Both the position numbers and the translations under genes were made by a program. This document shows positions 1-64,000 of a stretch of DNA of 64,000 bases, piece by piece. The notes beneath the pieces are model-generated. The model ran no database searches. It was not told where the DNA came from and saw nothing but the letters and a program-made list of their open reading frames with translations. How positions within the stretch are numbered: the stretch's first letter is position 1; each line of letters opens with the position of its first letter. The stretch comes from Pedobacter insulae (GTDB taxonomy: Bacteria > Bacteroidota > Bacteroidia > Sphingobacteriales > Sphingobacteriaceae): positions 186,001 through 250,000 of the forward strand of contig NZ_FOPP01000004.1 of assembly GCF_900113525.1 (NCBI RefSeq), read 5' to 3'.

Positions 1-68
1 AATAAATATTCCACTTTCTTTACGGTATTTTTTTTGATGTAAAGATTTAATAAAACTGATTTGAGATT

Positions 69-2501
69 TTGAAAGCATATAAACTTAACGATAAACAGCA
101 GGTACAAATTCTTACAATATTACTATTTATTCTTGTTTTTATAGCAGGTTGTTCGTCTACAAAATATATAGAAGACTATCAGGCTATTGTAACGAAAGTT
201 AAAATAGATAGTATTGATAAGCAATTTGAAGAGCAGGCTTATAATTATGTGCAAAAAGATATCAGACCTTCAGGTACAATTGGGCTAAATGTGGGAATCT
301 ATAATATTTTCAATACCAAAGATGGTAAGTATAAAACCAACAATATAAAGCCATTAGGCTCACCGCCACCAATTTTAGATAGTGCCTTAGTAGAAATTTC
401 AAGAAACCAGATCGAAAAATTCCTAAAAAGTAAAGGCTATTTCAATGCGAAGGTAAAATCAGAGCTTTCTGTTCTTAACAAGAAAGCAAAACTTAGGTTC
501 GTAGCAGATCCAGGGCCAGCTTTTTTCATCAACAAAGTGGGATATAGAATTCCTGATGAGCAAGTTAAAACGTTATATCTATCCCAGAAAGATACATTTA
601 CTCATCTCCACGAGGGAATGCGTTATGATGAAGACTCGCTGGCGTTGGAAAGAGAACAGATCTATCAGTTAATGCGTCAAAATGGATATCGCTATTTTGA
701 ACGTCCCCACGTAAGGTTTGAACCAGATTCGACTCAGCATAACAGTAAGGTAAGTGTAGATTTGCTTATTGATGACCCTATTGATGGGACAAAGCATAAA
801 GTGTATACCATTGACAGTACGAACATTATTATTGCGGAAAATTCGGAGGGTTTCTCTGATTCGGAAAGGCTAGCAGATTCTTTGAGAAATAAAAAGGCCA
901 TTAGAGGCATTCGTTTTATAGATCTTTCAGGAAGATTTAGAAGGAATCCGATTGTGAGATATGATTTTTTGAAATCAGGAGAAATCTATGATATTAGAAA
1001 AGAAAATCTAACGTATGACAGGATGTATCAATTGAATGTTTTCAAGAATGTAAAAATTGATTATACCTTGGCAAAGGACAGTACCAATAAAATAAATCCG
1101 GTTATTTTGTTGATTCCGCAAAAGAGGATGAGCAATAGAATAGAGGGAGAGGTACCTTTTAATAACGGTACGGTGGGTTTTACATTAAGTAATACCTATA
1201 CAAATAATAATTTTTTAAAAGGAGCGGAGCGGTTTCAGTTCCAAGTTAAAGGCGGCTTACAAGCCAGAAGAACGGAAAATAAGTCAATATTTAACGACAT
1301 ATACCAACGTGATTTTTCTGTTAGTGCGAGCCTATCTGTGGCGAGGCTAATGATTCCTTTTGTGAACATTCCCATGATGGGTAAAAATGGGATGCCATAT
1401 ACCACTTTCTCAACAAGCTATTTATATGCCTTGCAGAAAGACATTACCGTTCGTCGGATCTTTATCAACTCTGTGACTTACGATTGGGTAGAAACTAAAT
1501 CAAAATTGCATTCATTTACCCCGTTAAATGTTGAATATAGGTTTGGGAGTATACTCATAGATACGCTGGATAAAACTGATATTGATAAATACAATTCAAA
1601 TAAGAAACTATTGGAGAGCAATTTTTATAATATCAAATTGTTGGGACGTAAGGATTTCACTTTAGGGATGAAATATGCCTATACGCTTAATGGCGATAAG
1701 TTATTACAGAATAGATCATTTGTATATTTTAGAGGAAACATTGACATTGCCGGCAATCTTTTGCAACTTTCAACCAGCGCATTTGGCGACAAACACGATC
1801 CGAAAAAAGGTGATTTCGGAAAGATTTTTGGTTTACCCTTTAATCAATACGTTCGTCCGGAGGTTGATCTTCGTTGGTATAAAAGCCTTGGAGGCGATAG
1901 ACAGTTTATTGCCAGAGTTAATACAGGTATAGGTTATGCTTATGGAAATTCGACAGCAATGCCTTTCGAGAAATTATTTTACGCAGGTGGCTCAAGTGGC
2001 GTTCGTGCTTGGCAGGCAAGAACCCTTGGTCCCGGAAACTATAACCGAGAGGTGATTACAGATTCAATTGCGAGAAGTGCCTCATTTGGAATAGATCAAC
2101 TTGGGCAGATGAGAATAGAAACGAACTTCGAATACCGTTACTTGCTTATGAATAAGCTTTTCGGAGCAAAGTTAAAAGGAGCGGCATTTCTTGATATGGG
2201 CAACATATGGAATATTTCGGCCGGAAACCCTCAACCAGAAACTTATTTCAAGTTAGATCAATTAGGTAAGCAAATAGCCATTGGTACCGGGATTGGATTT
2301 AGGTACGATGTTGAATTCTTCGTATTTAGGTTTGATTTGGGCTTAAAAATAAAAGATCCCCAGTTTGTTGGTTCAGAACAATGGGTAATCAACAAGTTTT
2401 TTAATGGGGGTAAAGAATTTAAAAGAAGATATCAAAATTCGCATAATCCTGACGTATATCGATTTATGCAATATAATTTTGGTATTGGATTTCCTTTTTA
2501 A
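69..2501 (+). CDS. tamL: TamL-type BamA/TamA-superfamily outer membrane lipoprotein
   Basis: This 810-residue protein is predicted to be an outer membrane beta-barrel assembly factor of the Omp85 superfamily. Residues 1-27 form a hydrophobic export signal ending in the lipobox IAGC with Cys28 as the lipidated residue, followed by SSTKYI as in Bacteroidota TamL. The middle contains POTRA-like segments and the last ~400 residues form a surface-antigen (D15) barrel ending in Phe, as Omp85 barrels do. The start is a TTG; no in-frame ATG is compatible with the signal peptide. TamL usually works with TamB; no TamB is visible downstream, and the upstream gene lies outside the window. The converging MBL gene overlaps its last 4 bases. 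Family assignment is strong; the TamL versus BamA-like distinction rests on the lipobox. Confidence 0.85.
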   Translation: MKAYKLNDKQQVQILTILLFILVFIAGCSSTKYIEDYQAIVTKVKIDSIDKQFEEQAYNYVQKDIRPSGTIGLNVGIYNIFNTKDGKYKTNNIKPLGSPPPILDSALVEISRNQIEKFLKSKGYFNAKVKSELSVLNKKAKLRFVADPGPAFFINKVGYRIPDEQVKTLYLSQKDTFTHLHEGMRYDEDSLALEREQIYQLMRQNGYRYFERPHVRFEPDSTQHNSKVSVDLLIDDPIDGTKHKVYTIDSTNIIIAENSEGFSDSERLADSLRNKKAIRGIRFIDLSGRFRRNPIVRYDFLKSGEIYDIRKENLTYDRMYQLNVFKNVKIDYTLAKDSTNKINPVILLIPQKRMSNRIEGEVPFNNGTVGFTLSNTYTNNNFLKGAERFQFQVKGGLQARRTENKSIFNDIYQRDFSVSASLSVARLMIPFVNIPMMGKNGMPYTTFSTSYLYALQKDITVRRIFINSVTYDWVETKSKLHSFTPLNVEYRFGSILIDTLDKTDIDKYNSNKKLLESNFYNIKLLGRKDFTLGMKYAYTLNGDKLLQNRSFVYFRGNIDIAGNLLQLSTSAFGDKHDPKKGDFGKIFGLPFNQYVRPEVDLRWYKSLGGDRQFIARVNTGIGYAYGNSTAMPFEKLFYAGGSSGVRAWQARTLGPGNYNREVITDSIARSASFGIDQLGQMRIETNFEYRYLLMNKLFGAKLKGAAFLDMGNIWNISAGNPQPETYFKLDQLGKQIAIGTGIGFRYDVEFFVFRFDLGLKIKDPQFVGSEQWVINKFFNGGKEFKRRYQNSHNPDVYRFMQYNFGIGFPF

Positions 2502-3289
2502 AGACTTACCAAGTTAGTTACCTGATTTACAATATGATAAACAGGGGTTTCTTGTAACCTTGAAGCTACAATAATTTCTGTACCACAGGAGTTGGCATTA
2601 AATAAGCGTTGTACCAGATCTGGGCAATTATTGTCCTTGCTAAGATGTGATAAGAATAAGTGGCTTAGATTAGCTGATTTGTGGCTTGTAAATAAAGCTA
2701 AAGCCTGGGAGTTTGATAAGTGACCATTTCCCCCTCTAATTCTATTTTTTAAAAAATAAGGATATCTCCCCAGATCGAGCATTTTATCATCATAATTAGC
2801 CTCTAAAAACACGGCATGACATTGTTTAAAGTTATCTATAACGTGTTCACAATGTTGCCCGATATCCGTAAATACGCCAACTTTAGTTCCTTTACAGCTC
2901 ACGGTGAAACTATGCGGCTCAACGGCATCATGCTTTTTGGGAAAGGCAATAATTTTTAAGTCGCCTATTTGAACGGGCGAATAAGCTTTAAATTCATGCA
3001 GCAAGTGCAAGGGCAGCTGTTGTTTCCCACATACCAAAGTGGATGGTGTAATGTAAACCGGCAATTGATATTTTTTAGCAATTACCGGAAGACCACGAAT
3101 ATGATCACTATGTTCATGCGATATAAAGATGGCTTTTACCTGGTTCATGCTCAAGTTAAGTCTTTGCATTCTCAGCTCTGTTTCTTTGCATGTTAAACCT
3201 ACATCAATCAAAACCGCTTCATTGCCATTACCAATGTAAAAACAATTGCCGTTGCTGCCTGTATTAAGAGATGAGATAAATAGCGACAT
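2498..3289 (-). CDS. MBL-fold metallo-hydrolase, WalJ/YycJ-like
   Basis: A 263-residue cytoplasmic metallo-beta-lactamase-fold protein. The metal-binding motif HEHSDH is at residues 58-63, preceded by a GSNGNCFYI start typical of the YycJ/WalJ group, which are putative 5'-3' exonucleases or phosphodiesterases. Further histidines consistent with the fold are seen around residues 118-122 and in LFLSHLSKDN near the C-terminus. It has no signal peptide. It is transcribed toward the TamL gene and overlaps its 3' end by 4 bases. Function beyond the family is inference; firmly an MBL hydrolase, substrate unknown. Confidence 0.85.
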   Translation of the reverse strand: MSLFISSLNTGSNGNCFYIGNGNEAVLIDVGLTCKETELRMQRLNLSMNQVKAIFISHEHSDHIRGLPVIAKKYQLPVYITPSTLVCGKQQLPLHLLHEFKAYSPVQIGDLKIIAFPKKHDAVEPHSFTVSCKGTKVGVFTDIGQHCEHVIDNFKQCHAVFLEANYDDKMLDLGRYPYFLKNRIRGGNGHLSNSQALALFTSHKSANLSHLFLSHLSKDNNCPDLVQRLFNANSCGTEIIVASRLQETPVYHIVNQVTNLVSL

Positions 3290-3401
3290 ATATGCAAAGG
3301 AAATAAAATCATTAAATTTAATTACAGAAAATTATAAACATTTTAGAAACAACAAATAAAACAACTTGATTGAACTGCTGTTTTAACTTAAACTCACAAC
3401 T

Positions 3402-3803
3402 ATGGAAGAGAAACATAACAATGCTACCGCACAAAGACCGGCAGGGGCGAGGCCACTGGATGCCGCTATTATACCAATTGATATTCCAAAATATATTAGC
3501 GAGCTAAAACAGGAAGAAGCTTACAATAAAAATGGAAAAAATGCAATTACCGTTTTTAAATCCGATAAAATTACCATTACGTTGATAGCGCTAAAAGAGG
3601 GGGAGGACTTCCATCCAGGCCAATCTGAAGGGGAGGCAATTATGAGCATACAGTTAATAAACGGCCATTTATCATTTGAAAGTTTAGGTACGGTAACGAA
3701 GCTAACAGAAGGTCAATTGTTAACGTTACATCAGGAGTTGTCATTCACTGCATTGGCAATTTCTGATAGTATTTGCTTACTAACCTTGTTTAAAGGGCAT
3801 TAA
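3402..3803 (+). CDS. small cupin-like hypothetical protein
   Basis: This 133-residue protein has a hydrophilic, Ala/Pro-containing N-terminus and then alternating short beta-strand patterns (ITVFKSDKITITLIALKEG, IMSIQLINGHLSFESLG) resembling a cupin barrel. The usual metal-binding His clusters of the cupin motif are only partly present (one His in GEDFHPGQ), so it may be a non-catalytic cupin. It stands alone with 112 bases upstream and the Hc1-like gene 165 bases downstream. I do not recognise a specific function; conserved cupin-like proteins of this size occur in Bacteroidota stress loci. Confidence 0.6.
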   Translation: MEEKHNNATAQRPAGARPLDAAIIPIDIPKYISELKQEEAYNKNGKNAITVFKSDKITITLIALKEGEDFHPGQSEGEAIMSIQLINGHLSFESLGTVTKLTEGQLLTLHQELSFTALAISDSICLLTLFKGH

Positions 3804-3916
3804 AGGATTTTTTTTATTCCGAGGATACTATAAGCTAACAAATTGCGATTCAGGTATTTTTGCTAAAAAAGTGGCTTAAAACATATTCAGGGCAATCATA
3901 AATAATTCTTTTGATA

Positions 3917-3946
3917 CTTGTTTATTGGGTTTAAATGATATATTTG
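3917..3946 (+). promoter_or_regulatory. Bacteroidota-type promoter for the Hc1-like gene
   Basis: A -33 TTG at 3918-3920 and a perfect -7 TATATTTG (TAnnTTTG) at 3939-3946 are separated by 18 bases. Transcription would begin around 3953, about 16 bases before the ATG of the Hc1-like gene. The match to the known Bacteroidota primary sigma consensus is by eye. Confidence 0.55.
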
Positions 3947-3968
3947 ATAATTAAAACAAATTAAAAAC

Positions 3969-4148
3969 ATGGAAAAATTCTCAAAAGTTAAAGAAGTAAT
4001 CGCTGCGATTGAGGCAGATGCAGAAAAATTTTATAACGGCGGTAATGCTGCTGCAGGTACAAGAGTACGTAAAGCTATGCAAGACCTTAAAGGTTTAGCT
4101 CAGGAGATCCGTACCGAAGTTACTGAAAAGAAAAACAGTGCGAAATAA
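3969..4148 (+). CDS. Hc1-like small basic DNA-binding protein
   Basis: A 59-residue protein, MEKFSKVKEVIAAIEADAEK at the start, with a central GNAAAGTRVRKAMQDLKGLA segment and a Lys-rich end. This is the pattern of the Bacteroidota histone H1-like Hc1 family (PF07432), thought to bind DNA or nucleoid. It is predicted as two helices around a short Gly/Asn-Ala turn. It has its own strong promoter and its own intrinsic terminator, so it is a monocistronic unit probably expressed highly. Identification is by recognisable family sequence; biological role is known only by analogy to chlamydial Hc1. Confidence 0.85.
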   Translation: MEKFSKVKEVIAAIEADAEKFYNGGNAAAGTRVRKAMQDLKGLAQEIRTEVTEKKNSAK

Positions 4149-4172
4149 TAATTTTTGAGCGTGATTATTAAA

Positions 4173-4203
4173 GAAAAGGACCTGCAATTGTAGGTCTTTT
4201 TTT
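4173..4203 (+). terminator. intrinsic terminator of the Hc1-like gene
   Basis: The arms GACCTGC (4179-4185) and GTAGGTC (4190-4196) form a stem with one G-U pair and the loop AATT, flanked by an A-rich run upstream and seven T residues downstream. The T-run covers the stop codon of the convergent 117-residue gene, so the A-rich/T-rich flanks could let it work in both directions. Confidence 0.75.
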
Positions 4204-4555
4204 ATAGGTTGGTTTTTTGACAAAATTTATTGATGGCCTCCGTGAGCGCGGGTGGAATCTCTGCGTTACTTTTAGCTTCAAATTTATGCTGGGCTGAATT
4301 GTATTTTTCGATAAAGGTTCCGTTATCGCGATTGAACTTCAGGAAACCTTCCTCGAAGTATCGCTCTTCTACCTCCATTGAGGAGTCCATAGATCTAAAA
4401 GTTAATGGATTTGCTTCTTGAAAATCTTTACTTACTCTCATCCACTGGTAAATTTTGGAAATATCTTCATCCTGTGGAAGATCATTTCTTTTGATTTCAA
4501 GTAGATAAGTATCGGTGTTCTCCAAAAAATAAATACACGTAAATGTAGGTGACAT
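4202..4555 (-). CDS. hypothetical protein, 117 residues
   Basis: An acidic, soluble 117-residue protein without signal peptide or membrane segment. The N-terminal half has beta-strand character (FTCIYFLENTDTYLLEIK) and the C-terminal half is helical with conserved-looking aromatic residues. I do not recognise a family. Its stop codon lies in the T-run of the Hc1 terminator. No upstream partner is evident: 124 bases separate it from the DUF4142 operon end. Codon use looks like its neighbours, supporting a real gene. Confidence 0.6.
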   Translation of the reverse strand: MSPTFTCIYFLENTDTYLLEIKRNDLPQDEDISKIYQWMRVSKDFQEANPLTFRSMDSSMEVEERYFEEGFLKFNRDNGTFIEKYNSAQHKFEAKSNAEIPPALTEAINKFCQKTNL

Positions 4556-4679
4556 TTCGATTAGGTTGATTTGAATAAACGAAAATACGTATTAGAAATT
4601 TTGGTAAAAAAAGATTTTATCAACATAACAATGCAGCGGTGTTAATTATTTTTTTAGTTTCCTGAAATTTATTCACATA

Positions 4680-5330
4680 TTATTGGTTCTTTGAAGGCTT
4701 ATTTTCTGTCTTATTGCTTAATTTTAATACATCATCTCCCTGGTTTTTTTTAGCGTTTTGAATAGCGCTTTTTAGCTCATCTGCTATTTTGTAATGATGC
4801 TTTAAAATAGGTAATGTTTTAGAAGCAAAGCTAGCGATTGCAGCGTTATCCATGCTCTTGGCTAAACTAAATAGGTTGATAGCTTCATCATGTTCGTGAA
4901 CCATTGAGTTTATGTAAAATTCATTCTTTGCCTCATCGTTAAGTCCTTCGAATTGTTTCAACAACTTTAACTTTGAAGCAGGCAGGGTGGTAGGGAGTAT
5001 AAAGTTTTCTTTCTGGGCAATTAACTTAAGTTCTTGATTGGCTTTTGAATGATCATCTTCTATCATCTGTGCATATTCAGTGATTTCCGGATTTGTTTTG
5101 GTAGTTTCCAATAGTTTGGAGCTCATCTCCACTTCCATTAAACCACCTATTGCGGCATTGTTAAAGAATGTGGCCTTGTCCTCGTTTTTCATTTCAGCTT
5201 CACTTTTTTTGATAATATTGGTGTCGTTGGAAGTGATAACTGTAGCTGATTCTGTTTTTTGTTCGTTTTCCGGATTGCTACAAGCAAATAAAAGTGGAGT
5301 GATTACGAATATTATACTTTTTGATTTCAT
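4680..5330 (-). CDS. DUF4142 family lipoprotein
   Basis: A 216-residue exported protein. Residues 1-17 form a signal peptide with the lipobox LFAC (Cys17). Residues ~50-190 match the DUF4142 (PF13628) four-helix, ferritin-like pattern: KATFFNNAAIGGLMEVEMSS, then an EYAQMIEDDHSKAN segment and a second HEHDEAINLF segment. DUF4142 proteins are abundant in Bacteroidota and proteobacterial stress regions; their chemistry is not established. It is the last gene of a minus-strand operon, 16 bases after the 92-residue gene. The C-terminus is Lys/Asn-rich and likely disordered. Confidence 0.85.
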   Translation of the reverse strand: MKSKSIIFVITPLLFACSNPENEQKTESATVITSNDTNIIKKSEAEMKNEDKATFFNNAAIGGLMEVEMSSKLLETTKTNPEITEYAQMIEDDHSKANQELKLIAQKENFILPTTLPASKLKLLKQFEGLNDEAKNEFYINSMVHEHDEAINLFSLAKSMDNAAIASFASKTLPILKHHYKIADELKSAIQNAKKNQGDDVLKLSNKTENKPSKNQ

Positions 5331-5346
5331 AATGAGGAGTTTAGTG

Positions 5347-5625
5347 TCAATGAATTATGTTTTCAATTTCAGCCGCTATCTGATTTATTTTCGGTAAGTT
5401 CAAAGTAAGCTCTGGCTGATCAATAAGACCTTTTTTATAGTCGTAAAATGGAAGTCCGCCTGGCTCTATTTCTTCCTCAGGTAGGAGTTCCCAAGCCCCG
5501 TTCGACTCTCTTATTGCACCAATGATTCCTCCGAAATAGATTAACTTAAAATAATTGCCTTCGGGCAAAACCGTTAGTGTTACATCTTTATCATTTTGTT
5601 GAATACGTATGTTAAATGGTTCCAT
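5347..5625 (-). CDS. hypothetical protein, 92 residues
   Basis: A 92-residue soluble acidic protein with no signal peptide. It begins with a beta-rich half (FNIRIQQNDKDVTLTVLP, NYFKLIYFGGIIGAI) followed by an acidic turn and a C-terminal helix. It lies 32 bases after the broken CinA-like gene and 16 bases before the DUF4142 lipoprotein gene, all on the minus strand, so the three are likely co-transcribed. I do not recognise a characterised family. Confidence 0.6.
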   Translation of the reverse strand: MEPFNIRIQQNDKDVTLTVLPEGNYFKLIYFGGIIGAIRESNGAWELLPEEEIEPGGLPFYDYKKGLIDQPELTLNLPKINQIAAEIENIIH

Positions 5626-5657
5626 AATTATTAAACCAATATTTTAAAAATTTGTTT

Positions 5658-6151
5658 CTAATTTAACTCAAGTTGCTGCAGGTATATGTTCAAGAGATCC
5701 CCTACTTCGTCGACCGTACGTAGGATAACTTGTTCTTGGTCCCCATTGAAGATCACCTTTTTATTAAAAACCTCCTGCCTATGATGAAATCCACAAATGA
5801 ACATGGTACCAACTGGTTTTTCGTCACTTTCGCTACCTCCCGGAGCAGGTAAACCGGTTATCCGATATAGATGTCGGACTGAATTATTTTTTGTAAACCG
5901 AGCGTAATTGCTCTCGTTACTTCCATTGATTCGGGAGTGTATTTTTCGATAAGTTCATGAGGTACAGCAAGCACAGTTTCTTTCAGGCAGGCATCATAAC
6001 ATACAAATGCACCTTTTAAAAATTTACCGGCATCTTTTACCAGCGAAAACTCTGCGGCTAAGCGACCAGCAGTAGCGCTTTCTGCAAAGGAGAGGTAGAG
6101 TTTGTGTTTTATAAGCAATTCCGCGACAAGCTGTAAATTTTCACTATTCAT
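5658..6151 (-). pseudogene. CinA C-terminal-domain (NMN deamidase-like) gene, frameshifted
   Basis: The first 97 codons (6151 to 5858) encode a stand-alone CinA C-terminal domain: FAESATAGRLAAEF near the N-terminus, equivalent to the AESCTGG motif of nicotinamide-nucleotide amidase (PncC). The frame then stops after SDIYIG. In the next frame, from about 5857 to 5658, the rest of the domain continues without a stop as ITGLPAPGGSESDEKPVGT and ends ...LQQLELN. Adding one base at about 5859-5862 restores one continuous ~164-residue protein. Thus there is a one-base deletion or a sequencing error. The Cys of the AESCTGG motif is Ala here. The intact full-length cinA at 31.8 kb could supply this activity. 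Confidence 0.8.
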
Positions 6152-6273
6152 ATATAGCGTTTACTAAGTTTTTCTACTAAGCAATAACAATAGCATAGAA
6201 TTTAGGTTTATAATTTTTTATCAAAACAAAACCCTTTCTCCAAAAATGAGTTATTAAGTTCTAATATATTTTT

Positions 6274-6477
6274 ATGCCTTCATCCGTAATCTCCAGTATG
6301 CGCTATGATCACGCAAAGATGTTGCTTTATGTAGTATTTATATCTGGTGACGTATACGCCTATAAAGAAGTTCCTGAAAAAGTGTACAAAGATTTTAAAG
6401 CCGCTATTTCTAAGGGAACTTTTTTAAATAGAAAAATCAAAAAATGCTATGAAGCAGTAAAAATAAATGCTGAATAA
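6274..6477 (+). CDS. KTSC domain protein
   Basis: A 67-residue protein consisting of a single KTSC domain (PF13619): SSVISSMRYDHAKMLLYVVF at the start, then VYAYKEVPEKVYKDFKAAIS and SKGTFLNRKIKKCYEA, which carries the K-x-S-x-G-x-F-hN signature. These small beta-rich proteins are of unknown function and are often near stress genes. It is divergent from the CinA-like operon (122-base shared region) and its stop lies 1 base from the stop of the convergent sigma factor gene. Confidence 0.85.
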   Translation: MPSSVISSMRYDHAKMLLYVVFISGDVYAYKEVPEKVYKDFKAAISKGTFLNRKIKKCYEAVKINAE

Positions 6478-6478
6478 A

Positions 6479-7027
6479 TTAACTCACCCTACCTTTCAAT
6501 TCTTCATATACTTTAAGGTATTTTTTGAGCTGTAAACGAGCATGATGAATCCGTGTTTTAACAGTGCCTACAGGCATGTCAAATTCTTCTGCTATTTCAT
6601 GATACTTATAGCCTTCAAAATATCTTATGAAGGGGTCATACAAATTTGTGGGTAATGTTTTAAGTGCCTTTGAGATGTCTTCGTTGATGAACTTCAACTC
6701 TCCATTATTTCGTGAAGCACTATGCGCTAGGTTATTGGAAGATATATTTTCTTCAGTAATGATAAGCGCTCGTGACCGAGTACTTCTTCGATAATTGTTG
6801 ATAAATGTATTTTTCATGATGGTGAAAAGCCATCCCCGAAAATTTGTTCCTGGTTTAAAATTGGCAAAGTACGTGAACGCTTTTAGTAAGGTGTCTTGGA
6901 TGAGATCATCAGCATCATCTTCATCACGTGTAAAATTCATCGCGTAAGTTTTCAATTGTGAGCGATATTCAATAATCAATGAATCAAAATTTAACGTTTC
7001 AACAACCATAGTTTTAACTTTTAGCAA
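6479..7027 (-). CDS. ECF-type RNA polymerase sigma factor
   Basis: A 182-residue sigma-70 family factor. Region 2 is recognisable as DEDDADDLIQDTLLKAF with the downstream NFRGWLFTIMKNTFINNYRR block, and region 4 as the helix-turn-helix HEIAEEFDMPVGTVKTRIHHARLQLKKYL. Sigma regions 1.2 and 3 are absent, as in ECF factors. No FecR-type or other anti-sigma gene is adjacent, unlike the usual Bacteroidota ECF/FecR pairs. The ATG at codon 7 is an alternative start. Its setting among DUF892, KTSC, DUF4142 and SDR stress-type genes suggests a general stress role (inference). Confidence 0.9.
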   Translation of the reverse strand: MLKVKTMVVETLNFDSLIIEYRSQLKTYAMNFTRDEDDADDLIQDTLLKAFTYFANFKPGTNFRGWLFTIMKNTFINNYRRSTRSRALIITEENISSNNLAHSASRNNGELKFINEDISKALKTLPTNLYDPFIRYFEGYKYHEIAEEFDMPVGTVKTRIHHARLQLKKYLKVYEELKGRVS

Positions 7028-7441
7028 TCCATGAATTTGGATGGTATGAAATTTAAAACAAACTTAATACCAGTTGTTAGTTTCTTTTTTTTGAGAATTC
7101 AAGCCATCGTATAAAACTGCTTAACTGTTATTTCGCCTTAAGGCTAGTTTTGCTTAAATCAGACAGTTTTTTCTGATAATTTGTTCAGAAAGTTATCAAT
7201 GTTGCTCCTGGAAGTACACAATTAAATACCGTATTTCACCACTCATTTTACGTATTTACCGAAATGCAATTATTTAATAATAACCTTCCATCTTTTGTGT
7301 TGTTTGTTCATCAGGGTGTAATCATTTATCTTTTTTTTGGAATCTAGCTGATCAATAAGAGTACATTAATTAAAGTTTTAAGAACATTTTGCAGTCAACT
7401 ATTATTATATAAGTAACAATTGTATTTTAAAATTAAATATT
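7028..7441. other. 414-base intergenic region between sigma factor and small hydrophilic protein genes
   Basis: This divergent, very AT-rich region must hold promoters for both flanking genes. No gene is visible in it. The clearest structure is an imperfect direct repeat, CCGTATTTCACC at 7229-7240 and ACGTATTTACCG at 7250-7261, spaced 21 bases (two helical turns). I could not place a perfect TAnnTTTG promoter. Confidence 0.5.
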
Positions 7442-7669
7442 ATGGAACAGCAAGAAAATCACAATAACCCATCAGGAGGGATAAGCAAAGACGATCACCA
7501 GCTTAAGGGAGAGGGAAATCCAATTGAAGGTACTTCGGCTGATAATGCCGATGTAAATGCAATAGAAGACCAGCAGGTGAAAGTAAAGGATTCGGAACAT
7601 AAAGAAGATAATGCGGCTAATGCTAAAGATACTTCGGGTCATTATCAATCGCATAAAAAAGCACCTTAA
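7442..7669 (+). CDS. small hydrophilic, probably disordered protein
   Basis: A 75-residue, strongly hydrophilic protein rich in Asp, Asn, Glu, Lys and Gly with no hydrophobic core (for example EQQENHNNPSGGISKDDHQL and EHKEDNAANAKDTSG). Composition resembles hydrophilin or desiccation-type stress proteins, but no defined family is recognised. It is monocistronic: long upstream region, and a perfect terminator hairpin that starts within its last codons. The consistent codon use and the terminator support a genuine gene. Confidence 0.65.
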   Translation: MEQQENHNNPSGGISKDDHQLKGEGNPIEGTSADNADVNAIEDQQVKVKDSEHKEDNAANAKDTSGHYQSHKKAP

Positions 7670-7687
7670 TAAACTTAAGGTGCTTTT
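7655..7687. terminator. bidirectional intrinsic terminator
   Basis: A perfect 13-base inverted repeat, AAAAGCACCTTAA at 7657-7669 and TTAAGGTGCTTTT at 7675-7687, encloses a 5-base loop. A-run and T-run flanks make it functional for both the 75-residue gene and the convergent DUF892 gene. The left arm includes the stop codon of the plus-strand gene. Confidence 0.85.
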
Positions 7688-7704
7688 CATCTATTTTCAT
7701 AAAA

Positions 7705-8250
7705 TTACTCCTGTGCCGCTGCTTCATTTACACAATTCATAGCGAGTTCAGTTAGCGCTACGTCTGTTTCTTTCTCATTATCAAGAGTTTGTTGTAAGAG
7801 TTCTTGAACATCTGTATGTCCCATTGTTTCTGCAAAAGTGCGTAAAGTGCCATAGGTTGCAATCTCGTAGTGTTCAACCTTTTGAGCGGCAATAATTAAT
7901 CCTGCATCACGAACCATCGTTCCCTTATCAGTGTCTTCCATTACTCCTTTTGCCTCTTCCAACAGGCCAGCCATTGCATCACATTTTTTTGCTTGGGCTT
8001 TTTCACCCAATAGTTTGAAGACCTGCTCTAAACGAGAAATATGATCCTGAGTTTCTTGCGTGTGTTTTTCAAGTGCCGCTGCTAAATCTGGGCTCGTTGC
8101 TGCTTTCTGCATTTTAGGTAATGCTTTAACTAAGTGATTCTCGGCCCAATAGATGTCTTTCAATTCATCTACAAAGAATTCATGAAATTCTGAATCTTCC
8201 ATTTTACCAGTTTTCCCTTTAGACATTGTTTTTTTTGATTTTGTTTCCAT
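7705..8250 (-). CDS. YciF/DUF892 ferritin-like stress protein
   Basis: A 181-residue DUF892 (YciE/YciF) family protein, an all-helical ferritin-like four-helix bundle. It shows EFFVDELKDIYWAENHLVKA at residues ~24-43, EKHTQETQDHISRLEQVF in the middle, KVEHYEIATYGTLRTFAE as the third helix, and a final NEKETDVALTELA helix; these Glu/His positions are the putative metal ligands. Members are induced by osmotic and oxidative stress in enterobacteria. The N-terminal ~20 residues are Lys/Ser-rich. It lies 21 bases after the SDR gene on the same strand, likely one operon. Confidence 0.9.
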   Translation of the reverse strand: METKSKKTMSKGKTGKMEDSEFHEFFVDELKDIYWAENHLVKALPKMQKAATSPDLAAALEKHTQETQDHISRLEQVFKLLGEKAQAKKCDAMAGLLEEAKGVMEDTDKGTMVRDAGLIIAAQKVEHYEIATYGTLRTFAETMGHTDVQELLQQTLDNEKETDVALTELAMNCVNEAAAQE

Positions 8251-8271
8251 GGTATTTGATTTTTATATGAT

Positions 8272-9159
8272 TTAAATTGTGATCATTCCTCCTGTAACTG
8301 GAATTGTTGCTCCTGCTATGTATGCTGCTTCTTTAGCAGCAAGAAAAACAAAAACATGAGCAACTTCTACGGGCTGTCCGGGCCTTCCTATTGGGGTCGA
8401 CTTCCCGAATTCTTCGGGGTTAGGTACAGTAGCCGAAATTAAAGGGGTCCAAATTGATCCCGGTGCGACTGCATTTACTCTTATCCCTTTTCCCTTCATT
8501 AATAAAATTTGGTTCAAATTGGCGGTAAAGTTTTGGATTGCACTTTTAGAAGCAGCGTAAGGTAAAATGTCTGGCGAGGGACTATAGGCATTTACAGAGG
8601 TTGTGTTGATAATACTACCTCCAGGTTCCATGTGTTTTTCGGCAGCTTTACACAAATAAAACATAGCATGCATATTAGTATCGAAAGTTTGCTTCCACTC
8701 TGCTGCCGTAATATCGGCCGTTAGTCCTCTCGATCGCTGAAAGGCCGCATTATTAATTAAAATGTCTATACCGCCAAGGGCTTTCAAGGCTATTGAAATA
8801 ATCTTCTTACAATGTGCTTCACTTCGAATATCACCCTTTACCAGTACCGCTTTTCTACCTGCATCTTCAACATATTTAGCTGTTTTTTTGGCGTCTTCGA
8901 TCTCTTCATCACCCAAATAGCTAATCAACACATCTGCACCCTCTCTTGCAAATGCGATAGCTATTGCTTTTCCAATTCCAGAATCACCGCCCGTAATAAT
9001 TGCTCTTTTATCTTTCAATCGATTGTTGCCTGTGTATGAATCTTCACCGTGATTGGCAGGAGGATTTAATTTATCCTCTTTAGCGAGAGAATTCTCTTTT
9101 TGCTTGGGGTATGGGGGAACTGGATATTTGGTATGTGGGTTTGCTTTTTCAATCTTCAT
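8272..9159 (-). CDS. SDR-family oxidoreductase with long N-terminus (general-stress type)
   Basis: A 295-residue short-chain dehydrogenase. A ~50-residue hydrophilic, Pro-rich N-terminal extension precedes the Rossmann motif TGGDSGIG (from residue 56). The NNAA motif is at ~136-139, the catalytic Ser in NTTSVNAY and the YAASK pair gives Tyr201 and Lys205. This architecture matches the YhdF/YdaD-type general stress SDRs of Bacillus and their many Bacteroidota relatives; the substrate is unknown. It probably heads an operon with the DUF892 gene. Confidence 0.88.
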   Translation of the reverse strand: MKIEKANPHTKYPVPPYPKQKENSLAKEDKLNPPANHGEDSYTGNNRLKDKRAIITGGDSGIGKAIAIAFAREGADVLISYLGDEEIEDAKKTAKYVEDAGRKAVLVKGDIRSEAHCKKIISIALKALGGIDILINNAAFQRSRGLTADITAAEWKQTFDTNMHAMFYLCKAAEKHMEPGGSIINTTSVNAYSPSPDILPYAASKSAIQNFTANLNQILLMKGKGIRVNAVAPGSIWTPLISATVPNPEEFGKSTPIGRPGQPVEVAHVFVFLAAKEAAYIAGATIPVTGGMITI

Positions 9160-9229
9160 AGCAGTGGATGTTACCTAAAAGGAACACCTTTGCCAAAAAA
9201 AAGTTTTTAGAAGAAAAATTTTATAAAAA

Positions 9230-9256
9230 ATAAGGCTCGCAACTTGCGAGCCTTAT
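9230..9256 (-). terminator. intrinsic terminator of the tRNA unit
   Basis: The 12-base arms ATAAGGCTCGCA (9230-9241) and TGCGAGCCTTAT (9245-9256) are perfect complements around a 3-base loop. On the minus strand the hairpin is followed by a T-rich run. The hairpin begins at the terminal A of the tRNA CCA end, so the terminator abuts the tRNA. Confidence 0.85.
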
Positions 9257-9330
9257 GGTGTTCCCGACGAGATTCGAACTCATATCGATGGTACCGGAAA
9301 CCATAATTCTATCCATTGAACTACGGGAAC
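9256..9330 (-). tRNA. tRNA-Arg (anticodon CCG)
   Basis: Read on the minus strand: acceptor arms GTTCCCG and CGGGAAC pair fully; D arm GTTC/GAAT; anticodon stem ATGGT/ACCAT with the seven-base loop TTCCGGT, giving anticodon CCG after U33; a 4-base variable region; T arm ATGAG/CTCGT with loop TTCGAAT; discriminator A and an encoded CCA at 9256-9258. The body is 72 bases. It reads CGG codons. Confidence 0.95.
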
Positions 9331-9336
9331 ATTTTG

Positions 9337-9367
9337 CAAATATATAGAATGGCATCTATACCTACAA
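9337..9367 (-). promoter_or_regulatory. promoter of tRNA-Arg
   Basis: On the minus strand a -33 TTG (9367-9365) is followed after 20 bases by TATATTTG (9344-9337), a perfect TAnnTTTG. The tRNA 5' end is 6 bases downstream, so the primary transcript has almost no 5' leader. Confidence 0.65.
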
Positions 9368-9368
9368 C

Positions 9369-11150
9369 TTATAACTCCTTGGTCATCTCTTTTAGGAATG
9401 TTTTTTCTTCACTATTTAAAAACGGACTTAATTTTTCGAAGACTAAGCGATGATACGTGTTTAGCCAATTAATATGTGATGCTGCTAATAAATCAACTTT
9501 TACAATACTTGTATCAATCGGAGCTAAGGTTAAAGCTTCAAAGGCATAAAATTCATTAAACTCATTCGTTTGGTCTTCAACTGTGAGTACGAGATTTTCT
9601 ATTCTAATTCCATGTTTTCCAGGACGATAGATGCCCGGTTCTATAGAAGTTATCATTCCTAATTCCAGTGCAATTGGGGTTGGTCCGGCATTGATAACTT
9701 GTGGCCCCTCGTGTACATTTAGCAAATAACCAACACCATGCCCAGTTCCGTGTCCGAAATTAATTCCATGATCCCATAATGGCCTTCTCGTTATGGCATC
9801 AATTTGATAGCCACAGGTACCTTTAGGAAATCGAGTTTTACAACCTTCAATCATTGCTTTAAGTACTAAGGTGTAATCAGTTTTTTCTTCTTCGGTAGGA
9901 TTGCCCAATGGTATCACCCGCGTAATGTCCGTTGTTCCATAAAAATATTGACCGCCAGAATCTACTAAAAATAATCCTTCGGCCTTGATTTCAGAGTCAC
10001 TCTTAGAATTCGCGGCATAATGAGGTAGTGCTCCATGTGCTTTATAAGCCGAAATCGTATTAAAGCTTTCTCCAATAAAGCCCACTTCCGCAGCTCTAAA
10101 ACTCCGTAATTGTGCAGCTGCCGAAATTTCTGTCATTTTTATCTTGCCAGCATTTTCTTTAACCCACTTTAAGAAACGGGTGATCGCTATCCCATCTTTT
10201 CGCATAGCGATACGAGTATGTTCAATTTCCGTACTGTTCTTAAGCGCTTTTAAATGAGTAGAAGGGTTTGTTTCCTTTACAATTACTACTGAAGAAGGTA
10301 TGAGCTTATACAATGCTAAGCAGTTTCTTCTTGGGTCAATTAAAATGCTGCTTTCAGCAGGAATAAATTGCAGATCTTTTGCAATAAATTCATAGTTTAA
10401 TAAATTAACCCCACTTTGTGATAAGCTGGTTTTATCTTCTTCTGTTAACTTATCGCTTTGTATATATAATGTAGCTTGATTTTCGGCTATTAACGCAAAA
10501 CTCAACACAACCGGGTTATAATTTACGTCCTTGCCTCTTAAATTAAATATCCAGGCAATATCATCAAGAGAGGAAATAAGGTGATGTTGAACATGATATT
10601 GTTTCATCACTGCTCTTATCAGATTAAGTTTCTCTTTTGTAGATTGGCCTGTAAATTCTTCACTAATTAGAAAAGCCGGTTCAGTAGGTAAAGCAGGCCT
10701 GTCTTTCCAAATTGGCTGGAGGTAGTCTTTATGTTTATACTTTATTTTTTTTACGGTTAATTGCTTATGAAAGAGTTCGCTCAAGGTAATTGAAACTAAT
10801 TTCTCATCAAAACCAATAACCGCAGAGTCGGCTAAGTTTTCTCTTAACCAAGTAATGTATTCAGGAGTATGCTGAGCTTTTAGCTTTACCAGTTGATACC
10901 CACTGTCTTTCAACTGTTCTTCAGCCTGTTCAAAATATCTAAAATCAGCCCATAAACCGGCGAAATCTTGGGTAATAACTACCGTACTAACTGACCCTCT
11001 AAATCCTGTTGCAAAAGAAATACATTTGTAATGGTTGGGGAGGTATTCACTCATATGCGGATCAGCTGAGGGAATTACATAGGCATCTACGCCGTCTGTT
11101 TTCATTTGCTCCCGTATAGCACTTAGTTTTTCTTTAAAAGTCATCCACAA
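9369..11150 (-). CDS. pepP: Xaa-Pro aminopeptidase, M24B family
   Basis: A 593-residue cytoplasmic metallopeptidase removing an N-terminal residue next to proline. It has two creatinase-like N-terminal domains (FRGSVSTVVIT, LWADFRYFEQAE in the first) and the C-terminal pita-bread domain. The five dinuclear metal ligands are visible: Asp in LVDSGGQYFYGTTDITR (two Asp, about residues 396 and 407), His in GHGTGHGVGY (about 468), Glu in TSIEPGIY (about 500) and Glu in IRIENLV. Length fits the long eukaryotic/Bacteroidota-type aminopeptidase P. Monocistronic, downstream of the thioesterase gene. Confidence 0.93.
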   Translation of the reverse strand: MWMTFKEKLSAIREQMKTDGVDAYVIPSADPHMSEYLPNHYKCISFATGFRGSVSTVVITQDFAGLWADFRYFEQAEEQLKDSGYQLVKLKAQHTPEYITWLRENLADSAVIGFDEKLVSITLSELFHKQLTVKKIKYKHKDYLQPIWKDRPALPTEPAFLISEEFTGQSTKEKLNLIRAVMKQYHVQHHLISSLDDIAWIFNLRGKDVNYNPVVLSFALIAENQATLYIQSDKLTEEDKTSLSQSGVNLLNYEFIAKDLQFIPAESSILIDPRRNCLALYKLIPSSVVIVKETNPSTHLKALKNSTEIEHTRIAMRKDGIAITRFLKWVKENAGKIKMTEISAAAQLRSFRAAEVGFIGESFNTISAYKAHGALPHYAANSKSDSEIKAEGLFLVDSGGQYFYGTTDITRVIPLGNPTEEEKTDYTLVLKAMIEGCKTRFPKGTCGYQIDAITRRPLWDHGINFGHGTGHGVGYLLNVHEGPQVINAGPTPIALELGMITSIEPGIYRPGKHGIRIENLVLTVEDQTNEFNEFYAFEALTLAPIDTSIVKVDLLAASHINWLNTYHRLVFEKLSPFLNSEEKTFLKEMTKEL

Positions 11151-11223
11151 ATGTGGGAAAGAATTCGCTTTTAAAAAAATGTGAATCTAAGAAAATAGAT
11201 TCTACAATGCTGTACGTTTAGTC

Positions 11224-11643
11224 TTATATACTATAAGCCTTGATCATCTCTTCATTTACTTTGCAAGAGCGTTGTGTTTTTAAGTCGATCATCACGTAGT
11301 CAAAAACCCCATCTGAAGAAACTTTTCCAGTCGCTTTGTTTACAATCTCGAACTGTACGTTGCTTCCTTTTTCGTTCATCTCTAAAATTCCGGTTCTAAC
11401 AACCATAGTTTCTCCAATTTTTAGCGGTCTTTTAAAGCTGATTGTTACTTTAGCAACTACCCATCCGAAACCTTGTTCGGTAAATTGGGCCCAACTCATG
11501 CCATAGCATCTTTCCATTTGCTCATACCGCGCGGCGAGCACATAATCTAGATATTTACTGTTATGTACATGGTTAAACATATCTATATCGTCTGGACGAA
11601 CAGCTAACTCAGTTTCGAAAATGCTATATTGGTTTTGGATCAA
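11224..11643 (-). CDS. acyl-CoA thioesterase, 4HBT hotdog family
   Basis: A 139-residue hotdog-fold protein. The segment RPDDIDMFNHVHNSKYLDYV (start of the fold) carries the Asp/His-x-N active-site pattern of 4-hydroxybenzoyl-CoA thioesterase/YbgC-like enzymes; the following central helix and strands (KVTISFKRPLKIGETMVV, VQFEIVNKATGKVSSDG) fit the family. It likely hydrolyses acyl-CoA in the cytoplasm; chain-length preference cannot be read from sequence. Divergent from the ABC pair. Confidence 0.87.
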   Translation of the reverse strand: MIQNQYSIFETELAVRPDDIDMFNHVHNSKYLDYVLAARYEQMERCYGMSWAQFTEQGFGWVVAKVTISFKRPLKIGETMVVRTGILEMNEKGSNVQFEIVNKATGKVSSDGVFDYVMIDLKTQRSCKVNEEMIKAYSI

Positions 11644-11776
11644 AATGTTGTGTATTTGTAGACAAAAGTAGGAAACAATCTTTTAAATTGGAGTTTATTA
11701 GTGTGCTTAGTGCAAATTTTCTTACTTTGGTAGGATGGGGAGTTTAATATCAACGCAAATTAAGGAGAAATAATTA

Positions 11777-12061
11777 ATGAATATTCTTGCAGCGCTATGG
11801 GTTTTCTATAAAAAGCTTATTTTTCCCTCTTTCGCAATATCAGTTTTATTAGCACTCTTTTTTATTGATTCTAGTAAATTTCTATCGGGGGTCGGTATTG
11901 CCTATGTTTTCTTAACTCCATCTTTACATTTTCTCTTTTATGATTTAAGTCGACCTAAGGAGTATTATTTTTACCACAATCTTGGGCTTAGTAAAACTAC
12001 ATTGTATTTAAATTCAATACTTATAAGTTTAATTATAGGTATTATCTTATTACTTATATGA
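11777..12061 (+). CDS. small integral membrane protein paired with ABC ATPase
   Basis: A 94-residue protein with three predicted transmembrane segments (about residues 12-29, 35-53 and 75-94) and the loop DLSRPKEYYFYHNLGLSKTT between the second and third. The FYHNLGLSK pattern is like the conserved loop of Bacteroidota ABC-2-type small permeases. Its TGA stop overlaps the ATG of the next gene (ATGA), so the two are translationally coupled. It is short for a permease; it probably oligomerises or serves as a subunit of a small exporter (inference). Confidence 0.7.
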   Translation: MNILAALWVFYKKLIFPSFAISVLLALFFIDSSKFLSGVGIAYVFLTPSLHFLFYDLSRPKEYYFYHNLGLSKTTLYLNSILISLIIGIILLLI

Positions 12062-12729
12062 GTGGTTTGTATGTTGACAGCGTAAATAAAGAGTTTGGTT
12101 TAAATCAGATCTTAACTGATGTTTTTATCAGCTGTAAGATTGGAGAGGTTATTGGACTTTTGGGAAGAAATGGCGCTGGAAAGTCTACTTTGTTACAGAT
12201 TATTTTTGGCGCCTTAAAGGCAGGTCATAAATACGTTAAGGTAAATGATAAGTTAATTCATACCTTATTTGATAGTCGTGATTTAATACGATATTTGCCG
12301 CAAGACAGTTTTTTGCCAATACATGTAAGTGTTAAGACGATAATAGCCATTTATTGCACCTCCATCCAAGCTGCGCAACTACACGAACTCGCCTTTATTA
12401 AGCCATTTCTTTTTAAAAAGAGTAATGAACTTTCTGGTGGTGAAAAAAGGTTAATTGAAATATTTATCCTGCTCTATGGCAAGGCTAAGTTTGTGTTGCT
12501 TGATGAGCCATTCAATGGCTTGGCTCCGTTGCATATTGAGCTAGTAAAAGAAGGTATCAAAGCAGCAGCTGTTAATAAGGGCTTTATCATCACCGATCAT
12601 GATTATTGAAGTGTGTTAAATCTCTCAACATCAATTATATTGCTCCACAACGGAGCGACGAAAAAAATAGAAGACCCTCAAGAATTAATAGCTTTTGGGT
12701 ATTTGCCTGCAAATTTGCAAATTAGCTAA
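12058..12729 (+). pseudogene. ABC transporter ATP-binding protein with in-frame TGA at codon 184
   Basis: The first 183 codons encode a complete set of ABC motifs: Walker A GRNGAGKS at 36-43, Q-loop Gln82, signature LSGGE at 125-129, Walker B FVLLDEP ending at Asp149-Glu150, and the switch His181 in TDHDY. A TGA at 12607-12609 follows. The same frame then remains open for 39 codons to TAA at 12727-12729, encoding SVLNLSTSIILLHNGATKKI and ending with a GYLPAN motif, the expected ABC C-terminal strand and tail. A CGA-to-TGA change would convert DHDYR to DHDY-stop. The truncated product could still bind ATP; it may also be a true pseudogene, a readthrough site, or a sequencing error. Confidence 0.75.
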
Positions 12730-12744
12730 TATGTCGTATCTTTG
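12714..12744 (+). promoter_or_regulatory. promoter for rpsO
   Basis: A -33 TTTG at 12714-12717 and a perfect -7 TATCTTTG at 12737-12744 are 19 bases apart. Transcription would start near 12751, giving a ~37-base leader for rpsO. The -33 lies inside the tail of the ABC ATPase reading frame. Confidence 0.7.
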
Positions 12745-12787
12745 CGCTCAATTAATTAATTTATAAACACTTTAGTATCATTCAAGA

Positions 12788-13072
12788 ATGTATTTAAGTA
12801 AAGAAAAGAAAGCCGAAATCTTTAAAGCACACGGCGAAGTAGAAACCAATACTGGTTCTGCAGAAGGTCAAGTAGCGTTGTTTACATACCGTATAGCGCA
12901 CTTAACAGAACACTTAAAGAAAAATCGTAAGGATTTCTCTACGCAGTTGTCACTTCAAAAATTGGTAGGTAAACGTCGCGGTATTTTAGCTTACCTATAC
13001 AAAAAAGATATTGAGCGCTACCGTGCTATCATCAAAACATTACAGTTAAGAGATATCATTAAGTCAGTGTAA
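12788..13072 (+). CDS. rpsO: 30S ribosomal protein S15
   Basis: A 94-residue protein with the S15 fold: the GSAEGQVALFTYRIAHLTEH helix, the LVGKRRGILAYLYKKDIERY segment that binds 16S rRNA, and a short C-terminal helix. It is a few residues longer than the usual 89. It binds the central domain of 16S rRNA in the small subunit. It has its own promoter and terminator and lies upstream of pnp, the classical rpsO-pnp neighbourhood, although here a terminator separates them. Confidence 0.97.
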   Translation: MYLSKEKKAEIFKAHGEVETNTGSAEGQVALFTYRIAHLTEHLKKNRKDFSTQLSLQKLVGKRRGILAYLYKKDIERYRAIIKTLQLRDIIKSV

Positions 13073-13082
13073 TTTTATCATT

Positions 13083-13113
13083 AAAAGCCATCAGACTTGT
13101 TTGATGGCTTTTT
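13083..13113 (+). terminator. intrinsic terminator of rpsO
   Basis: The arms AAAAGCCATCA (13083-13093) and TGATGGCTTTT (about 13102-13112) form an 11-base stem with a short loop, followed by further T residues. It separates rpsO from pnp. Confidence 0.85.
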
Positions 13114-13188
13114 TAGTTGAATAATCGAAGAAAATATAAATAAACTCGGTCTGTTCGAAAGAGGAAAAACAGGCCACAACAATTTAAT

Positions 13189-15324
13189 ATGAATGTAATA
13201 AAAAAATCGTTCGATTTGGGCGATGGAAGAATTGTAGAAATTGAAACAGGTAAGTTAGCAAAACAAGCTGATGGTTCTGTTGTAGTTAAAATGGGCGATA
13301 CCATGTTGTTAGCAACAGTTGTATCCACAGTAGGTGCTAAACCAGGTACCGATTTTTTACCTTTATCGGTAGATTATCAAGAAAAATATGCGGCAGCTGG
13401 CCGTATTCCAGGCGGATTTTTACGTCGCGAAGCAAGATTATCTGACTATGAAGTATTAATCTCGCGTTTGGTTGATAGAGCTTTACGCCCTATGTTCCCT
13501 TCAGATTATCACGCTGATACACAAGTAATGATTTCATTAATCTCGGCTGATAAAAATATTATGCCAGATTGTTTAGCTGGTTTAGCAGCATCAGCAGCTT
13601 TATCAGTGTCCGATATTCCTTTCAATGGTCCAATTTCGGAAGTTCGCGTTGCGAAGATTGATGGGAAATTAGTAATCAATCCATTAGCTAGTGATTTGGA
13701 GCGAGCAACTTTAGAATTTATGGTTGCTGGTTCGGCAAATGACATAGGCATGGTTGAAGGTGAGTGTGATGAGATTCAAGAAGATGAAATGGTTGAGGCT
13801 TTAAAATTTGCGCATGACGCTATTAAAGTTCAGTGTGCTGTTCAGGTTGAATTAACGGAAGCTACTGGTAAAACCGTGAAACGTGAATACAGCCACGAGG
13901 ATCACGATGCTGATTTGAAAGCTAAAGTTTATGCAGATACTTATGATAAAGTTTATGCCGTAGCTAAGTCTGGCGCTAATAAAGACGAACGTAAAAAAGG
14001 CTTTACTGATATTATCAATGAGTTTTTTGAGGCGATGCCAGAAGATACCGAAGATTTAACTAAAGCAATGGCTAAGCATTATTACCATGATGTGCAGTAC
14101 GATGCAATTAGAAATCTTTTATTAGATGAAGGAATTCGTTTAGATGGTCGTAAAACAACTGAAATCCGTCCAATTTGGAGCGAAGTTGGTTACCTTCCAG
14201 CAGCCCACGGATCAGCGGTATTTACCCGTGGCGAAACTCAATCATTAACATCAGTTACTTTAGGTAGCAAAGATGATGAGCAGATGATTGATGGTGCTTT
14301 TATCAATGGTTATAACAAATTCTTGTTACATTATAATTTCCCAGGCTTCTCAACTGGAGAGGTAAGACCAAATAGAGGTGCTGGACGTAGAGAAATTGGG
14401 CACGGTGCTTTAGCACAACGTTCTTTGAAAAAAGTATTGCCACAAGGCGAGGAAAATCCATACACTATCCGTATCGTTTCTGACATCCTTGAATCAAATG
14501 GCTCGTCGTCTATGGCAACTGTTTGTGCAGGTACATTGGCGCTAATGGATGCAGGTATTAAAATCAAATCGCCTGTTTCTGGTATTGCGATGGGCTTAAT
14601 TACCGATGAGAAAACTGGTAAGTATGCTATTCTTTCTGATATTTTAGGCGATGAAGATCATTTAGGTGATATGGACTTTAAAGTTACAGGAACAGAAAAT
14701 GGAATTGTAGCTTGCCAGATGGATTTAAAGATCAATGGTTTATCATATGAAGTGTTAACTAAAGCTTTATTGCAAGCAAAAGAAGGCCGTTTACACATTT
14801 TAGGTGAGATGAAGAAAACGATTGCTTCACCAAATGAGGACTACAAACCACATGCACCACGTATTGTTTCCTTAAGTATTGATAAAGAATTTATCGGTGC
14901 GGTAATTGGCCCAGGTGGTAAAATTATTCAAGAAATGCAGCGCGAAACTGGCGCTTCGATCTCTATCGAAGAAGTTGGTAACAAAGGTATTGTTGAAATT
15001 TTTGCCGACAATAAAGCTGCAATTGATGCTGCTGTGGCACGCATTAATGCCATTGCTGCAAAACCAGAAATCGGTGCAGTTTACCAAGGTAAAGTAAAAT
15101 CAATAATGCCATTTGGTGCATTTGTAGAGATTATGCCAGGTAAAGATGGTTTATTGCATATTTCAGAAATTTCATGGGAGCGTTTAGAGACCATGGATGG
15201 AGTATTGAAAGAAGGCGATAAATTAGAAGTGAAATTATTGGATGTAGATAAGCAAGGTAAAATGAAACTTTCTCGTAAAGTTTTATTGCCAAGACCTGAG
15301 AAACCGACTGCTCCACAAGCATAA
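13189..15324 (+). CDS. pnp: polyribonucleotide nucleotidyltransferase (PNPase)
   Basis: A 711-residue phosphorolytic 3'-5' exoribonuclease of the RNA degradosome. It has two RNase PH-like domains (the first beginning [13 protein letters not shown], the second with the [13 protein letters not shown] segment around residue 315), the FTRGETQSL catalytic-core motif, a KH domain with [15 protein letters not shown] at ~569-583, and a C-terminal S1 domain ([20 protein letters not shown]) ending in a Pro-rich tail. Length is typical. The ATG at 13189 is the natural start. Terminated by the hairpin at 15342-15374. Confidence 0.98.
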
Positions 15325-15341
15325 GGCAATTTTGTCAAATC

Positions 15342-15374
15342 TAACCCTCTCAGTTTCGCTGGGAGGGTTTTTGC
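15342..15374 (+). terminator. intrinsic terminator of pnp
   Basis: An 11-base stem AACCCTCTCAG / CTGGGAGGGTT (one G-U pair) with a 5-base TTTCG loop at about 15343-15369 is followed by a T-run. It is a standard strong terminator. Confidence 0.85.
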
Positions 15375-15402
15375 ATTTAGGGTAAGCTATACACACAAAA
15401 CT

Positions 15403-15418
15403 TTCGGGCTTTCGGGCT
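15403..15418 (+). repeat. tandem duplication of an 8-mer
   Basis: The octamer TTCGGGCT occurs twice head-to-tail (15403-15410 and 15411-15418). It lies between the pnp terminator and the larger inverted repeat. Probably a replication-slippage product; no function is evident. Confidence 0.6.
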
Positions 15419-15462
15419 AAAAACTGTCAGACTTCTTTTGTAACTTGCAATATCTCATTATT

Positions 15463-15533
15463 CGTCATTGCGAGGTACGAAGCAATCTCTTTTCTGCGCT
15501 AGCTTCAAGATTGCATCGTACCTCGCAATGACG
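15463..15533. repeat. REP-like long inverted repeat upstream of rpe
   Basis: The left arm at 15463-15488 (CGTCATTGCGAGGTACGAAG, then CAATCT) and the right arm at 15508-15533 are reverse complements at 25 of 26 positions, separated by 19 bases. The CGTCATTGCGAGG core is a well-known type of dispersed palindromic repeat in many bacterial genomes. It ends 24 bases before the rpe ATG. It could be a non-autonomous mobile palindrome or form a leader hairpin; only one copy is seen in this window. Confidence 0.8.
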
Positions 15534-15556
15534 TTAATCGTAAAAAAAGAAACTTT

Positions 15557-16228
15557 ATGAAACACTTCATCGCCCCATCGATTCTAGCAGCTGATTTTGG
15601 AAATTTACAACGAGATAGTGAGATGATCAATCAGAGTGAAGCAGACTGGTTTCATATTGATGTGATGGACGGGGTATTTGTGCCGAATATTTCTTTTGGT
15701 TTTCCGGTAATGAATGCCATAAAAAAACACGCTCAAAAACCGTTGGATGTGCATTTAATGATTGTTGATCCGGATAAGTACATTGAGGATTTTGCCAAGG
15801 CAGGAGCAGCGATTATCACTGTTCATTATGAAGCCTGTACCCATCTGCACCGGACAATACAATTAATTAAGGCATCGGGATGTAAGGCTGGAGTGGCATT
15901 AAATCCCCATACACCAGTAGCATTCTTAAAAGATATTTTGGCCGATCTTGACCTGGTACTGATCATGTCAGTGAATCCTGGTTTTGGGGGGCAAAAGTTT
16001 ATTCCCCAATCTTTACTTAAAATCGCCGAATTGAAACAAAATGCTTTACAGGTAAACCCAAGCTTAATTATTGAAGTAGATGGAGGCGTAAGTATTTTAA
16101 ATGCTGCGAGTTTGATTAGTGCCGGAGCAAATGCGCTTGTTGCAGGAAATGCCGTTTTCGCAGCTCCAGATCCTTTAGGGATGATAAAGGAACTTAAAAA
16201 CTTAACAATTGGTTCTCATCAAATTTAA
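15557..16228 (+). CDS. rpe: ribulose-phosphate 3-epimerase
   Basis: A 223-residue TIM-barrel enzyme interconverting ribulose-5-phosphate and xylulose-5-phosphate in the pentose phosphate pathway. The metal ligands and acid/base residues are seen in HIDVMDG (His33, Asp35), LDVHLMI (His ~66) and EVDGGV (Asp ~176); the phosphate loop VNPGFGGQ is present. Length is typical. The following TonB-dependent receptor gene begins 8 bases after its stop, so they may be co-transcribed, though no functional link is obvious. Confidence 0.97.
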   Translation: MKHFIAPSILAADFGNLQRDSEMINQSEADWFHIDVMDGVFVPNISFGFPVMNAIKKHAQKPLDVHLMIVDPDKYIEDFAKAGAAIITVHYEACTHLHRTIQLIKASGCKAGVALNPHTPVAFLKDILADLDLVLIMSVNPGFGGQKFIPQSLLKIAELKQNALQVNPSLIIEVDGGVSILNAASLISAGANALVAGNAVFAAPDPLGMIKELKNLTIGSHQI

Positions 16229-16236
16229 TTTACTGC

Positions 16237-18675
16237 ATGCTCAAATTTTGCCTGTTGATTTTTGCCATACTGGTAGGCTTTACGTTTGTAAATGCCCAGC
16301 CTTTGGTGAAGGTTTCAGGAACAGTTTTCGGAATAGATGAAAAGCCCCTTTCAAAAGTTACAATTACAGTGCTCGGTCAGCGGGAGTCTACACTTACCGA
16401 TCAAAATGGTACTTATGCCATTTATTCGAGAACAACTTCTTTTACGCTAAAGTACAATCTCTTAGGTTATCAGCCAATGCTGATAAAAATCAATGAAAAA
16501 GTAGCCGGTAGAATTACCAGGGAGGTTACATTGATACCTAACGTAAATGAATTAGAGCAGGTAACTATTACGAATAAACAAAACCAACTGAGTAATTCAA
16601 GTACGATTAATATTGCTGATCTTTCTTCGTTGCCTTCTGTTTCGGGCAATTTCGAAACAATCATCAAAACCTTACCGGGAGTTTCAACAAACAATGAACT
16701 TAGTTCTCAATATAGTGTGAGAGGGGGAAATTTTGATGAGAACCTTACTTATGTAAACGACGTAGAAATTAGCAAACCGATATTAATCAGAAATGGTCAG
16801 CAAGAAGGTTTGAGTTTTGTTAATAGTGACCTGGTGACCCGTGCCAAATTTTCTGCGGGAGGTTTTGAAGCAAGATATGGTGATAAATTATCATCTGTTT
16901 TGGATGCCAAATATGATCGGCCCGATAGTAACCATCTGGCCTTCAATGCGGGACTTTTAGGTGCGTCGCTCGCTATTAAAAGAGCTGGTGCCAGAAATTT
17001 TTTATTAATCGGGTTGCGCTATAAGAATAATGCGAGCTTGCTGAATACCCAAGATAATAAAGGAAACTATAGACCTAATTTCGGTGACGCACAATTGTTA
17101 TATCAACATAATTTTTCAGAGAAATTTAACCTCAGTATATTAGGGTATTTTAATGGCGGTCGGTTTAATTTAATTCCGGAGGATCGCGAGACTTTATTCG
17201 GTACCTTAGAAACGCAACTCCGTTTAAAAGTTGCTTACAATGGCCAAGAGATAGATGATTATCGAACTGGAGGAGCGGCGATAACAGCGACTTTCAGCCC
17301 TAAACCAAACCTAGTTGTCAAATGGATCAATAGTTATTTTAACACGCGGGAACGTGAACGCTTTGATATTGAAGGAAGGTATCTATTTGATGAACTTCAA
17401 ACCGATTTTACCAAAGTTGGTTTTAAAGCAATCAGTACAAATCGCGGTATTGGCACCTATTTGAATTATGCAAGGAACAGTTTGAATTCTGAAGTCTTAA
17501 GTTCTGAGGTAAAAACAGAACAAAATTTTGGTAACCACGTCTTTTCGTGGGGAGCAAGGGCCGAAAGGAACAAGTTTGTAGATAACCTCAATGAATATCA
17601 TTTAATTGACTCAGCTGGTTATATTTTGCCAAATAACGCCAAAAAGTTCTATTTAGAACAAAGCATTTCGAAAGCTAATATTCTTGAGATTGCTAATTTT
17701 ACTGCCTTTGTACAGGATAGTTATAGCTTATCAAGTAATACTGATTTACAATTGGGCATCAGGGGCAACTACAATACCTTAACAAATCAATTGTTATTAA
17801 GCCCGAGATTATTGTTGGCATATCGTCCAGAAAGCAACAATAAAATCATTCGTTTTTCAGCTGGAATCTATCAGCAGGCGCCCAGTTATAGAAGTATACG
17901 AGCCTATGATGGGGAATTAAATCTTAGTCAGAGAGCGCAACGTTCCTACAATTTTTCAGCAGGCTTAGATTATGCTTTCGATGGACTTGGTACCCGTTTG
18001 AAGTTCAGTTCGGAAGCATACTTTAAATATGCAGATAGGTTAGTTCCGTACATTTTTGACAATGTAAGAATTAAGTATCTTTCTACTCAAACAGCTAAAG
18101 GACGCACTTATGGGGCGGATTTTAATATTGGTGGTGAATTTGTGAAAGACTTGGTCTCTTATTTTAGGCTTTCGTTAATGGCAGCTGATCAGGATATTAA
18201 AGGTGATTTTTATGTTAAAGAAAATCAATCAGGAACCGCTAAGGTTATCTATCCTGGTTATTTAAAACGCCCGACAGATCAGCGCGTTAATTTTTCAGTA
18301 TTTTTTCAGGACAGGTTATTGAAAGGAGATAGTTATAAGGTTCATTTAACCATGCTCTACGGCTCGAAGTTACCAATTGGGGCGCCCTTGAGCGAACGAT
18401 ATACTGACGATTTTAATATTCCAGCTTATAAACGAGTGGATATTGGCTTTTCTAAAGATTTTTTAGACGACAATAGCTTAAAAAAACCTAAGCTTTTGAG
18501 TCGTTACTTTACTTCGTTTATCGCTCATTTTGAAGTATTTAATTTGCTCGACATTAATAACACCGTCTCATATCTTTGGTTAAAGGATGTGGATAATGTT
18601 CAGTATGCTATCCCAAATTATTTAACTGGTCGCCAATTAAACTTTAAATTGATTTTAAAGTTTAAAAATCATTAA
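16237..18675 (+). CDS. TonB-dependent receptor with CarboxypepD-regulatory-like domain
   Basis: An 812-residue outer membrane protein. It has a signal peptide cleaved near VNAQP (residue ~20), an N-terminal carboxypeptidase-regulatory-like Ig domain (VSGTVFGIDEKPLSKVTITV), a plug domain (LSSLPSVSGNFETIIKTLPG, YSVRGGNFDENLTYVN) and a 22-strand-type barrel ending FKLILKFKNH. It is not accompanied by a SusD homolog, so a glycan uptake role is unlikely; the substrate is unknown. The start ATG is close after rpe. Confidence 0.88.
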   Translation: MLKFCLLIFAILVGFTFVNAQPLVKVSGTVFGIDEKPLSKVTITVLGQRESTLTDQNGTYAIYSRTTSFTLKYNLLGYQPMLIKINEKVAGRITREVTLIPNVNELEQVTITNKQNQLSNSSTINIADLSSLPSVSGNFETIIKTLPGVSTNNELSSQYSVRGGNFDENLTYVNDVEISKPILIRNGQQEGLSFVNSDLVTRAKFSAGGFEARYGDKLSSVLDAKYDRPDSNHLAFNAGLLGASLAIKRAGARNFLLIGLRYKNNASLLNTQDNKGNYRPNFGDAQLLYQHNFSEKFNLSILGYFNGGRFNLIPEDRETLFGTLETQLRLKVAYNGQEIDDYRTGGAAITATFSPKPNLVVKWINSYFNTRERERFDIEGRYLFDELQTDFTKVGFKAISTNRGIGTYLNYARNSLNSEVLSSEVKTEQNFGNHVFSWGARAERNKFVDNLNEYHLIDSAGYILPNNAKKFYLEQSISKANILEIANFTAFVQDSYSLSSNTDLQLGIRGNYNTLTNQLLLSPRLLLAYRPESNNKIIRFSAGIYQQAPSYRSIRAYDGELNLSQRAQRSYNFSAGLDYAFDGLGTRLKFSSEAYFKYADRLVPYIFDNVRIKYLSTQTAKGRTYGADFNIGGEFVKDLVSYFRLSLMAADQDIKGDFYVKENQSGTAKVIYPGYLKRPTDQRVNFSVFFQDRLLKGDSYKVHLTMLYGSKLPIGAPLSERYTDDFNIPAYKRVDIGFSKDFLDDNSLKKPKLLSRYFTSFIAHFEVFNLLDINNTVSYLWLKDVDNVQYAIPNYLTGRQLNFKLILKFKNH

Positions 18676-18725
18676 TTATCTGACACAAAACTGTTACATT
18701 TACGCCTATATAAATTTTAGATAAA

Positions 18726-19799
18726 ATGAGACATAATTTTGGTGCAGGTCCCTGTATTTTACCTCAAGAGGTGTTTAAGCAAGCTTCTAGAGCTGTTTTG
18801 GATTTTAAAGATGGATTATCAATTTTAGAAATTTCACATCGTACACCTGAGTTTGAAGGTGTTGTGGAAGAAGCTACCAAATTGGTAAAAGAACTGTTAA
18901 ATGTACCCGCTGGATATTCCGTTTTATTTTTACAAGGTGGCGCTAGTTTGCAATTTGCGATGGTGCCGATGAATTTATTACCAGAAGGCGGAACAGCGGC
19001 TTATTTAGAAACTGGAGTTTGGGCAAATAAGGCAATTAAAGAAGTTAAATTCTTTGGTAAGGCTAATATTGTTGGTTCCTCAAAAGAAGCTAATTATACC
19101 TTTATCCCTAAAGATTATATAATCCCTGAAGACAGTGCTTATTTTCACTGTACGTCAAACAATACCATTTATGGAACAGAGATGTTCACGCTTCCGGTAA
19201 CTAAGGTTCCCGTCGTTTGTGATATGTCATCTGATATCATGAGTAGGGAGATAGATGTTTCAAAATACGATTTGATTTATGCTGGGGCTCAAAAGAATAT
19301 TGGCCCTGCAGGATTAACAATCGTTATTGTAAAGGATGAGATCTTGGGGAAAACTGGAAGAGGCATTCCCTCCATGTTGAATTATCAAACTCATATTGAA
19401 GGTGGCTCTATGTATAATACACCACCTGTATTTTCTATATATGTGGCCATGCTTAACCTAAATTGGTTAAAATCTAAAGGAGGGGTTGCCGAAATTGAAA
19501 AAGAAAACAGGGCCAAAGCTACTGCATTATATACTGAGATTGATAGAAATTCCCTTTTTAAAGGCACCTGTGCAGTGGAGGATCGTTCGAGAATGAATAT
19601 CTGTTTCGTGATGGAAAATCCTGAGTTAGAGAAACAATTTGCAAAATTTGCGGATGATAATGGTTTTGAAGGGTTAAAGGGACACAGAAGTGTTGGTGGC
19701 TTTAGGGCATCAATGTACAATGCGCTTCCTATCACCAGTGTACATGCGTTAATTGATTTAATGCAGACTTTTGAAGAAAAACACAAAGCCAACAAATAG
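18726..19799 (+). CDS. serC: phosphoserine aminotransferase
   Basis: A 357-residue class-V PLP aminotransferase converting 3-phosphohydroxypyruvate and glutamate to phosphoserine and 2-oxoglutarate. [13 protein letters not shown] is the standard start; [18 protein letters not shown] binds phosphate/PLP; the Schiff-base lysine is Lys190 in [13 protein letters not shown]-terminal [18 protein letters not shown] contains substrate Arg residues. It heads the serC-serA-DUF1015 cluster, 26 bases before serA. It may also act in PLP biosynthesis. Confidence 0.97.
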
Positions 19800-19825
19800 A
19801 ATTTTAATAGCAATATAAATACGTT

Positions 19826-20776
19826 ATGATCAAGATACTCGCCAATGACGGCATAGACCCAGTGGGGAAAAAACTGCTTGAAGAGGCAGGTTTTATAGTA
19901 GATACTCAAACAATTCCGCAAGATCAACTTGCCACTGCTTTGCTAAATTATGATGGTATTACAGTGCGCAGTGCAACTAAAGTTAGAAAGGAATTAATAG
20001 ACGCTTGTCCGAATATTAAGTTAATTGGCAGAGGTGGGGTAGGAATGGATAATATTGATGTGGAGTACGCTAGGAGTAAAGGCCTTGCAGTTGTAAATAC
20101 TCCCGCTGCGTCATCCCTCTCGGTTGCTGAACTTGTTTTTGCTCATCTTTTTACTGGTGTTAGATTTTTGCATGATAGCAATAGGAAAATGCCTGTTGAA
20201 GGAAAAACCAAATTTAACGAATTAAAAAAGGCTTACGCAAAAGGAATTGAGTTGCGTGGCAAAACTATTGGGATAATTGGTTTTGGAAGAATAGGAAGGG
20301 AAACTGCAGCAGTAGCACTAGGTTTAGGAATGAATGTATTAGCTTATGACTTGTATCCTTTTAGTGGGAACATTACTTTAAACTTACAAGGAGGTATTAA
20401 AGTTGATATTCCAGTAGAAACGGTGGCCTTGGCTGATGTAATTGCAAAGAGCGATTTTATTTCACTACATACTCCATTTGCTGACAAGCCGATTTTAGGA
20501 GCAGAGGAATTTGCGGCGATGAAACCTGGCGTTGGGATAGTAAATTGCTCAAGAGGCGGTACCATAGATGAGCAAGCATTAATAGAAGCATTAGATTCTG
20601 GTAAAGTTGCTTTTGCTGGTTTAGACGTTTTTGATAATGAACCAACTCCTTTGGAACGCCTTCTTAATCATCCTAAAATTTCACTTACTCCTCATATTGG
20701 CGCATCAACGAATGAAGCTCAAGAACGTGTTGGAGCAGAATTAGCTAATTTAATTATCGCGCACTTTAGCGCGTAA
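19826..20776 (+). CDS. serA: D-3-phosphoglycerate dehydrogenase (short form)
   Basis: A 316-residue NAD-dependent 2-hydroxyacid dehydrogenase, the first step of serine synthesis. GRGGVGMDNIDV and the Rossmann loop GFGRIG (residues 152-157) are clear, with catalytic Arg in NCSRGGTIDE (about 240), Glu in DNEPTP and His in LTPHIGAST (about 290). It lacks the C-terminal ACT regulatory domain of longer SerA proteins, so serine feedback inhibition via ACT is not expected. Operon with serC upstream and the DUF1015 gene 67 bases downstream. Confidence 0.93.
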   Translation: MIKILANDGIDPVGKKLLEEAGFIVDTQTIPQDQLATALLNYDGITVRSATKVRKELIDACPNIKLIGRGGVGMDNIDVEYARSKGLAVVNTPAASSLSVAELVFAHLFTGVRFLHDSNRKMPVEGKTKFNELKKAYAKGIELRGKTIGIIGFGRIGRETAAVALGLGMNVLAYDLYPFSGNITLNLQGGIKVDIPVETVALADVIAKSDFISLHTPFADKPILGAEEFAAMKPGVGIVNCSRGGTIDEQALIEALDSGKVAFAGLDVFDNEPTPLERLLNHPKISLTPHIGASTNEAQERVGAELANLIIAHFSA

Positions 20777-20843
20777 AGCAAGAGGCGAGGGGCAAGATAT
20801 TTATAGGGCCCCTTGCACTTTAATAACCAAATATAAACTTCTT

Positions 20844-22082
20844 ATGCCAAGGATAAAGCCATTTTATGCCTTAAAACCTGCTATGCATTTGCAGAATAGT
20901 ATAGTAACTCGGCCGCTTGAAAACTATAGCCTCGGTCAGGCCAGGCTAATGGCTTCTGAAAATCCACATAGTTTTTTGCATTTAATTAATCCAGAGCTTG
21001 ATAATCCTTATTTGAGAGGTTCAAGACAGGAATTAATCTATAAAAAGATTAATGAAAATCTCGAACATTTTTTAGAAAATGAAGTTATAAAGAAAGAAGA
21101 TAAACCTGCTATTTACATCTATCGAGTAATCGCCGACGGATTGACGCAAAATGGGATTTGGACGCTAACTCATATCAATGATTATTTGGACGGAAATATC
21201 AAAAAGCATGAGTCGACTGTTGAAAGAAGAGAAAAACTCCTTTCGGAATATTTGCAGCAAACAGGTCTGGATGCTAATCCGGTTTTAATTACTTATGCTC
21301 CGAATGAGCATATTGATCAGGTGATTGCTAAATATCAGGAAAGAAAACCTGACAACGATTTTGTATATCAGGACGGCTCCCAACATCAGTTGTGGACAAT
21401 AGAGCTCTTGGAAGACTTGAATTGCCTTGTCGCGGCATTTGGCAGTATTCCTACTGTTTATATCGCAGATGGTCACCACAGAATTGCCTCTATGGCCAAG
21501 ATGGCCAAACTTCAAAGAACTTTAACGACCGAAGAAGAGGATTCCTCCTATAACTATTTTTCTACGGCTTATTTTAATACCAAGGAGGTAAAGATAATGG
21601 CCTTTAACAGGATGGTTAAAGATTTGAATGGTCTCAGGGTAGAGGATTTTTTTAGTGCAGTAGGTGAGTCATTTGAGATTGAGAAAGTAAATGAAATGGG
21701 TAATCCATCTAAAATACACGAACTAGGTGTGTATATTGATAAATCATGGTACAGACTTGTCGCCAAACCTCATGTTTGTGATGAAAATGATCCGGTAGCT
21801 GTGCTTGATGTGAGTATTTTGCAAGATTATATTCTAGAACCGATTTTAGCCATTAAGGACCCTCGTACCGATGCACGGATCACCTTTGAAGGCGACAAAA
21901 CGCCTATTAGCGATTTGCAGCGTCAGGTTGATAATGGGCATTATGCTGTTGCCTTTACGCTTTATCCTACTTCTATTCAGCAATTGATAGCGGTTGCGGA
22001 TATAAATGGAGTAATGCCGCCTAAATCGACCTGGGTAGAGCCCAAGTTTTTAGTGGGAATGTTAATTAACCGTTTTATTTGA
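20844..22082 (+). CDS. DUF1015 family protein linked to serine biosynthesis genes
   Basis: A 412-residue DUF1015 (PF06245) protein beginning MPRIKPFYALKPAMHLQ. It contains VYIADGHHRIASMAKMAKL, with the DGHHR motif at ~209-213, and LDVSILQDYILEPILAIKDP downstream. The DGHHR motif resembles the nucleotide-binding motif of ParB/sulfiredoxin-fold enzymes, including the serine kinases SerK and SbnI. Its position directly after serC and serA is common in Bacteroidota. A role in serine/phosphoserine metabolism is therefore an inference; no function is proven. Its stop is 2 bases from the stop of the convergent 48-residue gene. Confidence 0.88.
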   Translation: MPRIKPFYALKPAMHLQNSIVTRPLENYSLGQARLMASENPHSFLHLINPELDNPYLRGSRQELIYKKINENLEHFLENEVIKKEDKPAIYIYRVIADGLTQNGIWTLTHINDYLDGNIKKHESTVERREKLLSEYLQQTGLDANPVLITYAPNEHIDQVIAKYQERKPDNDFVYQDGSQHQLWTIELLEDLNCLVAAFGSIPTVYIADGHHRIASMAKMAKLQRTLTTEEEDSSYNYFSTAYFNTKEVKIMAFNRMVKDLNGLRVEDFFSAVGESFEIEKVNEMGNPSKIHELGVYIDKSWYRLVAKPHVCDENDPVAVLDVSILQDYILEPILAIKDPRTDARITFEGDKTPISDLQRQVDNGHYAVAFTLYPTSIQQLIAVADINGVMPPKSTWVEPKFLVGMLINRFI

Positions 22083-22084
22083 GC

Positions 22085-22231
22085 CTAGTCCAACGCATTT
22101 AATAATACCCAATATCTAAACCCTAATATTGCTTTCTGAAAATTGGTTAGTTTCAAGGGATCCTTCTGATAATAACTTGGGAGGAACACCTTATTAAGCT
22201 TGACCAGTAATTTAAAAAATGCTTTTTTCAT
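22085..22231 (-). CDS. conserved 48-residue protein coupled to SAM hydroxide adenosyltransferase
   Basis: A 48-residue basic protein: it starts MKKAFFKLLVKLNKVFLPSY and ends with FQKAILGFRYWVLLNALD. The pattern KKAFFKLL..NK..LP..., then LTNFQKAI.G.RYWV..NALD is one I recognise as a recurring small Bacteroidota protein (sometimes mis-labelled as SsrA-binding). Its ATG is 2 bases after the TAA of the upstream gene, so it is translationally coupled. Basic and aromatic composition suggests RNA or membrane-surface binding, which is speculative. Confidence 0.75.
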   Translation of the reverse strand: MKKAFFKLLVKLNKVFLPSYYQKDPLKLTNFQKAILGFRYWVLLNALD

Positions 22232-22233
22232 GT

Positions 22234-23013
22234 TTATGGATGAAACTCTACCCTAATAATGTCATTTAAATGTAGCCCGAGCAAACCACTTGCTTTCCCT
22301 TTATTGATAGCGATCTCTAGGTGGTTGCTAATTCCGAAAAGACATAATTTTTCGCCTTCCGGTACCTCATTGTAATGCCAGCTCAGCTGACTAATCGTTT
22401 CACTTTTACGAAAGTACAGTGTGAAGTCGCGGTTTCGCTGGATTTTAGTGAAAAGATCTTTTGTAATATTAGTAATAACATTACAAAATGTATCAATATA
22501 AATAACACTCCCTCTAATGATATCTCTTTCTATTACAGGGTGTAAAAGCGTTCGTTCCTCAATTTCTGATGTAGGTATACCTACTTCTTTTAATTTTCCC
22601 CCTCTAGCTAAAGTAGTTGCTGCTTTTACAAAGATATCAACCAAGGGAAAATGCAAGTACTTTAAATCTTGCATAATGTTTAATTCCACAATTTCATCGG
22701 GCTTCTCCTCAAACAACAGGGAAAATATACCATTATCGGCACCCACAAAAAAATGGTCCTTATATTTTAAGGCAACATATTTTGTATGTTCACTAAATAC
22801 CGAATCTATGCCTATAAGGTGTACTGTGTTTTTTGGAAAGTACGGATATACATTCTTTAGGACAAACGCAGCATAAGAAATATTGAAGGAGGGAACTTCA
22901 TGAGTAACATCAACAATATTAGCTGTAGGCAAGACACTCAGGATACTGCCTTTCAATGCAGCCTGGTAAAAATCTTTTGATCCTAAATCTGTTGTTAATG
23001 TAATTATTGCCAT
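22234..23013 (-). CDS. SAM hydroxide adenosyltransferase (DUF62/SAM hydrolase)
   Basis: A 259-residue member of the fluorinase/chlorinase-related S-adenosylmethionine hydroxide adenosyltransferase family (PF01887), which splits SAM with water into adenosine and methionine. The N-terminal TLTTDLGSKDFYQAALKG contains the conserved Asp of the active site; DVTHEVPSFNI and the FVGADNGIFSLL segment follow; the C-terminal domain begins IRGSVIYIDTFCNVITNI. The absence of the longer halogenase insertion favours hydrolase activity. The gene start overlaps the first possible start of the divergent phoH region. Confidence 0.88.
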   Translation of the reverse strand: MAIITLTTDLGSKDFYQAALKGSILSVLPTANIVDVTHEVPSFNISYAAFVLKNVYPYFPKNTVHLIGIDSVFSEHTKYVALKYKDHFFVGADNGIFSLLFEEKPDEIVELNIMQDLKYLHFPLVDIFVKAATTLARGGKLKEVGIPTSEIEERTLLHPVIERDIIRGSVIYIDTFCNVITNITKDLFTKIQRNRDFTLYFRKSETISQLSWHYNEVPEGEKLCLFGISNHLEIAINKGKASGLLGLHLNDIIRVEFHP

Positions 23014-23114
23014 TAAAAATTCAATATTTATGCTTATTCTTGCCTATAGGCATTTCGCCTACAAATATTCAATTTTTAAATCAAAATATACACTTCTATT
23101 TAAAATACAATATT

Positions 23115-24071
23115 TTGAACGAACTAAAGCTAACATTAGAAACAACAGACCAGGTCCAATTTTGGGGCGCAAATAATGAGCATTACGAATTAATTAAAAG
23201 TGCTTTTCCAAAATTGAAGATCGTAGCAAGAGGAAATGACGTAAAGGCATTGGGCGACGAGGCTGAATTAAAGGCTTTTGAGCACAAGTTTGAGCAATTG
23301 GTGGCTCACCTCGAAAAATATAGAACATTATCACATAATGATGTTGATGCAATTTTAGGTGCTAAGAAATCTGCGGCAAAAACTGATGAAGTTCCCGCAG
23401 TTGCAAATACCGGGGAAGTGATTGTTTTTGGCAACCATGGTCTCATGATAAAAGCCCGTACAGCCAACCAACGTAAGATGGTTGATAGCATAGGTAAAAA
23501 CGATGTGTTGTTTGCCATCGGACCAGCAGGTACTGGAAAAACCTATACTGCGGTAGCATTGGCCGTAAGAGCACTTAAAAACAAGGAGATTAAACGAATC
23601 ATTTTAACCCGCCCTGCTGTTGAAGCGGGAGAAAGCTTAGGCTTTTTGCCAGGAGATTTGAAGGAAAAAGTTGACCCGTATTTGCGTCCGCTTTACGATG
23701 CGTTGGATGATATGATACCACCAGAAAAGCTAAAACTGTATCTGGAGAACAGGACCATCGAAATTGCGCCTTTGGCCTTTATGCGAGGACGTACTTTAGA
23801 TAACTGTTTTGTTATTTTGGACGAAGCCCAAAACTCTACCGACCTTCAATTGAAAATGTTTCTGACTAGAATGGGTCCTACTGCTAAATTTATTGTTACA
23901 GGTGATGTTACCCAAATAGATTTACCAAAGAAGGCTCAATCTGGTTTGCATAACGCACTTCGGATTTTAGCGGAGATCAAAGGTATTGACATCATTTACC
24001 TCACTGGAGAAGATGTTGTTAGGCATAAGTTGGTGAAAGCAATCTTGAAAGCCTACGGGGATATTCAGTAA
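23115..24071 (+). CDS. PhoH family ATPase
   Basis: A PhoH-like P-loop protein. A longer frame opens at 23007, but the segment before 23115 is AT-rich and unlike the family; the TTG at 23115 gives [17 protein letters not shown], the expected N-terminus, and 318 residues. Walker [13 protein letters not shown] is at ~136-147, Walker [11 protein letters not shown] follows, then MFLTRMGP. It is probably an RNA helicase/ATPase or ribosome-associated factor in the cytoplasm. purC follows 19 bases later. Confidence 0.9.
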
Positions 24072-24090
24072 TTTTCTTATTTTCGCACCA

Positions 24091-25041
24091 ATGAAAGCAA
24101 TTAAAGAAACTCATTTCAGTTTTCCAAAACAGACCAATTTTTATAAAGGTAAAGTTAGAGATGTATATACCATTGATAACCAACTTATGGCAATGGTAGT
24201 TACAGATAGAATTTCGGCGTTTGACGTGGTTTTACCAGAGGCTATTCCTTTTAAGGGGCAAGTTTTAAATCAGATTGCTGCCAAATTTTTAGCTGCGACA
24301 AAAGATATAGTTCCTAACTGGGTTATGGCCGTTCCTGATGAAATGGTTACCATTGGTAGGATCTGTGAGCCTTTTAAAGTTGAGATGGTGATTAGGGGAT
24401 ATTTGGCAGGTCATTCTTGGCGTGAATATAGTGCGGGTAGAAGGACTGTATGCGGAGTTGATTTACCAGAGGGGCTCAAAGAGAACGATAAGCTACCAGC
24501 ACCGATTATTACCCCAACTACAAAAGCGGCAGTTGGCCATGATGAGGATATTTCTAAAGAGGAGATTCTTTCGCGTGGTATTGTCTCCTTGGTCGATTAT
24601 GAGAAATTAGAAGCATTTACGCAGGCTTTATATCAACGTGGTACTGAGATGGCAGCTGAGCGGGGCTTAATCTTGGTAGATACCAAGTATGAATTCGGTA
24701 AGGAAGGAGATACAATTTATTTAATCGATGAGATCCATACACCAGATTCATCCCGTTATTTTTATGCTGATGGATATGCAGAAAGACAAAAAAATAATGA
24801 AGCGCAGAAACAGCTTTCTAAAGAATTTGTAAGAAAGTGGTTAATTGAAAATAACTTTCAAGGTAAAGATGGTCAAGTAGTTCCTAAGATGACAGCGGAA
24901 ATAGTAGAGTCTATTTCAGAACGATACATCGAATTATATGAGCAGATTACTGGTGAAGTTTTTGTTAAGAATCCCTCTTCGAGCATCTCTAACCGTATAG
25001 AAGAAAATGTGAAAAATGCGATTAATGATTTATTATCCTAA
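24091..25041 (+). CDS. purC: phosphoribosylaminoimidazole-succinocarboxamide (SAICAR) synthase
   Basis: A 316-residue ATP-dependent ligase of purine synthesis joining CAIR and aspartate. [14 protein letters not shown] is the N-terminal ATP-binding segment; [36 protein letters not shown] and [11 protein letters not shown] are the family signatures. The length matches the larger SAICAR synthase class of yeast and Bacteroidota. It is probably transcribed with phoH (19-base gap). Confidence 0.96.
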
Positions 25042-25082
25042 TAAAAATCGTTACTTTCGTTAAATACTTTAATAAACCAACC

Positions 25083-25469
25083 ATGAAATTCTCGACAGAT
25101 AAACACGAAAAATATGTTGTTTTAAAATTAGATGAACCTAAATTCACTAATGACAATACTCCTGCATTGAAATCTGAGTTTATCTTATTAAATGCTGAAG
25201 GTTATCGCAATATAGTGGTAGATCTTTCAAAAGTGAAAGAATGCGCTGACTCCCAGGATTTAAGTTGTTTATTAGTAGGGGATAGGCTATGTAAAAGTGC
25301 GGGAGGTATTTTTGTGGTAACAGGCGTTAGTCAGGCTATTGCTAACATTGTGAAAATATCTAATATTCACCAAGCCGTAACTTTTGTGAATAAATTAGAT
25401 GAGGCAACTGATCTAATTTTTATGGAAGAAATAGAAAAAGAATTACGCGGAAGCGTAGATAAGGGGTAG
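25083..25469 (+). CDS. STAS-domain protein (anti-sigma factor antagonist-like)
   Basis: A 128-residue single STAS domain protein. The beta-alpha pattern (KYVVLKLDEPKFTND, GYRNIVVDLSKVKECADS) fits SpoIIAA-like proteins. The usual phosphorylated D-S-S-G motif is replaced by A-D-S-Q-D in KECADSQDLSCLL, so the classic phospho-Ser is not present, suggesting loss of phosphoswitch regulation or a scaffold role. It ends 2 bases before the rnz start, so the two are coupled; no sigma factor or kinase partner is adjacent. Confidence 0.83.
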   Translation: MKFSTDKHEKYVVLKLDEPKFTNDNTPALKSEFILLNAEGYRNIVVDLSKVKECADSQDLSCLLVGDRLCKSAGGIFVVTGVSQAIANIVKISNIHQAVTFVNKLDEATDLIFMEEIEKELRGSVDKG

Positions 25470-25471
25470 AA

Positions 25472-26383
25472 ATGACTTTCGAAGTAACCATTCTTGGTAG
25501 CAGTTCTGCTACTCCGGTTTACAACAGAAATCCCACAGCTCAATTACTTAATTGCAACGAAAAGTTTTATTTAATCGATTGTGGAGAAGGTACCCAACAA
25601 CAATTGATTAAATTCGGCTTAAAGGCATCGAAGATAGATTTTGTCTTGATCAGCCACCTGCACGGTGATCATTACTTTGGATTAATTGGTTTACTTTCAA
25701 GTATGCATTTAAATGGAAGAATTAAGCCTATCCACATTTTTGCCCCCGAGGCATTAAAGGAAATCTTGGATATACAATTTAAGCATTCAGACACGAAGCT
25801 GAGATATGAACTGATTTATCATTTTATTAATCCTAAAAAATCCGAAATTATACTTGAGAATTCAGATGTTGTTATCCAAACAATTATTCTTAACCATCGA
25901 ATTCCTTGTACTGGTTTTAAGTTTACAGAAAAGAAGCGATTGCGAAAGGTTGTTGTCGAGCGACTAGAAGCAGCTGGTGTACCACTTGAATATTATGCGA
26001 TGCTAAAGCGGGGATTGGATTTGACTTTACCAAATGGTGAGGTGCTATTGAATGTTGATTATACAACAGATTCAGCTACCCCAAAAACTTATGCCTATTG
26101 TTCAGATACTTTGATGGACGAACGTTATTTTAATAGCATAAGAAACTGCGATACGCTCTATCACGAAGCGACGTTTTTACATGAAATGATAGACAGGGCT
26201 AATGAAACGCACCATACCACGGCGCTGCAGGCGGCTGAAATAGCCAGTTTGGTACAGGCCAAGAAATTACTACTGGGTCATTTTTCATCCAGATATAAAA
26301 CTTTGGGTCCTATTTTAGATGAAGCTAAGACGCTTTTCGAGGCATCAGAGCTAGCCGTAGAAGGGCATACTTACCAGATCTAA
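25472..26383 (+). CDS. rnz: ribonuclease Z
   Basis: A 303-residue MBL-fold endonuclease that trims tRNA 3' ends. It has the motif SHLHGDHYFG (metal ligands), an upstream LIDCGEGTQQQL, the LNHRIPCTGFKF region and a C-terminal HTTALQAAEIA/LLLGHFSSRY motif with further metal His residues. Length is typical for RNase Z. A tRNA with encoded CCA nearby (9.3 kb) does not need it, but other tRNAs may. Converges with the MlaD-like gene with 3 bases between stops. Confidence 0.93.
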   Translation: MTFEVTILGSSSATPVYNRNPTAQLLNCNEKFYLIDCGEGTQQQLIKFGLKASKIDFVLISHLHGDHYFGLIGLLSSMHLNGRIKPIHIFAPEALKEILDIQFKHSDTKLRYELIYHFINPKKSEIILENSDVVIQTIILNHRIPCTGFKFTEKKRLRKVVVERLEAAGVPLEYYAMLKRGLDLTLPNGEVLLNVDYTTDSATPKTYAYCSDTLMDERYFNSIRNCDTLYHEATFLHEMIDRANETHHTTALQAAEIASLVQAKKLLLGHFSSRYKTLGPILDEAKTLFEASELAVEGHTYQI

Positions 26384-26386
26384 CTT

Positions 26387-27340
26387 CTATTTATCTTTTT
26401 TGTTTCCGCCTCCGAATACTGAGAAATGAACATAGCGTTTAGGATTCGCTTTTAAATCTATCATCAAATTATCTAGGTTTTTAGAAGCACTAGTTAAGTT
26501 TTGGTACATTTCTTCATCATTCAATAACTTACCTAATGATCCTTTTCCGCCTTTAAGATCGGCTACCATTCCTTGTAGGTCTGCAATTGCTTTATTGGCA
26601 TTATCAACAGTTTGTTTAAAGTTTAGAGCCGCTGCTTTGTCGGTAACGGTGTTTAAATTAGCGAGGATAGCGTCGATCTTAGCACCGTTATTTTTGAAGT
26701 TAACTGTGATTTGTTCAACATTTGAAAGAATGCCGGATAATTTTGAACTTTCTGACCCTACTAATGCATCAACCTTTTTCGAAGTTGCTTCTAAAGCCCC
26801 CAAGGTTGAAGCGATGCTGGTAAAACTCTTATCAACGTTTTTCTGAAAATTAGGATTAAGTATAGAGTTTACACTCGTTAATATAGAATCCATTTTAGTA
26901 ATAATCTGCTCAGCTTTCTTCTGCACAGGCTGTACGGTTTCCATCAGGCCCTTTTCTACATTAGCATTTAATGTGTCCCCATCTTTAGCGTAATTTCTAT
27001 CGTTCCCCAGATTCATTACAATCGCTTTTCCTCCTAATAAATCAGTGCTTTCTAAACGGGCAATCGTATTTTTTGGGATATCATATTTGCCTTTAATCTT
27101 TAAAGTAGCAACAATAGTTCCATTCGGCTGTAGGGTAAGTTGATCTACTCTACCAATTTGAAATCCATTAATAAGCACAGGTTTTGAAACTCCGAGCCCA
27201 TCAACCCGGTCGTATTTAGCATATAAAACAGTTTCGCTTGAGAAAATAGAATTCCCCTTTAAAAAATTGTAGCCGATAATTAATAATGCGATAGCAAATG
27301 CCGCCAATACACCTACTTTTGTTTCGTTTTTTATTTTCAT
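26387..27340 (-). CDS. MlaD family (MCE domain) periplasmic lipid-binding protein
   Basis: A 317-residue protein with an N-terminal membrane anchor (VGVLAAFAIALLIIGYNFLKG, residues ~9-29) followed by an MCE/MlaD domain (LYAKYDRVDGLGVSKPVLI, GFQIGRVDQL) and a long helical C-terminal region with coiled-coil character. It is the substrate-binding component type of Mla phospholipid transport. No MlaE/MlaF genes are adjacent here; the nearest upstream genes are the two amidases, 24 bases away, giving an envelope cluster. Confidence 0.9.
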   Translation of the reverse strand: MKIKNETKVGVLAAFAIALLIIGYNFLKGNSIFSSETVLYAKYDRVDGLGVSKPVLINGFQIGRVDQLTLQPNGTIVATLKIKGKYDIPKNTIARLESTDLLGGKAIVMNLGNDRNYAKDGDTLNANVEKGLMETVQPVQKKAEQIITKMDSILTSVNSILNPNFQKNVDKSFTSIASTLGALEATSKKVDALVGSESSKLSGILSNVEQITVNFKNNGAKIDAILANLNTVTDKAAALNFKQTVDNANKAIADLQGMVADLKGGKGSLGKLLNDEEMYQNLTSASKNLDNLMIDLKANPKRYVHFSVFGGGNKKDK

Positions 27341-27364
27341 TAATTTAGGGATTTCTGTTATTAA

Positions 27365-28141
27365 CTAATTCTCAATTTCTTTTTTATATTCCGAAACGGC
27401 TTTAAAAATGGCGTTCACTATTTCTTCTTGACCTTCATCAGAGTTAATATAATCTTCTTCTTCAGGATTGGAAATGAAACCTATTTCAGTAAGTATCGAG
27501 GGCATAGCAGCACGTTGTAATACCAATAAGCCTTGCTCCTTAACACCTCTGTTTACTCTTTTGTTTAGTTCGGTATAATTTTTTTGTACAAGTTTAGCTA
27601 AAGATAAACTTTTTGCTCTGTAAAGAGATTTATATAAGGATAATTTGATCAATTCTTCTGGATCGGTAACAATGGCCTCCTCCTTATTCTTGTAATTTTT
27701 GTCGTTGATAATGTCTTCATTTTCCTTTAATCCGGCATCCATCTCGTTTATCCGCCTATAGGCACCAACAAAGGTTTCTGTTCCTCTTGTAGTATGATTG
27801 CCTTTTGGCATGGAGTTACAGTGAATGGATATAAAGATATCTGCTTTGGCATCATTCGCTATTTCCGCTCTGCGATACCAGTCTACATCAACATCAGTTT
27901 TACGGATTTGTATAATTTTAATGCTTGGAAGCTCCTTTTCAAATTTTTTACCCAGTTTTAAGGCAACCTCTAAAGCCACATTCTTTTCGTAAGAATATCT
28001 TCCTTTTGCACCTGGTTTTACGCCACCATGTCCGGCATCAATCACAATGGTTTTTATGCGGTAACCCTGCGCTCGGGAAACATGGTTACTTAAACAAAAT
28101 AAGGAGATAAGCGTAAATAGAATAATCGTTTTTTGTCTCAT
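27365..28141 (-). CDS. N-acetylmuramoyl-L-alanine amidase (AmiC-type), first of a tandem pair
   Basis: A 258-residue zinc amidase (amidase_3) cleaving the peptide from muramic acid in peptidoglycan. A signal peptide (residues 1-24, ending in SRAQ) precedes VIDAGHGGVKPGA. Zinc ligands are His in AGHGG, Glu in SYEKNVAL, His in ISIHCNS and the catalytic Glu in LTEIGFISNPEEE. It lacks an extra binding domain. The neighbouring 28183-29061 gene is a paralog, 41 bases upstream in the transcript. Confidence 0.93.
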   Translation of the reverse strand: MRQKTIILFTLISLFCLSNHVSRAQGYRIKTIVIDAGHGGVKPGAKGRYSYEKNVALEVALKLGKKFEKELPSIKIIQIRKTDVDVDWYRRAEIANDAKADIFISIHCNSMPKGNHTTRGTETFVGAYRRINEMDAGLKENEDIINDKNYKNKEEAIVTDPEELIKLSLYKSLYRAKSLSLAKLVQKNYTELNKRVNRGVKEQGLLVLQRAAMPSILTEIGFISNPEEEDYINSDEGQEEIVNAIFKAVSEYKKEIEN

Positions 28142-28182
28142 TAATCGATATTTGCTGCGAATTTACAATAATTTAGGTTAAA

Positions 28183-29061
28183 TTATATCTCAACGCTGTG
28201 CTTATATGCTTGTATGGCTTTTAAAAGACAATTGGTGATTTCCACTTGCCCTTCCTCTGAATTCATGTAATCCTCTTCACCTGGGTTACTGATAAAACCT
28301 ATCTCAGTTAAAATAGCCGGCATACCTGCCCGAGCGAGCACGGCTAAGCTTTTTTCCTGAACGCCTCTATTTATGCGGCCAACATTCACATATTCGTCTT
28401 GTACAAGCTTAGCAAGTTTGAGACTCTGCGCTCTAAAAGTGTTCTTCATCAAAGATAAGATTATGGCACTCTCAGGATCATTTGGGTTAAATCCCTCATA
28501 ATTGTCTTTGTAGTTATCCTCTAAAAAGATAGAGGCGTTTTCTCTTTTAATGGCTTCATCTTGCTCATTTACTCTGCCAATACCCGATACGAATGTCTCC
28601 GTTCCTTTTGTAGAAGTGCTTTTTGAATATCTGGTTTTATAGATTGGTACCCTCTTGCCCTTTTTGTTTTTGGTATAACCGCTGATATATTTTTTAGCAT
28701 ATACAGGCATGTCGTTGCAATGGATAGAAATAAAAATATCTGCTTTGGCATTATTTGCGATGGCAATTCTTTCATAGAGCGGAATAAATACATCGGTAGT
28801 GCGGGTGTAAATTACTTTCACATCCTTCATCTTTTCTTCTATAACCTTTCCGAGCCTTAATGCTGTTTTTAACGCAACATCTTTTTCAGTAGAGTATTCG
28901 CCGCGTGTACTTCCATCTTTACCGCCATGGCCTGCATCGATTACAATTGTTTTAATTTTATATTCTTGCGCAACTGCCTGATTTTTAACGTATAGCGTAA
29001 TTGCTAAGCAAATAAATAACATCAAAATTGCATTTGGTCTAACCAATGGTATATTTTTCAT
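28183..29061 (-). CDS. N-acetylmuramoyl-L-alanine amidase (AmiC-type), second of a tandem pair
   Basis: A 292-residue amidase_3 protein starting at the ATG at 29061; a longer frame from 29109 adds only a non-signal leader, whereas MKNIPLVRPNAILMLFICLA is a good signal peptide. VIDAGHGGKDGSTRG, SIHCND and LTEIGFISNPGEE carry the zinc and catalytic residues. It has a distinctive Lys/Tyr/Arg-rich insert (YTKNKKGKRVPIYKTRYSKS) absent from its paralog. It is divergent from the LptD-like gene. Confidence 0.93.
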   Translation of the reverse strand: MKNIPLVRPNAILMLFICLAITLYVKNQAVAQEYKIKTIVIDAGHGGKDGSTRGEYSTEKDVALKTALRLGKVIEEKMKDVKVIYTRTTDVFIPLYERIAIANNAKADIFISIHCNDMPVYAKKYISGYTKNKKGKRVPIYKTRYSKSTSTKGTETFVSGIGRVNEQDEAIKRENASIFLEDNYKDNYEGFNPNDPESAIILSLMKNTFRAQSLKLAKLVQDEYVNVGRINRGVQEKSLAVLARAGMPAILTEIGFISNPGEEDYMNSEEGQVEITNCLLKAIQAYKHSVEI

Positions 29062-29117
29062 TAATTTTGAACGTTTTGGGTTAAACAATAATACAAAAAT
29101 AACATTCACACACGAAA

Positions 29118-31790
29118 TTGAAATTTTTTAAAGACATCATTTTTATATTGGTCATTGTTTTATTAACACTTGTTGGTAAAACGTTAAAAGCGGCCAATTA
29201 TTTTTCTTTTCAGCAAACAACCCAAAAAACAGATACCACTCGTAAAGCTGGTAATAAAGAGGATGCGCCTGATAAAGTTCAATATGCTGCGGATGATTCA
29301 ACGATCACCGACAAGAAAACAGGTATGGTTTACCTCTATGGTAACGCCAAAGTTTCATCGGATGGCTTTGAGCTCCAAGCGGATTATATTAGGTATGATT
29401 CAAAGAACGAGATTATTTTTGCGAGTGGAGTTAGGAATAAGAACGGGAAATATGCAGGCAGACCGATTTTTAAAAGTGGTTTAGAAGGGAATGCAATTGC
29501 CGATTCACTTTATTATGATAATGTAACTAAAACCGGCGTTATTCATGGAGTATATACTGCACAAGAAGGAGGGTTCTTCTCGGGAGGAAAAGCTAAAGTA
29601 CAGCCTGATAATGAGGTGCATATAAAAGGGCAGGTGTTTAGTACGTGTAATTTACCACATCCACACTTTGGGATATTTATTACAAGGGGTATCGCAACTG
29701 AGAGGCAAATTATAACGGGGCCGGTTTATCTTAAAATTGAAGACATCCCGATGCCTTTAGGCCTACCATTTGGGTTTTTTCCCAAGCCCAATAAAAAGGC
29801 GTCAGGTTTTATTTTACCCACACCAAATCAAGATCAAACTCGGGGATTTTCCCTTAATGGAGGAGGATATTATAAAGCATTTAATGATTATTTTGATGGA
29901 AGGGTGCTGACAAACGTTTATACAAACGGGAGTTACGACCTCAGTTTGATGTCGCAATATCTAAAAAGATATAAATACAATGGGGGTGTTAATCTAAGTT
30001 ATTCCAGTACAAGAAATGGATTGGAAGGCACTCCTGAATACAAGCCGCAAATCAACTTCAATATTTCTTGGCAACATGCTCAAAATGCGTTGGCCAGACC
30101 AGGTTCAACATTTAGCGCTTCTGTGAATGCAGGTACTTCTAGCTACTATACAACTACCGCAGCCAATGGAAGTTATGATATAGGTGCAATTGCGCAGAAT
30201 ACGATGAGTTCTAGTATTGCCTACGGTAAAGTTTTTGGCGACGGCCGATTTAATTTGACTGCTGCCTTAAGCCACTCGCAAGAAACACAGGCTAAAACAA
30301 TAAGTTTAACATTACCTCAAGTAAGTTTAAACATGTCGACACTAAATCCGTTCGAATCAAAAAGTAACCTGGGTCCTAAAAGATGGTACGAAAAAATTGC
30401 AGTGGGATATAGCATGCAGGCCAGTAACACAGTGAATACAAAGGAAGATCTTTTATTTGACAAAGGAGGATTAAAGAGATTTAAAAATGGCGTAAGTCAT
30501 TCCATACCGATAAATATGGCATTTAATCTGTTAAACTATTTTAATTTTAATGCAAATGCCAATTACAGCGAAAAATGGTACTTCCAAACGGTTAATCAAC
30601 GAAAATTTTTGGGTGTCGACAGTGTGGCTTTAGATACGGTAAATGGCTTTAAAAGAGCAGGTGAATATAATATTGGCATGAGCATGTCGACAAAAATTTA
30701 CGGGCGAAAGCAGTTTACTAATTTTGGTAATATAAAAGGTATCAGCCATGTGATAACTCCCAATTTCAGTTTCTCTTACAAGCCAGATTTTTCGGCAAAG
30801 AAATATGGTTATTATAAAGAACTTAAGTATTACGAGAACGATATCAGACCGGGACGTAGTCAATTAATTGATGGCAAACCAATACTAGATTATCGAGGTA
30901 AACCCCTTATGTACTCTATATTTGATGGCTCACAATTTGGTGGCCCATCTGCGGGCGAGCAGGCCAACTTGAGTTTTTCACTTGAAAATAATGTAGAGTT
31001 AAAGGTTAAGTCTAAAAAAGACACGACCAACGCCGGTGAAAAGAAAATTCCAATTATACAGGGTTTATCATTCTCCGGGACCTATAATTTTGTTGCTCCT
31101 GTAAAAAAACTTTCCCCGATAGGCTTTAGCGGGCGCTCACAGTTCACAGATAAACTGGGTTTCAATTTTAGTGGTACCTTTAGTCCTTACTTGGTGGAAA
31201 ATATTCTTAATACCAATACGGGGATTTATCAACTTAACGAATCAGACAGCTATGTGTTTTCGGAAGGTAAACTCCCGAGATTAACCAACTTTAGTTTCTC
31301 GTTTGATTATAGTTTTAATCCAGAGGCATTAAAAAAGCGAAATCAAAATATGGATGCTTTAAAGAATCAACCAGCTAATCAAGGAAGAACTCCAGAACAG
31401 ATTGCTGAGTTGGAGGCTATCAGTAGAGATCCAAATGCATTTGTAGATTTTAATGTGCCTTGGAATTTTGCGTTCTCCTATAGCTTTAATTATAGTAATG
31501 CGCTAAGCTCAAGAACGACTAAAAATATTTCAAATACATTAAATTTTAATGGTGACGTTAGCTTAACGCCAAAGTGGAAAATTCAATTCCAGTCTGGCTG
31601 GGATTTTAAAGCAAAAAATATTTCACATACTTCATTCTCTATTTACAGAGATTTACATTGCTGGAACTTAAATGCGAGCTGGATCCCTTTTGGTACTTAT
31701 GCAAGTTATTCAGTTACCATCCAGGTGAAGGAAGCCATTTTACAAGATCTTAAATTAAGTAAGAGAAAAGGATATTATACGAAGTATTAA
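29118..31790 (+). CDS. LptD-like LPS-assembly outer membrane protein
   Basis: An 890-residue outer membrane protein starting at TTG (29118), with a hydrophobic signal (residues ~5-25). It has an N-terminal OstA/LptA-like beta-jellyroll (DKKTGMVYLYGNAKVSSDGF, LQADYIRYDSKNEIIFASGV), then a barrel domain; the turn LPFGFFPKPNKKASGFILPT is a typical LptD/OstA barrel entry motif. The family exports lipopolysaccharide to the outer leaflet. It is next to the envelope genes and shares 56 bases of upstream region with the amidases. The downstream cinA starts 9 bases later. Confidence 0.9.
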   Translation: MKFFKDIIFILVIVLLTLVGKTLKAANYFSFQQTTQKTDTTRKAGNKEDAPDKVQYAADDSTITDKKTGMVYLYGNAKVSSDGFELQADYIRYDSKNEIIFASGVRNKNGKYAGRPIFKSGLEGNAIADSLYYDNVTKTGVIHGVYTAQEGGFFSGGKAKVQPDNEVHIKGQVFSTCNLPHPHFGIFITRGIATERQIITGPVYLKIEDIPMPLGLPFGFFPKPNKKASGFILPTPNQDQTRGFSLNGGGYYKAFNDYFDGRVLTNVYTNGSYDLSLMSQYLKRYKYNGGVNLSYSSTRNGLEGTPEYKPQINFNISWQHAQNALARPGSTFSASVNAGTSSYYTTTAANGSYDIGAIAQNTMSSSIAYGKVFGDGRFNLTAALSHSQETQAKTISLTLPQVSLNMSTLNPFESKSNLGPKRWYEKIAVGYSMQASNTVNTKEDLLFDKGGLKRFKNGVSHSIPINMAFNLLNYFNFNANANYSEKWYFQTVNQRKFLGVDSVALDTVNGFKRAGEYNIGMSMSTKIYGRKQFTNFGNIKGISHVITPNFSFSYKPDFSAKKYGYYKELKYYENDIRPGRSQLIDGKPILDYRGKPLMYSIFDGSQFGGPSAGEQANLSFSLENNVELKVKSKKDTTNAGEKKIPIIQGLSFSGTYNFVAPVKKLSPIGFSGRSQFTDKLGFNFSGTFSPYLVENILNTNTGIYQLNESDSYVFSEGKLPRLTNFSFSFDYSFNPEALKKRNQNMDALKNQPANQGRTPEQIAELEAISRDPNAFVDFNVPWNFAFSYSFNYSNALSSRTTKNISNTLNFNGDVSLTPKWKIQFQSGWDFKAKNISHTSFSIYRDLHCWNLNASWIPFGTYASYSVTIQVKEAILQDLKLSKRKGYYTKY

Positions 31791-31799
31791 TCAAATACT

Positions 31800-33044
31800 A
31801 TGCTCGCAGAAATAATTACAATCGGAGACGAAATTCTTATTGGACAGATTGTAGACACCAATTCGGCCTGGATGGCTAAAGAGTTAAATAAAATCGGACT
31901 TGCGGTAAAGCAAATTACTTCAGTTTCAGATAATGCGGCACATATCGTGTCAACATTAAACGAAGCTCAAAAAAGAGCAGATATTATTTTAATAACGGGT
32001 GGCTTAGGTCCAACCAAAGATGATATTACCAAACTCACATTATCGAAGTACTTTAATATGCCATTGAGGCAAGATAAAGTTACTTTGGATCATATTACCT
32101 CCATCTTCGCAAGGTTAAATAGACCGATGATTGAATCAAATATTCGTCAAGCTGATGTGCCCGATGGTTGTACAGTTATACAAAATGCCAATGGAACAGC
32201 ACCCTGTATGTGGTTTGAGCATCAAGGGAAAATTATTGTGTCGATGCCAGGCGTTCCTTTCGAAATGATGTATTTAATGGAGGAGGAGATTATTCCCCGT
32301 ATAAAGACCGCCTTTAAATTGCCTGTAATTATCCATCAAACTATGTTAACTGCAGGACTTGGAGAATCATTTCTTGCCCAAGAGATTGCTGATATTGAAG
32401 ATAGCATTCCGTCGCATATTAAGTTAGCTTATTTACCAAAACTAGGTCAGGTTAGGTTAAGGTTGTCTGCATCAGGGAGTGATGAAGAATTGTTGAAAAA
32501 TGAAGTTAGCGCCATAACCGAACAAATTGTCGCCAGGATATCGAAATATGTGGTAGTAGCAGATGATCTTACACTGGAAAAAGCGATCCTGGATAAGATG
32601 AAAGCAATGGACTTAACTTTGTCTACTGCAGAAAGTTGCACCGGAGGATATATTTCTCATTTAATTACGCAACATGCAGGATCTTCGGCTGTATTTGCTG
32701 GCGGAGCGGTAGTGTATTCTTACGATCTTAAAGAATCCATTTTGGGAGTAAATCATAAGACGCTTAATGATTTTGGAGCAGTTAGCGAACAGACAGTAAG
32801 GGAAATGGTTCAAGGTGCCATTTTGCACTTTAAGACAGACTGTGCTATTGCGGTGAGTGGGATCGCTGGTCCGGATGGGGGAATGCCAGACAAACCCGTT
32901 GGTACCGTGTGGATTGCTGTTGCGCACAAACAGCAAGTAGTGGCTAAAGTATTCAACTTTGGTGGAAAGAGAGTTCAAAACATAGAGAGATCTGCCACAG
33001 CTGCATTTACGCTTTTGTTAAATTTATTAAAGCAAGATGTTTGA
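31800..33044 (+). CDS. cinA: CinA, competence/damage-inducible protein with NMN deamidase domain
   Basis: A 414-residue two-domain protein. The N-terminal MoCF_biosynth/ADP-ribose pyrophosphatase-like domain includes ITIGDEILIGQIVDTNS and ITGGLGPTKDDITK; the C-terminal domain has STAESCTGGYISHLITQ at ~275-291 and AVSGIAGPDGGMPDKPVGT. This C-terminal domain hydrolyses nicotinamide mononucleotide to nicotinic acid mononucleotide in pyridine-nucleotide salvage. It is intact, in contrast with the frameshifted single-domain paralog at 5.7-6.2 kb. Probably co-transcribed with the LptD-like gene. Confidence 0.95.
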   Translation: MLAEIITIGDEILIGQIVDTNSAWMAKELNKIGLAVKQITSVSDNAAHIVSTLNEAQKRADIILITGGLGPTKDDITKLTLSKYFNMPLRQDKVTLDHITSIFARLNRPMIESNIRQADVPDGCTVIQNANGTAPCMWFEHQGKIIVSMPGVPFEMMYLMEEEIIPRIKTAFKLPVIIHQTMLTAGLGESFLAQEIADIEDSIPSHIKLAYLPKLGQVRLRLSASGSDEELLKNEVSAITEQIVARISKYVVVADDLTLEKAILDKMKAMDLTLSTAESCTGGYISHLITQHAGSSAVFAGGAVVYSYDLKESILGVNHKTLNDFGAVSEQTVREMVQGAILHFKTDCAIAVSGIAGPDGGMPDKPVGTVWIAVAHKQQVVAKVFNFGGKRVQNIERSATAAFTLLLNLLKQDV

Positions 33045-33093
33045 TTTCTATGCAAGCATAGATTATTTTCCTAGATAAAATGCAGAAAAAATG

Positions 33094-33101
33094 TAATTTT
33101 G
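33094..33101 (+). promoter_or_regulatory. -7 promoter element before the E2 gene
   Basis: A perfect TAATTTTG (TAnnTTTG) lies 32 bases before the ATG at 33134. No convincing -33 element was placed at the usual spacing, so support is partial. Confidence 0.45.
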
Positions 33102-33133
33102 CGTCTAACTACCGGATATAACTTTAGAATAAA

Positions 33134-34477
33134 ATGGCTCAATACGAATTATTGTTACCAAAAATGGGAGAAAGTGTTGCAGAAGCAACCATCATTAAAT
33201 GGAATAAGCAACTTGGAGATATGATCCAATTGGATGATACCGTGTTGGAAATTGCGACAGACAAAGTAGATTCTGAAGTCCCGTCGCCAGTGGCAGGGAA
33301 ATTGGTAAAGCAATTGTTTGCCATTGATGATGTGGTACAGGTAGGCGAGGTAATCGCAATTATTGAAACAGAATCTTCTGTTGAAAGCCCGGTAATAGTA
33401 GGTGATAGTGCCCAGTTGGTAGCAGATAGTGTTCAGTTAGTAGTTGATAGTTCACAGGTGCCTGGAACTGATTTATTAACAAATCAGGTTGATGAGATAC
33501 CAGACTTTAAAAGTTCCGACCGTTTTTATTCGCCATTGGTTAAGAGCATAGCCACCCAAGAAAATATTTCTCTTGATGAACTCGATCAAATTAAAGGGAC
33601 AGGGTCGGAGGGACGTGTAACAAAAGATGATCTGTTAAATTATATTCAAAGTAAAAATGGCGGCCAGCCTGAGAAAGTAGCGACTGTAGTAATGGAAACA
33701 CCTTTGCCAAAGGAAGAGCCATCCAGACCAACACCGAACACTGAACAACGGACAACTTCTGTGAGCGGTGGCGATGAAATTATTGAGATGGACAGAATGC
33801 GTAAATTGATTGCCGATCATATGGTGATGAGCAAGCATACCTCACCCCATGTAACTTCCTTTGTTGAAGCTGATGTAACAAATCTGGTTAAATGGCGTGA
33901 TAAAGTAAAAGCTAGTTTCGAAAAACGTGAAAATGAAAAAATTACTTTTACACCAATTTTTATCGAGGCGGTAAGTAAAGCAATAAAAGATTTCCCAATG
34001 ATTAATATTACCGTAAATGGGACACAAATTATTAAGAAAAAAGATATCAATATAGGTATGGCAGCAGCTTTACCAAGTGGAAATTTAATTGTACCTGTCA
34101 TTAAGAATGCAGATCAACTAAATTTGGTAGGATTAACTAAAGCGGTGAATGACTTAGCGAGTCGTTCTCGCATCTCGAAGCTAAAGCCCGATGAAACTCA
34201 AAACGGTACATTTACGCTAACCAATGTTGGTTCTTTTGGCAATGTTATGGGTACCCCAATAATCAATCAGCCACAGGTTGCGATTTTGGCAGTTGGCGCC
34301 ATAAAGAAAAAGCCTGCGGTATTAGAAACGGAATTTGGGGATGTAATTGCTATTCGGCATATGATGTTTTTATCGCTGTCCTATGATCACCGTGTAGTTG
34401 ACGGAGCATTAGGTGGTTCCTTTGTACGCCGGGTGGCGGATTATCTCGAGGAATGGGACCTGAATAGAGAGCTATAA
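33134..34477 (+). CDS. dihydrolipoamide acyltransferase (2-oxo acid dehydrogenase E2)
   Basis: A 447-residue E2 core protein. The lipoyl domain carries the lipoylated Lys44 in EIATDKVDSEVP. The peripheral-subunit-binding domain is FYSPLVKSIATQENISLDEL (about 132-151). The catalytic domain ends with SLSYDHRVVDGALGG, containing His and Asp of the active site. The linker has three 7-residue repeats (DSAQLVA, DSVQLVV, DSSQVPG). It lacks neighbouring E1/E3 genes. The sequence resembles the branched-chain oxo acid dehydrogenase E2 of Bacteroidota more than pyruvate E2 (inference). Confidence 0.93.
   Translation: MAQYELLLPKMGESVAEATIIKWNKQLGDMIQLDDTVLEIATDKVDSEVPSPVAGKLVKQLFAIDDVVQVGEVIAIIETESSVESPVIVGDSAQLVADSVQLVVDSSQVPGTDLLTNQVDEIPDFKSSDRFYSPLVKSIATQENISLDELDQIKGTGSEGRVTKDDLLNYIQSKNGGQPEKVATVVMETPLPKEEPSRPTPNTEQRTTSVSGGDEIIEMDRMRKLIADHMVMSKHTSPHVTSFVEADVTNLVKWRDKVKASFEKRENEKITFTPIFIEAVSKAIKDFPMINITVNGTQIIKKKDINIGMAAALPSGNLIVPVIKNADQLNLVGLTKAVNDLASRSRISKLKPDETQNGTFTLTNVGSFGNVMGTPIINQPQVAILAVGAIKKKPAVLETEFGDVIAIRHMMFLSLSYDHRVVDGALGGSFVRRVADYLEEWDLNREL
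33404..33466 (+). repeat. three-copy 21-base repeat in the E2 linker
   Basis: Residues 91-111 are three in-frame 7-residue units starting Asp-Ser, encoded by 21-base units at 33404-33424, 33425-33445 and 33446-33466. They lie just after the lipoyl domain, where length-variable flexible linkers are normal. Confidence 0.7.
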
Positions 34478-34517
34478 GTTTACTGTTAATAATCCGACCT
34501 CAGTGGTGTTAAAAAGC

Positions 34518-34550
34518 AAAAGCTCCGAATCGAAATCCAGAGCTTTTTGC
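34518..34550. terminator. bidirectional intrinsic terminator
   Basis: AAAAGCTC (34518-34525) and GAGCTTTT (34540-34547) form an 8-base stem with a 14-base loop and A/T-rich flanks. It sits between the convergent E2 and hom genes and can serve both. Confidence 0.75.
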
Positions 34551-34575
34551 AAGTAAAACAAAAAAAAATAATTAA

Positions 34576-35817
34576 TTAATTTAACAATACACCTTCCTCG
34601 GCAATCGACTTTATCATATCCTCACTGTAATTTAGTTTCCCGGTTTGCGCGATAAATACATCTTTTTGAATTAATAAGTCCTTATTGGCGATAAGATTTT
34701 TTAAGCTAACGCTTCCGATTACGTATTTGTAGTCGTTTCGAGAAAAGCGTTCCACAATATTTTCAACTTGTAGCTTATCAACGGTATATTCATGTATATA
34801 ACGTAGATAAACTTCAATGTTTACTTTGTCAGTGTGAATAAGACCGTTTTGTTGGTTATATTTTTTGTACTCATAACGGTAATCGTAGCGTAATGCTGCG
34901 ATGTCTGATAATACTGCTGCACCTGTTGGGTGACCTCCGGCTCCTTTGCCAAAGAAGAATTGTTTGTCGGCAAATGCTGCTTGAACGGTCACGCCGTTAT
35001 ATTCGTTTTCAACATTGTATAAGAAGTCGTCGGCTTTTACAAACTTTGGTAATACAAAGGTAACCACCTGTTTGGTGCTAATTTTACGGGCAGTAGGGAC
35101 TAATTTAATTTTATAATTCTTTTCTTTAGCGTATTGGATGTCATTGTCTGATAGATTTTGAATACCAACATTTAAGATGTGGTCGGGATTGATAAAGAGA
35201 CCATAAGCATGTGCCGTTGCAATGGTAAGTTTAAATTTAGGATCATAACCTCCAACGTCTAGGATAGGGTCTGTTTCAGCAAAGCCTAAATCCTGCGCTT
35301 GCTTTAAAGCAGTTTGATAAGCAAGTCCTTCATTAAATATCTTCGATAAAATGTAGTTTGAAGATCCATTAAAAATACCGCTTATGCCGTGTAGTAATTC
35401 ATTATCATAATATTCTTCCAAATTACGAATGATAGGGATACTACCACATACAGCGCCTTCGTATAACAGGGAAGTGCCATGCTCGGCCTGTAATTTCACC
35501 AACTCCTGTAAATGTGTAGCGATCATTTTTTTATTGGCCGATACTACATTTTTCCCATTACTGAGCGCTTTTTTTACAATCTTAAATGCAGCATCTGCAT
35601 CATCGATTAATTCCACAATGGTATTGATTTCAGGATTATCTAAAATTTCATCATGAGAAGTCGTAAATAACGACGCTGGTAAAGTACGTTCCTTATCAGG
35701 ATTTTTAATGGCTATTTTAACTACTTCCAAATTTAAACTCTGACTGCGAATAATATCATTCAGCCCCTGACCAACCACACCAAATCCAAATAACCCGATC
35801 TTAAGTTTCTTACTCAT
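34576..35817 (-). CDS. hom: homoserine dehydrogenase
   Basis: A 413-residue NAD(P)-dependent enzyme making homoserine from aspartate semialdehyde. The Rossmann motif is GLFGFGVVGQGL (about residues 8-19); YEGAVCGSIPIIRNLEEYYD and GIFNGSSNYILSKIF are family signatures; the catalytic Lys is in DLGFAETDPILDVGGYDPKFK. There is no aspartokinase fusion, so this is the monofunctional form. It follows metX by 15 bases and is probably under the same SAM-riboswitch control. Confidence 0.94.
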   Translation of the reverse strand: MSKKLKIGLFGFGVVGQGLNDIIRSQSLNLEVVKIAIKNPDKERTLPASLFTTSHDEILDNPEINTIVELIDDADAAFKIVKKALSNGKNVVSANKKMIATHLQELVKLQAEHGTSLLYEGAVCGSIPIIRNLEEYYDNELLHGISGIFNGSSNYILSKIFNEGLAYQTALKQAQDLGFAETDPILDVGGYDPKFKLTIATAHAYGLFINPDHILNVGIQNLSDNDIQYAKEKNYKIKLVPTARKISTKQVVTFVLPKFVKADDFLYNVENEYNGVTVQAAFADKQFFFGKGAGGHPTGAAVLSDIAALRYDYRYEYKKYNQQNGLIHTDKVNIEVYLRYIHEYTVDKLQVENIVERFSRNDYKYVIGSVSLKNLIANKDLLIQKDVFIAQTGKLNYSEDMIKSIAEEGVLLN

Positions 35818-35832
35818 TTTTTATTTTTAAAA

Positions 35833-36891
35833 TTATGCTGTTCTATTTAGTTTTATTATTTTCTCGCTTGGACTTTCCTTTAAAAAATTTCCAATAATAT
35901 TAGTTAAGCGATCCGTTTCAATTAGGAATCCATCATGTCCATATGCTGAGCTAATGCTGCTAAGTTGCGCACCTTTAATATGTGTTGCTAAAAATTTTTG
36001 TTCACTGAGAGGGAATAACACGTCATTTTCTATACCTATAACCAAGGTGTTCGATTTTACATTGTTCAATGCATCTGTAACACTTTTCCTACCTCTGCCC
36101 ACATTGTGGCTATCCATTGCCTTGGTTAAATACCAGTAGCTATAAGCATTAAAACGTTTACATAACTTCTCTCCCTGATAATTCTGGTAAGATGCTGCCC
36201 GATAACCGGTTGTTTTTTCATTAACACTTTCCAGTTGTGTAGCTGCGTAAGCTTCGTAAGTGCGATAGGACAATAGTGCAATACTCCTGGCTGCCTTTAA
36301 CCCTTTTAATCCTCCATCTGGTTGGTTTGCATAAAAAGTACGATCAGTACTGATGGCTAAACGCTGACTTTCGTTGAAGGCAATTCCCCAAGGTGAGTGA
36401 ACCGCATTGGTAGCAACCAATATTAAATTTTCAATTTCATTAGTGCCAGCTAGCGACCATTCCAATGCCTGTTGTCCTCCCAATGAGCCGCCAATCAACA
36501 CCTTAATCTTGTTTATGCCTAAATGCTTGGTTAACAAGTGATGAGCTGCAGCCAGATCTCTGATCGTGAATTCCGGGAACGAAAGGTAATATGGCAAACC
36601 GGTTACGGGGTTCTTGCTTAATGGATTGGAACTGCCATAATTGGAGCCAATTATATTAGCACAAATGATAAAATGTTCCTCCGGGTTAAATAATGCATTA
36701 TTCCCGAATAATCCTTTCCACCAATCTAGTACATCCGAATTTGCGGTTAAAGCATGGCAGGCCCAAATTACATTGTCTTTAGCAGCATTTAATTTGCCAA
36801 ATGTTTGATAGGTAATTTCCAGATTACGTAATTTTTTTCCGTTTTCGAGTTTGAAGATTTTAGGGTGCTTATATATTGAAGTAGTGCTCAT
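35833..36891 (-). CDS. metX: homoserine O-acyltransferase, MetX family
   Basis: A 352-residue alpha/beta-hydrolase acyltransferase that activates homoserine. The nucleophile Ser is in LIGGSLGGQQALEW (about 135), with catalytic Asp in IENDVLFPLSEQ and His in AYGHDGFLIET. MetX of this group normally transfers acetyl, but acyl specificity cannot be settled from sequence alone. The ATG at 36891 is preceded by a ~380-base leader with a SAM aptamer and a 37-codon ORF, so methionine status likely controls it. hom follows. Confidence 0.93.
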   Translation of the reverse strand: MSTTSIYKHPKIFKLENGKKLRNLEITYQTFGKLNAAKDNVIWACHALTANSDVLDWWKGLFGNNALFNPEEHFIICANIIGSNYGSSNPLSKNPVTGLPYYLSFPEFTIRDLAAAHHLLTKHLGINKIKVLIGGSLGGQQALEWSLAGTNEIENLILVATNAVHSPWGIAFNESQRLAISTDRTFYANQPDGGLKGLKAARSIALLSYRTYEAYAATQLESVNEKTTGYRAASYQNYQGEKLCKRFNAYSYWYLTKAMDSHNVGRGRKSVTDALNNVKSNTLVIGIENDVLFPLSEQKFLATHIKGAQLSSISSAYGHDGFLIETDRLTNIIGNFLKESPSEKIIKLNRTA

Positions 36892-36993
36892 TTATTAAAG
36901 TTGTAAGTGTGAATGATGGGCATAATCATCTTAAAAGAAGAGGCTTAACCGATGCTTTCCTAGTTTAAAGAAAATAAAATGGAAGATTATTGG

Positions 36994-37007
36994 TTAGCAC
37001 ATGCTAA
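36994..37007. promoter_or_regulatory. palindrome overlapping the leader-ORF stop
   Basis: A perfect 6-base inverted repeat TTAGCA/TGCTAA with a 2-base centre spans 36994-37007 and includes the stop codon and last codons of the 37-residue ORF. A second overlapping arm (TGCTAAAGCA) lies beside it. It could act as a hairpin or protein operator; unproven. Confidence 0.4.
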
Positions 37008-37107
37008 AGCATATACTTTTACTATACGACATATTTATCGTAAAAAAAACCAGTTTTGAGTTCAGACCCAAGTTCTCGCGAAGCGAAATTGAATTGAAAG
37101 TTTTCAT
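36994..37107 (-). CDS. candidate 37-residue leader peptide between SAM riboswitch and metX
   Basis: An ATG at 37107 opens a 37-codon frame ending at TAA 36996-36994. It starts MKTFNSISLRENLGLNSK and ends ...SICFSMC. It begins about 10 bases after the 3' strand of the aptamer's closing stem and is not merely a shadow of another gene. The last five residues are Cys-Phe-Ser-Met-Cys directly before the stop, and two internal Met codons precede them. A sulfur-amino-acid-responsive leader peptide is an inference; no family is recognised, and chance occurrence of a short ORF remains possible. Confidence 0.5.
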   Translation of the reverse strand: MKTFNSISLRENLGLNSKLVFFTINMSYSKSICFSMC

Positions 37108-37116
37108 ATTCTTTAA

Positions 37117-37227
37117 ATTTATATTTCCAAATAACACCATGTTACCCGGTCAGGAATTGGCACCTTCTCCGTTTGGGAGGGTTGCCAGTGGGTCAAAGAG
37201 CCTGTCTCTAGCCACTTCTTTATAAAT
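37117..37227 (-). promoter_or_regulatory. SAM riboswitch (S-box/SAM-I type) in metX leader
   Basis: On the minus strand the aptamer core is recognisable: an AGTGG/CCACT helix enclosing a stem-loop, then GGCAACC, a CTCC/GGAG hairpin, the conserved AAGGTGCCAATTCCTGAC block, and a TAACA/TGTTA hairpin. The closing stem P1 pairs 37221-37227 with 37117-37123 (ATTTATA with TATAAAT, seven pairs). The position upstream of metX-hom fits SAM feedback on methionine synthesis. The 5' helix differs from the strict SAM-I consensus, so covariance scoring would decide SAM-I versus a variant. Confidence 0.8.
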
Positions 37228-37280
37228 CAAACCAATAAAGGAATTGACTTTATATATTTAGCCTTCGCCAAATAATATTT

Positions 37281-37312
37281 CAAAGGTAGGAATATAATAT
37301 TTCATTTACAAA
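37281..37312 (-). promoter_or_regulatory. promoter of the metX-hom transcript
   Basis: On the minus strand TTTG (37312-37309) and TACCTTTG (37288-37281) are separated by 20 bases, a full Bacteroidota-type match. Transcription would start near 37274, leaving about 47 bases before the aptamer and a leader of about 380 bases before metX. Confidence 0.7.
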
Positions 37313-37361
37313 ATTATATTCTGATATTTAATCAACTTACTGAAAGTGAATACGATTTTTA

Positions 37362-38483
37362 TTAAATTTGTGCTAATGCCTGGTTTAAATCTTCTTTGAT
37401 ATCATCTACATGCTCGAGTCCAACTGAAATTCGAATTAAATTCTGTGGAGTTTTAGTGTCGGGCCCTTCTACAGAAGCTCTATGCTCTATTAAGCTTTCT
37501 ACACCCCCTAAGCTAGTTGCCTGGGAAAATAGTTGTACTGAATTTACTACTTTTCGTGCGCTTTCCGCACCTCCCGTGACTAGAATGGAAAGCATTCCGC
37601 CGAAATTTTTCATTTGCTTTTTCGCAATCTCATGTTGAGGGTGACTTATTAACCCAGGATAGTATACAAATTCCACTTTTGGATGAGCGGCTAGATACTT
37701 CGCCAATTCCATTGCATTTTCGCAGTGACCTTTTATGCGATAGGCTAGTGTTTTAATACTTCTAAGTAGTAAGTAGCAATCAAACGGCGACTGTACTGCA
37801 CCGCCAATTTGTTGTATATTTCTAATTTTTTCCCAGAATGGATTAACGGTTGCGGTCGTTAAAGAACCTCCTAAGACATCGCTATGGCCACCTATATATT
37901 TGGTAGTAGAGTGCATAACAATATCAGCACCTAATGTTAATGGATTTTGCAACATCGGTGAGGCAAATGTACTATCACAGGCAAGAATTAAATGATGCTG
38001 TTTGCATATTTTTCCAATTGCCTCTATATCACTTATTTTTAATAATGGATTGGAAGGCGTTTCCACCCAGATCATTTTTGTTTCAGGTTTTACATAGCTG
38101 TCTATATTTTCAATTGCTGTTAAATCTATAAAATCGAAGCTAAGTGTAGTACTGAACATACTTTGCAGCTGTTTTTTGAAACCCCAATACATATCATCAG
38201 GCGCAATAATATGGCTGCCGGGATCTAAAGCTTGGAAGACAGCCATTCCAGCCGTATTCCCGGAGGAGAATGTGCAGGTTTCAGCACCAAATTCCAATGC
38301 AGTAATCACACTTTCTAAAGCTGATCGATTTGGATTGCTCACTCTACTATACATATGGCCCCCAGGATAACCTCCATCTTCAGCGCGATAAAATGTGGTG
38401 GATAAACTAATGGGCATGCTTACATCGCCAGTAGCTGCTTCGGTGTGGTTGAGTGCGTGAATAGCTTTAGTTTCAGGTTTCAT
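37362..38483 (-). CDS. cystathionine gamma-synthase/PLP trans-sulfuration enzyme
   Basis: A 373-residue Cys/Met-metabolism PLP enzyme. It contains YSRVSNPNRSALE, SSGNTAGM (PLP phosphate loop), VETPSNPLLKISDI and the Schiff-base Lys195 in HSTTKYIGGHSDV. Together with metX and hom next door it probably condenses acyl-homoserine with cysteine or sulfide, i.e. metB/metZ-like; the exact sulfur donor and gene name cannot be decided by eye. It lies upstream of the SAM-riboswitch region but on its own transcript, with the promoter shared divergently with the lipocalin-like gene. Confidence 0.88.
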   Translation of the reverse strand: MKPETKAIHALNHTEAATGDVSMPISLSTTFYRAEDGGYPGGHMYSRVSNPNRSALESVITALEFGAETCTFSSGNTAGMAVFQALDPGSHIIAPDDMYWGFKKQLQSMFSTTLSFDFIDLTAIENIDSYVKPETKMIWVETPSNPLLKISDIEAIGKICKQHHLILACDSTFASPMLQNPLTLGADIVMHSTTKYIGGHSDVLGGSLTTATVNPFWEKIRNIQQIGGAVQSPFDCYLLLRSIKTLAYRIKGHCENAMELAKYLAAHPKVEFVYYPGLISHPQHEIAKKQMKNFGGMLSILVTGGAESARKVVNSVQLFSQATSLGGVESLIEHRASVEGPDTKTPQNLIRISVGLEHVDDIKEDLNQALAQI

Positions 38484-38502
38484 ATAGATCGAATTATCAA
38501 AG

Positions 38503-38540
38503 CAAATTTACTCGATAAAAGGACAATTGAATTATTTTTG
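38503..38540. promoter_or_regulatory. divergent -7 elements for trans-sulfuration and lipocalin-like genes
   Basis: A perfect TAAATTTG on the minus strand (38510-38503) lies 19 bases before the start of the PLP-enzyme gene, and a perfect TATTTTTG on the plus strand (38533-38540) lies 45 bases before the lipocalin-like gene. Clear -33 elements are not placed for either. Confidence 0.45.
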
Positions 38541-38585
38541 GCAAGATTTATGTAATCATCTACAAAATTAAATAATTATAAGATC

Positions 38586-39077
38586 ATGAAAAGAATATTC
38601 CTAATCGCCAGCCTAGCTCTTGGCTTACTCATCACTTTAGATAGCTGCTCTCCAAAAACAACTTCTGGAACCGTTGCAGTGAAACGGGGAGACGTTAGTG
38701 GAAATTGGATTTTATCGAATGTCTCTTTCGAAAATATCCCAGAAATTGCAGTGAAGTCATTTTTAGGAGAGAATTCATACGCATGTTTTATTGGTAGTAC
38801 TTGGAGTTTAACAAACAGTGGTAATGGTAAATATGAATTACCGGCAAATTCTACTTGTGGAGCTAAGACTCAGAATATTTTTTGGTCTGTGAGCACCGCA
38901 GATGAAACTTTTCAGTTTAAGAAAGTAAATGAAGGTGAAAAACCAAAAAATATAACCGACGGATATCGTTTAATGCTTAGCTCTGCAGATGATAATAACA
39001 TGGTTATTAAATCACCAATTGAATACGGGAGTGGTTCAGCTTACGTAGTACTCAACTTTACCAAAGCAGTAAGGTAA
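38586..39077 (+). CDS. lipocalin-like domain lipoprotein
   Basis: A 163-residue exported lipoprotein with signal peptide and lipobox ending at the Cys in TLDSC (Cys21). The body (VSGNWILSNVSF, FIGSTWSLTNSGNGKYELPA, TFQFKKVNEGE) matches the small lipocalin-like/META-type Bacteroidota beta-barrel family, with one further Cys pair possibly forming a disulfide. The ligand is unknown. A perfect hairpin follows at 39083-39122. Confidence 0.75.
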   Translation: MKRIFLIASLALGLLITLDSCSPKTTSGTVAVKRGDVSGNWILSNVSFENIPEIAVKSFLGENSYACFIGSTWSLTNSGNGKYELPANSTCGAKTQNIFWSVSTADETFQFKKVNEGEKPKNITDGYRLMLSSADDNNMVIKSPIEYGSGSAYVVLNFTKAVR

Positions 39078-39082
39078 TATAA

Positions 39083-39122
39083 AATAGGTCATTCGAAGGT
39101 TTCTCCTATCGAATGACCTATT
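39083..39122. terminator. long perfect hairpin after the lipocalin-like gene
   Basis: The 14-base arms AATAGGTCATTCGA (39083-39096) and TCGAATGACCTATT (39109-39122) are perfect complements around a 12-base loop. The T-run expected of an intrinsic terminator is weak on the plus strand, so it may stabilise or end the lipocalin mRNA, or act in both directions. Confidence 0.65.
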
Positions 39123-39161
39123 AAAATTACAACAAAATGATGTTCAGTAACAGCAATATTG

Positions 39162-39169
39162 TACTTTTG
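39162..39169 (+). promoter_or_regulatory. -7 element for the mqn cluster
   Basis: A perfect TACTTTTG (TAnnTTTG) 24 bases upstream of the mqnE GTG start. A -33 element at standard spacing is not convincing, so support is partial. Confidence 0.5.
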
Positions 39170-39192
39170 CTAATCATTAAGGAAAATCATAC

Positions 39193-40377
39193 GTGCAATC
39201 ATTAGCTATTCTTTTAAATAACCCGAATCTACCGAAGCCATTATTAACCATAGCCCAGAAAGTTAAGGATAATGAACGAATTTCCCTGGAGGAAGGTGTC
39301 TACTTATATGAACATGCGGAACTTGGATATTTAGGCGTTTTGGCTAACTATATCCGAGAAAAGAAGCATGGAGATCTTACTTATTTTAATAGAAACTTTC
39401 ATTTAGAGCCGACTAACCTCTGTGTTTACGACTGTAAATTCTGTTCCTATTCCAGGCTAATTAAACAGAAAGAAGAGGGTTGGGCCTTAACAATGGAAGA
39501 AATGTTAGCCATTGTGAAAAAATATGACCATGAGCCGGTTACAGAAGTGCATATTGTAGGGGGCGTTTTACCACAGTACGACGTTGAGTTTTATAGTACA
39601 TTATTTACGGCAATTAAACAGCATCGTCCCGCACTGCATGTTAAAGCACTAACACCGGTAGAATATCATTATATATTTAAGAAGGCAAAAATAGATTATG
39701 CAACTGGAATGAGCCTCATGAAGAAAGCAGGCTTAGAATCAATTCCAGGGGGCGGAGCAGAAATATTTGCCGAGGAAATTAGGGAGCAGATTGCAAAAGA
39801 TAAATGTACCGCCGACCAATGGCTTGCTATTCATGAAGAATGGCATAAATTAGGGATGCGCTCAAATGCAACGATGTTATACGGCCACATAGAAAGCTTC
39901 GAACATCGCATTGATCATTTGGATCGCTTGCGTATGTTGCAAGATAAAACTGGTGGTTTCCAGACATTTATTCCTTTAAAGTTTAGAAATCAGCATAACC
40001 AAATGAGTCACATAGCGGAAGTTTCTGTTATTGAGGATCTAAGGAATTATGCAATTAGCCGTATTTACCTAGATAATTTTGATCATATTAAGGCTTACTG
40101 GGCTATGATTAGCAGGGAAACGGCTCAAATGTCTTTAAATTTTGGTGTAGATGATATTGACGGAACTCTCGATGATACCACTAAAATTTATTCGATGGCG
40201 GGTGCAGAGGAACAGAACCCGGCAATGAGCACCCAAGAATTAGTTAATTTGATTAAGCAGGTTGGTCGTAAGCCGATTGAAAGAGATACGCTATATCATG
40301 TTGTAACCGATTATACGGACGTTGTTTTTGAAAATGAAGTTAAACCACAATATTATAAATTACCCGTTATCAATTAG
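39193..40377 (+). CDS. mqnE: aminofutalosine synthase (radical SAM)
   Basis: A 394-residue radical SAM enzyme of the futalosine menaquinone pathway; start is GTG. The cluster-binding Cys residues are C77, C81 and C84 in CVYDCKFCSY. VTEVHIVGGVLPQYDVEFYS, LTPVEYHYI and IPGGGAEIFAEEI are MqnE family features. It joins 3-enolpyruvyl-benzoate to SAM-derived adenosine. It starts the mqnE-phosphatase-mqnA cluster; 9 bases separate it from the phosphatase gene. Confidence 0.93.
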   Translation: MQSLAILLNNPNLPKPLLTIAQKVKDNERISLEEGVYLYEHAELGYLGVLANYIREKKHGDLTYFNRNFHLEPTNLCVYDCKFCSYSRLIKQKEEGWALTMEEMLAIVKKYDHEPVTEVHIVGGVLPQYDVEFYSTLFTAIKQHRPALHVKALTPVEYHYIFKKAKIDYATGMSLMKKAGLESIPGGGAEIFAEEIREQIAKDKCTADQWLAIHEEWHKLGMRSNATMLYGHIESFEHRIDHLDRLRMLQDKTGGFQTFIPLKFRNQHNQMSHIAEVSVIEDLRNYAISRIYLDNFDHIKAYWAMISRETAQMSLNFGVDDIDGTLDDTTKIYSMAGAEEQNPAMSTQELVNLIKQVGRKPIERDTLYHVVTDYTDVVFENEVKPQYYKLPVIN

Positions 40378-40386
40378 GAGGATTAT

Positions 40387-41019
40387 ATGGTAGAACTTTA
40401 TATCATCCGCCACGGCGAAACTGAATTAAATAGATTGGGGATTGTACAAGGTAGGGGTGTGAATACAGATTTAAATAACACAGGCCGAGAACAGGCAGAT
40501 GCTTTTTTCGCACACTATCGGCATATTCCATTCGATTATATTTATACCTCAAAACTTAAACGAACCCATCAAACTGTTCAGAAATTTATTGATTTAGCTA
40601 TCCCGTGGGAACAGTTAGAAGGTTTAGATGAATTAGCATGGGGAGATTGGGAGGGTAAGCCTAATACAGAAGAAGCAAGGCACGCTTTTAAGGAAATTGT
40701 TGAGAAATGGCAGGGCGGCAATTATGAAGCGAAGTTTGAAGGTGGTGAAAGTCCGAATGAAGTGCTTTTCCGTCTCACAAAAGCAGTTGACCTCATCAAA
40801 GAAAATGTGACTGCAGGCCGTATTTTGGTCTGTATGCATGGGAGAGCAATGCGCCTGTTGTTGTGTTACCTGCTCAATAAGCCATTGTCTGAAATGGCCG
40901 ATTTTCCTCACCAAAATACAACACTTTACAGATTAAGTTATGTTGGGAACAAATTTGAGGTGATAGATTTTAACAATACCGAGCACCTGGATCATTATTT
41001 GCCAACTGCTAAGCGTTAA
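40387..41019 (+). CDS. histidine phosphatase (phosphoglycerate mutase-like) inside the menaquinone cluster
   Basis: A 210-residue histidine phosphatase superfamily protein: catalytic His9 in RHGETELNRL, the YTSKLKRTHQT Arg, Glu in WGDWEGK, and the second His in VCMHGRAMR. Substrate is not evident from the sequence. It sits between mqnE (9 bases) and mqnA (13 bases) and is likely co-transcribed. A dephosphorylation in the menaquinone pathway or a housekeeping role is inferred from context only. Confidence 0.9.
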   Translation: MVELYIIRHGETELNRLGIVQGRGVNTDLNNTGREQADAFFAHYRHIPFDYIYTSKLKRTHQTVQKFIDLAIPWEQLEGLDELAWGDWEGKPNTEEARHAFKEIVEKWQGGNYEAKFEGGESPNEVLFRLTKAVDLIKENVTAGRILVCMHGRAMRLLLCYLLNKPLSEMADFPHQNTTLYRLSYVGNKFEVIDFNNTEHLDHYLPTAKR

Positions 41020-41032
41020 AAAAATAAATATA

Positions 41033-41758
41033 TTGAATAAGATCAAAATTTCGGCTGTTGTTTATACCAATACCAAACCCTTTATTTACGGAATTCAAAA
41101 ATCTGAGGTATCAAATCAGATTTCATTAGCTTTAGATATTCCTGCAGATTGTGCTTTAAAATTAATTAATGATCAGGTAGATATAGGGTTAGTTCCAGTT
41201 GCGGTCATTCCTTTTGTTCAGGGTGCGAAGATTGTTGGTGATTATTGTATTGGATCTGTTGGTGCCGTTAATTCAGTGTTTATTTTATCCAATGTTCCTG
41301 CTGCCGAAATTAAAACGGTAAAACTTGACCCCGAATCACGTACATCTAATAAACTGGCAGAAGTTTTATTAAAGTTCCACTTTAAAGTGCCTGTTGAATT
41401 TAAAGTGAACCAAGATGAAGACTGTGATGCCATTGTTTTAATTGGCGACCGAACTTTTGCGCGTAAAAGCGAGTTTAAGTATGCATATGATATGGGAGAG
41501 GAATGGATGAAATTTACCGGTTTACCATTTGTTTATGCAGCTTGGGTGGCGAATAAAAGTATTCCAACGCCATTTATAGACGATTTTAACGCTGCACTAA
41601 AATTGGGCTTAGCACAGCGTCAGGCTTTGTTAAAGGAACTTCCTTCGGTTCCTGGTTTTGATTTAGAAGACTATTTGATGAATAAGCTAGACTTCGACCT
41701 AACCTCAGCTAAGCGAAAGGCCTTGAATTTATTCCTGGAATATTTAAAGGAACTTTAA
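41033..41758 (+). CDS. mqnA: chorismate dehydratase
   Basis: A 241-residue MqnA/MqnD-type periplasmic-binding-protein-fold enzyme that dehydrates chorismate to 3-enolpyruvyl-benzoate. The start is TTG at 41033. ISAVVYTNTKPFIYGIQ, QVDIGLVPVAVIPFVQGAKI and SVGAVNSVFILSNVP are typical. It pairs functionally with mqnE. The rest of the pathway (mqnB, mqnC, mqnD) is not in this window. Confidence 0.92.
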   Translation: MNKIKISAVVYTNTKPFIYGIQKSEVSNQISLALDIPADCALKLINDQVDIGLVPVAVIPFVQGAKIVGDYCIGSVGAVNSVFILSNVPAAEIKTVKLDPESRTSNKLAEVLLKFHFKVPVEFKVNQDEDCDAIVLIGDRTFARKSEFKYAYDMGEEWMKFTGLPFVYAAWVANKSIPTPFIDDFNAALKLGLAQRQALLKELPSVPGFDLEDYLMNKLDFDLTSAKRKALNLFLEYLKEL

Positions 41759-41767
41759 GTTAGCAGC

Positions 41768-42964
41768 TTACTTAGAATTTTTTAGCATGTTACCGTAATT
41801 ATAAAGGTCATCATAAATATCAAAGAATAGGCCTTCTTCGTTTTCGTTTAACGAAGTATTGGAAAAGAATATTACGGCAACTTCCTTGGTCAAGTCGGCC
41901 AGCATAAAAGTACGCACTCCAGGATCTGAACCGTTATGACCAATGCGGGTGCCACCCATTTTTGTTGCCCAGAAGATTCCGGAATTCAGTCCGTTTAACT
42001 TTACGTTTTCCGGCTTATTTTGTTCGGTAAATTGGAATCGAGTTAGTTCACGCGCACTTTTTTCATTTAGTAAGCTAACTTTCTGATATTTTCCATCATT
42101 TAATAGGCAGCTAAAGAAATTTGATAGTTCAGCTACTGAGGTGCGCATACCTCCATCTGGATAAGTTGTACTCTCATATAAAGGTATAGGTTCAACCTTG
42201 TCGCCTTGCTTACTATAAAGTTTGGTGTGTTTATTAATATCTATATCCGACAATGACCAGCCAGAATTATACATCTTTAATGGTTTGAATATATGTTTTT
42301 TAGCATATTCGCTAAGTTTTTCTCCTGTTCTCAATTCTACGATATAACCAGCTAATCCTGCCCCCACATTACTATATGCTCTATAAGTGCCAGGTTTTGA
42401 TTGTAAGAAATTATCTTTTGAATAATATTTCCCTTCGGGCAAAAAATAATTACTTATAAATGAACCAAGATCTTCTGGTTTTTCCCCTCCATAAAATTGG
42501 GTGCTATCGCCATAAAAAGGATGGCGGTCTACGAGCCCAGAAGTATGTGTGGCTAAATGTCTTAATGTTATTTTCTCATCCGGAAAGTTTGGATTAACCA
42601 CTTTAAAGGGTAAATAGGTGTTAATGTCTTCATCCAAAGAAACTTTCTTGTCTTCAACAGCTTGCATCAAACAAACGCCGGTAAATGTTTTTGTGATTGA
42701 AGCAATATTCATGATAGTCTTTGGCGTAAACGGCGTTCTTTTTTCTCTGTCCGCATACCCGAATCCCTTTATCCACGCTAATTTATTGTTAACGATGATG
42801 GCCGCACTCATACCTACTATTCCTGTTTTGGACATTTTCGCTTCAATCAATGAATCGATTGAGCTTCTTGTATGCTCATTTGCAGATTTAAAACCTTGAC
42901 TTTGCGCCTTTTTATAAGGTGCTAATAAAGCTATGACTAATATAAAAGTAATGGGATTTTTCAT
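41768..42964 (-). CDS. secreted serine hydrolase (class C beta-lactamase family)
   Basis: A 398-residue exported hydrolase; residues 1-22 form a signal peptide. The SxxK motif SITK (Ser89, Lys92), the YSN motif in AYSNVGAGLAG, and the HNG motif in RIGHNGSDPGV are all present. The family includes esterases and penicillin-binding-like peptidases; a true beta-lactamase activity cannot be concluded. The gene converges with mqnA (9 bases apart) and lies downstream of the outer membrane beta-barrel gene. Confidence 0.88.
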   Translation of the reverse strand: MKNPITFILVIALLAPYKKAQSQGFKSANEHTRSSIDSLIEAKMSKTGIVGMSAAIIVNNKLAWIKGFGYADREKRTPFTPKTIMNIASITKTFTGVCLMQAVEDKKVSLDEDINTYLPFKVVNPNFPDEKITLRHLATHTSGLVDRHPFYGDSTQFYGGEKPEDLGSFISNYFLPEGKYYSKDNFLQSKPGTYRAYSNVGAGLAGYIVELRTGEKLSEYAKKHIFKPLKMYNSGWSLSDIDINKHTKLYSKQGDKVEPIPLYESTTYPDGGMRTSVAELSNFFSCLLNDGKYQKVSLLNEKSARELTRFQFTEQNKPENVKLNGLNSGIFWATKMGGTRIGHNGSDPGVRTFMLADLTKEVAVIFFSNTSLNENEEGLFFDIYDDLYNYGNMLKNSK

Positions 42965-42994
42965 GTTTTTAATTTTGTTAAAGGTTTAATAATA

Positions 42995-45358
42995 CTATTC
43001 TGGTAAGCGATCTTTTTCCCCCTTTTTTCTGTTAAACCGGTAAACTGCTGTGACATTTAAAATGGGTCCTATGCCATTATACCTAGATTGTAATTCATAA
43101 GTGGGTGCATTAAGTATTTGCCGGTCAATTAAAGAGTTGAAAATATTGTTTGCAGTGGCGCTGATGGTCATCTTTTCCTGTAAGATGTCTTTGCTTATCG
43201 CCAGGTTAACCCGGTATTGGGCTTTGTTGATGGATTGGATGTCTTTAAACTTAGCCCGGTAACTAACTAATGATTCTATAGCTAAATTTTTTGGTAACTT
43301 AATCCTGCTGTTTAACTGGGTAGTCCACATTTTGTCATCTACGCCGTATTCCTTGCCTTCAAATGCACCTTGTTGTTTAAACCTATAATAGTTTAAGTTC
43401 CAAGATAATCGCCACCAAGAAGTTGGATTGTAAGTACTTGATATTTCCAAGCCATATCGTTCCTCATTATTTAGATTGATTGGAGTTCGTAAAAAGTTAC
43501 CCTCAGCGGTTTGCTTAAGTACATACTGAAAATAGTTATTTGTACGTGCAAAATAGAAATTAGGGGTAATAGTAAATTTATTCCATCTTTTTAATAGCGC
43601 TAGTTCAAAAGAATTAGTATAGGTAGGGTCTAGGTCTGGATTGCCGACAGTGAGATTACGGATGTCAGAAAGTCCCCCAAAGGGATTAAGTTGCCAAAAT
43701 TCGGGTCTGTTAATTCTTCTACTATAACTTAGTTGTAAGTCTGTATTTTTTTGAAGATTATACACGAGATGCGCAGTTGGAAATATGTTTATATACTCTT
43801 TTTTCTCATTAAAAGTTCCAACCCTATCAGAAATGCCAATAAAAGACATTTCTGCTCTAAGTCCTAATAGGTAGTTTAATTTTTTTATTTTGTTTCCAAA
43901 TTGCACATAGGCGCTAAATAAGTTCTCGTCGTAGTTTAATTTGTTGTTATATTGAGGAAGTAAGATATCATTAGATTTGGCCCAATAATCGCTTCTTATT
44001 GCGCGAAGGTCACTTCTAAGCCCTGTTTCAAAATTCCCAAATATGCCTAAAGTTGTTTTCAGATCACTTTGGATAAAAATATCATTGCTACGCTCAATGT
44101 TTTTGGTAGTTAAATTGCTGCTTGAAATTGAACTCGGAAAAGTTTGCTGCTGATTGATATGCTGATTTTCATCATCATTCCAAAAATCGTATTGTAAGCT
44201 AGTAGTCCACTTGTGATCTTTGTTATCGAAGGTTTTAACGTGATATAGTTCCAGTTGATTGTATTTTTTTGGCTCTCTATAATGCTCGTGCCTGTAAATA
44301 CTGCTATCGCGCGTATTGTTATTACCGAAATAATTATAGTTATAATCAATATCATTATCTATGATCAGCGTACTATGAAAAAAACTTCCCGTTAAAGTGT
44401 TCTTTGGATTGATATAATAATCTCCCCCCAGATAAAAATCATAAGAATCATCTCGCCTTTTTGTGAAATTGTCTTGAAACAAGGTCTTTTTTACAACGTT
44501 TCCTATGGTAGTTTGAATACGGTTTTCCGTTAAATATAGATTCCTAATCCGTAAACCTAAATTGGTAAATAAATTAATTTTTTCTGTTTTGAAACTAATG
44601 TTTGCATTCCCATTGTATATCGCGGGCGAGCCGGCACCAGCTTGTAGGGAACCGTTTAAACCTGATAAACTGTTCTTTTTTAATACAATATTAATTATGC
44701 CAGCCCCGCCTTGGGCCTCGTATCTGGCTGATGGATTGGTAATGACTTCAACTTTTTCAATACTACTTGCTGGTAGTTGCGCTAAACCATTGTTCATTGA
44801 CATCATGGAGGGTTTACCATTTATTAATATGCGAACTGCATTATTCCCCCGCAAACTGATTACCCCGTTGGCGTCAACATTTACAGAGGGGACATTGTTT
44901 AGAATGTCGCCGGCATTTCCACCTTTCGACATTAGATCCTTACCTACATTGAATACTTTTTTATCTAAATTTAGTTCTAAACTTGATTTTTCACCGAGTA
45001 CGTTAACAGATTGCAAGAGTTTAACGTCTTCGTTTAGCAATATATCCCCTAAATCTAAATCACTATCAATTTTCTTATTTTCAAGTAAAAAGGGTACAAA
45101 TGAAATGAATTCAAATTTTAGTTGATATTTTCCAGGGACTATTTTTATCAAAAACTCTCCATTTTCGTTAGCCGCAAAACTTTTGATGTTTTTTTGATCC
45201 TCGGCCAATTGTAAGGTTACACTGGCATTTGCAATAGGCTGCTTAGTACTGGCTTCCAGGATTTTTCCCTTAATTGTTACGTTTTTGACTTCCTGTGCAA
45301 TGCATTGGAAGGTGCAGAGCATTAGCAGGCTAGTTACTACGTTTCTTTTAATATTCAT
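42995..45358 (-). CDS. outer membrane beta-barrel protein (OMP_b-brl_3/TonB-receptor-like)
   Basis: A 787-residue outer membrane protein starting at the ATG at 45358 (a longer TTG-started frame adds a non-signal leader). Signal peptide ends near CIAQ. A CarboxypepD_reg-like domain (VTIKGKILEASTKQPIANAS) is followed by a plug-like region (GDILNNVPSVNVDANGVISL, PSARYEAQGGAGIINIVLKK) and a barrel. No SusD gene is nearby. It is divergent from the LytS/LytTR pair, so it may be regulated by them (inference). Confidence 0.85.
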   Translation of the reverse strand: MNIKRNVVTSLLMLCTFQCIAQEVKNVTIKGKILEASTKQPIANASVTLQLAEDQKNIKSFAANENGEFLIKIVPGKYQLKFEFISFVPFLLENKKIDSDLDLGDILLNEDVKLLQSVNVLGEKSSLELNLDKKVFNVGKDLMSKGGNAGDILNNVPSVNVDANGVISLRGNNAVRILINGKPSMMSMNNGLAQLPASSIEKVEVITNPSARYEAQGGAGIINIVLKKNSLSGLNGSLQAGAGSPAIYNGNANISFKTEKINLFTNLGLRIRNLYLTENRIQTTIGNVVKKTLFQDNFTKRRDDSYDFYLGGDYYINPKNTLTGSFFHSTLIIDNDIDYNYNYFGNNNTRDSSIYRHEHYREPKKYNQLELYHVKTFDNKDHKWTTSLQYDFWNDDENQHINQQQTFPSSISSSNLTTKNIERSNDIFIQSDLKTTLGIFGNFETGLRSDLRAIRSDYWAKSNDILLPQYNNKLNYDENLFSAYVQFGNKIKKLNYLLGLRAEMSFIGISDRVGTFNEKKEYINIFPTAHLVYNLQKNTDLQLSYSRRINRPEFWQLNPFGGLSDIRNLTVGNPDLDPTYTNSFELALLKRWNKFTITPNFYFARTNNYFQYVLKQTAEGNFLRTPINLNNEERYGLEISSTYNPTSWWRLSWNLNYYRFKQQGAFEGKEYGVDDKMWTTQLNSRIKLPKNLAIESLVSYRAKFKDIQSINKAQYRVNLAISKDILQEKMTISATANNIFNSLIDRQILNAPTYELQSRYNGIGPILNVTAVYRFNRKKGEKDRLPE

Positions 45359-45478
45359 TTTCGTATTTTTAACCGAAGATGCTCTCCTGGGCAATGCGAA
45401 AAATGAATAGCCGCTTGATAATTGCAAAACACTGCTGTATGATCTTGATTAGCAGGCAAATCTCATTAGTGAGTATTT

Positions 45479-45502
45479 CTGCTGTATTCAGCAGTTTTTT
45501 TG
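45479..45502 (+). terminator. terminator-like hairpin upstream of the lytS-type gene
   Basis: CTGCTG (45479-45484) and CAGCAG (45489-45494) form a six-base stem with a TATT loop, followed by TTTTTTT. It points along the plus strand but no plus-strand gene ends there. The left-arm sequence CTGCTGTAT also occurs at 45432-45440. It may end a small transcript from the divergent region or be regulatory. Confidence 0.55.
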
Positions 45503-45544
45503 TGGTATTCGTCGACATTTACAATGAGTAATTCAAACGAATGT

Positions 45545-45552
45545 TATCTTTG
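45545..45552 (+). promoter_or_regulatory. -7 element immediately before the sensor kinase gene
   Basis: A perfect TATCTTTG ends 5 bases before the ATG at 45558. If used, the mRNA would start at or within a few bases of the ATG, so it would be leaderless. A clean -33 element is not visible. Confidence 0.45.
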
Positions 45553-45557
45553 AAAAG

Positions 45558-46670
45558 ATGTCGATCTTTAATAAAATAATACGCTTTAGTTCCATTTATC
45601 GGTTTTCTAGCCATTTGTTGTTCTGGTTAGTGGTGTTTATTGTTCCCCAGTGGGAAGCAGGAACTAGTTTCAGGAATATGTTAATAGAGAACATGTTCTA
45701 TGTGTTTTTTTATATGATGGCCTCGTATTTTGTTGCCTATTTTATTATTCCCATGTTATTGAAAGGGGAGAATTATTTTTTAGCTACAGTTTATTTCATA
45801 GTCGGCGCTTATATAATTAGTGCCATTTTACGGATTACGGTGGTGTATGTACTGGAGCCTATTGTGAGAAACCCACCGTTTGATCAAGAACCCATATTAC
45901 AAATTTTAACGGATATGCATACCCTGATTAACGTGTATTTTCTGCAGAATTTTTCCCTGGCCTGGATCTTTGGTTTTATCAAATTAATGAAAGATCAATA
46001 TGCTATCAAGCAACGTACGCTTTTGTTAGAAAAGGAAAAAACAGAGGCAGAATTGAATATTTTGAAAGCACAGCTTAATCCTCATTTCTTATTCAATACA
46101 CTTAATAATATTTATTCATTATCTTTAGTTAATTCTCCAGTAACTTCAAAATCTATTGCTGGGCTTTCACAAATTTTAGATCACGTACTTTATCGTTGCA
46201 ATAGTACCTATGTTTCCATATCATCAGAAATTAATTTACTTATTAATTATATCGACCTCGAGAAGTTGAGATATAGTGATCGTCTAGTTGTTAATTTCCA
46301 TCACAACATTGAGGAAGAATCAGAAATTGCTCCATTAATTTTACTATCCATTGTGGAAAATGCATTTAAACACGGCGCTGGGGAAGACATAGGCAGGCCA
46401 GTAATCGATATCGATCTTAGGTTAGAGGGTACTAAATTTTATTTCAAAGTAACAAATACGTTTATTTTTAGGGAAGAAATTGAGCAATATGATAAAATAG
46501 GCCTGACCAACATTCGTAAACAATTAGAGATAATTTATCCAGGAAACCATGAGCTCATTACCTCCATTAAGGAAGGGACCTTTGTAACTTTATTAACTAT
46601 AACCTTGGATAACCAAGAAACCACAAAAGCCAAATCTATTGATGAAAGTAAAATGTCTTTTAGTAGATGA
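45558..46670 (+). CDS. LytS-type sensor histidine kinase
   Basis: A 370-residue membrane kinase of the His_kinase (PF06580) LytS/YehU class. Four hydrophobic segments occupy residues ~15-150; a short coiled coil (LLEKEKTEAELNILKAQL) leads into the phospho-acceptor motif QLNPHFLFNTLNNIYSL (His near 176). The ATPase part includes LSIVENAFKHGAGE (N-box). Its last bases overlap the response regulator gene (46642 to 46670), so the pair is tightly coupled. Signal unknown. Confidence 0.92.
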   Translation: MSIFNKIIRFSSIYRFSSHLLFWLVVFIVPQWEAGTSFRNMLIENMFYVFFYMMASYFVAYFIIPMLLKGENYFLATVYFIVGAYIISAILRITVVYVLEPIVRNPPFDQEPILQILTDMHTLINVYFLQNFSLAWIFGFIKLMKDQYAIKQRTLLLEKEKTEAELNILKAQLNPHFLFNTLNNIYSLSLVNSPVTSKSIAGLSQILDHVLYRCNSTYVSISSEINLLINYIDLEKLRYSDRLVVNFHHNIEEESEIAPLILLSIVENAFKHGAGEDIGRPVIDIDLRLEGTKFYFKVTNTFIFREEIEQYDKIGLTNIRKQLEIIYPGNHELITSIKEGTFVTLLTITLDNQETTKAKSIDESKMSFSR

Positions 46671-47349
46671 TGAACCATTAGCCATCGAGCTAATTAAGAA
46701 CCATTTAGAACAGTTAGCTCTTTTCGAAGTGGTAGGTAGTTGCAGTAATGCTGTAAAAGCATTGGAAGTGCTGAGGATTGCACAGGTGGATTTAATATTT
46801 CTAGATATTAAAATGCCTCAACTTACGGGGATTGATTTTTTAAAAACCTTAAAAAATCCACCTTCCGTAATTATAACAACAGCGTACAGAGAGTTTGCAT
46901 TAGATGGTTATGATCTGGATATCGTAGATTATCTTTTAAAACCGATTACTTTTGATCGATTTTTCAAAGCAATAGACAGGTACCTCAGAACGGTACAAAG
47001 TCTGGAAAATCCCGGAATCCCGACTAGCATAAATCAATTTATCTATATAAAAAGTGGCGTGAAGTTTCATAAAGTGTATGCGGAAGATATTTTATACATT
47101 GAGAGCCTAAGAGATTACGTAATTATCCATTGTATTCAACAGCAAATCAATGCCAAATACAAAATTAGTGATATAGAGAAAGAGTTAATACCTTTTAATT
47201 TCCTTCGTATTCATAGGTCATTTATCGTTAATCCAAGAAAAATAAGTGCATTCACAACGAATGACATTGAAATAGGAAATAAAGAAATCCCGATCGGTAC
47301 AAACTATAAATTACAAGTGCTCAGTGTGTTGAAAAACAAACACACTTAA
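46642..47349 (+). CDS. LytTR-family response regulator
   Basis: A 235-residue response regulator. The receiver domain has VDDEP (Asp9-10 acidic pair), phospho-acceptor Asp55 in LIFLDIKMPQL, and the TTAYREFALDGYDLD and YLLKPI segments. The C-terminal LytTR DNA-binding domain includes YIESLRDYVIIH and FLRIHRSFIVN. The ATG at 46642 is preferred over a TTG one codon earlier. It overlaps the kinase gene by 29 bases. Targets are unknown. Confidence 0.92.
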   Translation: MKVKCLLVDDEPLAIELIKNHLEQLALFEVVGSCSNAVKALEVLRIAQVDLIFLDIKMPQLTGIDFLKTLKNPPSVIITTAYREFALDGYDLDIVDYLLKPITFDRFFKAIDRYLRTVQSLENPGIPTSINQFIYIKSGVKFHKVYAEDILYIESLRDYVIIHCIQQQINAKYKISDIEKELIPFNFLRIHRSFIVNPRKISAFTTNDIEIGNKEIPIGTNYKLQVLSVLKNKHT

Positions 47350-47371
47350 ACACCTATTTTAAAAAAAAAAG

Positions 47372-48253
47372 CTATTCCGCAAACCTTGTTGCGAACTCTT
47401 TCGCAAACTCGATTAATTTTGTAGCACCAGCTTTTGGTTTATGAAGATTAAAATCATCGCTCAATAGTCCTTTACCCATGGCGATGCCCATTTCTACATA
47501 GTTTTTGGCAACCGGTTCTGGTAAGCCTGCCTGTAGCATTCCCGCAAATAACTCCTCATTAGTAAATTGTATCCAGGCTAAGTTGGGATTATTGATTGCT
47601 TTTCCTAAAATTGAGGCTACTGCTGCTGCTGTTTGTTTTTCACTATAAACATATTCGAAACTTTTTCCTTCGAAACCGAATTCGATTTGATTGGTAATTT
47701 CCGTAGCAATATCAATTGGATGTACGAGTATCATTTCAGTTTCGTCACTGTAATTTGAGCCAGTAAACCCTACGTTCTTAATTAAGGGGATATCGTTGTA
47801 AAAGTTGGTATAAAAGAAGCCCGCTCTCAAATGCTTGACGTTAACGTTATCTAACCTATTTAAAATCTGTTCTACATCATGCAATCCTTTAATCGGGCCT
47901 GTTTCTTCTGGTAAATGTGCGCCTATGCTACTCAAATTAATGATGTTTTTAACACCAGCCAATTTGATAGCTTTAGCATAGCTTTCACCTACATTTACCA
48001 TATACGCTCTTTGATCTGCTGTTCCAAAATTATTAGGGGTCATCGTGTAAACTAGATCTGCTTGTTTGAATGCTGCTGTTAGAAAAGCAATATCCTCTAC
48101 TGATCCTATAGCAGGGATAGCCCCTAACGCTTTTATGTTACTTGCGGTGGCTTCATTGCTACTCACTACTGTGACAGCATAACCTGCATTCACTAATTTC
48201 TGCGCCAGTGGCTTACTAATATTTCCTAATGATCCGGTGATTGTAATATTCAT
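47372..48253 (-). CDS. NmrA-like NAD(P)-binding oxidoreductase
   Basis: A 293-residue Rossmann protein starting MNITITGSLGNISKPLAQKL; the GSLGNIS loop is a variant of the usual GASGNLG. YTMTPNNFGTADQRAYM and GVKNIINLSSIGAHLPEE follow. It lacks the SDR YxxxK catalytic pair, in line with the NmrA/quinone-oxidoreductase subgroup. It diverges from an HxlR regulator gene with two direct repeats between them, so it is likely the target of that regulator and may act on quinones or other electrophiles (inference). Confidence 0.88.
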   Translation of the reverse strand: MNITITGSLGNISKPLAQKLVNAGYAVTVVSSNEATASNIKALGAIPAIGSVEDIAFLTAAFKQADLVYTMTPNNFGTADQRAYMVNVGESYAKAIKLAGVKNIINLSSIGAHLPEETGPIKGLHDVEQILNRLDNVNVKHLRAGFFYTNFYNDIPLIKNVGFTGSNYSDETEMILVHPIDIATEITNQIEFGFEGKSFEYVYSEKQTAAAVASILGKAINNPNLAWIQFTNEELFAGMLQAGLPEPVAKNYVEMGIAMGKGLLSDDFNLHKPKAGATKLIEFAKEFATRFAE

Positions 48254-48293
48254 ATTTTTTTATTTTAAATGTTGTTTGGACAAAGGTATATTT

Positions 48294-48319
48294 GTACTTA
48301 CTTTTATACAAGTACTTAC
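48294..48319. promoter_or_regulatory. direct repeat operator candidate, HxlR/NmrA divergent region
   Basis: GTACTTAC occurs at 48294-48301 and again at 48312-48319, 18 bases apart. It lies between the divergent NmrA-like and HxlR genes, about 16 bases before the HxlR ATG. HxlR proteins bind such short repeats near their own promoter. Confidence 0.55.
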
Positions 48320-48334
48320 CCTAAAGTATGTATT

Positions 48335-48691
48335 ATGACCAAGATTAAAGAAAACTCTACGCGTAATGAAAATAAGCAATTAACTGCTGGATGGTGCCCT
48401 GTAAGCTACGTAATGAATAAATTGGGCGGTTATTGGAAGCCGATTATACTTTTCCAGTTAATTGAAGGCCCTAAGCGATATAGCGAATTACGGAAGGCTA
48501 TTCCAACAATAACCGAGAAGATGCTTATACAGCATTTAAAACAATTGCAAGAGGATAACTTAGTGCTTAGAACGGCGACAGCTGTAGTCCCGCCACATGT
48601 AACCTATAAACTTACCCAAGCGGGAATAAATTTAACACCTGTAATGGAGGCCATGGCTAATTGGGCTATAAATAATAGAGAAAATAACTAG
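48335..48691 (+). CDS. HxlR-family transcriptional regulator
   Basis: A 118-residue winged-helix regulator starting at ATG 48335; a frame opening at 48269 would add a Cys/Tyr-rich leader unlike the family. The Cys21 in AGWCPVSYVMNKLGGYWK is at the position used for thiol redox sensing in YodB/QorR-type members. The recognition helix is in YSELRKAIPTITEKMLIQHLK. It likely autoregulates and controls the divergent NmrA-like gene. Redox sensing is an inference from the Cys. Confidence 0.9.
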   Translation: MTKIKENSTRNENKQLTAGWCPVSYVMNKLGGYWKPIILFQLIEGPKRYSELRKAIPTITEKMLIQHLKQLQEDNLVLRTATAVVPPHVTYKLTQAGINLTPVMEAMANWAINNRENN

Positions 48692-48794
48692 GCACCTATC
48701 CTAAAGCTCTCCACAATATTTTAATTTCTCCACAAAAACTTTATCACTAACAGGCAACGTTGTATATTTACGGCTTACGTAACCGCATAAAATT

Positions 48795-51404
48795 TTGGCT
48801 AAAGCAACAGAAAAGGTAACTCCATTAATGCAACAATATAACACCATTAAAACCAAGTATCCTGGTGCCTTATTGTTATTTAGAGTGGGCGATTTTTACG
48901 AAACCTTTGGTGAAGATGCCATTAAAACTTCCCAAATTTTAGGAATTGTTTTAACTAAAAGGGGAACCGGTCCCAATGGAGCTTTAGAACTTGCAGGTTT
49001 TCCACATCATTCGCTGGAAAATTATCTTTCTAAATTAGTTAGAGCCGGACAAAGAGTAGCTATTTGCGATCAGTTAGAAGATCCTAAGCTTACCAAAAGT
49101 ATTGTGAAGCGTGGTGTGACAGAATTGGTTACGCCTGGTGTCGCCTATAATGACAACATACTAAGTCAAAAATCCAATAATTATTTAGCTGCAGTTTATT
49201 TTGATAAGCAGACTATCGGAGTTTCGTTTTGCGATATTTCTACCGGCGAATTCTTGGTTGCACAAGGTAGTGCAGAATACATTGATAAGCTTTTACAAGG
49301 TTTTAGACCTACGGAGGTTGTTTTTCAGAAAAGTAAGCGGCAGGAGTTCCTATCAACTTTTGGGGATAAATTTTATACTTTTCATATCGATGATTGGGCT
49401 TTCACCAATGATTATTCAACGGAGATTTTAACCAAACATTTTGAGGTTAATTCATTAAAAGGTTTTGGAGTTGATAAATTACAATCCGGGATTGTAGCGG
49501 CAGGTGTAGTACTTTATTATTTGGGCGAAACGGAGCATCGCAATCTGCAGCATATAACCGCTATTTCCAGGATTGAAGAGGATCGTTACATGTGGCTGGA
49601 TCGGTTCACTATTCGCAATCTTGAGCTGGTAAGCTCACCGAATGATAATGCTGTTACCTTATTCAATGTGTTAGATCAGACCAGTACCCCAATGGGTGCC
49701 AGAATGCTACATAAGTGGATTATTATGCCATTGAAAGAACTAAAGCCCATTCAAGAGCGCTTAGGGATGATAGAATATCTGGTAAAACATGAGGAGTTGT
49801 TGCAAGAATTCTTAACTCATATTAAACCGATTGGTGATTTGGAACGCCTGATATCTAAAGTTGGTCTGCAGAAAGCCGGACCACGTGAGCTTTGCCAGCT
49901 TAAGCGCGCATTGTATCATATTGAAGAAGTTAAAAAGATTGCACATCTCACAAAGGATCCCTTTTTAACCGTAATGGCTGATCAGTTAAATCCCTGTTTA
50001 AGTATTAGGGAGAAGCTCGAAAGAGAATTGCAACATGATCCACCTGCATTATTAATTAAAGGCAATGTGATCGCTGATGGAATTGACGATGAATTAGATC
50101 GGTTAAGGAAAATAGCTTTTGGCGGAAAAGAATATTTAGTCGAGATCCAGAAAAGAGAAGCTGGTAGTACAGGTATTCCCTCCTTAAAAATTTCATTTAA
50201 TAATGTTTTTGGTTACTATTTAGAAGTTACACATACCCATAAGGACAAGGTTCCTGAAAGCTGGATCAGAAAACAAACACTCGTAAATGCCGAACGATAT
50301 ATTACCCCTGAATTAAAAGAATACGAAGAGCAGATTTTAGGTGCCGAAGAAAAAATCCATGCAATAGAAGTTCGTTTGTATAACGAACTATTGTATCAAG
50401 TTGCGCAATACATTAAACCAATTCAGCTAAATGCTTATTTAATTGCGCAATTGGATGTATTACTTTGCTTTGCGCAGCTAGCGGTTAGCAACCACTATGT
50501 AAAGCCTGAATTAAACACAAAAAAGGATTTAGATATTAAAGGTGGACGCCATCCTGTTATCGAAAAGCAATTGCCTACGGGTGAAGAATACATTACCAAT
50601 GATGTATTTTTGGATAATGATACCCAGCAGATCATCATTATTACCGGGCCGAATATGTCGGGTAAATCGGCTATTTTAAGGCAAACAGCCTTGATCGTAC
50701 TCATGGCACAAATGGGTTGTTTTGTTCCTGCAAAAGCTGCTAAAATAGGCGTTGTCGATAAAATATTTACCAGGGTAGGTGCATCCGATAATTTGTCGAG
50801 CGGTGAGAGTACATTCATGGTAGAAATGAATGAGACTGCAAGTATTTTGAACAATATTTCTGATCGGAGTTTGATTTTGTTGGATGAAATAGGTAGAGGT
50901 ACAAGTACTTATGACGGTATTTCCATTGCCTGGGCTATAGCGGAGTTCCTGCATGAACATCCAACAGCACGTCCAAAAACTCTTTTCGCTACGCATTATC
51001 ATGAACTTAATGAATTAGAGAATACCATGGGTCGTATCAAAAATTTTAATGTTACGATTAAAGAAATGTCGAATAAGGTTATTTTCTTGCGCAAGTTAGT
51101 TCCAGGAGGAAGTGAACATAGTTTCGGTATCCACGTGGCGAAAATGGCCGGCATGCCTGCTAAATTAATCAATAGAGCCAATGAAATATTAAAACGCCTA
51201 GAAATAGATAGAACCGAAGGTCAAAGCATTAAAGACAGTATTAAAAAGGTGCAGAACCAGGCTTATCAATTGCAGATGTTTGCCGTTGATGATCCGGTTT
51301 TAGTCAAGATACGAGATACACTTAACAACCTTGATGTAAATCTATTAACTCCAGTGGAGGCATTGTTAAAGCTTGACGAAATACAACGATTGATTAAGAC
51401 GTAA
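48795..51404 (+). CDS. mutS: DNA mismatch repair protein MutS
   Basis: An 869-residue MutS starting with TTG. The mismatch-contacting Phe-x-Glu is F34-Y-E36 in RVGDFYETFGEDA. The connector, lever and clamp domains follow; the ATPase has Walker A GPNMSGKSAILRQ (about 618-630), Walker B LILLDEIGRGTSTYDG and ATHYHEL. It binds base mismatches and recruits MutL. A TATATTTA element at 48763-48770 is a weak promoter candidate. The NlpC/P60 gene follows 8 bases later. Confidence 0.97.
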   Translation: MAKATEKVTPLMQQYNTIKTKYPGALLLFRVGDFYETFGEDAIKTSQILGIVLTKRGTGPNGALELAGFPHHSLENYLSKLVRAGQRVAICDQLEDPKLTKSIVKRGVTELVTPGVAYNDNILSQKSNNYLAAVYFDKQTIGVSFCDISTGEFLVAQGSAEYIDKLLQGFRPTEVVFQKSKRQEFLSTFGDKFYTFHIDDWAFTNDYSTEILTKHFEVNSLKGFGVDKLQSGIVAAGVVLYYLGETEHRNLQHITAISRIEEDRYMWLDRFTIRNLELVSSPNDNAVTLFNVLDQTSTPMGARMLHKWIIMPLKELKPIQERLGMIEYLVKHEELLQEFLTHIKPIGDLERLISKVGLQKAGPRELCQLKRALYHIEEVKKIAHLTKDPFLTVMADQLNPCLSIREKLERELQHDPPALLIKGNVIADGIDDELDRLRKIAFGGKEYLVEIQKREAGSTGIPSLKISFNNVFGYYLEVTHTHKDKVPESWIRKQTLVNAERYITPELKEYEEQILGAEEKIHAIEVRLYNELLYQVAQYIKPIQLNAYLIAQLDVLLCFAQLAVSNHYVKPELNTKKDLDIKGGRHPVIEKQLPTGEEYITNDVFLDNDTQQIIIITGPNMSGKSAILRQTALIVLMAQMGCFVPAKAAKIGVVDKIFTRVGASDNLSSGESTFMVEMNETASILNNISDRSLILLDEIGRGTSTYDGISIAWAIAEFLHEHPTARPKTLFATHYHELNELENTMGRIKNFNVTIKEMSNKVIFLRKLVPGGSEHSFGIHVAKMAGMPAKLINRANEILKRLEIDRTEGQSIKDSIKKVQNQAYQLQMFAVDDPVLVKIRDTLNNLDVNLLTPVEALLKLDEIQRLIKT

Positions 51405-51412
51405 AATTTGAG

Positions 51413-51895
51413 ATGAGAAAGCAACTGTTATTTTTTTTCATTATCGTAACGTTGTCGGCCTGCGGGACTCGGAAAAATACCGTCTCTACCACAAAAGCAG
51501 CACGAGCCGCAGATGCGATGGCAAATTTAAAGAGCAAAGAGCTGTATCGTTTTATTACAGCGTGGACAGGGGTAAAATACAGGTTGGGTGGAATGGATAA
51601 AAATGGTATCGATTGTTCAGGTTTTGCTTTAATTTTAGAAAGAGATATTTATGGTGTAACTTTACCACGAAGATCGAAGGATCAAGCAGAGGTCATTAAC
51701 CAAAAAGATAAACGTAACCTGAAAGAAGGTGATTTAATTTTTTTCTCGTTTGGTGGCAATGAAGTCGACCATGTTGGCGTTTACTTAAATGATGATTTTT
51801 TTGTGCATGCCTCCACTACCAGAGGTGTTGTTGTAGATGATTTAACCATGCCAGTGTATCAAAAAGCTATTGTAAAAACAGGAACCTTAAAATAA
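51413..51895 (+). CDS. NlpC/P60 cell-wall peptidase lipoprotein
   Basis: A 160-residue lipoprotein with lipobox LSAC (Cys17). The NlpC/P60 domain has the catalytic Cys68 in GIDCSGF and His in VDHVGVYL (about residue 118), with a further His in FVHAST. These enzymes cut peptidoglycan stem peptides in the periplasm. Close spacing after mutS (8 bases) and before the thioredoxin-like gene (5 bases) suggests co-transcription rather than common function. Confidence 0.9.
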   Translation: MRKQLLFFFIIVTLSACGTRKNTVSTTKAARAADAMANLKSKELYRFITAWTGVKYRLGGMDKNGIDCSGFALILERDIYGVTLPRRSKDQAEVINQKDKRNLKEGDLIFFSFGGNEVDHVGVYLNDDFFVHASTTRGVVVDDLTMPVYQKAIVKTGTLK

Positions 51896-51900
51896 GAAAA

Positions 51901-52455
51901 ATGCGTAAAATACTATTTTCACTCTCACTTTGTATCGGGTTTTCGATGGCGCTTAATGCCCAGTCGGTGGCTTTAAGGCCTGGGAATACGATCTCCAATA
52001 TTTTGTTGAAAAATACAAATGGAGGTACTTATGATTTTAAGGCTCAAAAAACTGCCAAAGGCTTTATCGTGGTGTTTATGACTCCAAGTTGTGATCATTG
52101 CAGAGCCTACGAAAAGCGGGTGATAGCACTTGATCAAAAGTATAAAGGTAAAGGATACCCGGTAGTCGCAATTGGACCATATGGAGATTATCCCAATGAA
52201 TATCCTTTAGACGCGCTGGCGGAAATGAATAAACTAGCCAAGAATGAAGGTTTTACTTTCCCTTATTTGTCTGATTCAAAATTTAAATATACTACCTTAT
52301 TGGGTGTTCAAAAAACTCCTACTGCTTTTGTATTACAAAAGAAAGCAAACGGATTTTTAATCGTTTATAAAGGAGATATTGACGATGAACTTGACGCTAA
52401 AAAACAGCCAAAGCATAAGTTTGTAGAGGAACAAGTAAATAAACTAATCAAATAA
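51901..52455 (+). CDS. TlpA-like periplasmic thioredoxin-fold protein
   Basis: A 184-residue exported protein. The signal peptide ends around LNAQS; the redox pair is Cys64 and Cys67 in PSCDHCRAYEKR, then a thioredoxin fold with cis-Pro in LGVQKTPTAFVL. It resembles Bacteroidota AhpC/TSA-TlpA proteins that reduce or make disulfides in the periplasm. No ResA or cytochrome c gene is adjacent. A 37-codon ORF follows at 52467. Confidence 0.88.
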   Translation: MRKILFSLSLCIGFSMALNAQSVALRPGNTISNILLKNTNGGTYDFKAQKTAKGFIVVFMTPSCDHCRAYEKRVIALDQKYKGKGYPVVAIGPYGDYPNEYPLDALAEMNKLAKNEGFTFPYLSDSKFKYTTLLGVQKTPTAFVLQKKANGFLIVYKGDIDDELDAKKQPKHKFVEEQVNKLIK

Positions 52456-52466
52456 ACCTCCATCAC

Positions 52467-52580
52467 TTGCAAGAAAAAGACTCATTCTGGACGAAATATA
52501 AGCAGTTTGCAACCACAGAAATTCTCATGTATCTTATCATGATTATTGGCATTGGTTTAGGCATCATTATTTTAAGTTAA
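52467..52580 (+). CDS. candidate 37-residue single-span membrane protein
   Basis: A TTG-started frame of 37 codons, with a polar N-terminus (QEKDSFWTKYKQFATTEI) followed by a strongly hydrophobic segment (MYLIMIIGIGLGIIILS). It lies 11 bases after the TlpA-like gene on the same strand, and its last 14 bases overlap the 3' end of the convergent DUF3857 gene. It could be a short membrane accessory of the TlpA protein. There is no recognised family, and the TTG start weakens the case. Confidence 0.5.
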   Translation: MQEKDSFWTKYKQFATTEILMYLIMIIGIGLGIIILS

Positions 52581-54468
52581 GCACACATCTTTGTTGCTCG
52601 GCTGTGTTTACCTCATTGATAAATGTTACGAAATCAACATAGCTTGCTGCTGTGAACGTGCCTTCATTTAAAACAAACTTGCGATAATATGTCAGTACAT
52701 TGTCTTTCAAGGTTGTTGTCGCCACGTAACTGCCAAATTGGTTTTGTAATGATTTATTTAATGGTTCTAAAACTGGTTTTAAGTCTTCAGTAAGCGTATA
52801 AGTAAAATTATCTTCATCTGTATAACCTCTATTTAAATGCAGAGGCATCAGCCTGTTTCGAACCTCGGCAATTGGGATTTTCATTTGAAAGGGATTGATC
52901 GGAAGGAATAGTTTGTTATTATTTATTGCGCCGTAACCATTTACACTCATGGCTAAATTCTCTAATAATTCTGGAAACTTATCTTTATTTTCGGTATAAG
53001 TGATTTTGTCAAAATTTACATTATTGATTGGATAGACCTTTTTTAAGAATTTTTCCTGCTCACTGGGTGTTTTATCAACAATATGGTCATGATGATCATA
53101 TTGTGTGCCCTGAAAAACTGTATTTACCTCACCATTGATATTTCCATTCTTGTTAAGTACAAAATTTGCAGTACGCTTTTGGAGATTCTGTTGCGCTGTA
53201 TACTTAGGTGTACGTAATAATTTTCCACCCGATGGGGTACACGCCAATACTATTCTGTCGTCGGTAAAATTGCTCAAAAAGCCATATGGAATTTTCTGAC
53301 TTGTACATTCTAACCAAGTAGTATCTCCTGCAAGCGGTACGCATAAAATTACATGATTGGCCTGATTCATGCTTGCAAAAGAGGGATCAAGACTTCTTTT
53401 TTCATCACCCGCATTTACCACACAATAATATGAAACAATGTCGGCTGCTTTTAATAAACTTTGCATATAATTTACCAAGGCTTTGCAGTCGCCATATCCA
53501 AGCCGATCAACCTCACTGGCACTAATTGGCCGAAAACCTCCTATGCCTATTTGAACGCTGATATACCGGGTTTTATCTTGCAGATATTGATAAATTTTAC
53601 GGACTTTGCCCTGGGCGGTCTTTTCCTCCTTTACCAAATTTTGGATTACTGCTAAGGTTGTAGCAGGCAAAGTTGCCCTGTCTTTTAAGAGGTCGTCATA
53701 AATCCACTTCCCGAGCTCTTGCCAGTTGGTGTAATTTGATTGGCGATTGTAATAGGTAAAATCTTCAGGTGCAATCTTCACAAAAGGTTCATACATTTCT
53801 CTATGTGGACTGTAGGGCTCGGATTTAATACCGGGCAAATTACGTACTGTCCAGGTTATTCTTTTTTCTTTCTCATTAATGCTTTCTACCGGTTGTTGTA
53901 GCAAATTTTTAGATTTCACGCGAAATTTATCAGCTGGCTTACAAATAAAGCTGTAGGTACTTTTTTCTACCGAAACATCATCAGCTGGCTTAGGGTACCA
54001 AGTTGGAATGATTAAATTCTGCTTAAAACGTACTTCGTATTGATAAACTACCGTATATGGATAGGTGTTCATGCTTGGTGAAAAGCGTTTTATCCTATTA
54101 TCTTCAAAGAGCGAGAAATTTTGTACCGCACTTTCATCGATAAAATCATTTTGTGAAAATTTGGCATGTAACTTACCGAAAGCATTATATATTTCTCCTT
54201 TTACGCTTTTTATAATTGTGCTTTTGTCATAAAAAAGAACCAGGCCGGCATTGCTTTCGCCATTCTTATTTAAAACAGTAATTACCTGTTTTACCGCATA
54301 GATCACGTTGTCGGCAGCACGCATATCAACTACTGTTTCTTCACTTCGAATGGTTGCGTTTGCTCTACTTAATAAGGATGACGGGATAAGCTCTGTATTG
54401 TAGTCATTTTGAGCATAACAAACAACCCTAATCAAGGTGTAAACAAAAAATAAGATAGTATGCTTCAT
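52567..54468 (-). CDS. DUF3857/transglutaminase-like exported protein, catalytic residues present
   Basis: A 633-residue exported protein: signal peptide, DUF3857 beta-rich domain (YPYTVVYQYEVRFKQNLIIP), then a transglutaminase-like domain with the putative nucleophile Cys in LGYGDCKALVNYMQSLL (about residue 326), His in NQANHVILCVP and Glu/Asp in WLECTSQ. It likely acts in the periplasm or at the surface; substrate unknown. Its start abuts the stop of the paralog at 54469 with no gap, so translation is coupled. Confidence 0.85.
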   Translation of the reverse strand: MKHTILFFVYTLIRVVCYAQNDYNTELIPSSLLSRANATIRSEETVVDMRAADNVIYAVKQVITVLNKNGESNAGLVLFYDKSTIIKSVKGEIYNAFGKLHAKFSQNDFIDESAVQNFSLFEDNRIKRFSPSMNTYPYTVVYQYEVRFKQNLIIPTWYPKPADDVSVEKSTYSFICKPADKFRVKSKNLLQQPVESINEKEKRITWTVRNLPGIKSEPYSPHREMYEPFVKIAPEDFTYYNRQSNYTNWQELGKWIYDDLLKDRATLPATTLAVIQNLVKEEKTAQGKVRKIYQYLQDKTRYISVQIGIGGFRPISASEVDRLGYGDCKALVNYMQSLLKAADIVSYYCVVNAGDEKRSLDPSFASMNQANHVILCVPLAGDTTWLECTSQKIPYGFLSNFTDDRIVLACTPSGGKLLRTPKYTAQQNLQKRTANFVLNKNGNINGEVNTVFQGTQYDHHDHIVDKTPSEQEKFLKKVYPINNVNFDKITYTENKDKFPELLENLAMSVNGYGAINNNKLFLPINPFQMKIPIAEVRNRLMPLHLNRGYTDEDNFTYTLTEDLKPVLEPLNKSLQNQFGSYVATTTLKDNVLTYYRKFVLNEGTFTAASYVDFVTFINEVNTAEQQRCVLNLK

Positions 54469-56439
54469 TTATTTAGCTCTTTTTAATAAAAGATCAGTTT
54501 TTTGATTTTGGATAATCTTATTGAAAAATTCTTTCAGATAAGGGTATTCTTCAGCTTGATAAATTGATTTGCTCAATTGCTTTAGCTGTGTGATAGTTAA
54601 TATATCATTATTCAAGGTAGTTTGGAGCACATATTTACCGCCCCCGTTTGGTAAGGCGATTCCCAGATCTTTCGGCTTTTCTAGTAACTCGTACTTTTCT
54701 GGCAAAGTAATGTTAATGACAATTCTTTCGTCATTTGCTGTACCAAGATCTATCGGATAAGTTCTTTCGCTTAGATTAAAAGGATTTTTAGAAATCCGGT
54801 TTATAAAGAATGGATTTAGATAAAGCTGATCCGCATTTGTTAAATCATGAACAGAAAATTCAATTTCATATTTTTCTGTTAAAATATTATCTAAGCTATC
54901 AACATTTAATATTTCTTCTTTTTGAATACTTAAATTGGTCATTTTCTCATCCAATTTTTCTACATATTCTGCTATAGAATTATATTTTTTTATTTCTTGA
55001 CGTTTCATAAAAGCGTCATAACCCAAGCTATGAGTAGTAATAGTACCTTTTATTTTACCATCTCTACCCAATGTACCTGCTAAAATATAACTTGTTGTAC
55101 TTTTTTGAGAAGCTTTTAAATCTATCCAGTAGGATGGTTTTTTTAAGTTTATTACTCTTCCTTGATCATTGATACATCTTAAGGGCAATAAACCAAAAGG
55201 TAACAATGGCTCTGTAGCATCCAACAGGTAACTCTCAGATCCAATATTTACTTTTGCTACCACATAGTTAAATTCTGTAATTACAGAGAAGAGCTTGTTG
55301 ACTAAGCCTTTCTCCCTGGTTGATAAAATAACGGCTTCAGCATCTAGATCGGCAGCTGAAAGCGCAGCTATCAGACTTAAATTAAGGTCGGCTACATTTC
55401 CAGTTCTATTATCCATTACAGCTTTCAAATTTCCCTCGGTATTTATGCCGTAATAGTTATTCCACTTAAGTTGTTTTTTGATATAGCCATAAATGGCCTT
55501 TGCTTTGGCCAAATCCGTAGGAGAATCTTTAATGATATTAGGAATTATATCTTTATAAAGATCTTTTCTTTTCATTTGGCCGCCAAATTCTTTAGCTGAT
55601 TTTAGTTCATAATCTACATCCTTCCAAGTTTTAGTAAAGCTTTGTTTTGAGCCATCAGGACGTTGACTATCAGATAGTTCAAAATAAACTGCCGATTTGA
55701 AATTGCTGGCAGCGGTCATAAAATCCTCTTCTATAAAAGCGGGAATTTTTTTCATGATATATGAAATTTTGGAACAGTCAATTTTAGCTCCCATTAACCG
55801 CATACATTCATTATCACGTTCCACTTTCTGATCAGTTAATTTATATGGCCCCCTCAAAACCACATTGTAGTTATAAACAGCTGGGATATTAACCTGGTAT
55901 TCACTGCTTATCTTGGGAATATCACTTTGAAAATCCCAAGATTTATAATTGAAAATATTTGGTGAGAGCAATTCATAACTATATTCAATGATCGAACCGT
56001 CTTTAAGGTTAGGAAGCGTAAATTTTGTTAATTCAATATATTTAGATCTTTGCTCGGTAAATATGGCTTTTTTATCCATCATGGTTTCCTCAAAAACCCC
56101 TGCATTATAGTTATACGTCGAGGCTCTTATTTCTGAGATATATTCTTCATGGTTTTCGCCTTTGTAGGCAGGGATTACAATATTGGCATGCCTAAAGCCG
56201 TCTTTATTAAAGATTTTCAGTTTTACATGATATTTGAATAATAAATTTATTCTACCGTCATCATTCAAAAACATCCTTGAAGTGCCATATTCTTGGATTA
56301 CCACAGCGTTTGCACTGCTATCGATGGTATTTCTATCGATTAGCTGATCTTCATAGTTGATTTTACCATAATCGAATTGTTGAGAAAATACAGTCGAACT
56401 TAACATCGTGCATAGGATAAGACTGAGCGGAAACTTCAT
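54469..56439 (-). CDS. DUF3857 exported protein with inactivated transglutaminase domain
   Basis: A 656-residue exported paralog (signal peptide ending VFSQQ, then DUF3857 with IVIQEYGTSRMF, NGDG-type repeats of strand segments). The transglutaminase-like segment reads NRTGNVADLNLSLIAALSAA: at the usual catalytic Cys position there is Val, and the expected His region is EFNYVVAKV, so the domain is probably non-catalytic. YLLDATEPLLPFGLLP keeps the Asp. This is the first gene of the pair; a regulatory or scaffold role is inferred. Confidence 0.85.
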   Translation of the reverse strand: MKFPLSLILCTMLSSTVFSQQFDYGKINYEDQLIDRNTIDSSANAVVIQEYGTSRMFLNDDGRINLLFKYHVKLKIFNKDGFRHANIVIPAYKGENHEEYISEIRASTYNYNAGVFEETMMDKKAIFTEQRSKYIELTKFTLPNLKDGSIIEYSYELLSPNIFNYKSWDFQSDIPKISSEYQVNIPAVYNYNVVLRGPYKLTDQKVERDNECMRLMGAKIDCSKISYIMKKIPAFIEEDFMTAASNFKSAVYFELSDSQRPDGSKQSFTKTWKDVDYELKSAKEFGGQMKRKDLYKDIIPNIIKDSPTDLAKAKAIYGYIKKQLKWNNYYGINTEGNLKAVMDNRTGNVADLNLSLIAALSAADLDAEAVILSTREKGLVNKLFSVITEFNYVVAKVNIGSESYLLDATEPLLPFGLLPLRCINDQGRVINLKKPSYWIDLKASQKSTTSYILAGTLGRDGKIKGTITTHSLGYDAFMKRQEIKKYNSIAEYVEKLDEKMTNLSIQKEEILNVDSLDNILTEKYEIEFSVHDLTNADQLYLNPFFINRISKNPFNLSERTYPIDLGTANDERIVINITLPEKYELLEKPKDLGIALPNGGGKYVLQTTLNNDILTITQLKQLSKSIYQAEEYPYLKEFFNKIIQNQKTDLLLKRAK

Positions 56440-56461
56440 AGAGAAACTTTTTTGAATTTAA

Positions 56462-56509
56462 CTGGGCAAATAATGTAAAAACTGGATTTAAATTGATAGT
56501 ATTGCCCAG
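56462..56509. repeat. inverted repeat in divergent region
   Basis: CTGGGCAA (56462-56469) and TTGCCCAG (56502-56509) are exact complements 32 bases apart, in the 160-base gap between the DUF3857 pair and the exonuclease gene. It could be an operator for a regulator of one or both. Confidence 0.4.
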
Positions 56510-56599
56510 CGAAAATACAAAAACTTATCTCAAGAAATAAAGGAATAAGGATATAGTTTCGTAGCTTAGTTTTTTTAGAAGAGACCGATATATTTTAGA

Positions 56600-57529
56600 A
56601 TGAAATTAAATTTAAAACGCCCGTTGGCGTTCTTTGATCTTGAAGCAACTGGTATAAATGTAGGATCAGATCGTATTGTTGAAATTGGTATGTTGAAAGC
56701 CATGCCTGATGGAACTGAGCTAATTAAAACGATGAGGATTAACCCTGAAATGCCTATTCCTTTGGCTTCCTCTTTAATCCATGGTATTTACGATGAAGAT
56801 GTAGTGGCAGCGCCAACCTTTAAAATGGCGGCAACAGAAATAGCTGATTTTATTGGAGATGCAGATTTAGCGGGATATAATTCGAATAAATTTGATATTC
56901 CAATGCTCTTGGAAGAATTTTTACGTGCAGGGATTGATTTTGACATGGCTAACAGAAAATTTGTTGACGTGCAGAATATATTCCATCAAATGGAGCAACG
57001 TACTTTAAAAGCGGCTTATAAGTTCTACTGTGGAGAAGATATTGTAAATGCACACAGTGCTGAGGCAGATATCAAAGCAACCTATCACGTACTATTAGCA
57101 CAGTTAGACCTTTACAAAGATCGCCAGTTCGAAGATAAGCAAGGAAAAATCTCAGTTCCCGTAGTGAATGATGTCGATGCCCTGCACCAGTTTACAAACT
57201 TGCATAACCCCGTTGATTTTGCCGGTAGAATGGTGTATAATGAAAATGGGGAAGAGGTAATCAATTTTGGTAAACATAAAGGTAAAACGGTTGAACATAT
57301 TTTTGATACCGAGCCTAGTTATTATGCTTGGATGAAGCAGGGCGATTTCCCGCTGTATACTAAGAAAAAACTAGACGAAATCTGGAGCAGATGGTCTAAA
57401 AAGAAAGAAGAAAATAAACAAGCTAAGCAACAAAAGCCGGTATTTAAGGCTCCGAGACAACCAGAAAAGCCAGCAGCAGTTGTCACAACTGATATGTTGG
57501 AACAATTAAAAATGAAGTTCGGAAAATAA
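56600..57529 (+). CDS. ExoX-like 3'-5' exonuclease with DUF3820-type tail
   Basis: A 309-residue DnaQ-family exonuclease. The DEDD motif begins FFDLEATG (Asp13, Glu15), followed by LIHGIYDEDV, YNSNKFDIPML and HSAEADIKATYHVL. The C-terminal INFGKHKGKTVEHI domain is the DUF3820/ExoX C-terminal type. It degrades single- or double-stranded DNA ends, probably in DNA repair or proofreading. The M1 peptidase gene follows 3 bases later. Confidence 0.9.
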   Translation: MKLNLKRPLAFFDLEATGINVGSDRIVEIGMLKAMPDGTELIKTMRINPEMPIPLASSLIHGIYDEDVVAAPTFKMAATEIADFIGDADLAGYNSNKFDIPMLLEEFLRAGIDFDMANRKFVDVQNIFHQMEQRTLKAAYKFYCGEDIVNAHSAEADIKATYHVLLAQLDLYKDRQFEDKQGKISVPVVNDVDALHQFTNLHNPVDFAGRMVYNENGEEVINFGKHKGKTVEHIFDTEPSYYAWMKQGDFPLYTKKKLDEIWSRWSKKKEENKQAKQQKPVFKAPRQPEKPAAVVTTDMLEQLKMKFGK

Positions 57530-57532
57530 CCA

Positions 57533-59392
57533 ATGAGATCGATCAAGGTCCTTTTGCTCTCTATATTTATTTGTTTGAATACTCAGGCCCAGTTGCCAGT
57601 ATTCGAATCTTTTAAAGAAGCTTTTCAAAAAGGAACGAGAGATATGAGCGGAATGCCCGGAAAGAATTACTGGCAGAATTCCGCAAACTATGATGTGAAG
57701 ATTGATTTTAATCCCGTTACAAGGCTTGTTTCGGGAAGCGTTGAGATTGAATATTTTAATAACAGTCCTGATAAGCTTAAGGAAATCTGGTTCAAACTTT
57801 ATCCAAATTTGTACAAGAAGGGTGTAATTGGTAAGTCAAAGATAAACGAACGCGATAAGGGTGAAGGGGTCAATATTACTTCATTTATAGTAAATAACAA
57901 GCTACAACCTTTAAACAGTTTAATTGTCGACGGCACAAATATGCAAGTAGACATCCCGGAGTTAAATGGTGGTGGGCGTTTAAAAATAAAAATTGAATAC
58001 CATTATGTCTTAAATAAAGGATCTCATATTCGCACCGGGGAAGTGGATGCTGGTGCCCATTTCGTAGCCTATTTTTTTCCCCGTATTGCGGTGTATGACG
58101 ATATTAATGGTTGGAATAAAATTCCCTATAGTGGTTCAGAGGAATTTTATAATGATTTCTGCAATTTCAAAGTTGCCATTACAGTACCTAAAAATCATGC
58201 TGTGTGGGCTACAGGAGACTTAGTAAATGCATCCTCAGTTTTTCAAAAGGATGTTAATCAGAAACTCCAGCGCGCCGAAAAAAGCGATCAAACGATCGAT
58301 GTAATTGATAGTATTGATTTAGCCCAAAATAGGGTTACACAACAAAAAGATTTTAATACCTTTAAGTTCGAAGCCAAGAATGTGGTCGACTTTGCCTTTG
58401 CCACCAGTAACCATTATGTATGGAAATCAAATAGCTTAATCGTTGATCCCAAAACTGGACGAAGGACTAGGGTTGACGCAGTTTTTAACCCAAAGCATAA
58501 AGACTATCTGGAAGTAATCGATTTCGCCCGTCAAACCGTCCATGCCATGAGTTACGTTTTTCCTAAATGGCCATTTCCCTATAACCATGAAACGGTATTT
58601 GATGGGTTAGACCAGATGGAGTATCCCATGATGGCCAATGATAATCCCGTAAGCAGTAAAGAAGACGCTATTACCCTTACTACCCATGAAATTTTTCATA
58701 CTATGTTTCCCTTTTATATGGGAACTAATGAAACCAAGTACGCCTGGATGGATGAAGGCTGGGCAACCATTGGAGAATGGCTAATTTCGCCCATGATTGA
58801 TCCGACGATTGTGGATGAATATGGTGTAGCCCCAACTGGAAGCTCATCTGGAACAAAGGACGATGTGCCAATCGTTACGCTAACTACTGAATTAAAAGGT
58901 GCGGGAACTTTTACAAACAACTATCCTAAACCTGGTTTTGGCTATTTATTTGTGAAAGACTATTTAGGCGACGAGCTGTTTACAAAAGCATTGCATCATT
59001 ATATCCATACTTGGCAAGGCAAGCACCCAATGCCATATGATTTCTTTAATAGTATGAATGCAGGCGCAGGTAAAAATCTGGATTGGTTCTGGAAACGCTG
59101 GTTTTTTGAAGAGGGTGTGATAGATATGGCGATAAAGAATGTGGTGAAAACTGAGGAAGGCTATTCGGTTGAAATCGAAAATAAGAGCAATAAGCCGTTG
59201 CCGGTCGATTTAACATTTACTTACGAAGATGGTTCCACTTCTAGCCAACACTATACAATCGGTATCTGGGAGAATGGTGATAAGCTATTTACCACTTCGA
59301 TCAACACTACCAAAAGGCTAAATAAGGTTGTATTAAAAAGCACGCATGTTCCTGACAAAAACAGAAGTGATAATAGCTTTATAGTTAATTAG
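57533..59392 (+). CDS. exported M1-family metallopeptidase
   Basis: A 619-residue exported aminopeptidase-like enzyme. The signal peptide ends near TQAQ. Zinc ligands are in THEIFHTMFPF (HExxH at ~384) and the downstream Glu in YAWMDEGWATIG. The exopeptidase motif is QMEYPMM rather than GAMEN, typical of the Bacteroidota M1 group. It probably releases N-terminal residues from peptides in the periplasm. The last 4 bases overlap the convergent gene. Confidence 0.9.
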   Translation: MRSIKVLLLSIFICLNTQAQLPVFESFKEAFQKGTRDMSGMPGKNYWQNSANYDVKIDFNPVTRLVSGSVEIEYFNNSPDKLKEIWFKLYPNLYKKGVIGKSKINERDKGEGVNITSFIVNNKLQPLNSLIVDGTNMQVDIPELNGGGRLKIKIEYHYVLNKGSHIRTGEVDAGAHFVAYFFPRIAVYDDINGWNKIPYSGSEEFYNDFCNFKVAITVPKNHAVWATGDLVNASSVFQKDVNQKLQRAEKSDQTIDVIDSIDLAQNRVTQQKDFNTFKFEAKNVVDFAFATSNHYVWKSNSLIVDPKTGRRTRVDAVFNPKHKDYLEVIDFARQTVHAMSYVFPKWPFPYNHETVFDGLDQMEYPMMANDNPVSSKEDAITLTTHEIFHTMFPFYMGTNETKYAWMDEGWATIGEWLISPMIDPTIVDEYGVAPTGSSSGTKDDVPIVTLTTELKGAGTFTNNYPKPGFGYLFVKDYLGDELFTKALHHYIHTWQGKHPMPYDFFNSMNAGAGKNLDWFWKRWFFEEGVIDMAIKNVVKTEEGYSVEIENKSNKPLPVDLTFTYEDGSTSSQHYTIGIWENGDKLFTTSINTTKRLNKVVLKSTHVPDKNRSDNSFIVN

Positions 59393-60231
59393 TAATTGGT
59401 TATTGGATAATTAGGCTTTGCGATTATGCCCTCATCGCTCAGCAATAAATGGAGCTTAGGATCAAGTAATATTTTTTGTAAAGTGGTTTTGTTACCATTA
59501 ATTAAAACCTTGTTTTGTATTAATCGTATGCCGTGACTATAATCCGCCCAGGTATTGGTGTGTTTGTTATATACAGGCTGAATAGCTTTTCCGCTAAGTT
59601 GATGCCAGCCATAAATAACTACTTTTGGGGTTTTCTCCGTATAAATCTTATTACTAATGATGACATCCTTTTTATTGCCGGCTGTTAAGCCACCTTCATG
59701 GTGTAATTGTATATAAGGAGCAAGTTGCTGTTGTACGATGGTATTATGAATTTCGAAAATTGGAACGGTAGTCATAGCTTTTGTAGGTGCAATAGGGGCG
59801 GGTGCCAACTTAATCGTAGCCTCGGCATAAATTAAATCGACCATTTTCTTAGTTGGTAAGGAACAATCTAATAAGGTCGCCACCTTTTGAGCTAAAATCG
59901 GCGTCATCGGCATGTAGATAAAAGCATCATCATTTCCAATTGATAGATAGTCCGGCAGCGTATAAAAAGTAATTTTGTGTTTTTTACCATCAACCGTTAA
60001 ATCATGTTCTATGCGAGTTAGCTTTTTTAAAAAGTTGGGTATATTACCTTTTTTGATTTCTTTTAGAATTAAGTTTTCCCTATCCGCTAAATTCAGCGAG
60101 GTATCAAGTATGGTCTTAAGGAACTCGTCTTTTAAGATCGCTGTCGCTTTTCTTTTTTTGATGGGCAAGGCCTGACCGTAAGTAAGTGAAGAAAAAGATA
60201 GCAATATTAAGCCCAACCACAATATTTTCAT
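59389..60231 (-). CDS. exported hypothetical protein, 280 residues
   Basis: A 280-residue secreted or periplasmic protein with signal peptide ending at SLTYGQ. Conserved-looking blocks include DDAFIYMPMTPILAQKVATL, IYAEATIKLAP, and GWHQLSGKAIQPVYNKHTNT followed by WADYSHGIR. Trp/His/Tyr-rich motifs and the DYSHG element hint at an enzymatic pocket. I do not recognise a named family. It converges with the M1 peptidase gene with a 4-base overlap. Confidence 0.7.
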   Translation of the reverse strand: MKILWLGLILLSFSSLTYGQALPIKKRKATAILKDEFLKTILDTSLNLADRENLILKEIKKGNIPNFLKKLTRIEHDLTVDGKKHKITFYTLPDYLSIGNDDAFIYMPMTPILAQKVATLLDCSLPTKKMVDLIYAEATIKLAPAPIAPTKAMTTVPIFEIHNTIVQQQLAPYIQLHHEGGLTAGNKKDVIISNKIYTEKTPKVVIYGWHQLSGKAIQPVYNKHTNTWADYSHGIRLIQNKVLINGNKTTLQKILLDPKLHLLLSDEGIIAKPNYPITNY

Positions 60232-60281
60232 ATGTTTTTAAATCAATTGATTTCAAATATATACAATAAATCAGGCCGTTG

Positions 60282-61217
60282 TTATAGGCGATTTAGAAAA
60301 TCAATATTTCTTTTTAATCCAGTGAACTTTGTTCGTTTAACCGCTGAGCCCTTAAAAACTCTCTTAAAGACCTCGTCGGTCATTTCAATTAAATCAGCTT
60401 TTTTAAATGCTAAAAGTTCAGTTGGGGGGTTGAACGCAGTTTCGTGATGAGGAGTGGCGAAACGGTTCCAGGGACAAACATCCTGGCAAATATCACAACC
60501 AAACATCCAGTTTTCCATTTTATCTTTAAAGGTAACTGGAATTTCATTCTTTAATTCAATAGTAAGGTAGGAGATGCACTTGCTTCCATCAACCGTATAT
60601 GGCGCAACAATTGCTTCGGTAGGGCAAGCATCAATACAGCGGGTGCAGGAACCACAATGGTCGGCTACAAAAGGCGAATCATATGCCAACTCGAGATCGA
60701 TGATTAGTTCAGCCAAAAAAAAGAATGACCCTGTTTCTTTGCTAATAAGATTTGAATTTTTACCCCGCCAACCTAAACCCGATTTTTGTGCCCAGGCCTT
60801 ATCCATAACAGGTGCTGAATCCACAAAACAGCGACCTCCAACTTCGCCAATTTCCTGATTTATAAAAGCTAGTAATGCCTTTAGTTTTTCTTTAATAACC
60901 GTATGATAGTCTTCTCCATAGGCATATTTAGAGATTTTAGGTGCTAATGGATCAAGCTGGTTCTCTGTTGTAAAATAATTTAATGTTAATGAAATCACCG
61001 ATTTCGCATCTTCCACCAATAATCTTGGGTCAAGTCGCTTGTCAAAGTGATTTTCCATGTAGCTCATTTCTCCATGGTGGTTGTTTTTTAACCATTGCTC
61101 TAGTCGTGGAGCCTCTTCTTCTAAAAATGTTGCTTTGGAGATACCACAAGCCATGAAGCCAAGTCGTAGTGCCTCGGCTTTAATTAGCTGACTATATTTT
61201 GTGGTTTTGGAATGCAT
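60282..61217 (-). CDS. queG: epoxyqueuosine reductase
   Basis: A 311-residue B12- and Fe-S-dependent enzyme that makes queuosine in tRNA. Start at ATG 61217 is preferred over a TTG three codons earlier. The two 4Fe-4S clusters are [16 protein letters not shown] and [34 protein letters not shown] is the QueG signature. It lies between the hypothetical exported gene and a small membrane protein gene. Length is in the usual range. Confidence 0.94.
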
Positions 61218-61293
61218 GCTCTGCAAAGATAAGCGTTATGACAAAAACAAATCCATGCTTTAAATGTTATTAGGGAAATTAATACGCATTATT

Positions 61294-61515
61294 ATGGAAA
61301 CTACAACGCCGAACCATAACAACAAAAAGCACCCGACCCCAATTCCGGTTGAAACCGATTATGAAGCACATAATGATAATCCTGGTCCAGCCCCAACGGT
61401 TAATGAGCCCGACAATAAAGGAGCGGGTGCTGCTATGAAATGGATAATTCCAATCATTGTTATTATATTATTGATTGTTTATTTTGTGTATTTCAGGAAT
61501 AATGTAACCAATTAA
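61294..61515 (+). CDS. small single-span membrane protein
   Basis: A 73-residue protein starting at ATG 61294; a frame opening at 61264 adds ten residues without support. The N-terminal half is hydrophilic and Pro/Asn-rich (PNHNNKKHPTPIPVETDY), the C-terminal half is one transmembrane helix (MKWIIPIIVIILLIVYFVYF). Disordered tail plus one anchor suggests a membrane-bound accessory or stress protein; function unknown. Confidence 0.65.
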   Translation: METTTPNHNNKKHPTPIPVETDYEAHNDNPGPAPTVNEPDNKGAGAAMKWIIPIIVIILLIVYFVYFRNNVTN

Positions 61516-61520
61516 GTGGG

Positions 61521-62543
61521 CTAGAACAAGTTTCCTGTCTGACCTAATTTAATTCGGCCCAAATGTTTATAAGCTGCTTCGGTTACTTCACGCCCACGCG
61601 CCGTTCGCATGAGGTATCCTTCTTGAATTAAAAATGGCTCATAAACTTCTTCAATAGTTCCATCATCTTCACCTACGGCGGTTGCAATCGTTTTTAAGCC
61701 TACCGGTCCGCCTTTAAATTTATCGATAATCGCTAAAAGGATTTTATTATCCATTTCATCCAGTCCATGTTCATCTACATTTAATGCGGTTAAGGCATAA
61801 CGGGCAATTTCTGTATCAATACTTCCATTTCCTTTTATTTGAGCAAAATCCCTCGTTCTTCGAAGTAAGGCATTCGCAATACGAGGAGTTCCACGGCTTC
61901 TTCTTGCAATTTCATAGGCGCCTTCATCTGTTATTGGCGTTTTTAATATTTCAGAAGAACGCAGTACAATGGTCGTCAGTAATTTGGCATCATAGTAGGC
62001 CAGACGGGCATTAATGCCAAACCTGGCTCTTAATGGAGCGGTTAACAATCCCGATCGTGTTGTTGCACCAACAAGGGTAAACGGATTGAGGTTAATTTGA
62101 ACCGACCGCGCATTTGGTCCGCTTTCCAACATAATGTCAATTTTAAAGTCCTCCATCGCCGAGTATAGGTATTCTTCTACCAGCGGACTTAAGCGGTGTA
62201 TCTCATCAATAAATAGAATATCGCCTTCTTCTAAGTTGGTAAGTAGGCCAGCTAAATCACCTGGTTTATCCAACACGGGTCCGGAAGTCACTTTAATCCC
62301 TGCACTCATTTCGTTCGCAATAATATGCGAAAGTGTTGTTTTTCCTAAACCCGGAGGGCCGTGAAGTAGCACATGATCTAAAGCTTCCCCTCGCAACTTG
62401 GCCGCACCTACAAATATTTTAAGGTTTTCCATGATCTTCTCCTGACCCGTAAAATCTTCAAAAGCCTGCGGACGCAGCACTTTTTCAATGTCACGCTCAA
62501 AAGGACTTAAATTTTCATTGGAAGGGTCGAGGTTTTCGTTCAT
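61521..62543 (-). CDS. ruvB: Holliday junction branch migration helicase RuvB
   Basis: A 340-residue AAA+ motor of the RuvABC resolvasome. Walker [11 protein letters not shown] (62-71), Walker [11 protein letters not shown], and [18 protein letters not shown] (sensor and arginine finger) are all present, and the C-terminal winged helix ends [20 protein letters not shown]. It drives branch migration with RuvA. Downstream of the 3-hydroxyacyl-CoA dehydrogenase gene with 25 bases between. Confidence 0.97.
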
Positions 62544-62568
62544 TTTTGAGTACTTAGTGACTATATAT

Positions 62569-63462
62569 TTAATTATTCCCTAAAAATTTCCTCGCTACGG
62601 GCGAGTCTTTCATGCCATTACTGTAATTATAAAATCCTTCGCCGCTTTTAACGCCGTTTTTGCCAGCCATTACCATGTTAACCAATAACGGGCATGGAGC
62701 ATACTTTGGATTGCCAAAACCATCCTGTAAAACCTTTAAAATTGCCAAACAAACATCCAGACCAATAAAATCAGCCAATTGTAAGGGGCCCATCGGATGT
62801 GCCATGCCAAGTTTCATTACTTGGTCTATTTCGTTCACGCCTGCAACACCTTCGTATAAACTGTAAATGGCTTCATTTATCATCGGCATCAAAATTCTAT
62901 TAGCTATAAAACCAGGATAATCATTCACCTCAACAGGAATTTTAGCTAGTTTCTTGCTTAGATCCATCACCGTTTCAGTGGTTTGGTCGCTCGTAGCGTA
63001 GCCCCTTATCACTTCTACTAATTTCATTACCGGAACGGGATTCATAAAGTGCATTCCTATTACCTGATGACTGCGATTGGTTACCGAAGCAATTTGCGTG
63101 ATGGAAATAGAGGAGGTATTAGTCGCTAAGATTGCTGCTGGTTTTGCAAATTGGTCTAGATCTTTGAAAATCTTTAGTTTTAAAGCTAAATTTTCGGTCG
63201 CCGCTTCCACAATAAGGTCAGCATCTACAACGCCATCGCTTAAGTGGGTGAAGGTTGTGATGTTTTCAAGCGTGCTTTCCTTCTCAGCTTCATTGATTAC
63301 ACCTTTCGAAACCTGGCGATCTAAATTTTTAGTGATGGTTAAAAGTGCTTTTTCTAAGGATTCTGCATTGATATCTATTAGATTTACCACATATCCATGT
63401 TGAGCAAAAGCATGAGCTATTCCATTTCCCATTGTTCCTGAACCGACAACCGCTATTTTCAT
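62569..63462 (-). CDS. 3-hydroxyacyl-CoA dehydrogenase (3-hydroxybutyryl-CoA type)
   Basis: A 297-residue NAD-dependent enzyme converting 3-hydroxyacyl-CoA to 3-oxoacyl-CoA. The Rossmann motif is [14 protein letters not shown] (residues 7-20). [20 protein letters not shown] carries the catalytic His, and [20 protein letters not shown] and [16 protein letters not shown] are signatures. Length is typical of the hbd/paaH group. It takes part in fatty acid or aromatic degradation; no other pathway gene is adjacent. Confidence 0.93.
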
Positions 63463-63553
63463 AAAGTCTATTTTATATTGAGTAATGCAAATTTAGGAGA
63501 AAATCGCGAGTAATCTGAAATCGTTTTTAAACATCATTATCAAGTTAGAATAC

Positions 63554-64000
63554 TTAAGGTGCCAATCTATTGATTTGCCATTTTCCATTAACCAAATCAT
63601 ATTTAATCCGGTCATGCAAACGACTTGATCTGCCTTGCCAAAATTCAATTGATACTGGCTTAACAATATAGCCACCCCAATGTGCGGGCTTTGGAATTAT
63701 CTTATCTTGATAAATTGATGTTAGTTCTTCAACTTTCATTTCTAGGTCGGTTCTGTCGCTAATAACCTGGCTTTGAGGCGAAGCAATCGCACCGATTTGG
63801 CTACCTTGTGGGCGACTATGGAAATAGGCTTCGGAAGTCTCTTTGTCTAGTTTGTCTACCTTTCCTTCAATACGAACCTGGCGTTCTAGTTCAGCCCAAA
63901 AGAAAACTAAACAAGCTTGAGGGTTTTTTTTAAGTTCTTTCCCTTTGGTGCTAAGGTAATTTGTAAAAAAGCTAAATCCTTGATCGTCAAAACCTTTTAA
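63554..64000 (-). CDS. pdxH: pyridoxamine 5'-phosphate oxidase, C-terminal part (cut by window end)
   Basis: The open frame runs 148 codons to the window edge without a start, so the 5' part is outside. The segment GFSFFTNYLSTKGKELK and FFWAELERQVRIEGKVDKLD, followed by FHSRPQGSQIGAIASPQSQV and PKPAHWGGYIVKPVSIEFWQ, is typical of PdxH. It oxidises pyridoxamine/pyridoxine phosphate to pyridoxal phosphate with FMN. The C-terminus ends WQINRLAP as in the family. Confidence 0.93.
   Translation of the reverse strand, partial: LKGFDDQGFSFFTNYLSTKGKELKKNPQACLVFFWAELERQVRIEGKVDKLDKETSEAYFHSRPQGSQIGAIASPQSQVISDRTDLEMKVEELTSIYQDKIIPKPAHWGGYIVKPVSIEFWQGRSSRLHDRIKYDLVNGKWQINRLAP

Follow-up and report, generated by a model that had tools for sequence, protein, structure and literature searches.

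Between a SAM-I (S-box) riboswitch and metX of Pedobacter insulae lies a short open reading frame, and the question raised by this locus is whether that frame is a leader peptide through which the supply of sulfur amino acids is read in addition to that of SAM. A preliminary description of the 64,000-nucleotide stretch of DNA that was analysed (the window) had placed an ATG-started frame of 37 codons here, and it is indeed present at 37107-36994 of the reverse strand, its ATG lying 8 nt 3' of the end of the RF00162 aptamer and its end reading, as described, TGC TTT AGC ATG TGC TAA. The arms of the "perfect palindrome" said to enclose this end (TTAGCA/TGCTAA) likewise exist, but they are separated by a 2-nt centre (TTAGCA-TG-TGCTAA), and the hairpin predicted for the RNA takes another register, 37017-36996.

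A leader frame behind the riboswitch in Pedobacter

The riboswitch sits between a gene of the cystathionine gamma-synthase/lyase type and metX (Table 1). The best NCBIfam model for the former is NF005871, cystathionine gamma-synthase (415.8 bits, below its cut-off of 513), and for the latter TIGR01392, MetX (E = 2.7e-99; 332.6 bits, below its cut-off of 500). The first ATG in frame is found at 37140, within the aptamer, and would open a frame of 48 amino acids; the start was taken as 37107 because the leaders of the relatives begin 5-9 nt after the aptamer. A T-box is absent, an Rfam search of the window at gathering scores having matched only RF00162 and one tRNA gene.

Table 1. Features of the riboswitch-leader-metX locus of P. 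insulae, in window coordinates.
Feature	Position	Strand	Basis
SAM-I (S-box) riboswitch aptamer	37116..37228	-	RF00162, 73.0 bits, gathering score 44.4
Aptamer stem P1, 3' strand (TATAAATT), G/C-free; proposed to double as the leader's ribosome-binding region	37116..37123	-	RF00162 alignment
Leader peptide ORF, 37 codons, MKTFNSISLRENLGLNSKLVFFTINMSYSKSICFSMC	36994..37107	-	Translation; frame at matching place in 34/34 congeners compared
Degenerate sulfur-codon tail, S-I-C-F-S-M-C-stop	36994..37017	-	Relatives typically C-M-C-C-C-[IM]-x-stop
Hairpin H0 across the terminal codons (AGUAUAUGC-UUUA-GCAUGUGCU)	36996..37017	-	Predicted fold
Hairpin H1 remnant (CUUCC...GGAAAG)	36955..36985	-	Sequence; relatives' next hairpin H2 absent in window
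metX, homoserine O-acetyltransferase, first gene 3' of leader	35833..36891	-	ORF and NCBIfam
hom, homoserine dehydrogenase, gene after metX	34576..35817	-	ORF; NF004976, 311.7 bits, cut-off 205
PLP-dependent gene, cystathionine gamma-synthase/lyase type, upstream of riboswitch	37362..38483	-	ORF and NCBIfam

The congener set comprised 35 genomes, of which 34 carry a metX orthologue (72-86% identity), whereas one (G035, 81% complete) had no match and was left out of the comparison; the relatives' riboswitches were taken from 30 returned loci and 36 inspected places beside metX. The frame recurs behind the aptamer in all 34 congeners, starting 5-9 nt after it, with lengths of 25 to 47 codons and endings that are typically those given in Table 1 (e.g. 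MKTLNLQSLSEPSANLKKVEQTSISFICCDMRAFTCMCCCIQ), and the corresponding leaders of two genomes from other families, G049 and G036, end in CCMCICCPCC and TCCCCCC. Across the 35 genomes formed by the 34 congeners and the window, the distance from the ATG to an ATGTGY motif takes ten values between 57 and 117 nt, every one of them a multiple of three.

The preliminary description had looked to an excess of synonymous change as the mark of such a leader, and in this respect it was not borne out: over the 15 congeners with 42-codon leaders, omega was 0.73 in frame, with 0.90 and 0.62 for the other two frames, and purifying selection on the peptide sequence was not found. The terminal Met/Cys codons, whose conservation among relatives it had proposed to examine, are kept, as are the frame and its position. 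The peptide body can change freely and the frame, the start and the terminal codons are held. Since an attenuator leader would itself display a free body with fixed frame, start and end, the codon test alone cannot prove that the frame is one.

In 32 of the 34 congeners an additional gene of approximately 1.3 kb stands between the riboswitch and metX, which we call metY because a representative passes the cut-off of the O-acetylhomoserine sulfhydrylase model TIGR01326 (679 versus 495 bits). It is missing from this place in 3 of 35 genomes, namely the window (36892-37115), G016 (L031) and G018 (L048).

Behind the leader stop, the Pedobacter loci (L031-L064) display twin hairpins, H1 and H2, of the form CUUCC...GGAAG then G-Y-C...R-G-R-U, followed by ACGC or a variant thereof. 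H2 was scored in 33 congeners and the window (G005 was dropped, having no H1 match); it reaches at least 5 bp in 31 of the 34 loci, with clearly different arm sequences, and looks compensatory by eye, this impression coming from a best-hairpin search and not from a covariation test. An Rfam search of six loci returned no second RNA family within the leader or behind its stop at E <= 5.

The window copy retains the aptamer, the start, the open frame, the predicted H0, a partial H1 and the C-rich interval discussed below, and yet its tail, C-F-S-M-C, has two separated Cys codons only, with no Cys run, and H2 is missing altogether. We think that it is a decaying or simplified member left after the loss of metY, in which any cysteine sensing has probably been weakened or lost and the proposed SAM gate remains. 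A stronger form of this reading, compatible with the general model developed below, is that the window leader is a dead relic and that only the SAM aptamer acts on metX-hom; to this we give a little less than an even chance. Such a relic is what one would expect from the loss of the Cys run and of H2 and from a genome in which no relative of metY above 40% identity is found anywhere. It accords less well with a frame that is still open, an ATG that still stands 8 nt behind the aptamer and an H0 that is still predicted to be strong, or with G016, which is likewise without metY here and retains the ending CMCCRIY together with both H1 and H2. Either way, the preliminary description picked up a real element from its most worn example.

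Cysteine codons at the leader end and their spread in Bacteroidota

The element was followed beyond the genus in three sets that together hold 95 metY/metX loci. The genus-centred set (37) consists of the window, the 34 congeners, G049 and G036. A survey of the class (139 genomes, 98 with an aptamer above cut-off) gave 134 hits, 120 of which were fetched, the others being ten that were already in the set or the window's own and four that were omitted (G140, G155, G101 and the second of G083); it contributed 13 loci, among them one more congener, G112. A set of named taxa supplied the remaining 45, these being the loci with an aptamer among 80 metY loci, and for 10 of these over 400 nt separate aptamer and metY, so that the first gene behind the aptamer may be a different one. 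At least two genomes occur twice, since L201 (Pedobacter rhizosphaerae) and G010, and L215 (P. changchengzhani) and G005, have the same peptides, each pair being a single genome that entered two sets. Three loci of weak metY likeness (L137, L146, L168) were placed among the 137 other SAM riboswitch loci, which mainly precede metH, genes of cystathionine synthase type and unidentified genes.

Under a strict rule (first ATG 0-25 nt after the aptamer and at least two Cys in the last 12 residues), a leader was found at 65 of the 95 metY/metX loci, compared with 166 of 19000 single-base shuffles of the downstream sequence. The yield was 37/37 in the genus-centred set, where 33/37 have at least three Cys in the last 12 residues, 9/13 in the class set and 19/45 in the named set, versus 3/137 at the other riboswitches, where one (L169) looks real and two are frames of 7-10 residues. 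The rule excludes L107, whose ATG lies at -1 and which was nonetheless counted as a leader in the analyses of P1, of the residues in the leader tails and of the frame of the Cys runs; it also excludes L094, L152 and L190 (GTG/TTG or later starts), L204 (a Cys run inside a longer frame) and the leader of Bernardetia, with a start 62 nt behind the aptamer. Among the named taxa that carry a leader are Pontibacter, Dyadobacter, Lewinella, Saprospiraceae, Cyclobacteriaceae, Sphingobacterium and Pedobacter. In three genomes of one family (f40; L171, L183, L185) an additional small frame, e.g. MEFFKSLPTSSDNLLTNKQFRSYVSFQ..., was seen by eye between the Cys leader and metY/metX.

The named set also shows what stands behind the aptamer elsewhere. 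A hairpin followed by a T run is present in 12 of the 45 loci, including Niabella, other Chitinophagaceae, Ignavibacteria and Balneola, and no locus combines such a terminator-like hairpin with a leader (0/45, given 19 leaders and 12 terminators; p = 0.0004), from which it would appear that the leader tends to occupy the place of the usual SAM terminator; a further 14 of the 45 have neither a terminator nor a two-Cys leader under the strict rule.

The 66 riboswitch-coupled leader loci hold 64 distinct peptides, in which Cys accounts for 31% and Met for 12% of the last 14 residues, as against 2% and 0.9% of the rest of the peptide; the leaders having been chosen for Cys, the Cys figure for the tail is partly built in, and the Met figure is free of this selection. 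Outside the genus, Met makes up 36 of 350 tail residues versus 9 of 606 in the bodies. The preliminary description, which had regarded the terminal Met/Cys codons jointly as the signal, was thus right that the tail is loaded with codons for sulfur amino acids, and needs amendment as to their rank: Cys dominates the tails, and Met was set aside as the main sensed codon, although on its codon counts it remains a candidate second signal, strongest in Sphingobacterium (L218, ...MSMRMRMHMHLPTC). In that locus, from Sphingobacterium sp. GVS05A, the leader ends ...IAMSMRMRMHMHLPTC and Met codons outnumber those for Cys.

Could the repeated UGY triplets serve the structure of the RNA, the SAM riboswitch acting alone and the leader being a passive translated upstream ORF or a by-product of H0? 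The predicted H0 lends this account some substance, for its stem reaches 8-9 bp in two leaders whose tails are poorer in Cys codons, those of the window and of G017, its position pairs in most relatives, and half of its pairs never vary, which leaves it near-invariant; the lack of a synonymous excess in the leader also agrees with it. Covariation does not back H0 or H1, the observed score being reached by 45 of 500 shuffles and the number of pairs changed on both sides by 109 of 500, as both hairpins hardly vary. Against it speaks the reading frame. Runs of TGYTGYTGY occur within 260 nt of the aptamer, no frame being assumed, in 49 of the 95 metY/metX loci versus 3 of the 137 others, and 48 of these 49 are in frame with the first ATG (p = 4e-22 against the one third expected, relatedness being ignored), in RNA contexts that differ by family, from plain TGT repeats in G036 to mixed TGT/TGC in L214. 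Met is enriched as well, outside the genus, and we regard a riboswitch acting alone as unlikely.

Proposed control by SAM and charged tRNA

Two properties of the aptamer's edge bear on the SAM side of the element. The 3' strand of P1, i.e. the last 8 nt of the aptamer, contains a mean of 0.56 G/C in the 66 leader loci; at the 137 other SAM riboswitches the mean is 2.7 of 8, and at the 12 terminator loci it is 3.2. In 64 of the 66 leader loci the distance from P1 to the leader ATG is 5-15 nt. A weak, AU-only P1 before a start codon would fit a stem that SAM stabilises and that then covers the ribosome-binding region, and because this strand would double as that region, SAM is proposed to gate translation of the leader.

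On the cysteine side, no terminator-like site, for which our own rule required at least 4 G-C pairs with a T run no more than 2 nt away, was recognised in the 140 nt following the leader stop at any of the 66 riboswitch-coupled leader loci; weaker look-alikes that the rule misses were seen by eye in G036, where five T follow a hairpin three bases on, and in L185, where an AU-rich hairpin runs into five T. The interval from the stop to the gene, approximately 127 nt long, contains 20.7% C and 12.8% G (63 leader loci), as against 16.2% and 17.0% in the platforms of other SAM riboswitches (100 loci). An excess of C over G is found in 20 of 22 loci outside the genus, and the trend holds also against 43 terminator-less platforms (p = 3e-5), the loci not being independent; the window's own interval has 21.6% C and 8.8% G, and in Pedobacter H1 and H2 lie within the C-rich interval. 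Such a composition is a weak mark of Rho, and Rho would be the likeliest terminator given a C-rich, G-poor interval and no terminator by the rule. The idea that the Cys region hides the ribosome-binding site of the following gene found no general support: with the Cys codons masked, the start region of that gene became only slightly freer (mean unpaired 0.56 to 0.59), and its accessibility increased by at least 0.10 in only 5 of 37 loci.

Two loci upstream of metY, L226:2753-2945 (Saprospiraceae) and L249:2779-2950 (Prevotellaceae), combine Cys leaders with a strong intrinsic terminator, and no aptamer was detected in either, even a weak one, at E <= 1. In these two of the 35 named loci that lack an aptamer, the segment separating the Cys codons from the stop can pair with the 5' arm of the terminator, a textbook attenuator layout that implies the direction of the response: low cysteine, gene on. 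The riboswitch-coupled leaders hold their Cys codons near the stop, unlike this terminator layout. A further case is L259 (Gemmatimonadetes), in which a short frame, ...MPCSIFMCMCMCIPPARG..., starts 296 nt before metY; neither an aptamer match nor a terminator was found there.

Taken over all loci, comparison of the sequences yields an aptamer, a kept frame, a start 5-15 nt behind P1, a Cys/Met-loaded end and no recognisable intrinsic terminator. The reading that we favour, by a modest preponderance of the evidence, is that the window holds a worn member of a widespread Bacteroidota element, in which a leader gene ending in Cys/Met codons next to its stop serves as the expression platform of a SAM-I riboswitch; placed before the direct-sulfhydrylation genes metY-metX-hom, the element would exert a Rho-linked control with two inputs. 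In the absence of SAM, the AU-only P1 would open and ribosomes would start on the leader; with SAM bound, P1 would close and hide the leader start. Should charged tRNA-Cys (or tRNA-Met) be scarce, ribosomes would stall at the leader end and thereby keep Rho off the RNA that follows the stop, which is rich in C and poor in G, and transcription would continue; with ample cysteine, or with SAM bound, this RNA would be exposed and transcription would end early. The operon would then be on only when SAM and Cys/Met are both low. For the more general proposition, that in Sphingobacteriales, Cytophagales and Saprospiraceae-like lineages the leader start is the sole platform of this SAM-I riboswitch and replaces the SAM terminator, the aptamer admitting ribosomes and charged tRNA-Cys/tRNA-Met setting their stalling, we consider the balance to be even.

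The density of Cys at the leader ends, up to 8 in 12 residues, also invites the idea that the nascent peptide itself is the sensor, of a metal, of redox state or of sulfide, and acts on the ribosome with no part for charged tRNA-Cys; copper sensing by a nascent exported protein has reportedly been described (PMC9973294). A peptide that binds a ligand in this way is nevertheless improbable here, given that Cys spacing is not constant across families, that the controlled genes make homocysteine and that L226 and L249 are laid out as attenuators responding to charged tRNA. As to chance, short frames are common around the ORF and a length of 37 codons proves nothing by itself, but its place, frame and terminal codons are conserved in the 34/34 congeners compared and in other families, which takes the frame beyond chance and makes a functionless ORF scarcely credible.

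Relation to known systems

As a rule, riboswitches and attenuators based on leader peptides are encountered separately. The present element resembles the SAM-I (S-box) family, RF00162, in that its aptamer scores above the gathering score and methionine genes lie downstream, and departs from it in the lack of a recognised terminator, in the Cys-rich leader after P1 and in a P1 3' strand that is almost G/C-free. Polycysteine leader peptides of Actinobacteria have reportedly been studied by Canestrari et al. in 2020. In the tna operon of E. coli, ribosome stalling next to the stop blocks Rho, free tryptophan being sensed through the nascent chain. The logic proposed here would be analogous, in that a ribosome held near the leader stop would shield the RNA from Rho (the tna operon is named in PMC1262725), and differs in that charged tRNA is the proposed signal in place of free tryptophan.

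The closest relatives on the cysteine side are the polycysteine leader peptides of actinobacterial cys genes, for which, in the accessible portion of a 2005 account of mycobacterial Cys leaders (PMC1262725), the authors suggested Rho. These share with our leaders the Cys-codon runs near the stop and the lack of an obvious terminator, and are unlike them in phylum and genes and in that the available text on cysteine mentions no riboswitch. In Rhodobacterales, uORFC-8-2 before cysS likewise carries tandem Cys codons within an upstream-ORF stem, although it has an intrinsic terminator and the part of PMC8632094 at hand mentions no aptamer for it. Short leader ORFs proposed to attenuate are known from the same phylum, in the amino-acid operons of Flavobacterium psychrophilum (PMC9723704) and in the long 5' UTRs of Bacteroides thetaiotaomicron (PMC7366714), neither SAM aptamers nor Cys codons being named for them in the accessible sections of these sources.

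On the riboswitch side, the ppe2 B12 riboswitch of M. tuberculosis (PMC11260477, main text) comes nearest, since with ligand bound it is predicted to occlude the start region of an upstream ORF, and translation of that ORF controls the gene; it differs in its ligand and in a coupling mainly by termination-reinitiation, and cysteine is not mentioned in that main text. The SAM-II riboswitch of metA in Sinorhizobium meliloti is also followed by an AUG1 and a distant second start, but according to PMC9373788 AUG1 is not used in its context, AUG2 shares the frame of AUG1 and a Rho-independent terminator is present.

The preliminary description had further supposed that an aptamer combined with a leader peptide might be undescribed. 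In that breadth the supposition does not stand, a riboswitch with a translated upstream ORF being known from ppe2 (PMC11260477); for a SAM-I aptamer with a Cys-rich leader, no description was found in the open-access literature, most subscription papers lying outside the search. The general element joins a SAM-I riboswitch to a Cys leader peptide, each of a known kind. The decision of the riboswitch appears to be fed into a sensor of tRNA charge, SAM and then the sulfur amino acids (Cys, Met) being read in series; if this is true, it amounts to a two-input gate on direct sulfhydrylation and would suggest how Bacteroidota balance cysteine against methionine. The platform is one not matched by any Rfam family in the loci searched, and for automatic annotation a simple signature would be an ORF that ends in Cys and lies 5-15 nt after a SAM-I aptamer. 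In one genome of the class survey, G091, a Cys-rich leader stands behind three of four SAM riboswitches (L152, L169, L173), preceding metY, a SusC/RagA-like TonB-linked receptor (TIGR04056, partial) and a RimK-like ATP-grasp gene (GTG start), and since these leaders precede other genes as well, the module may not be tied to metY.
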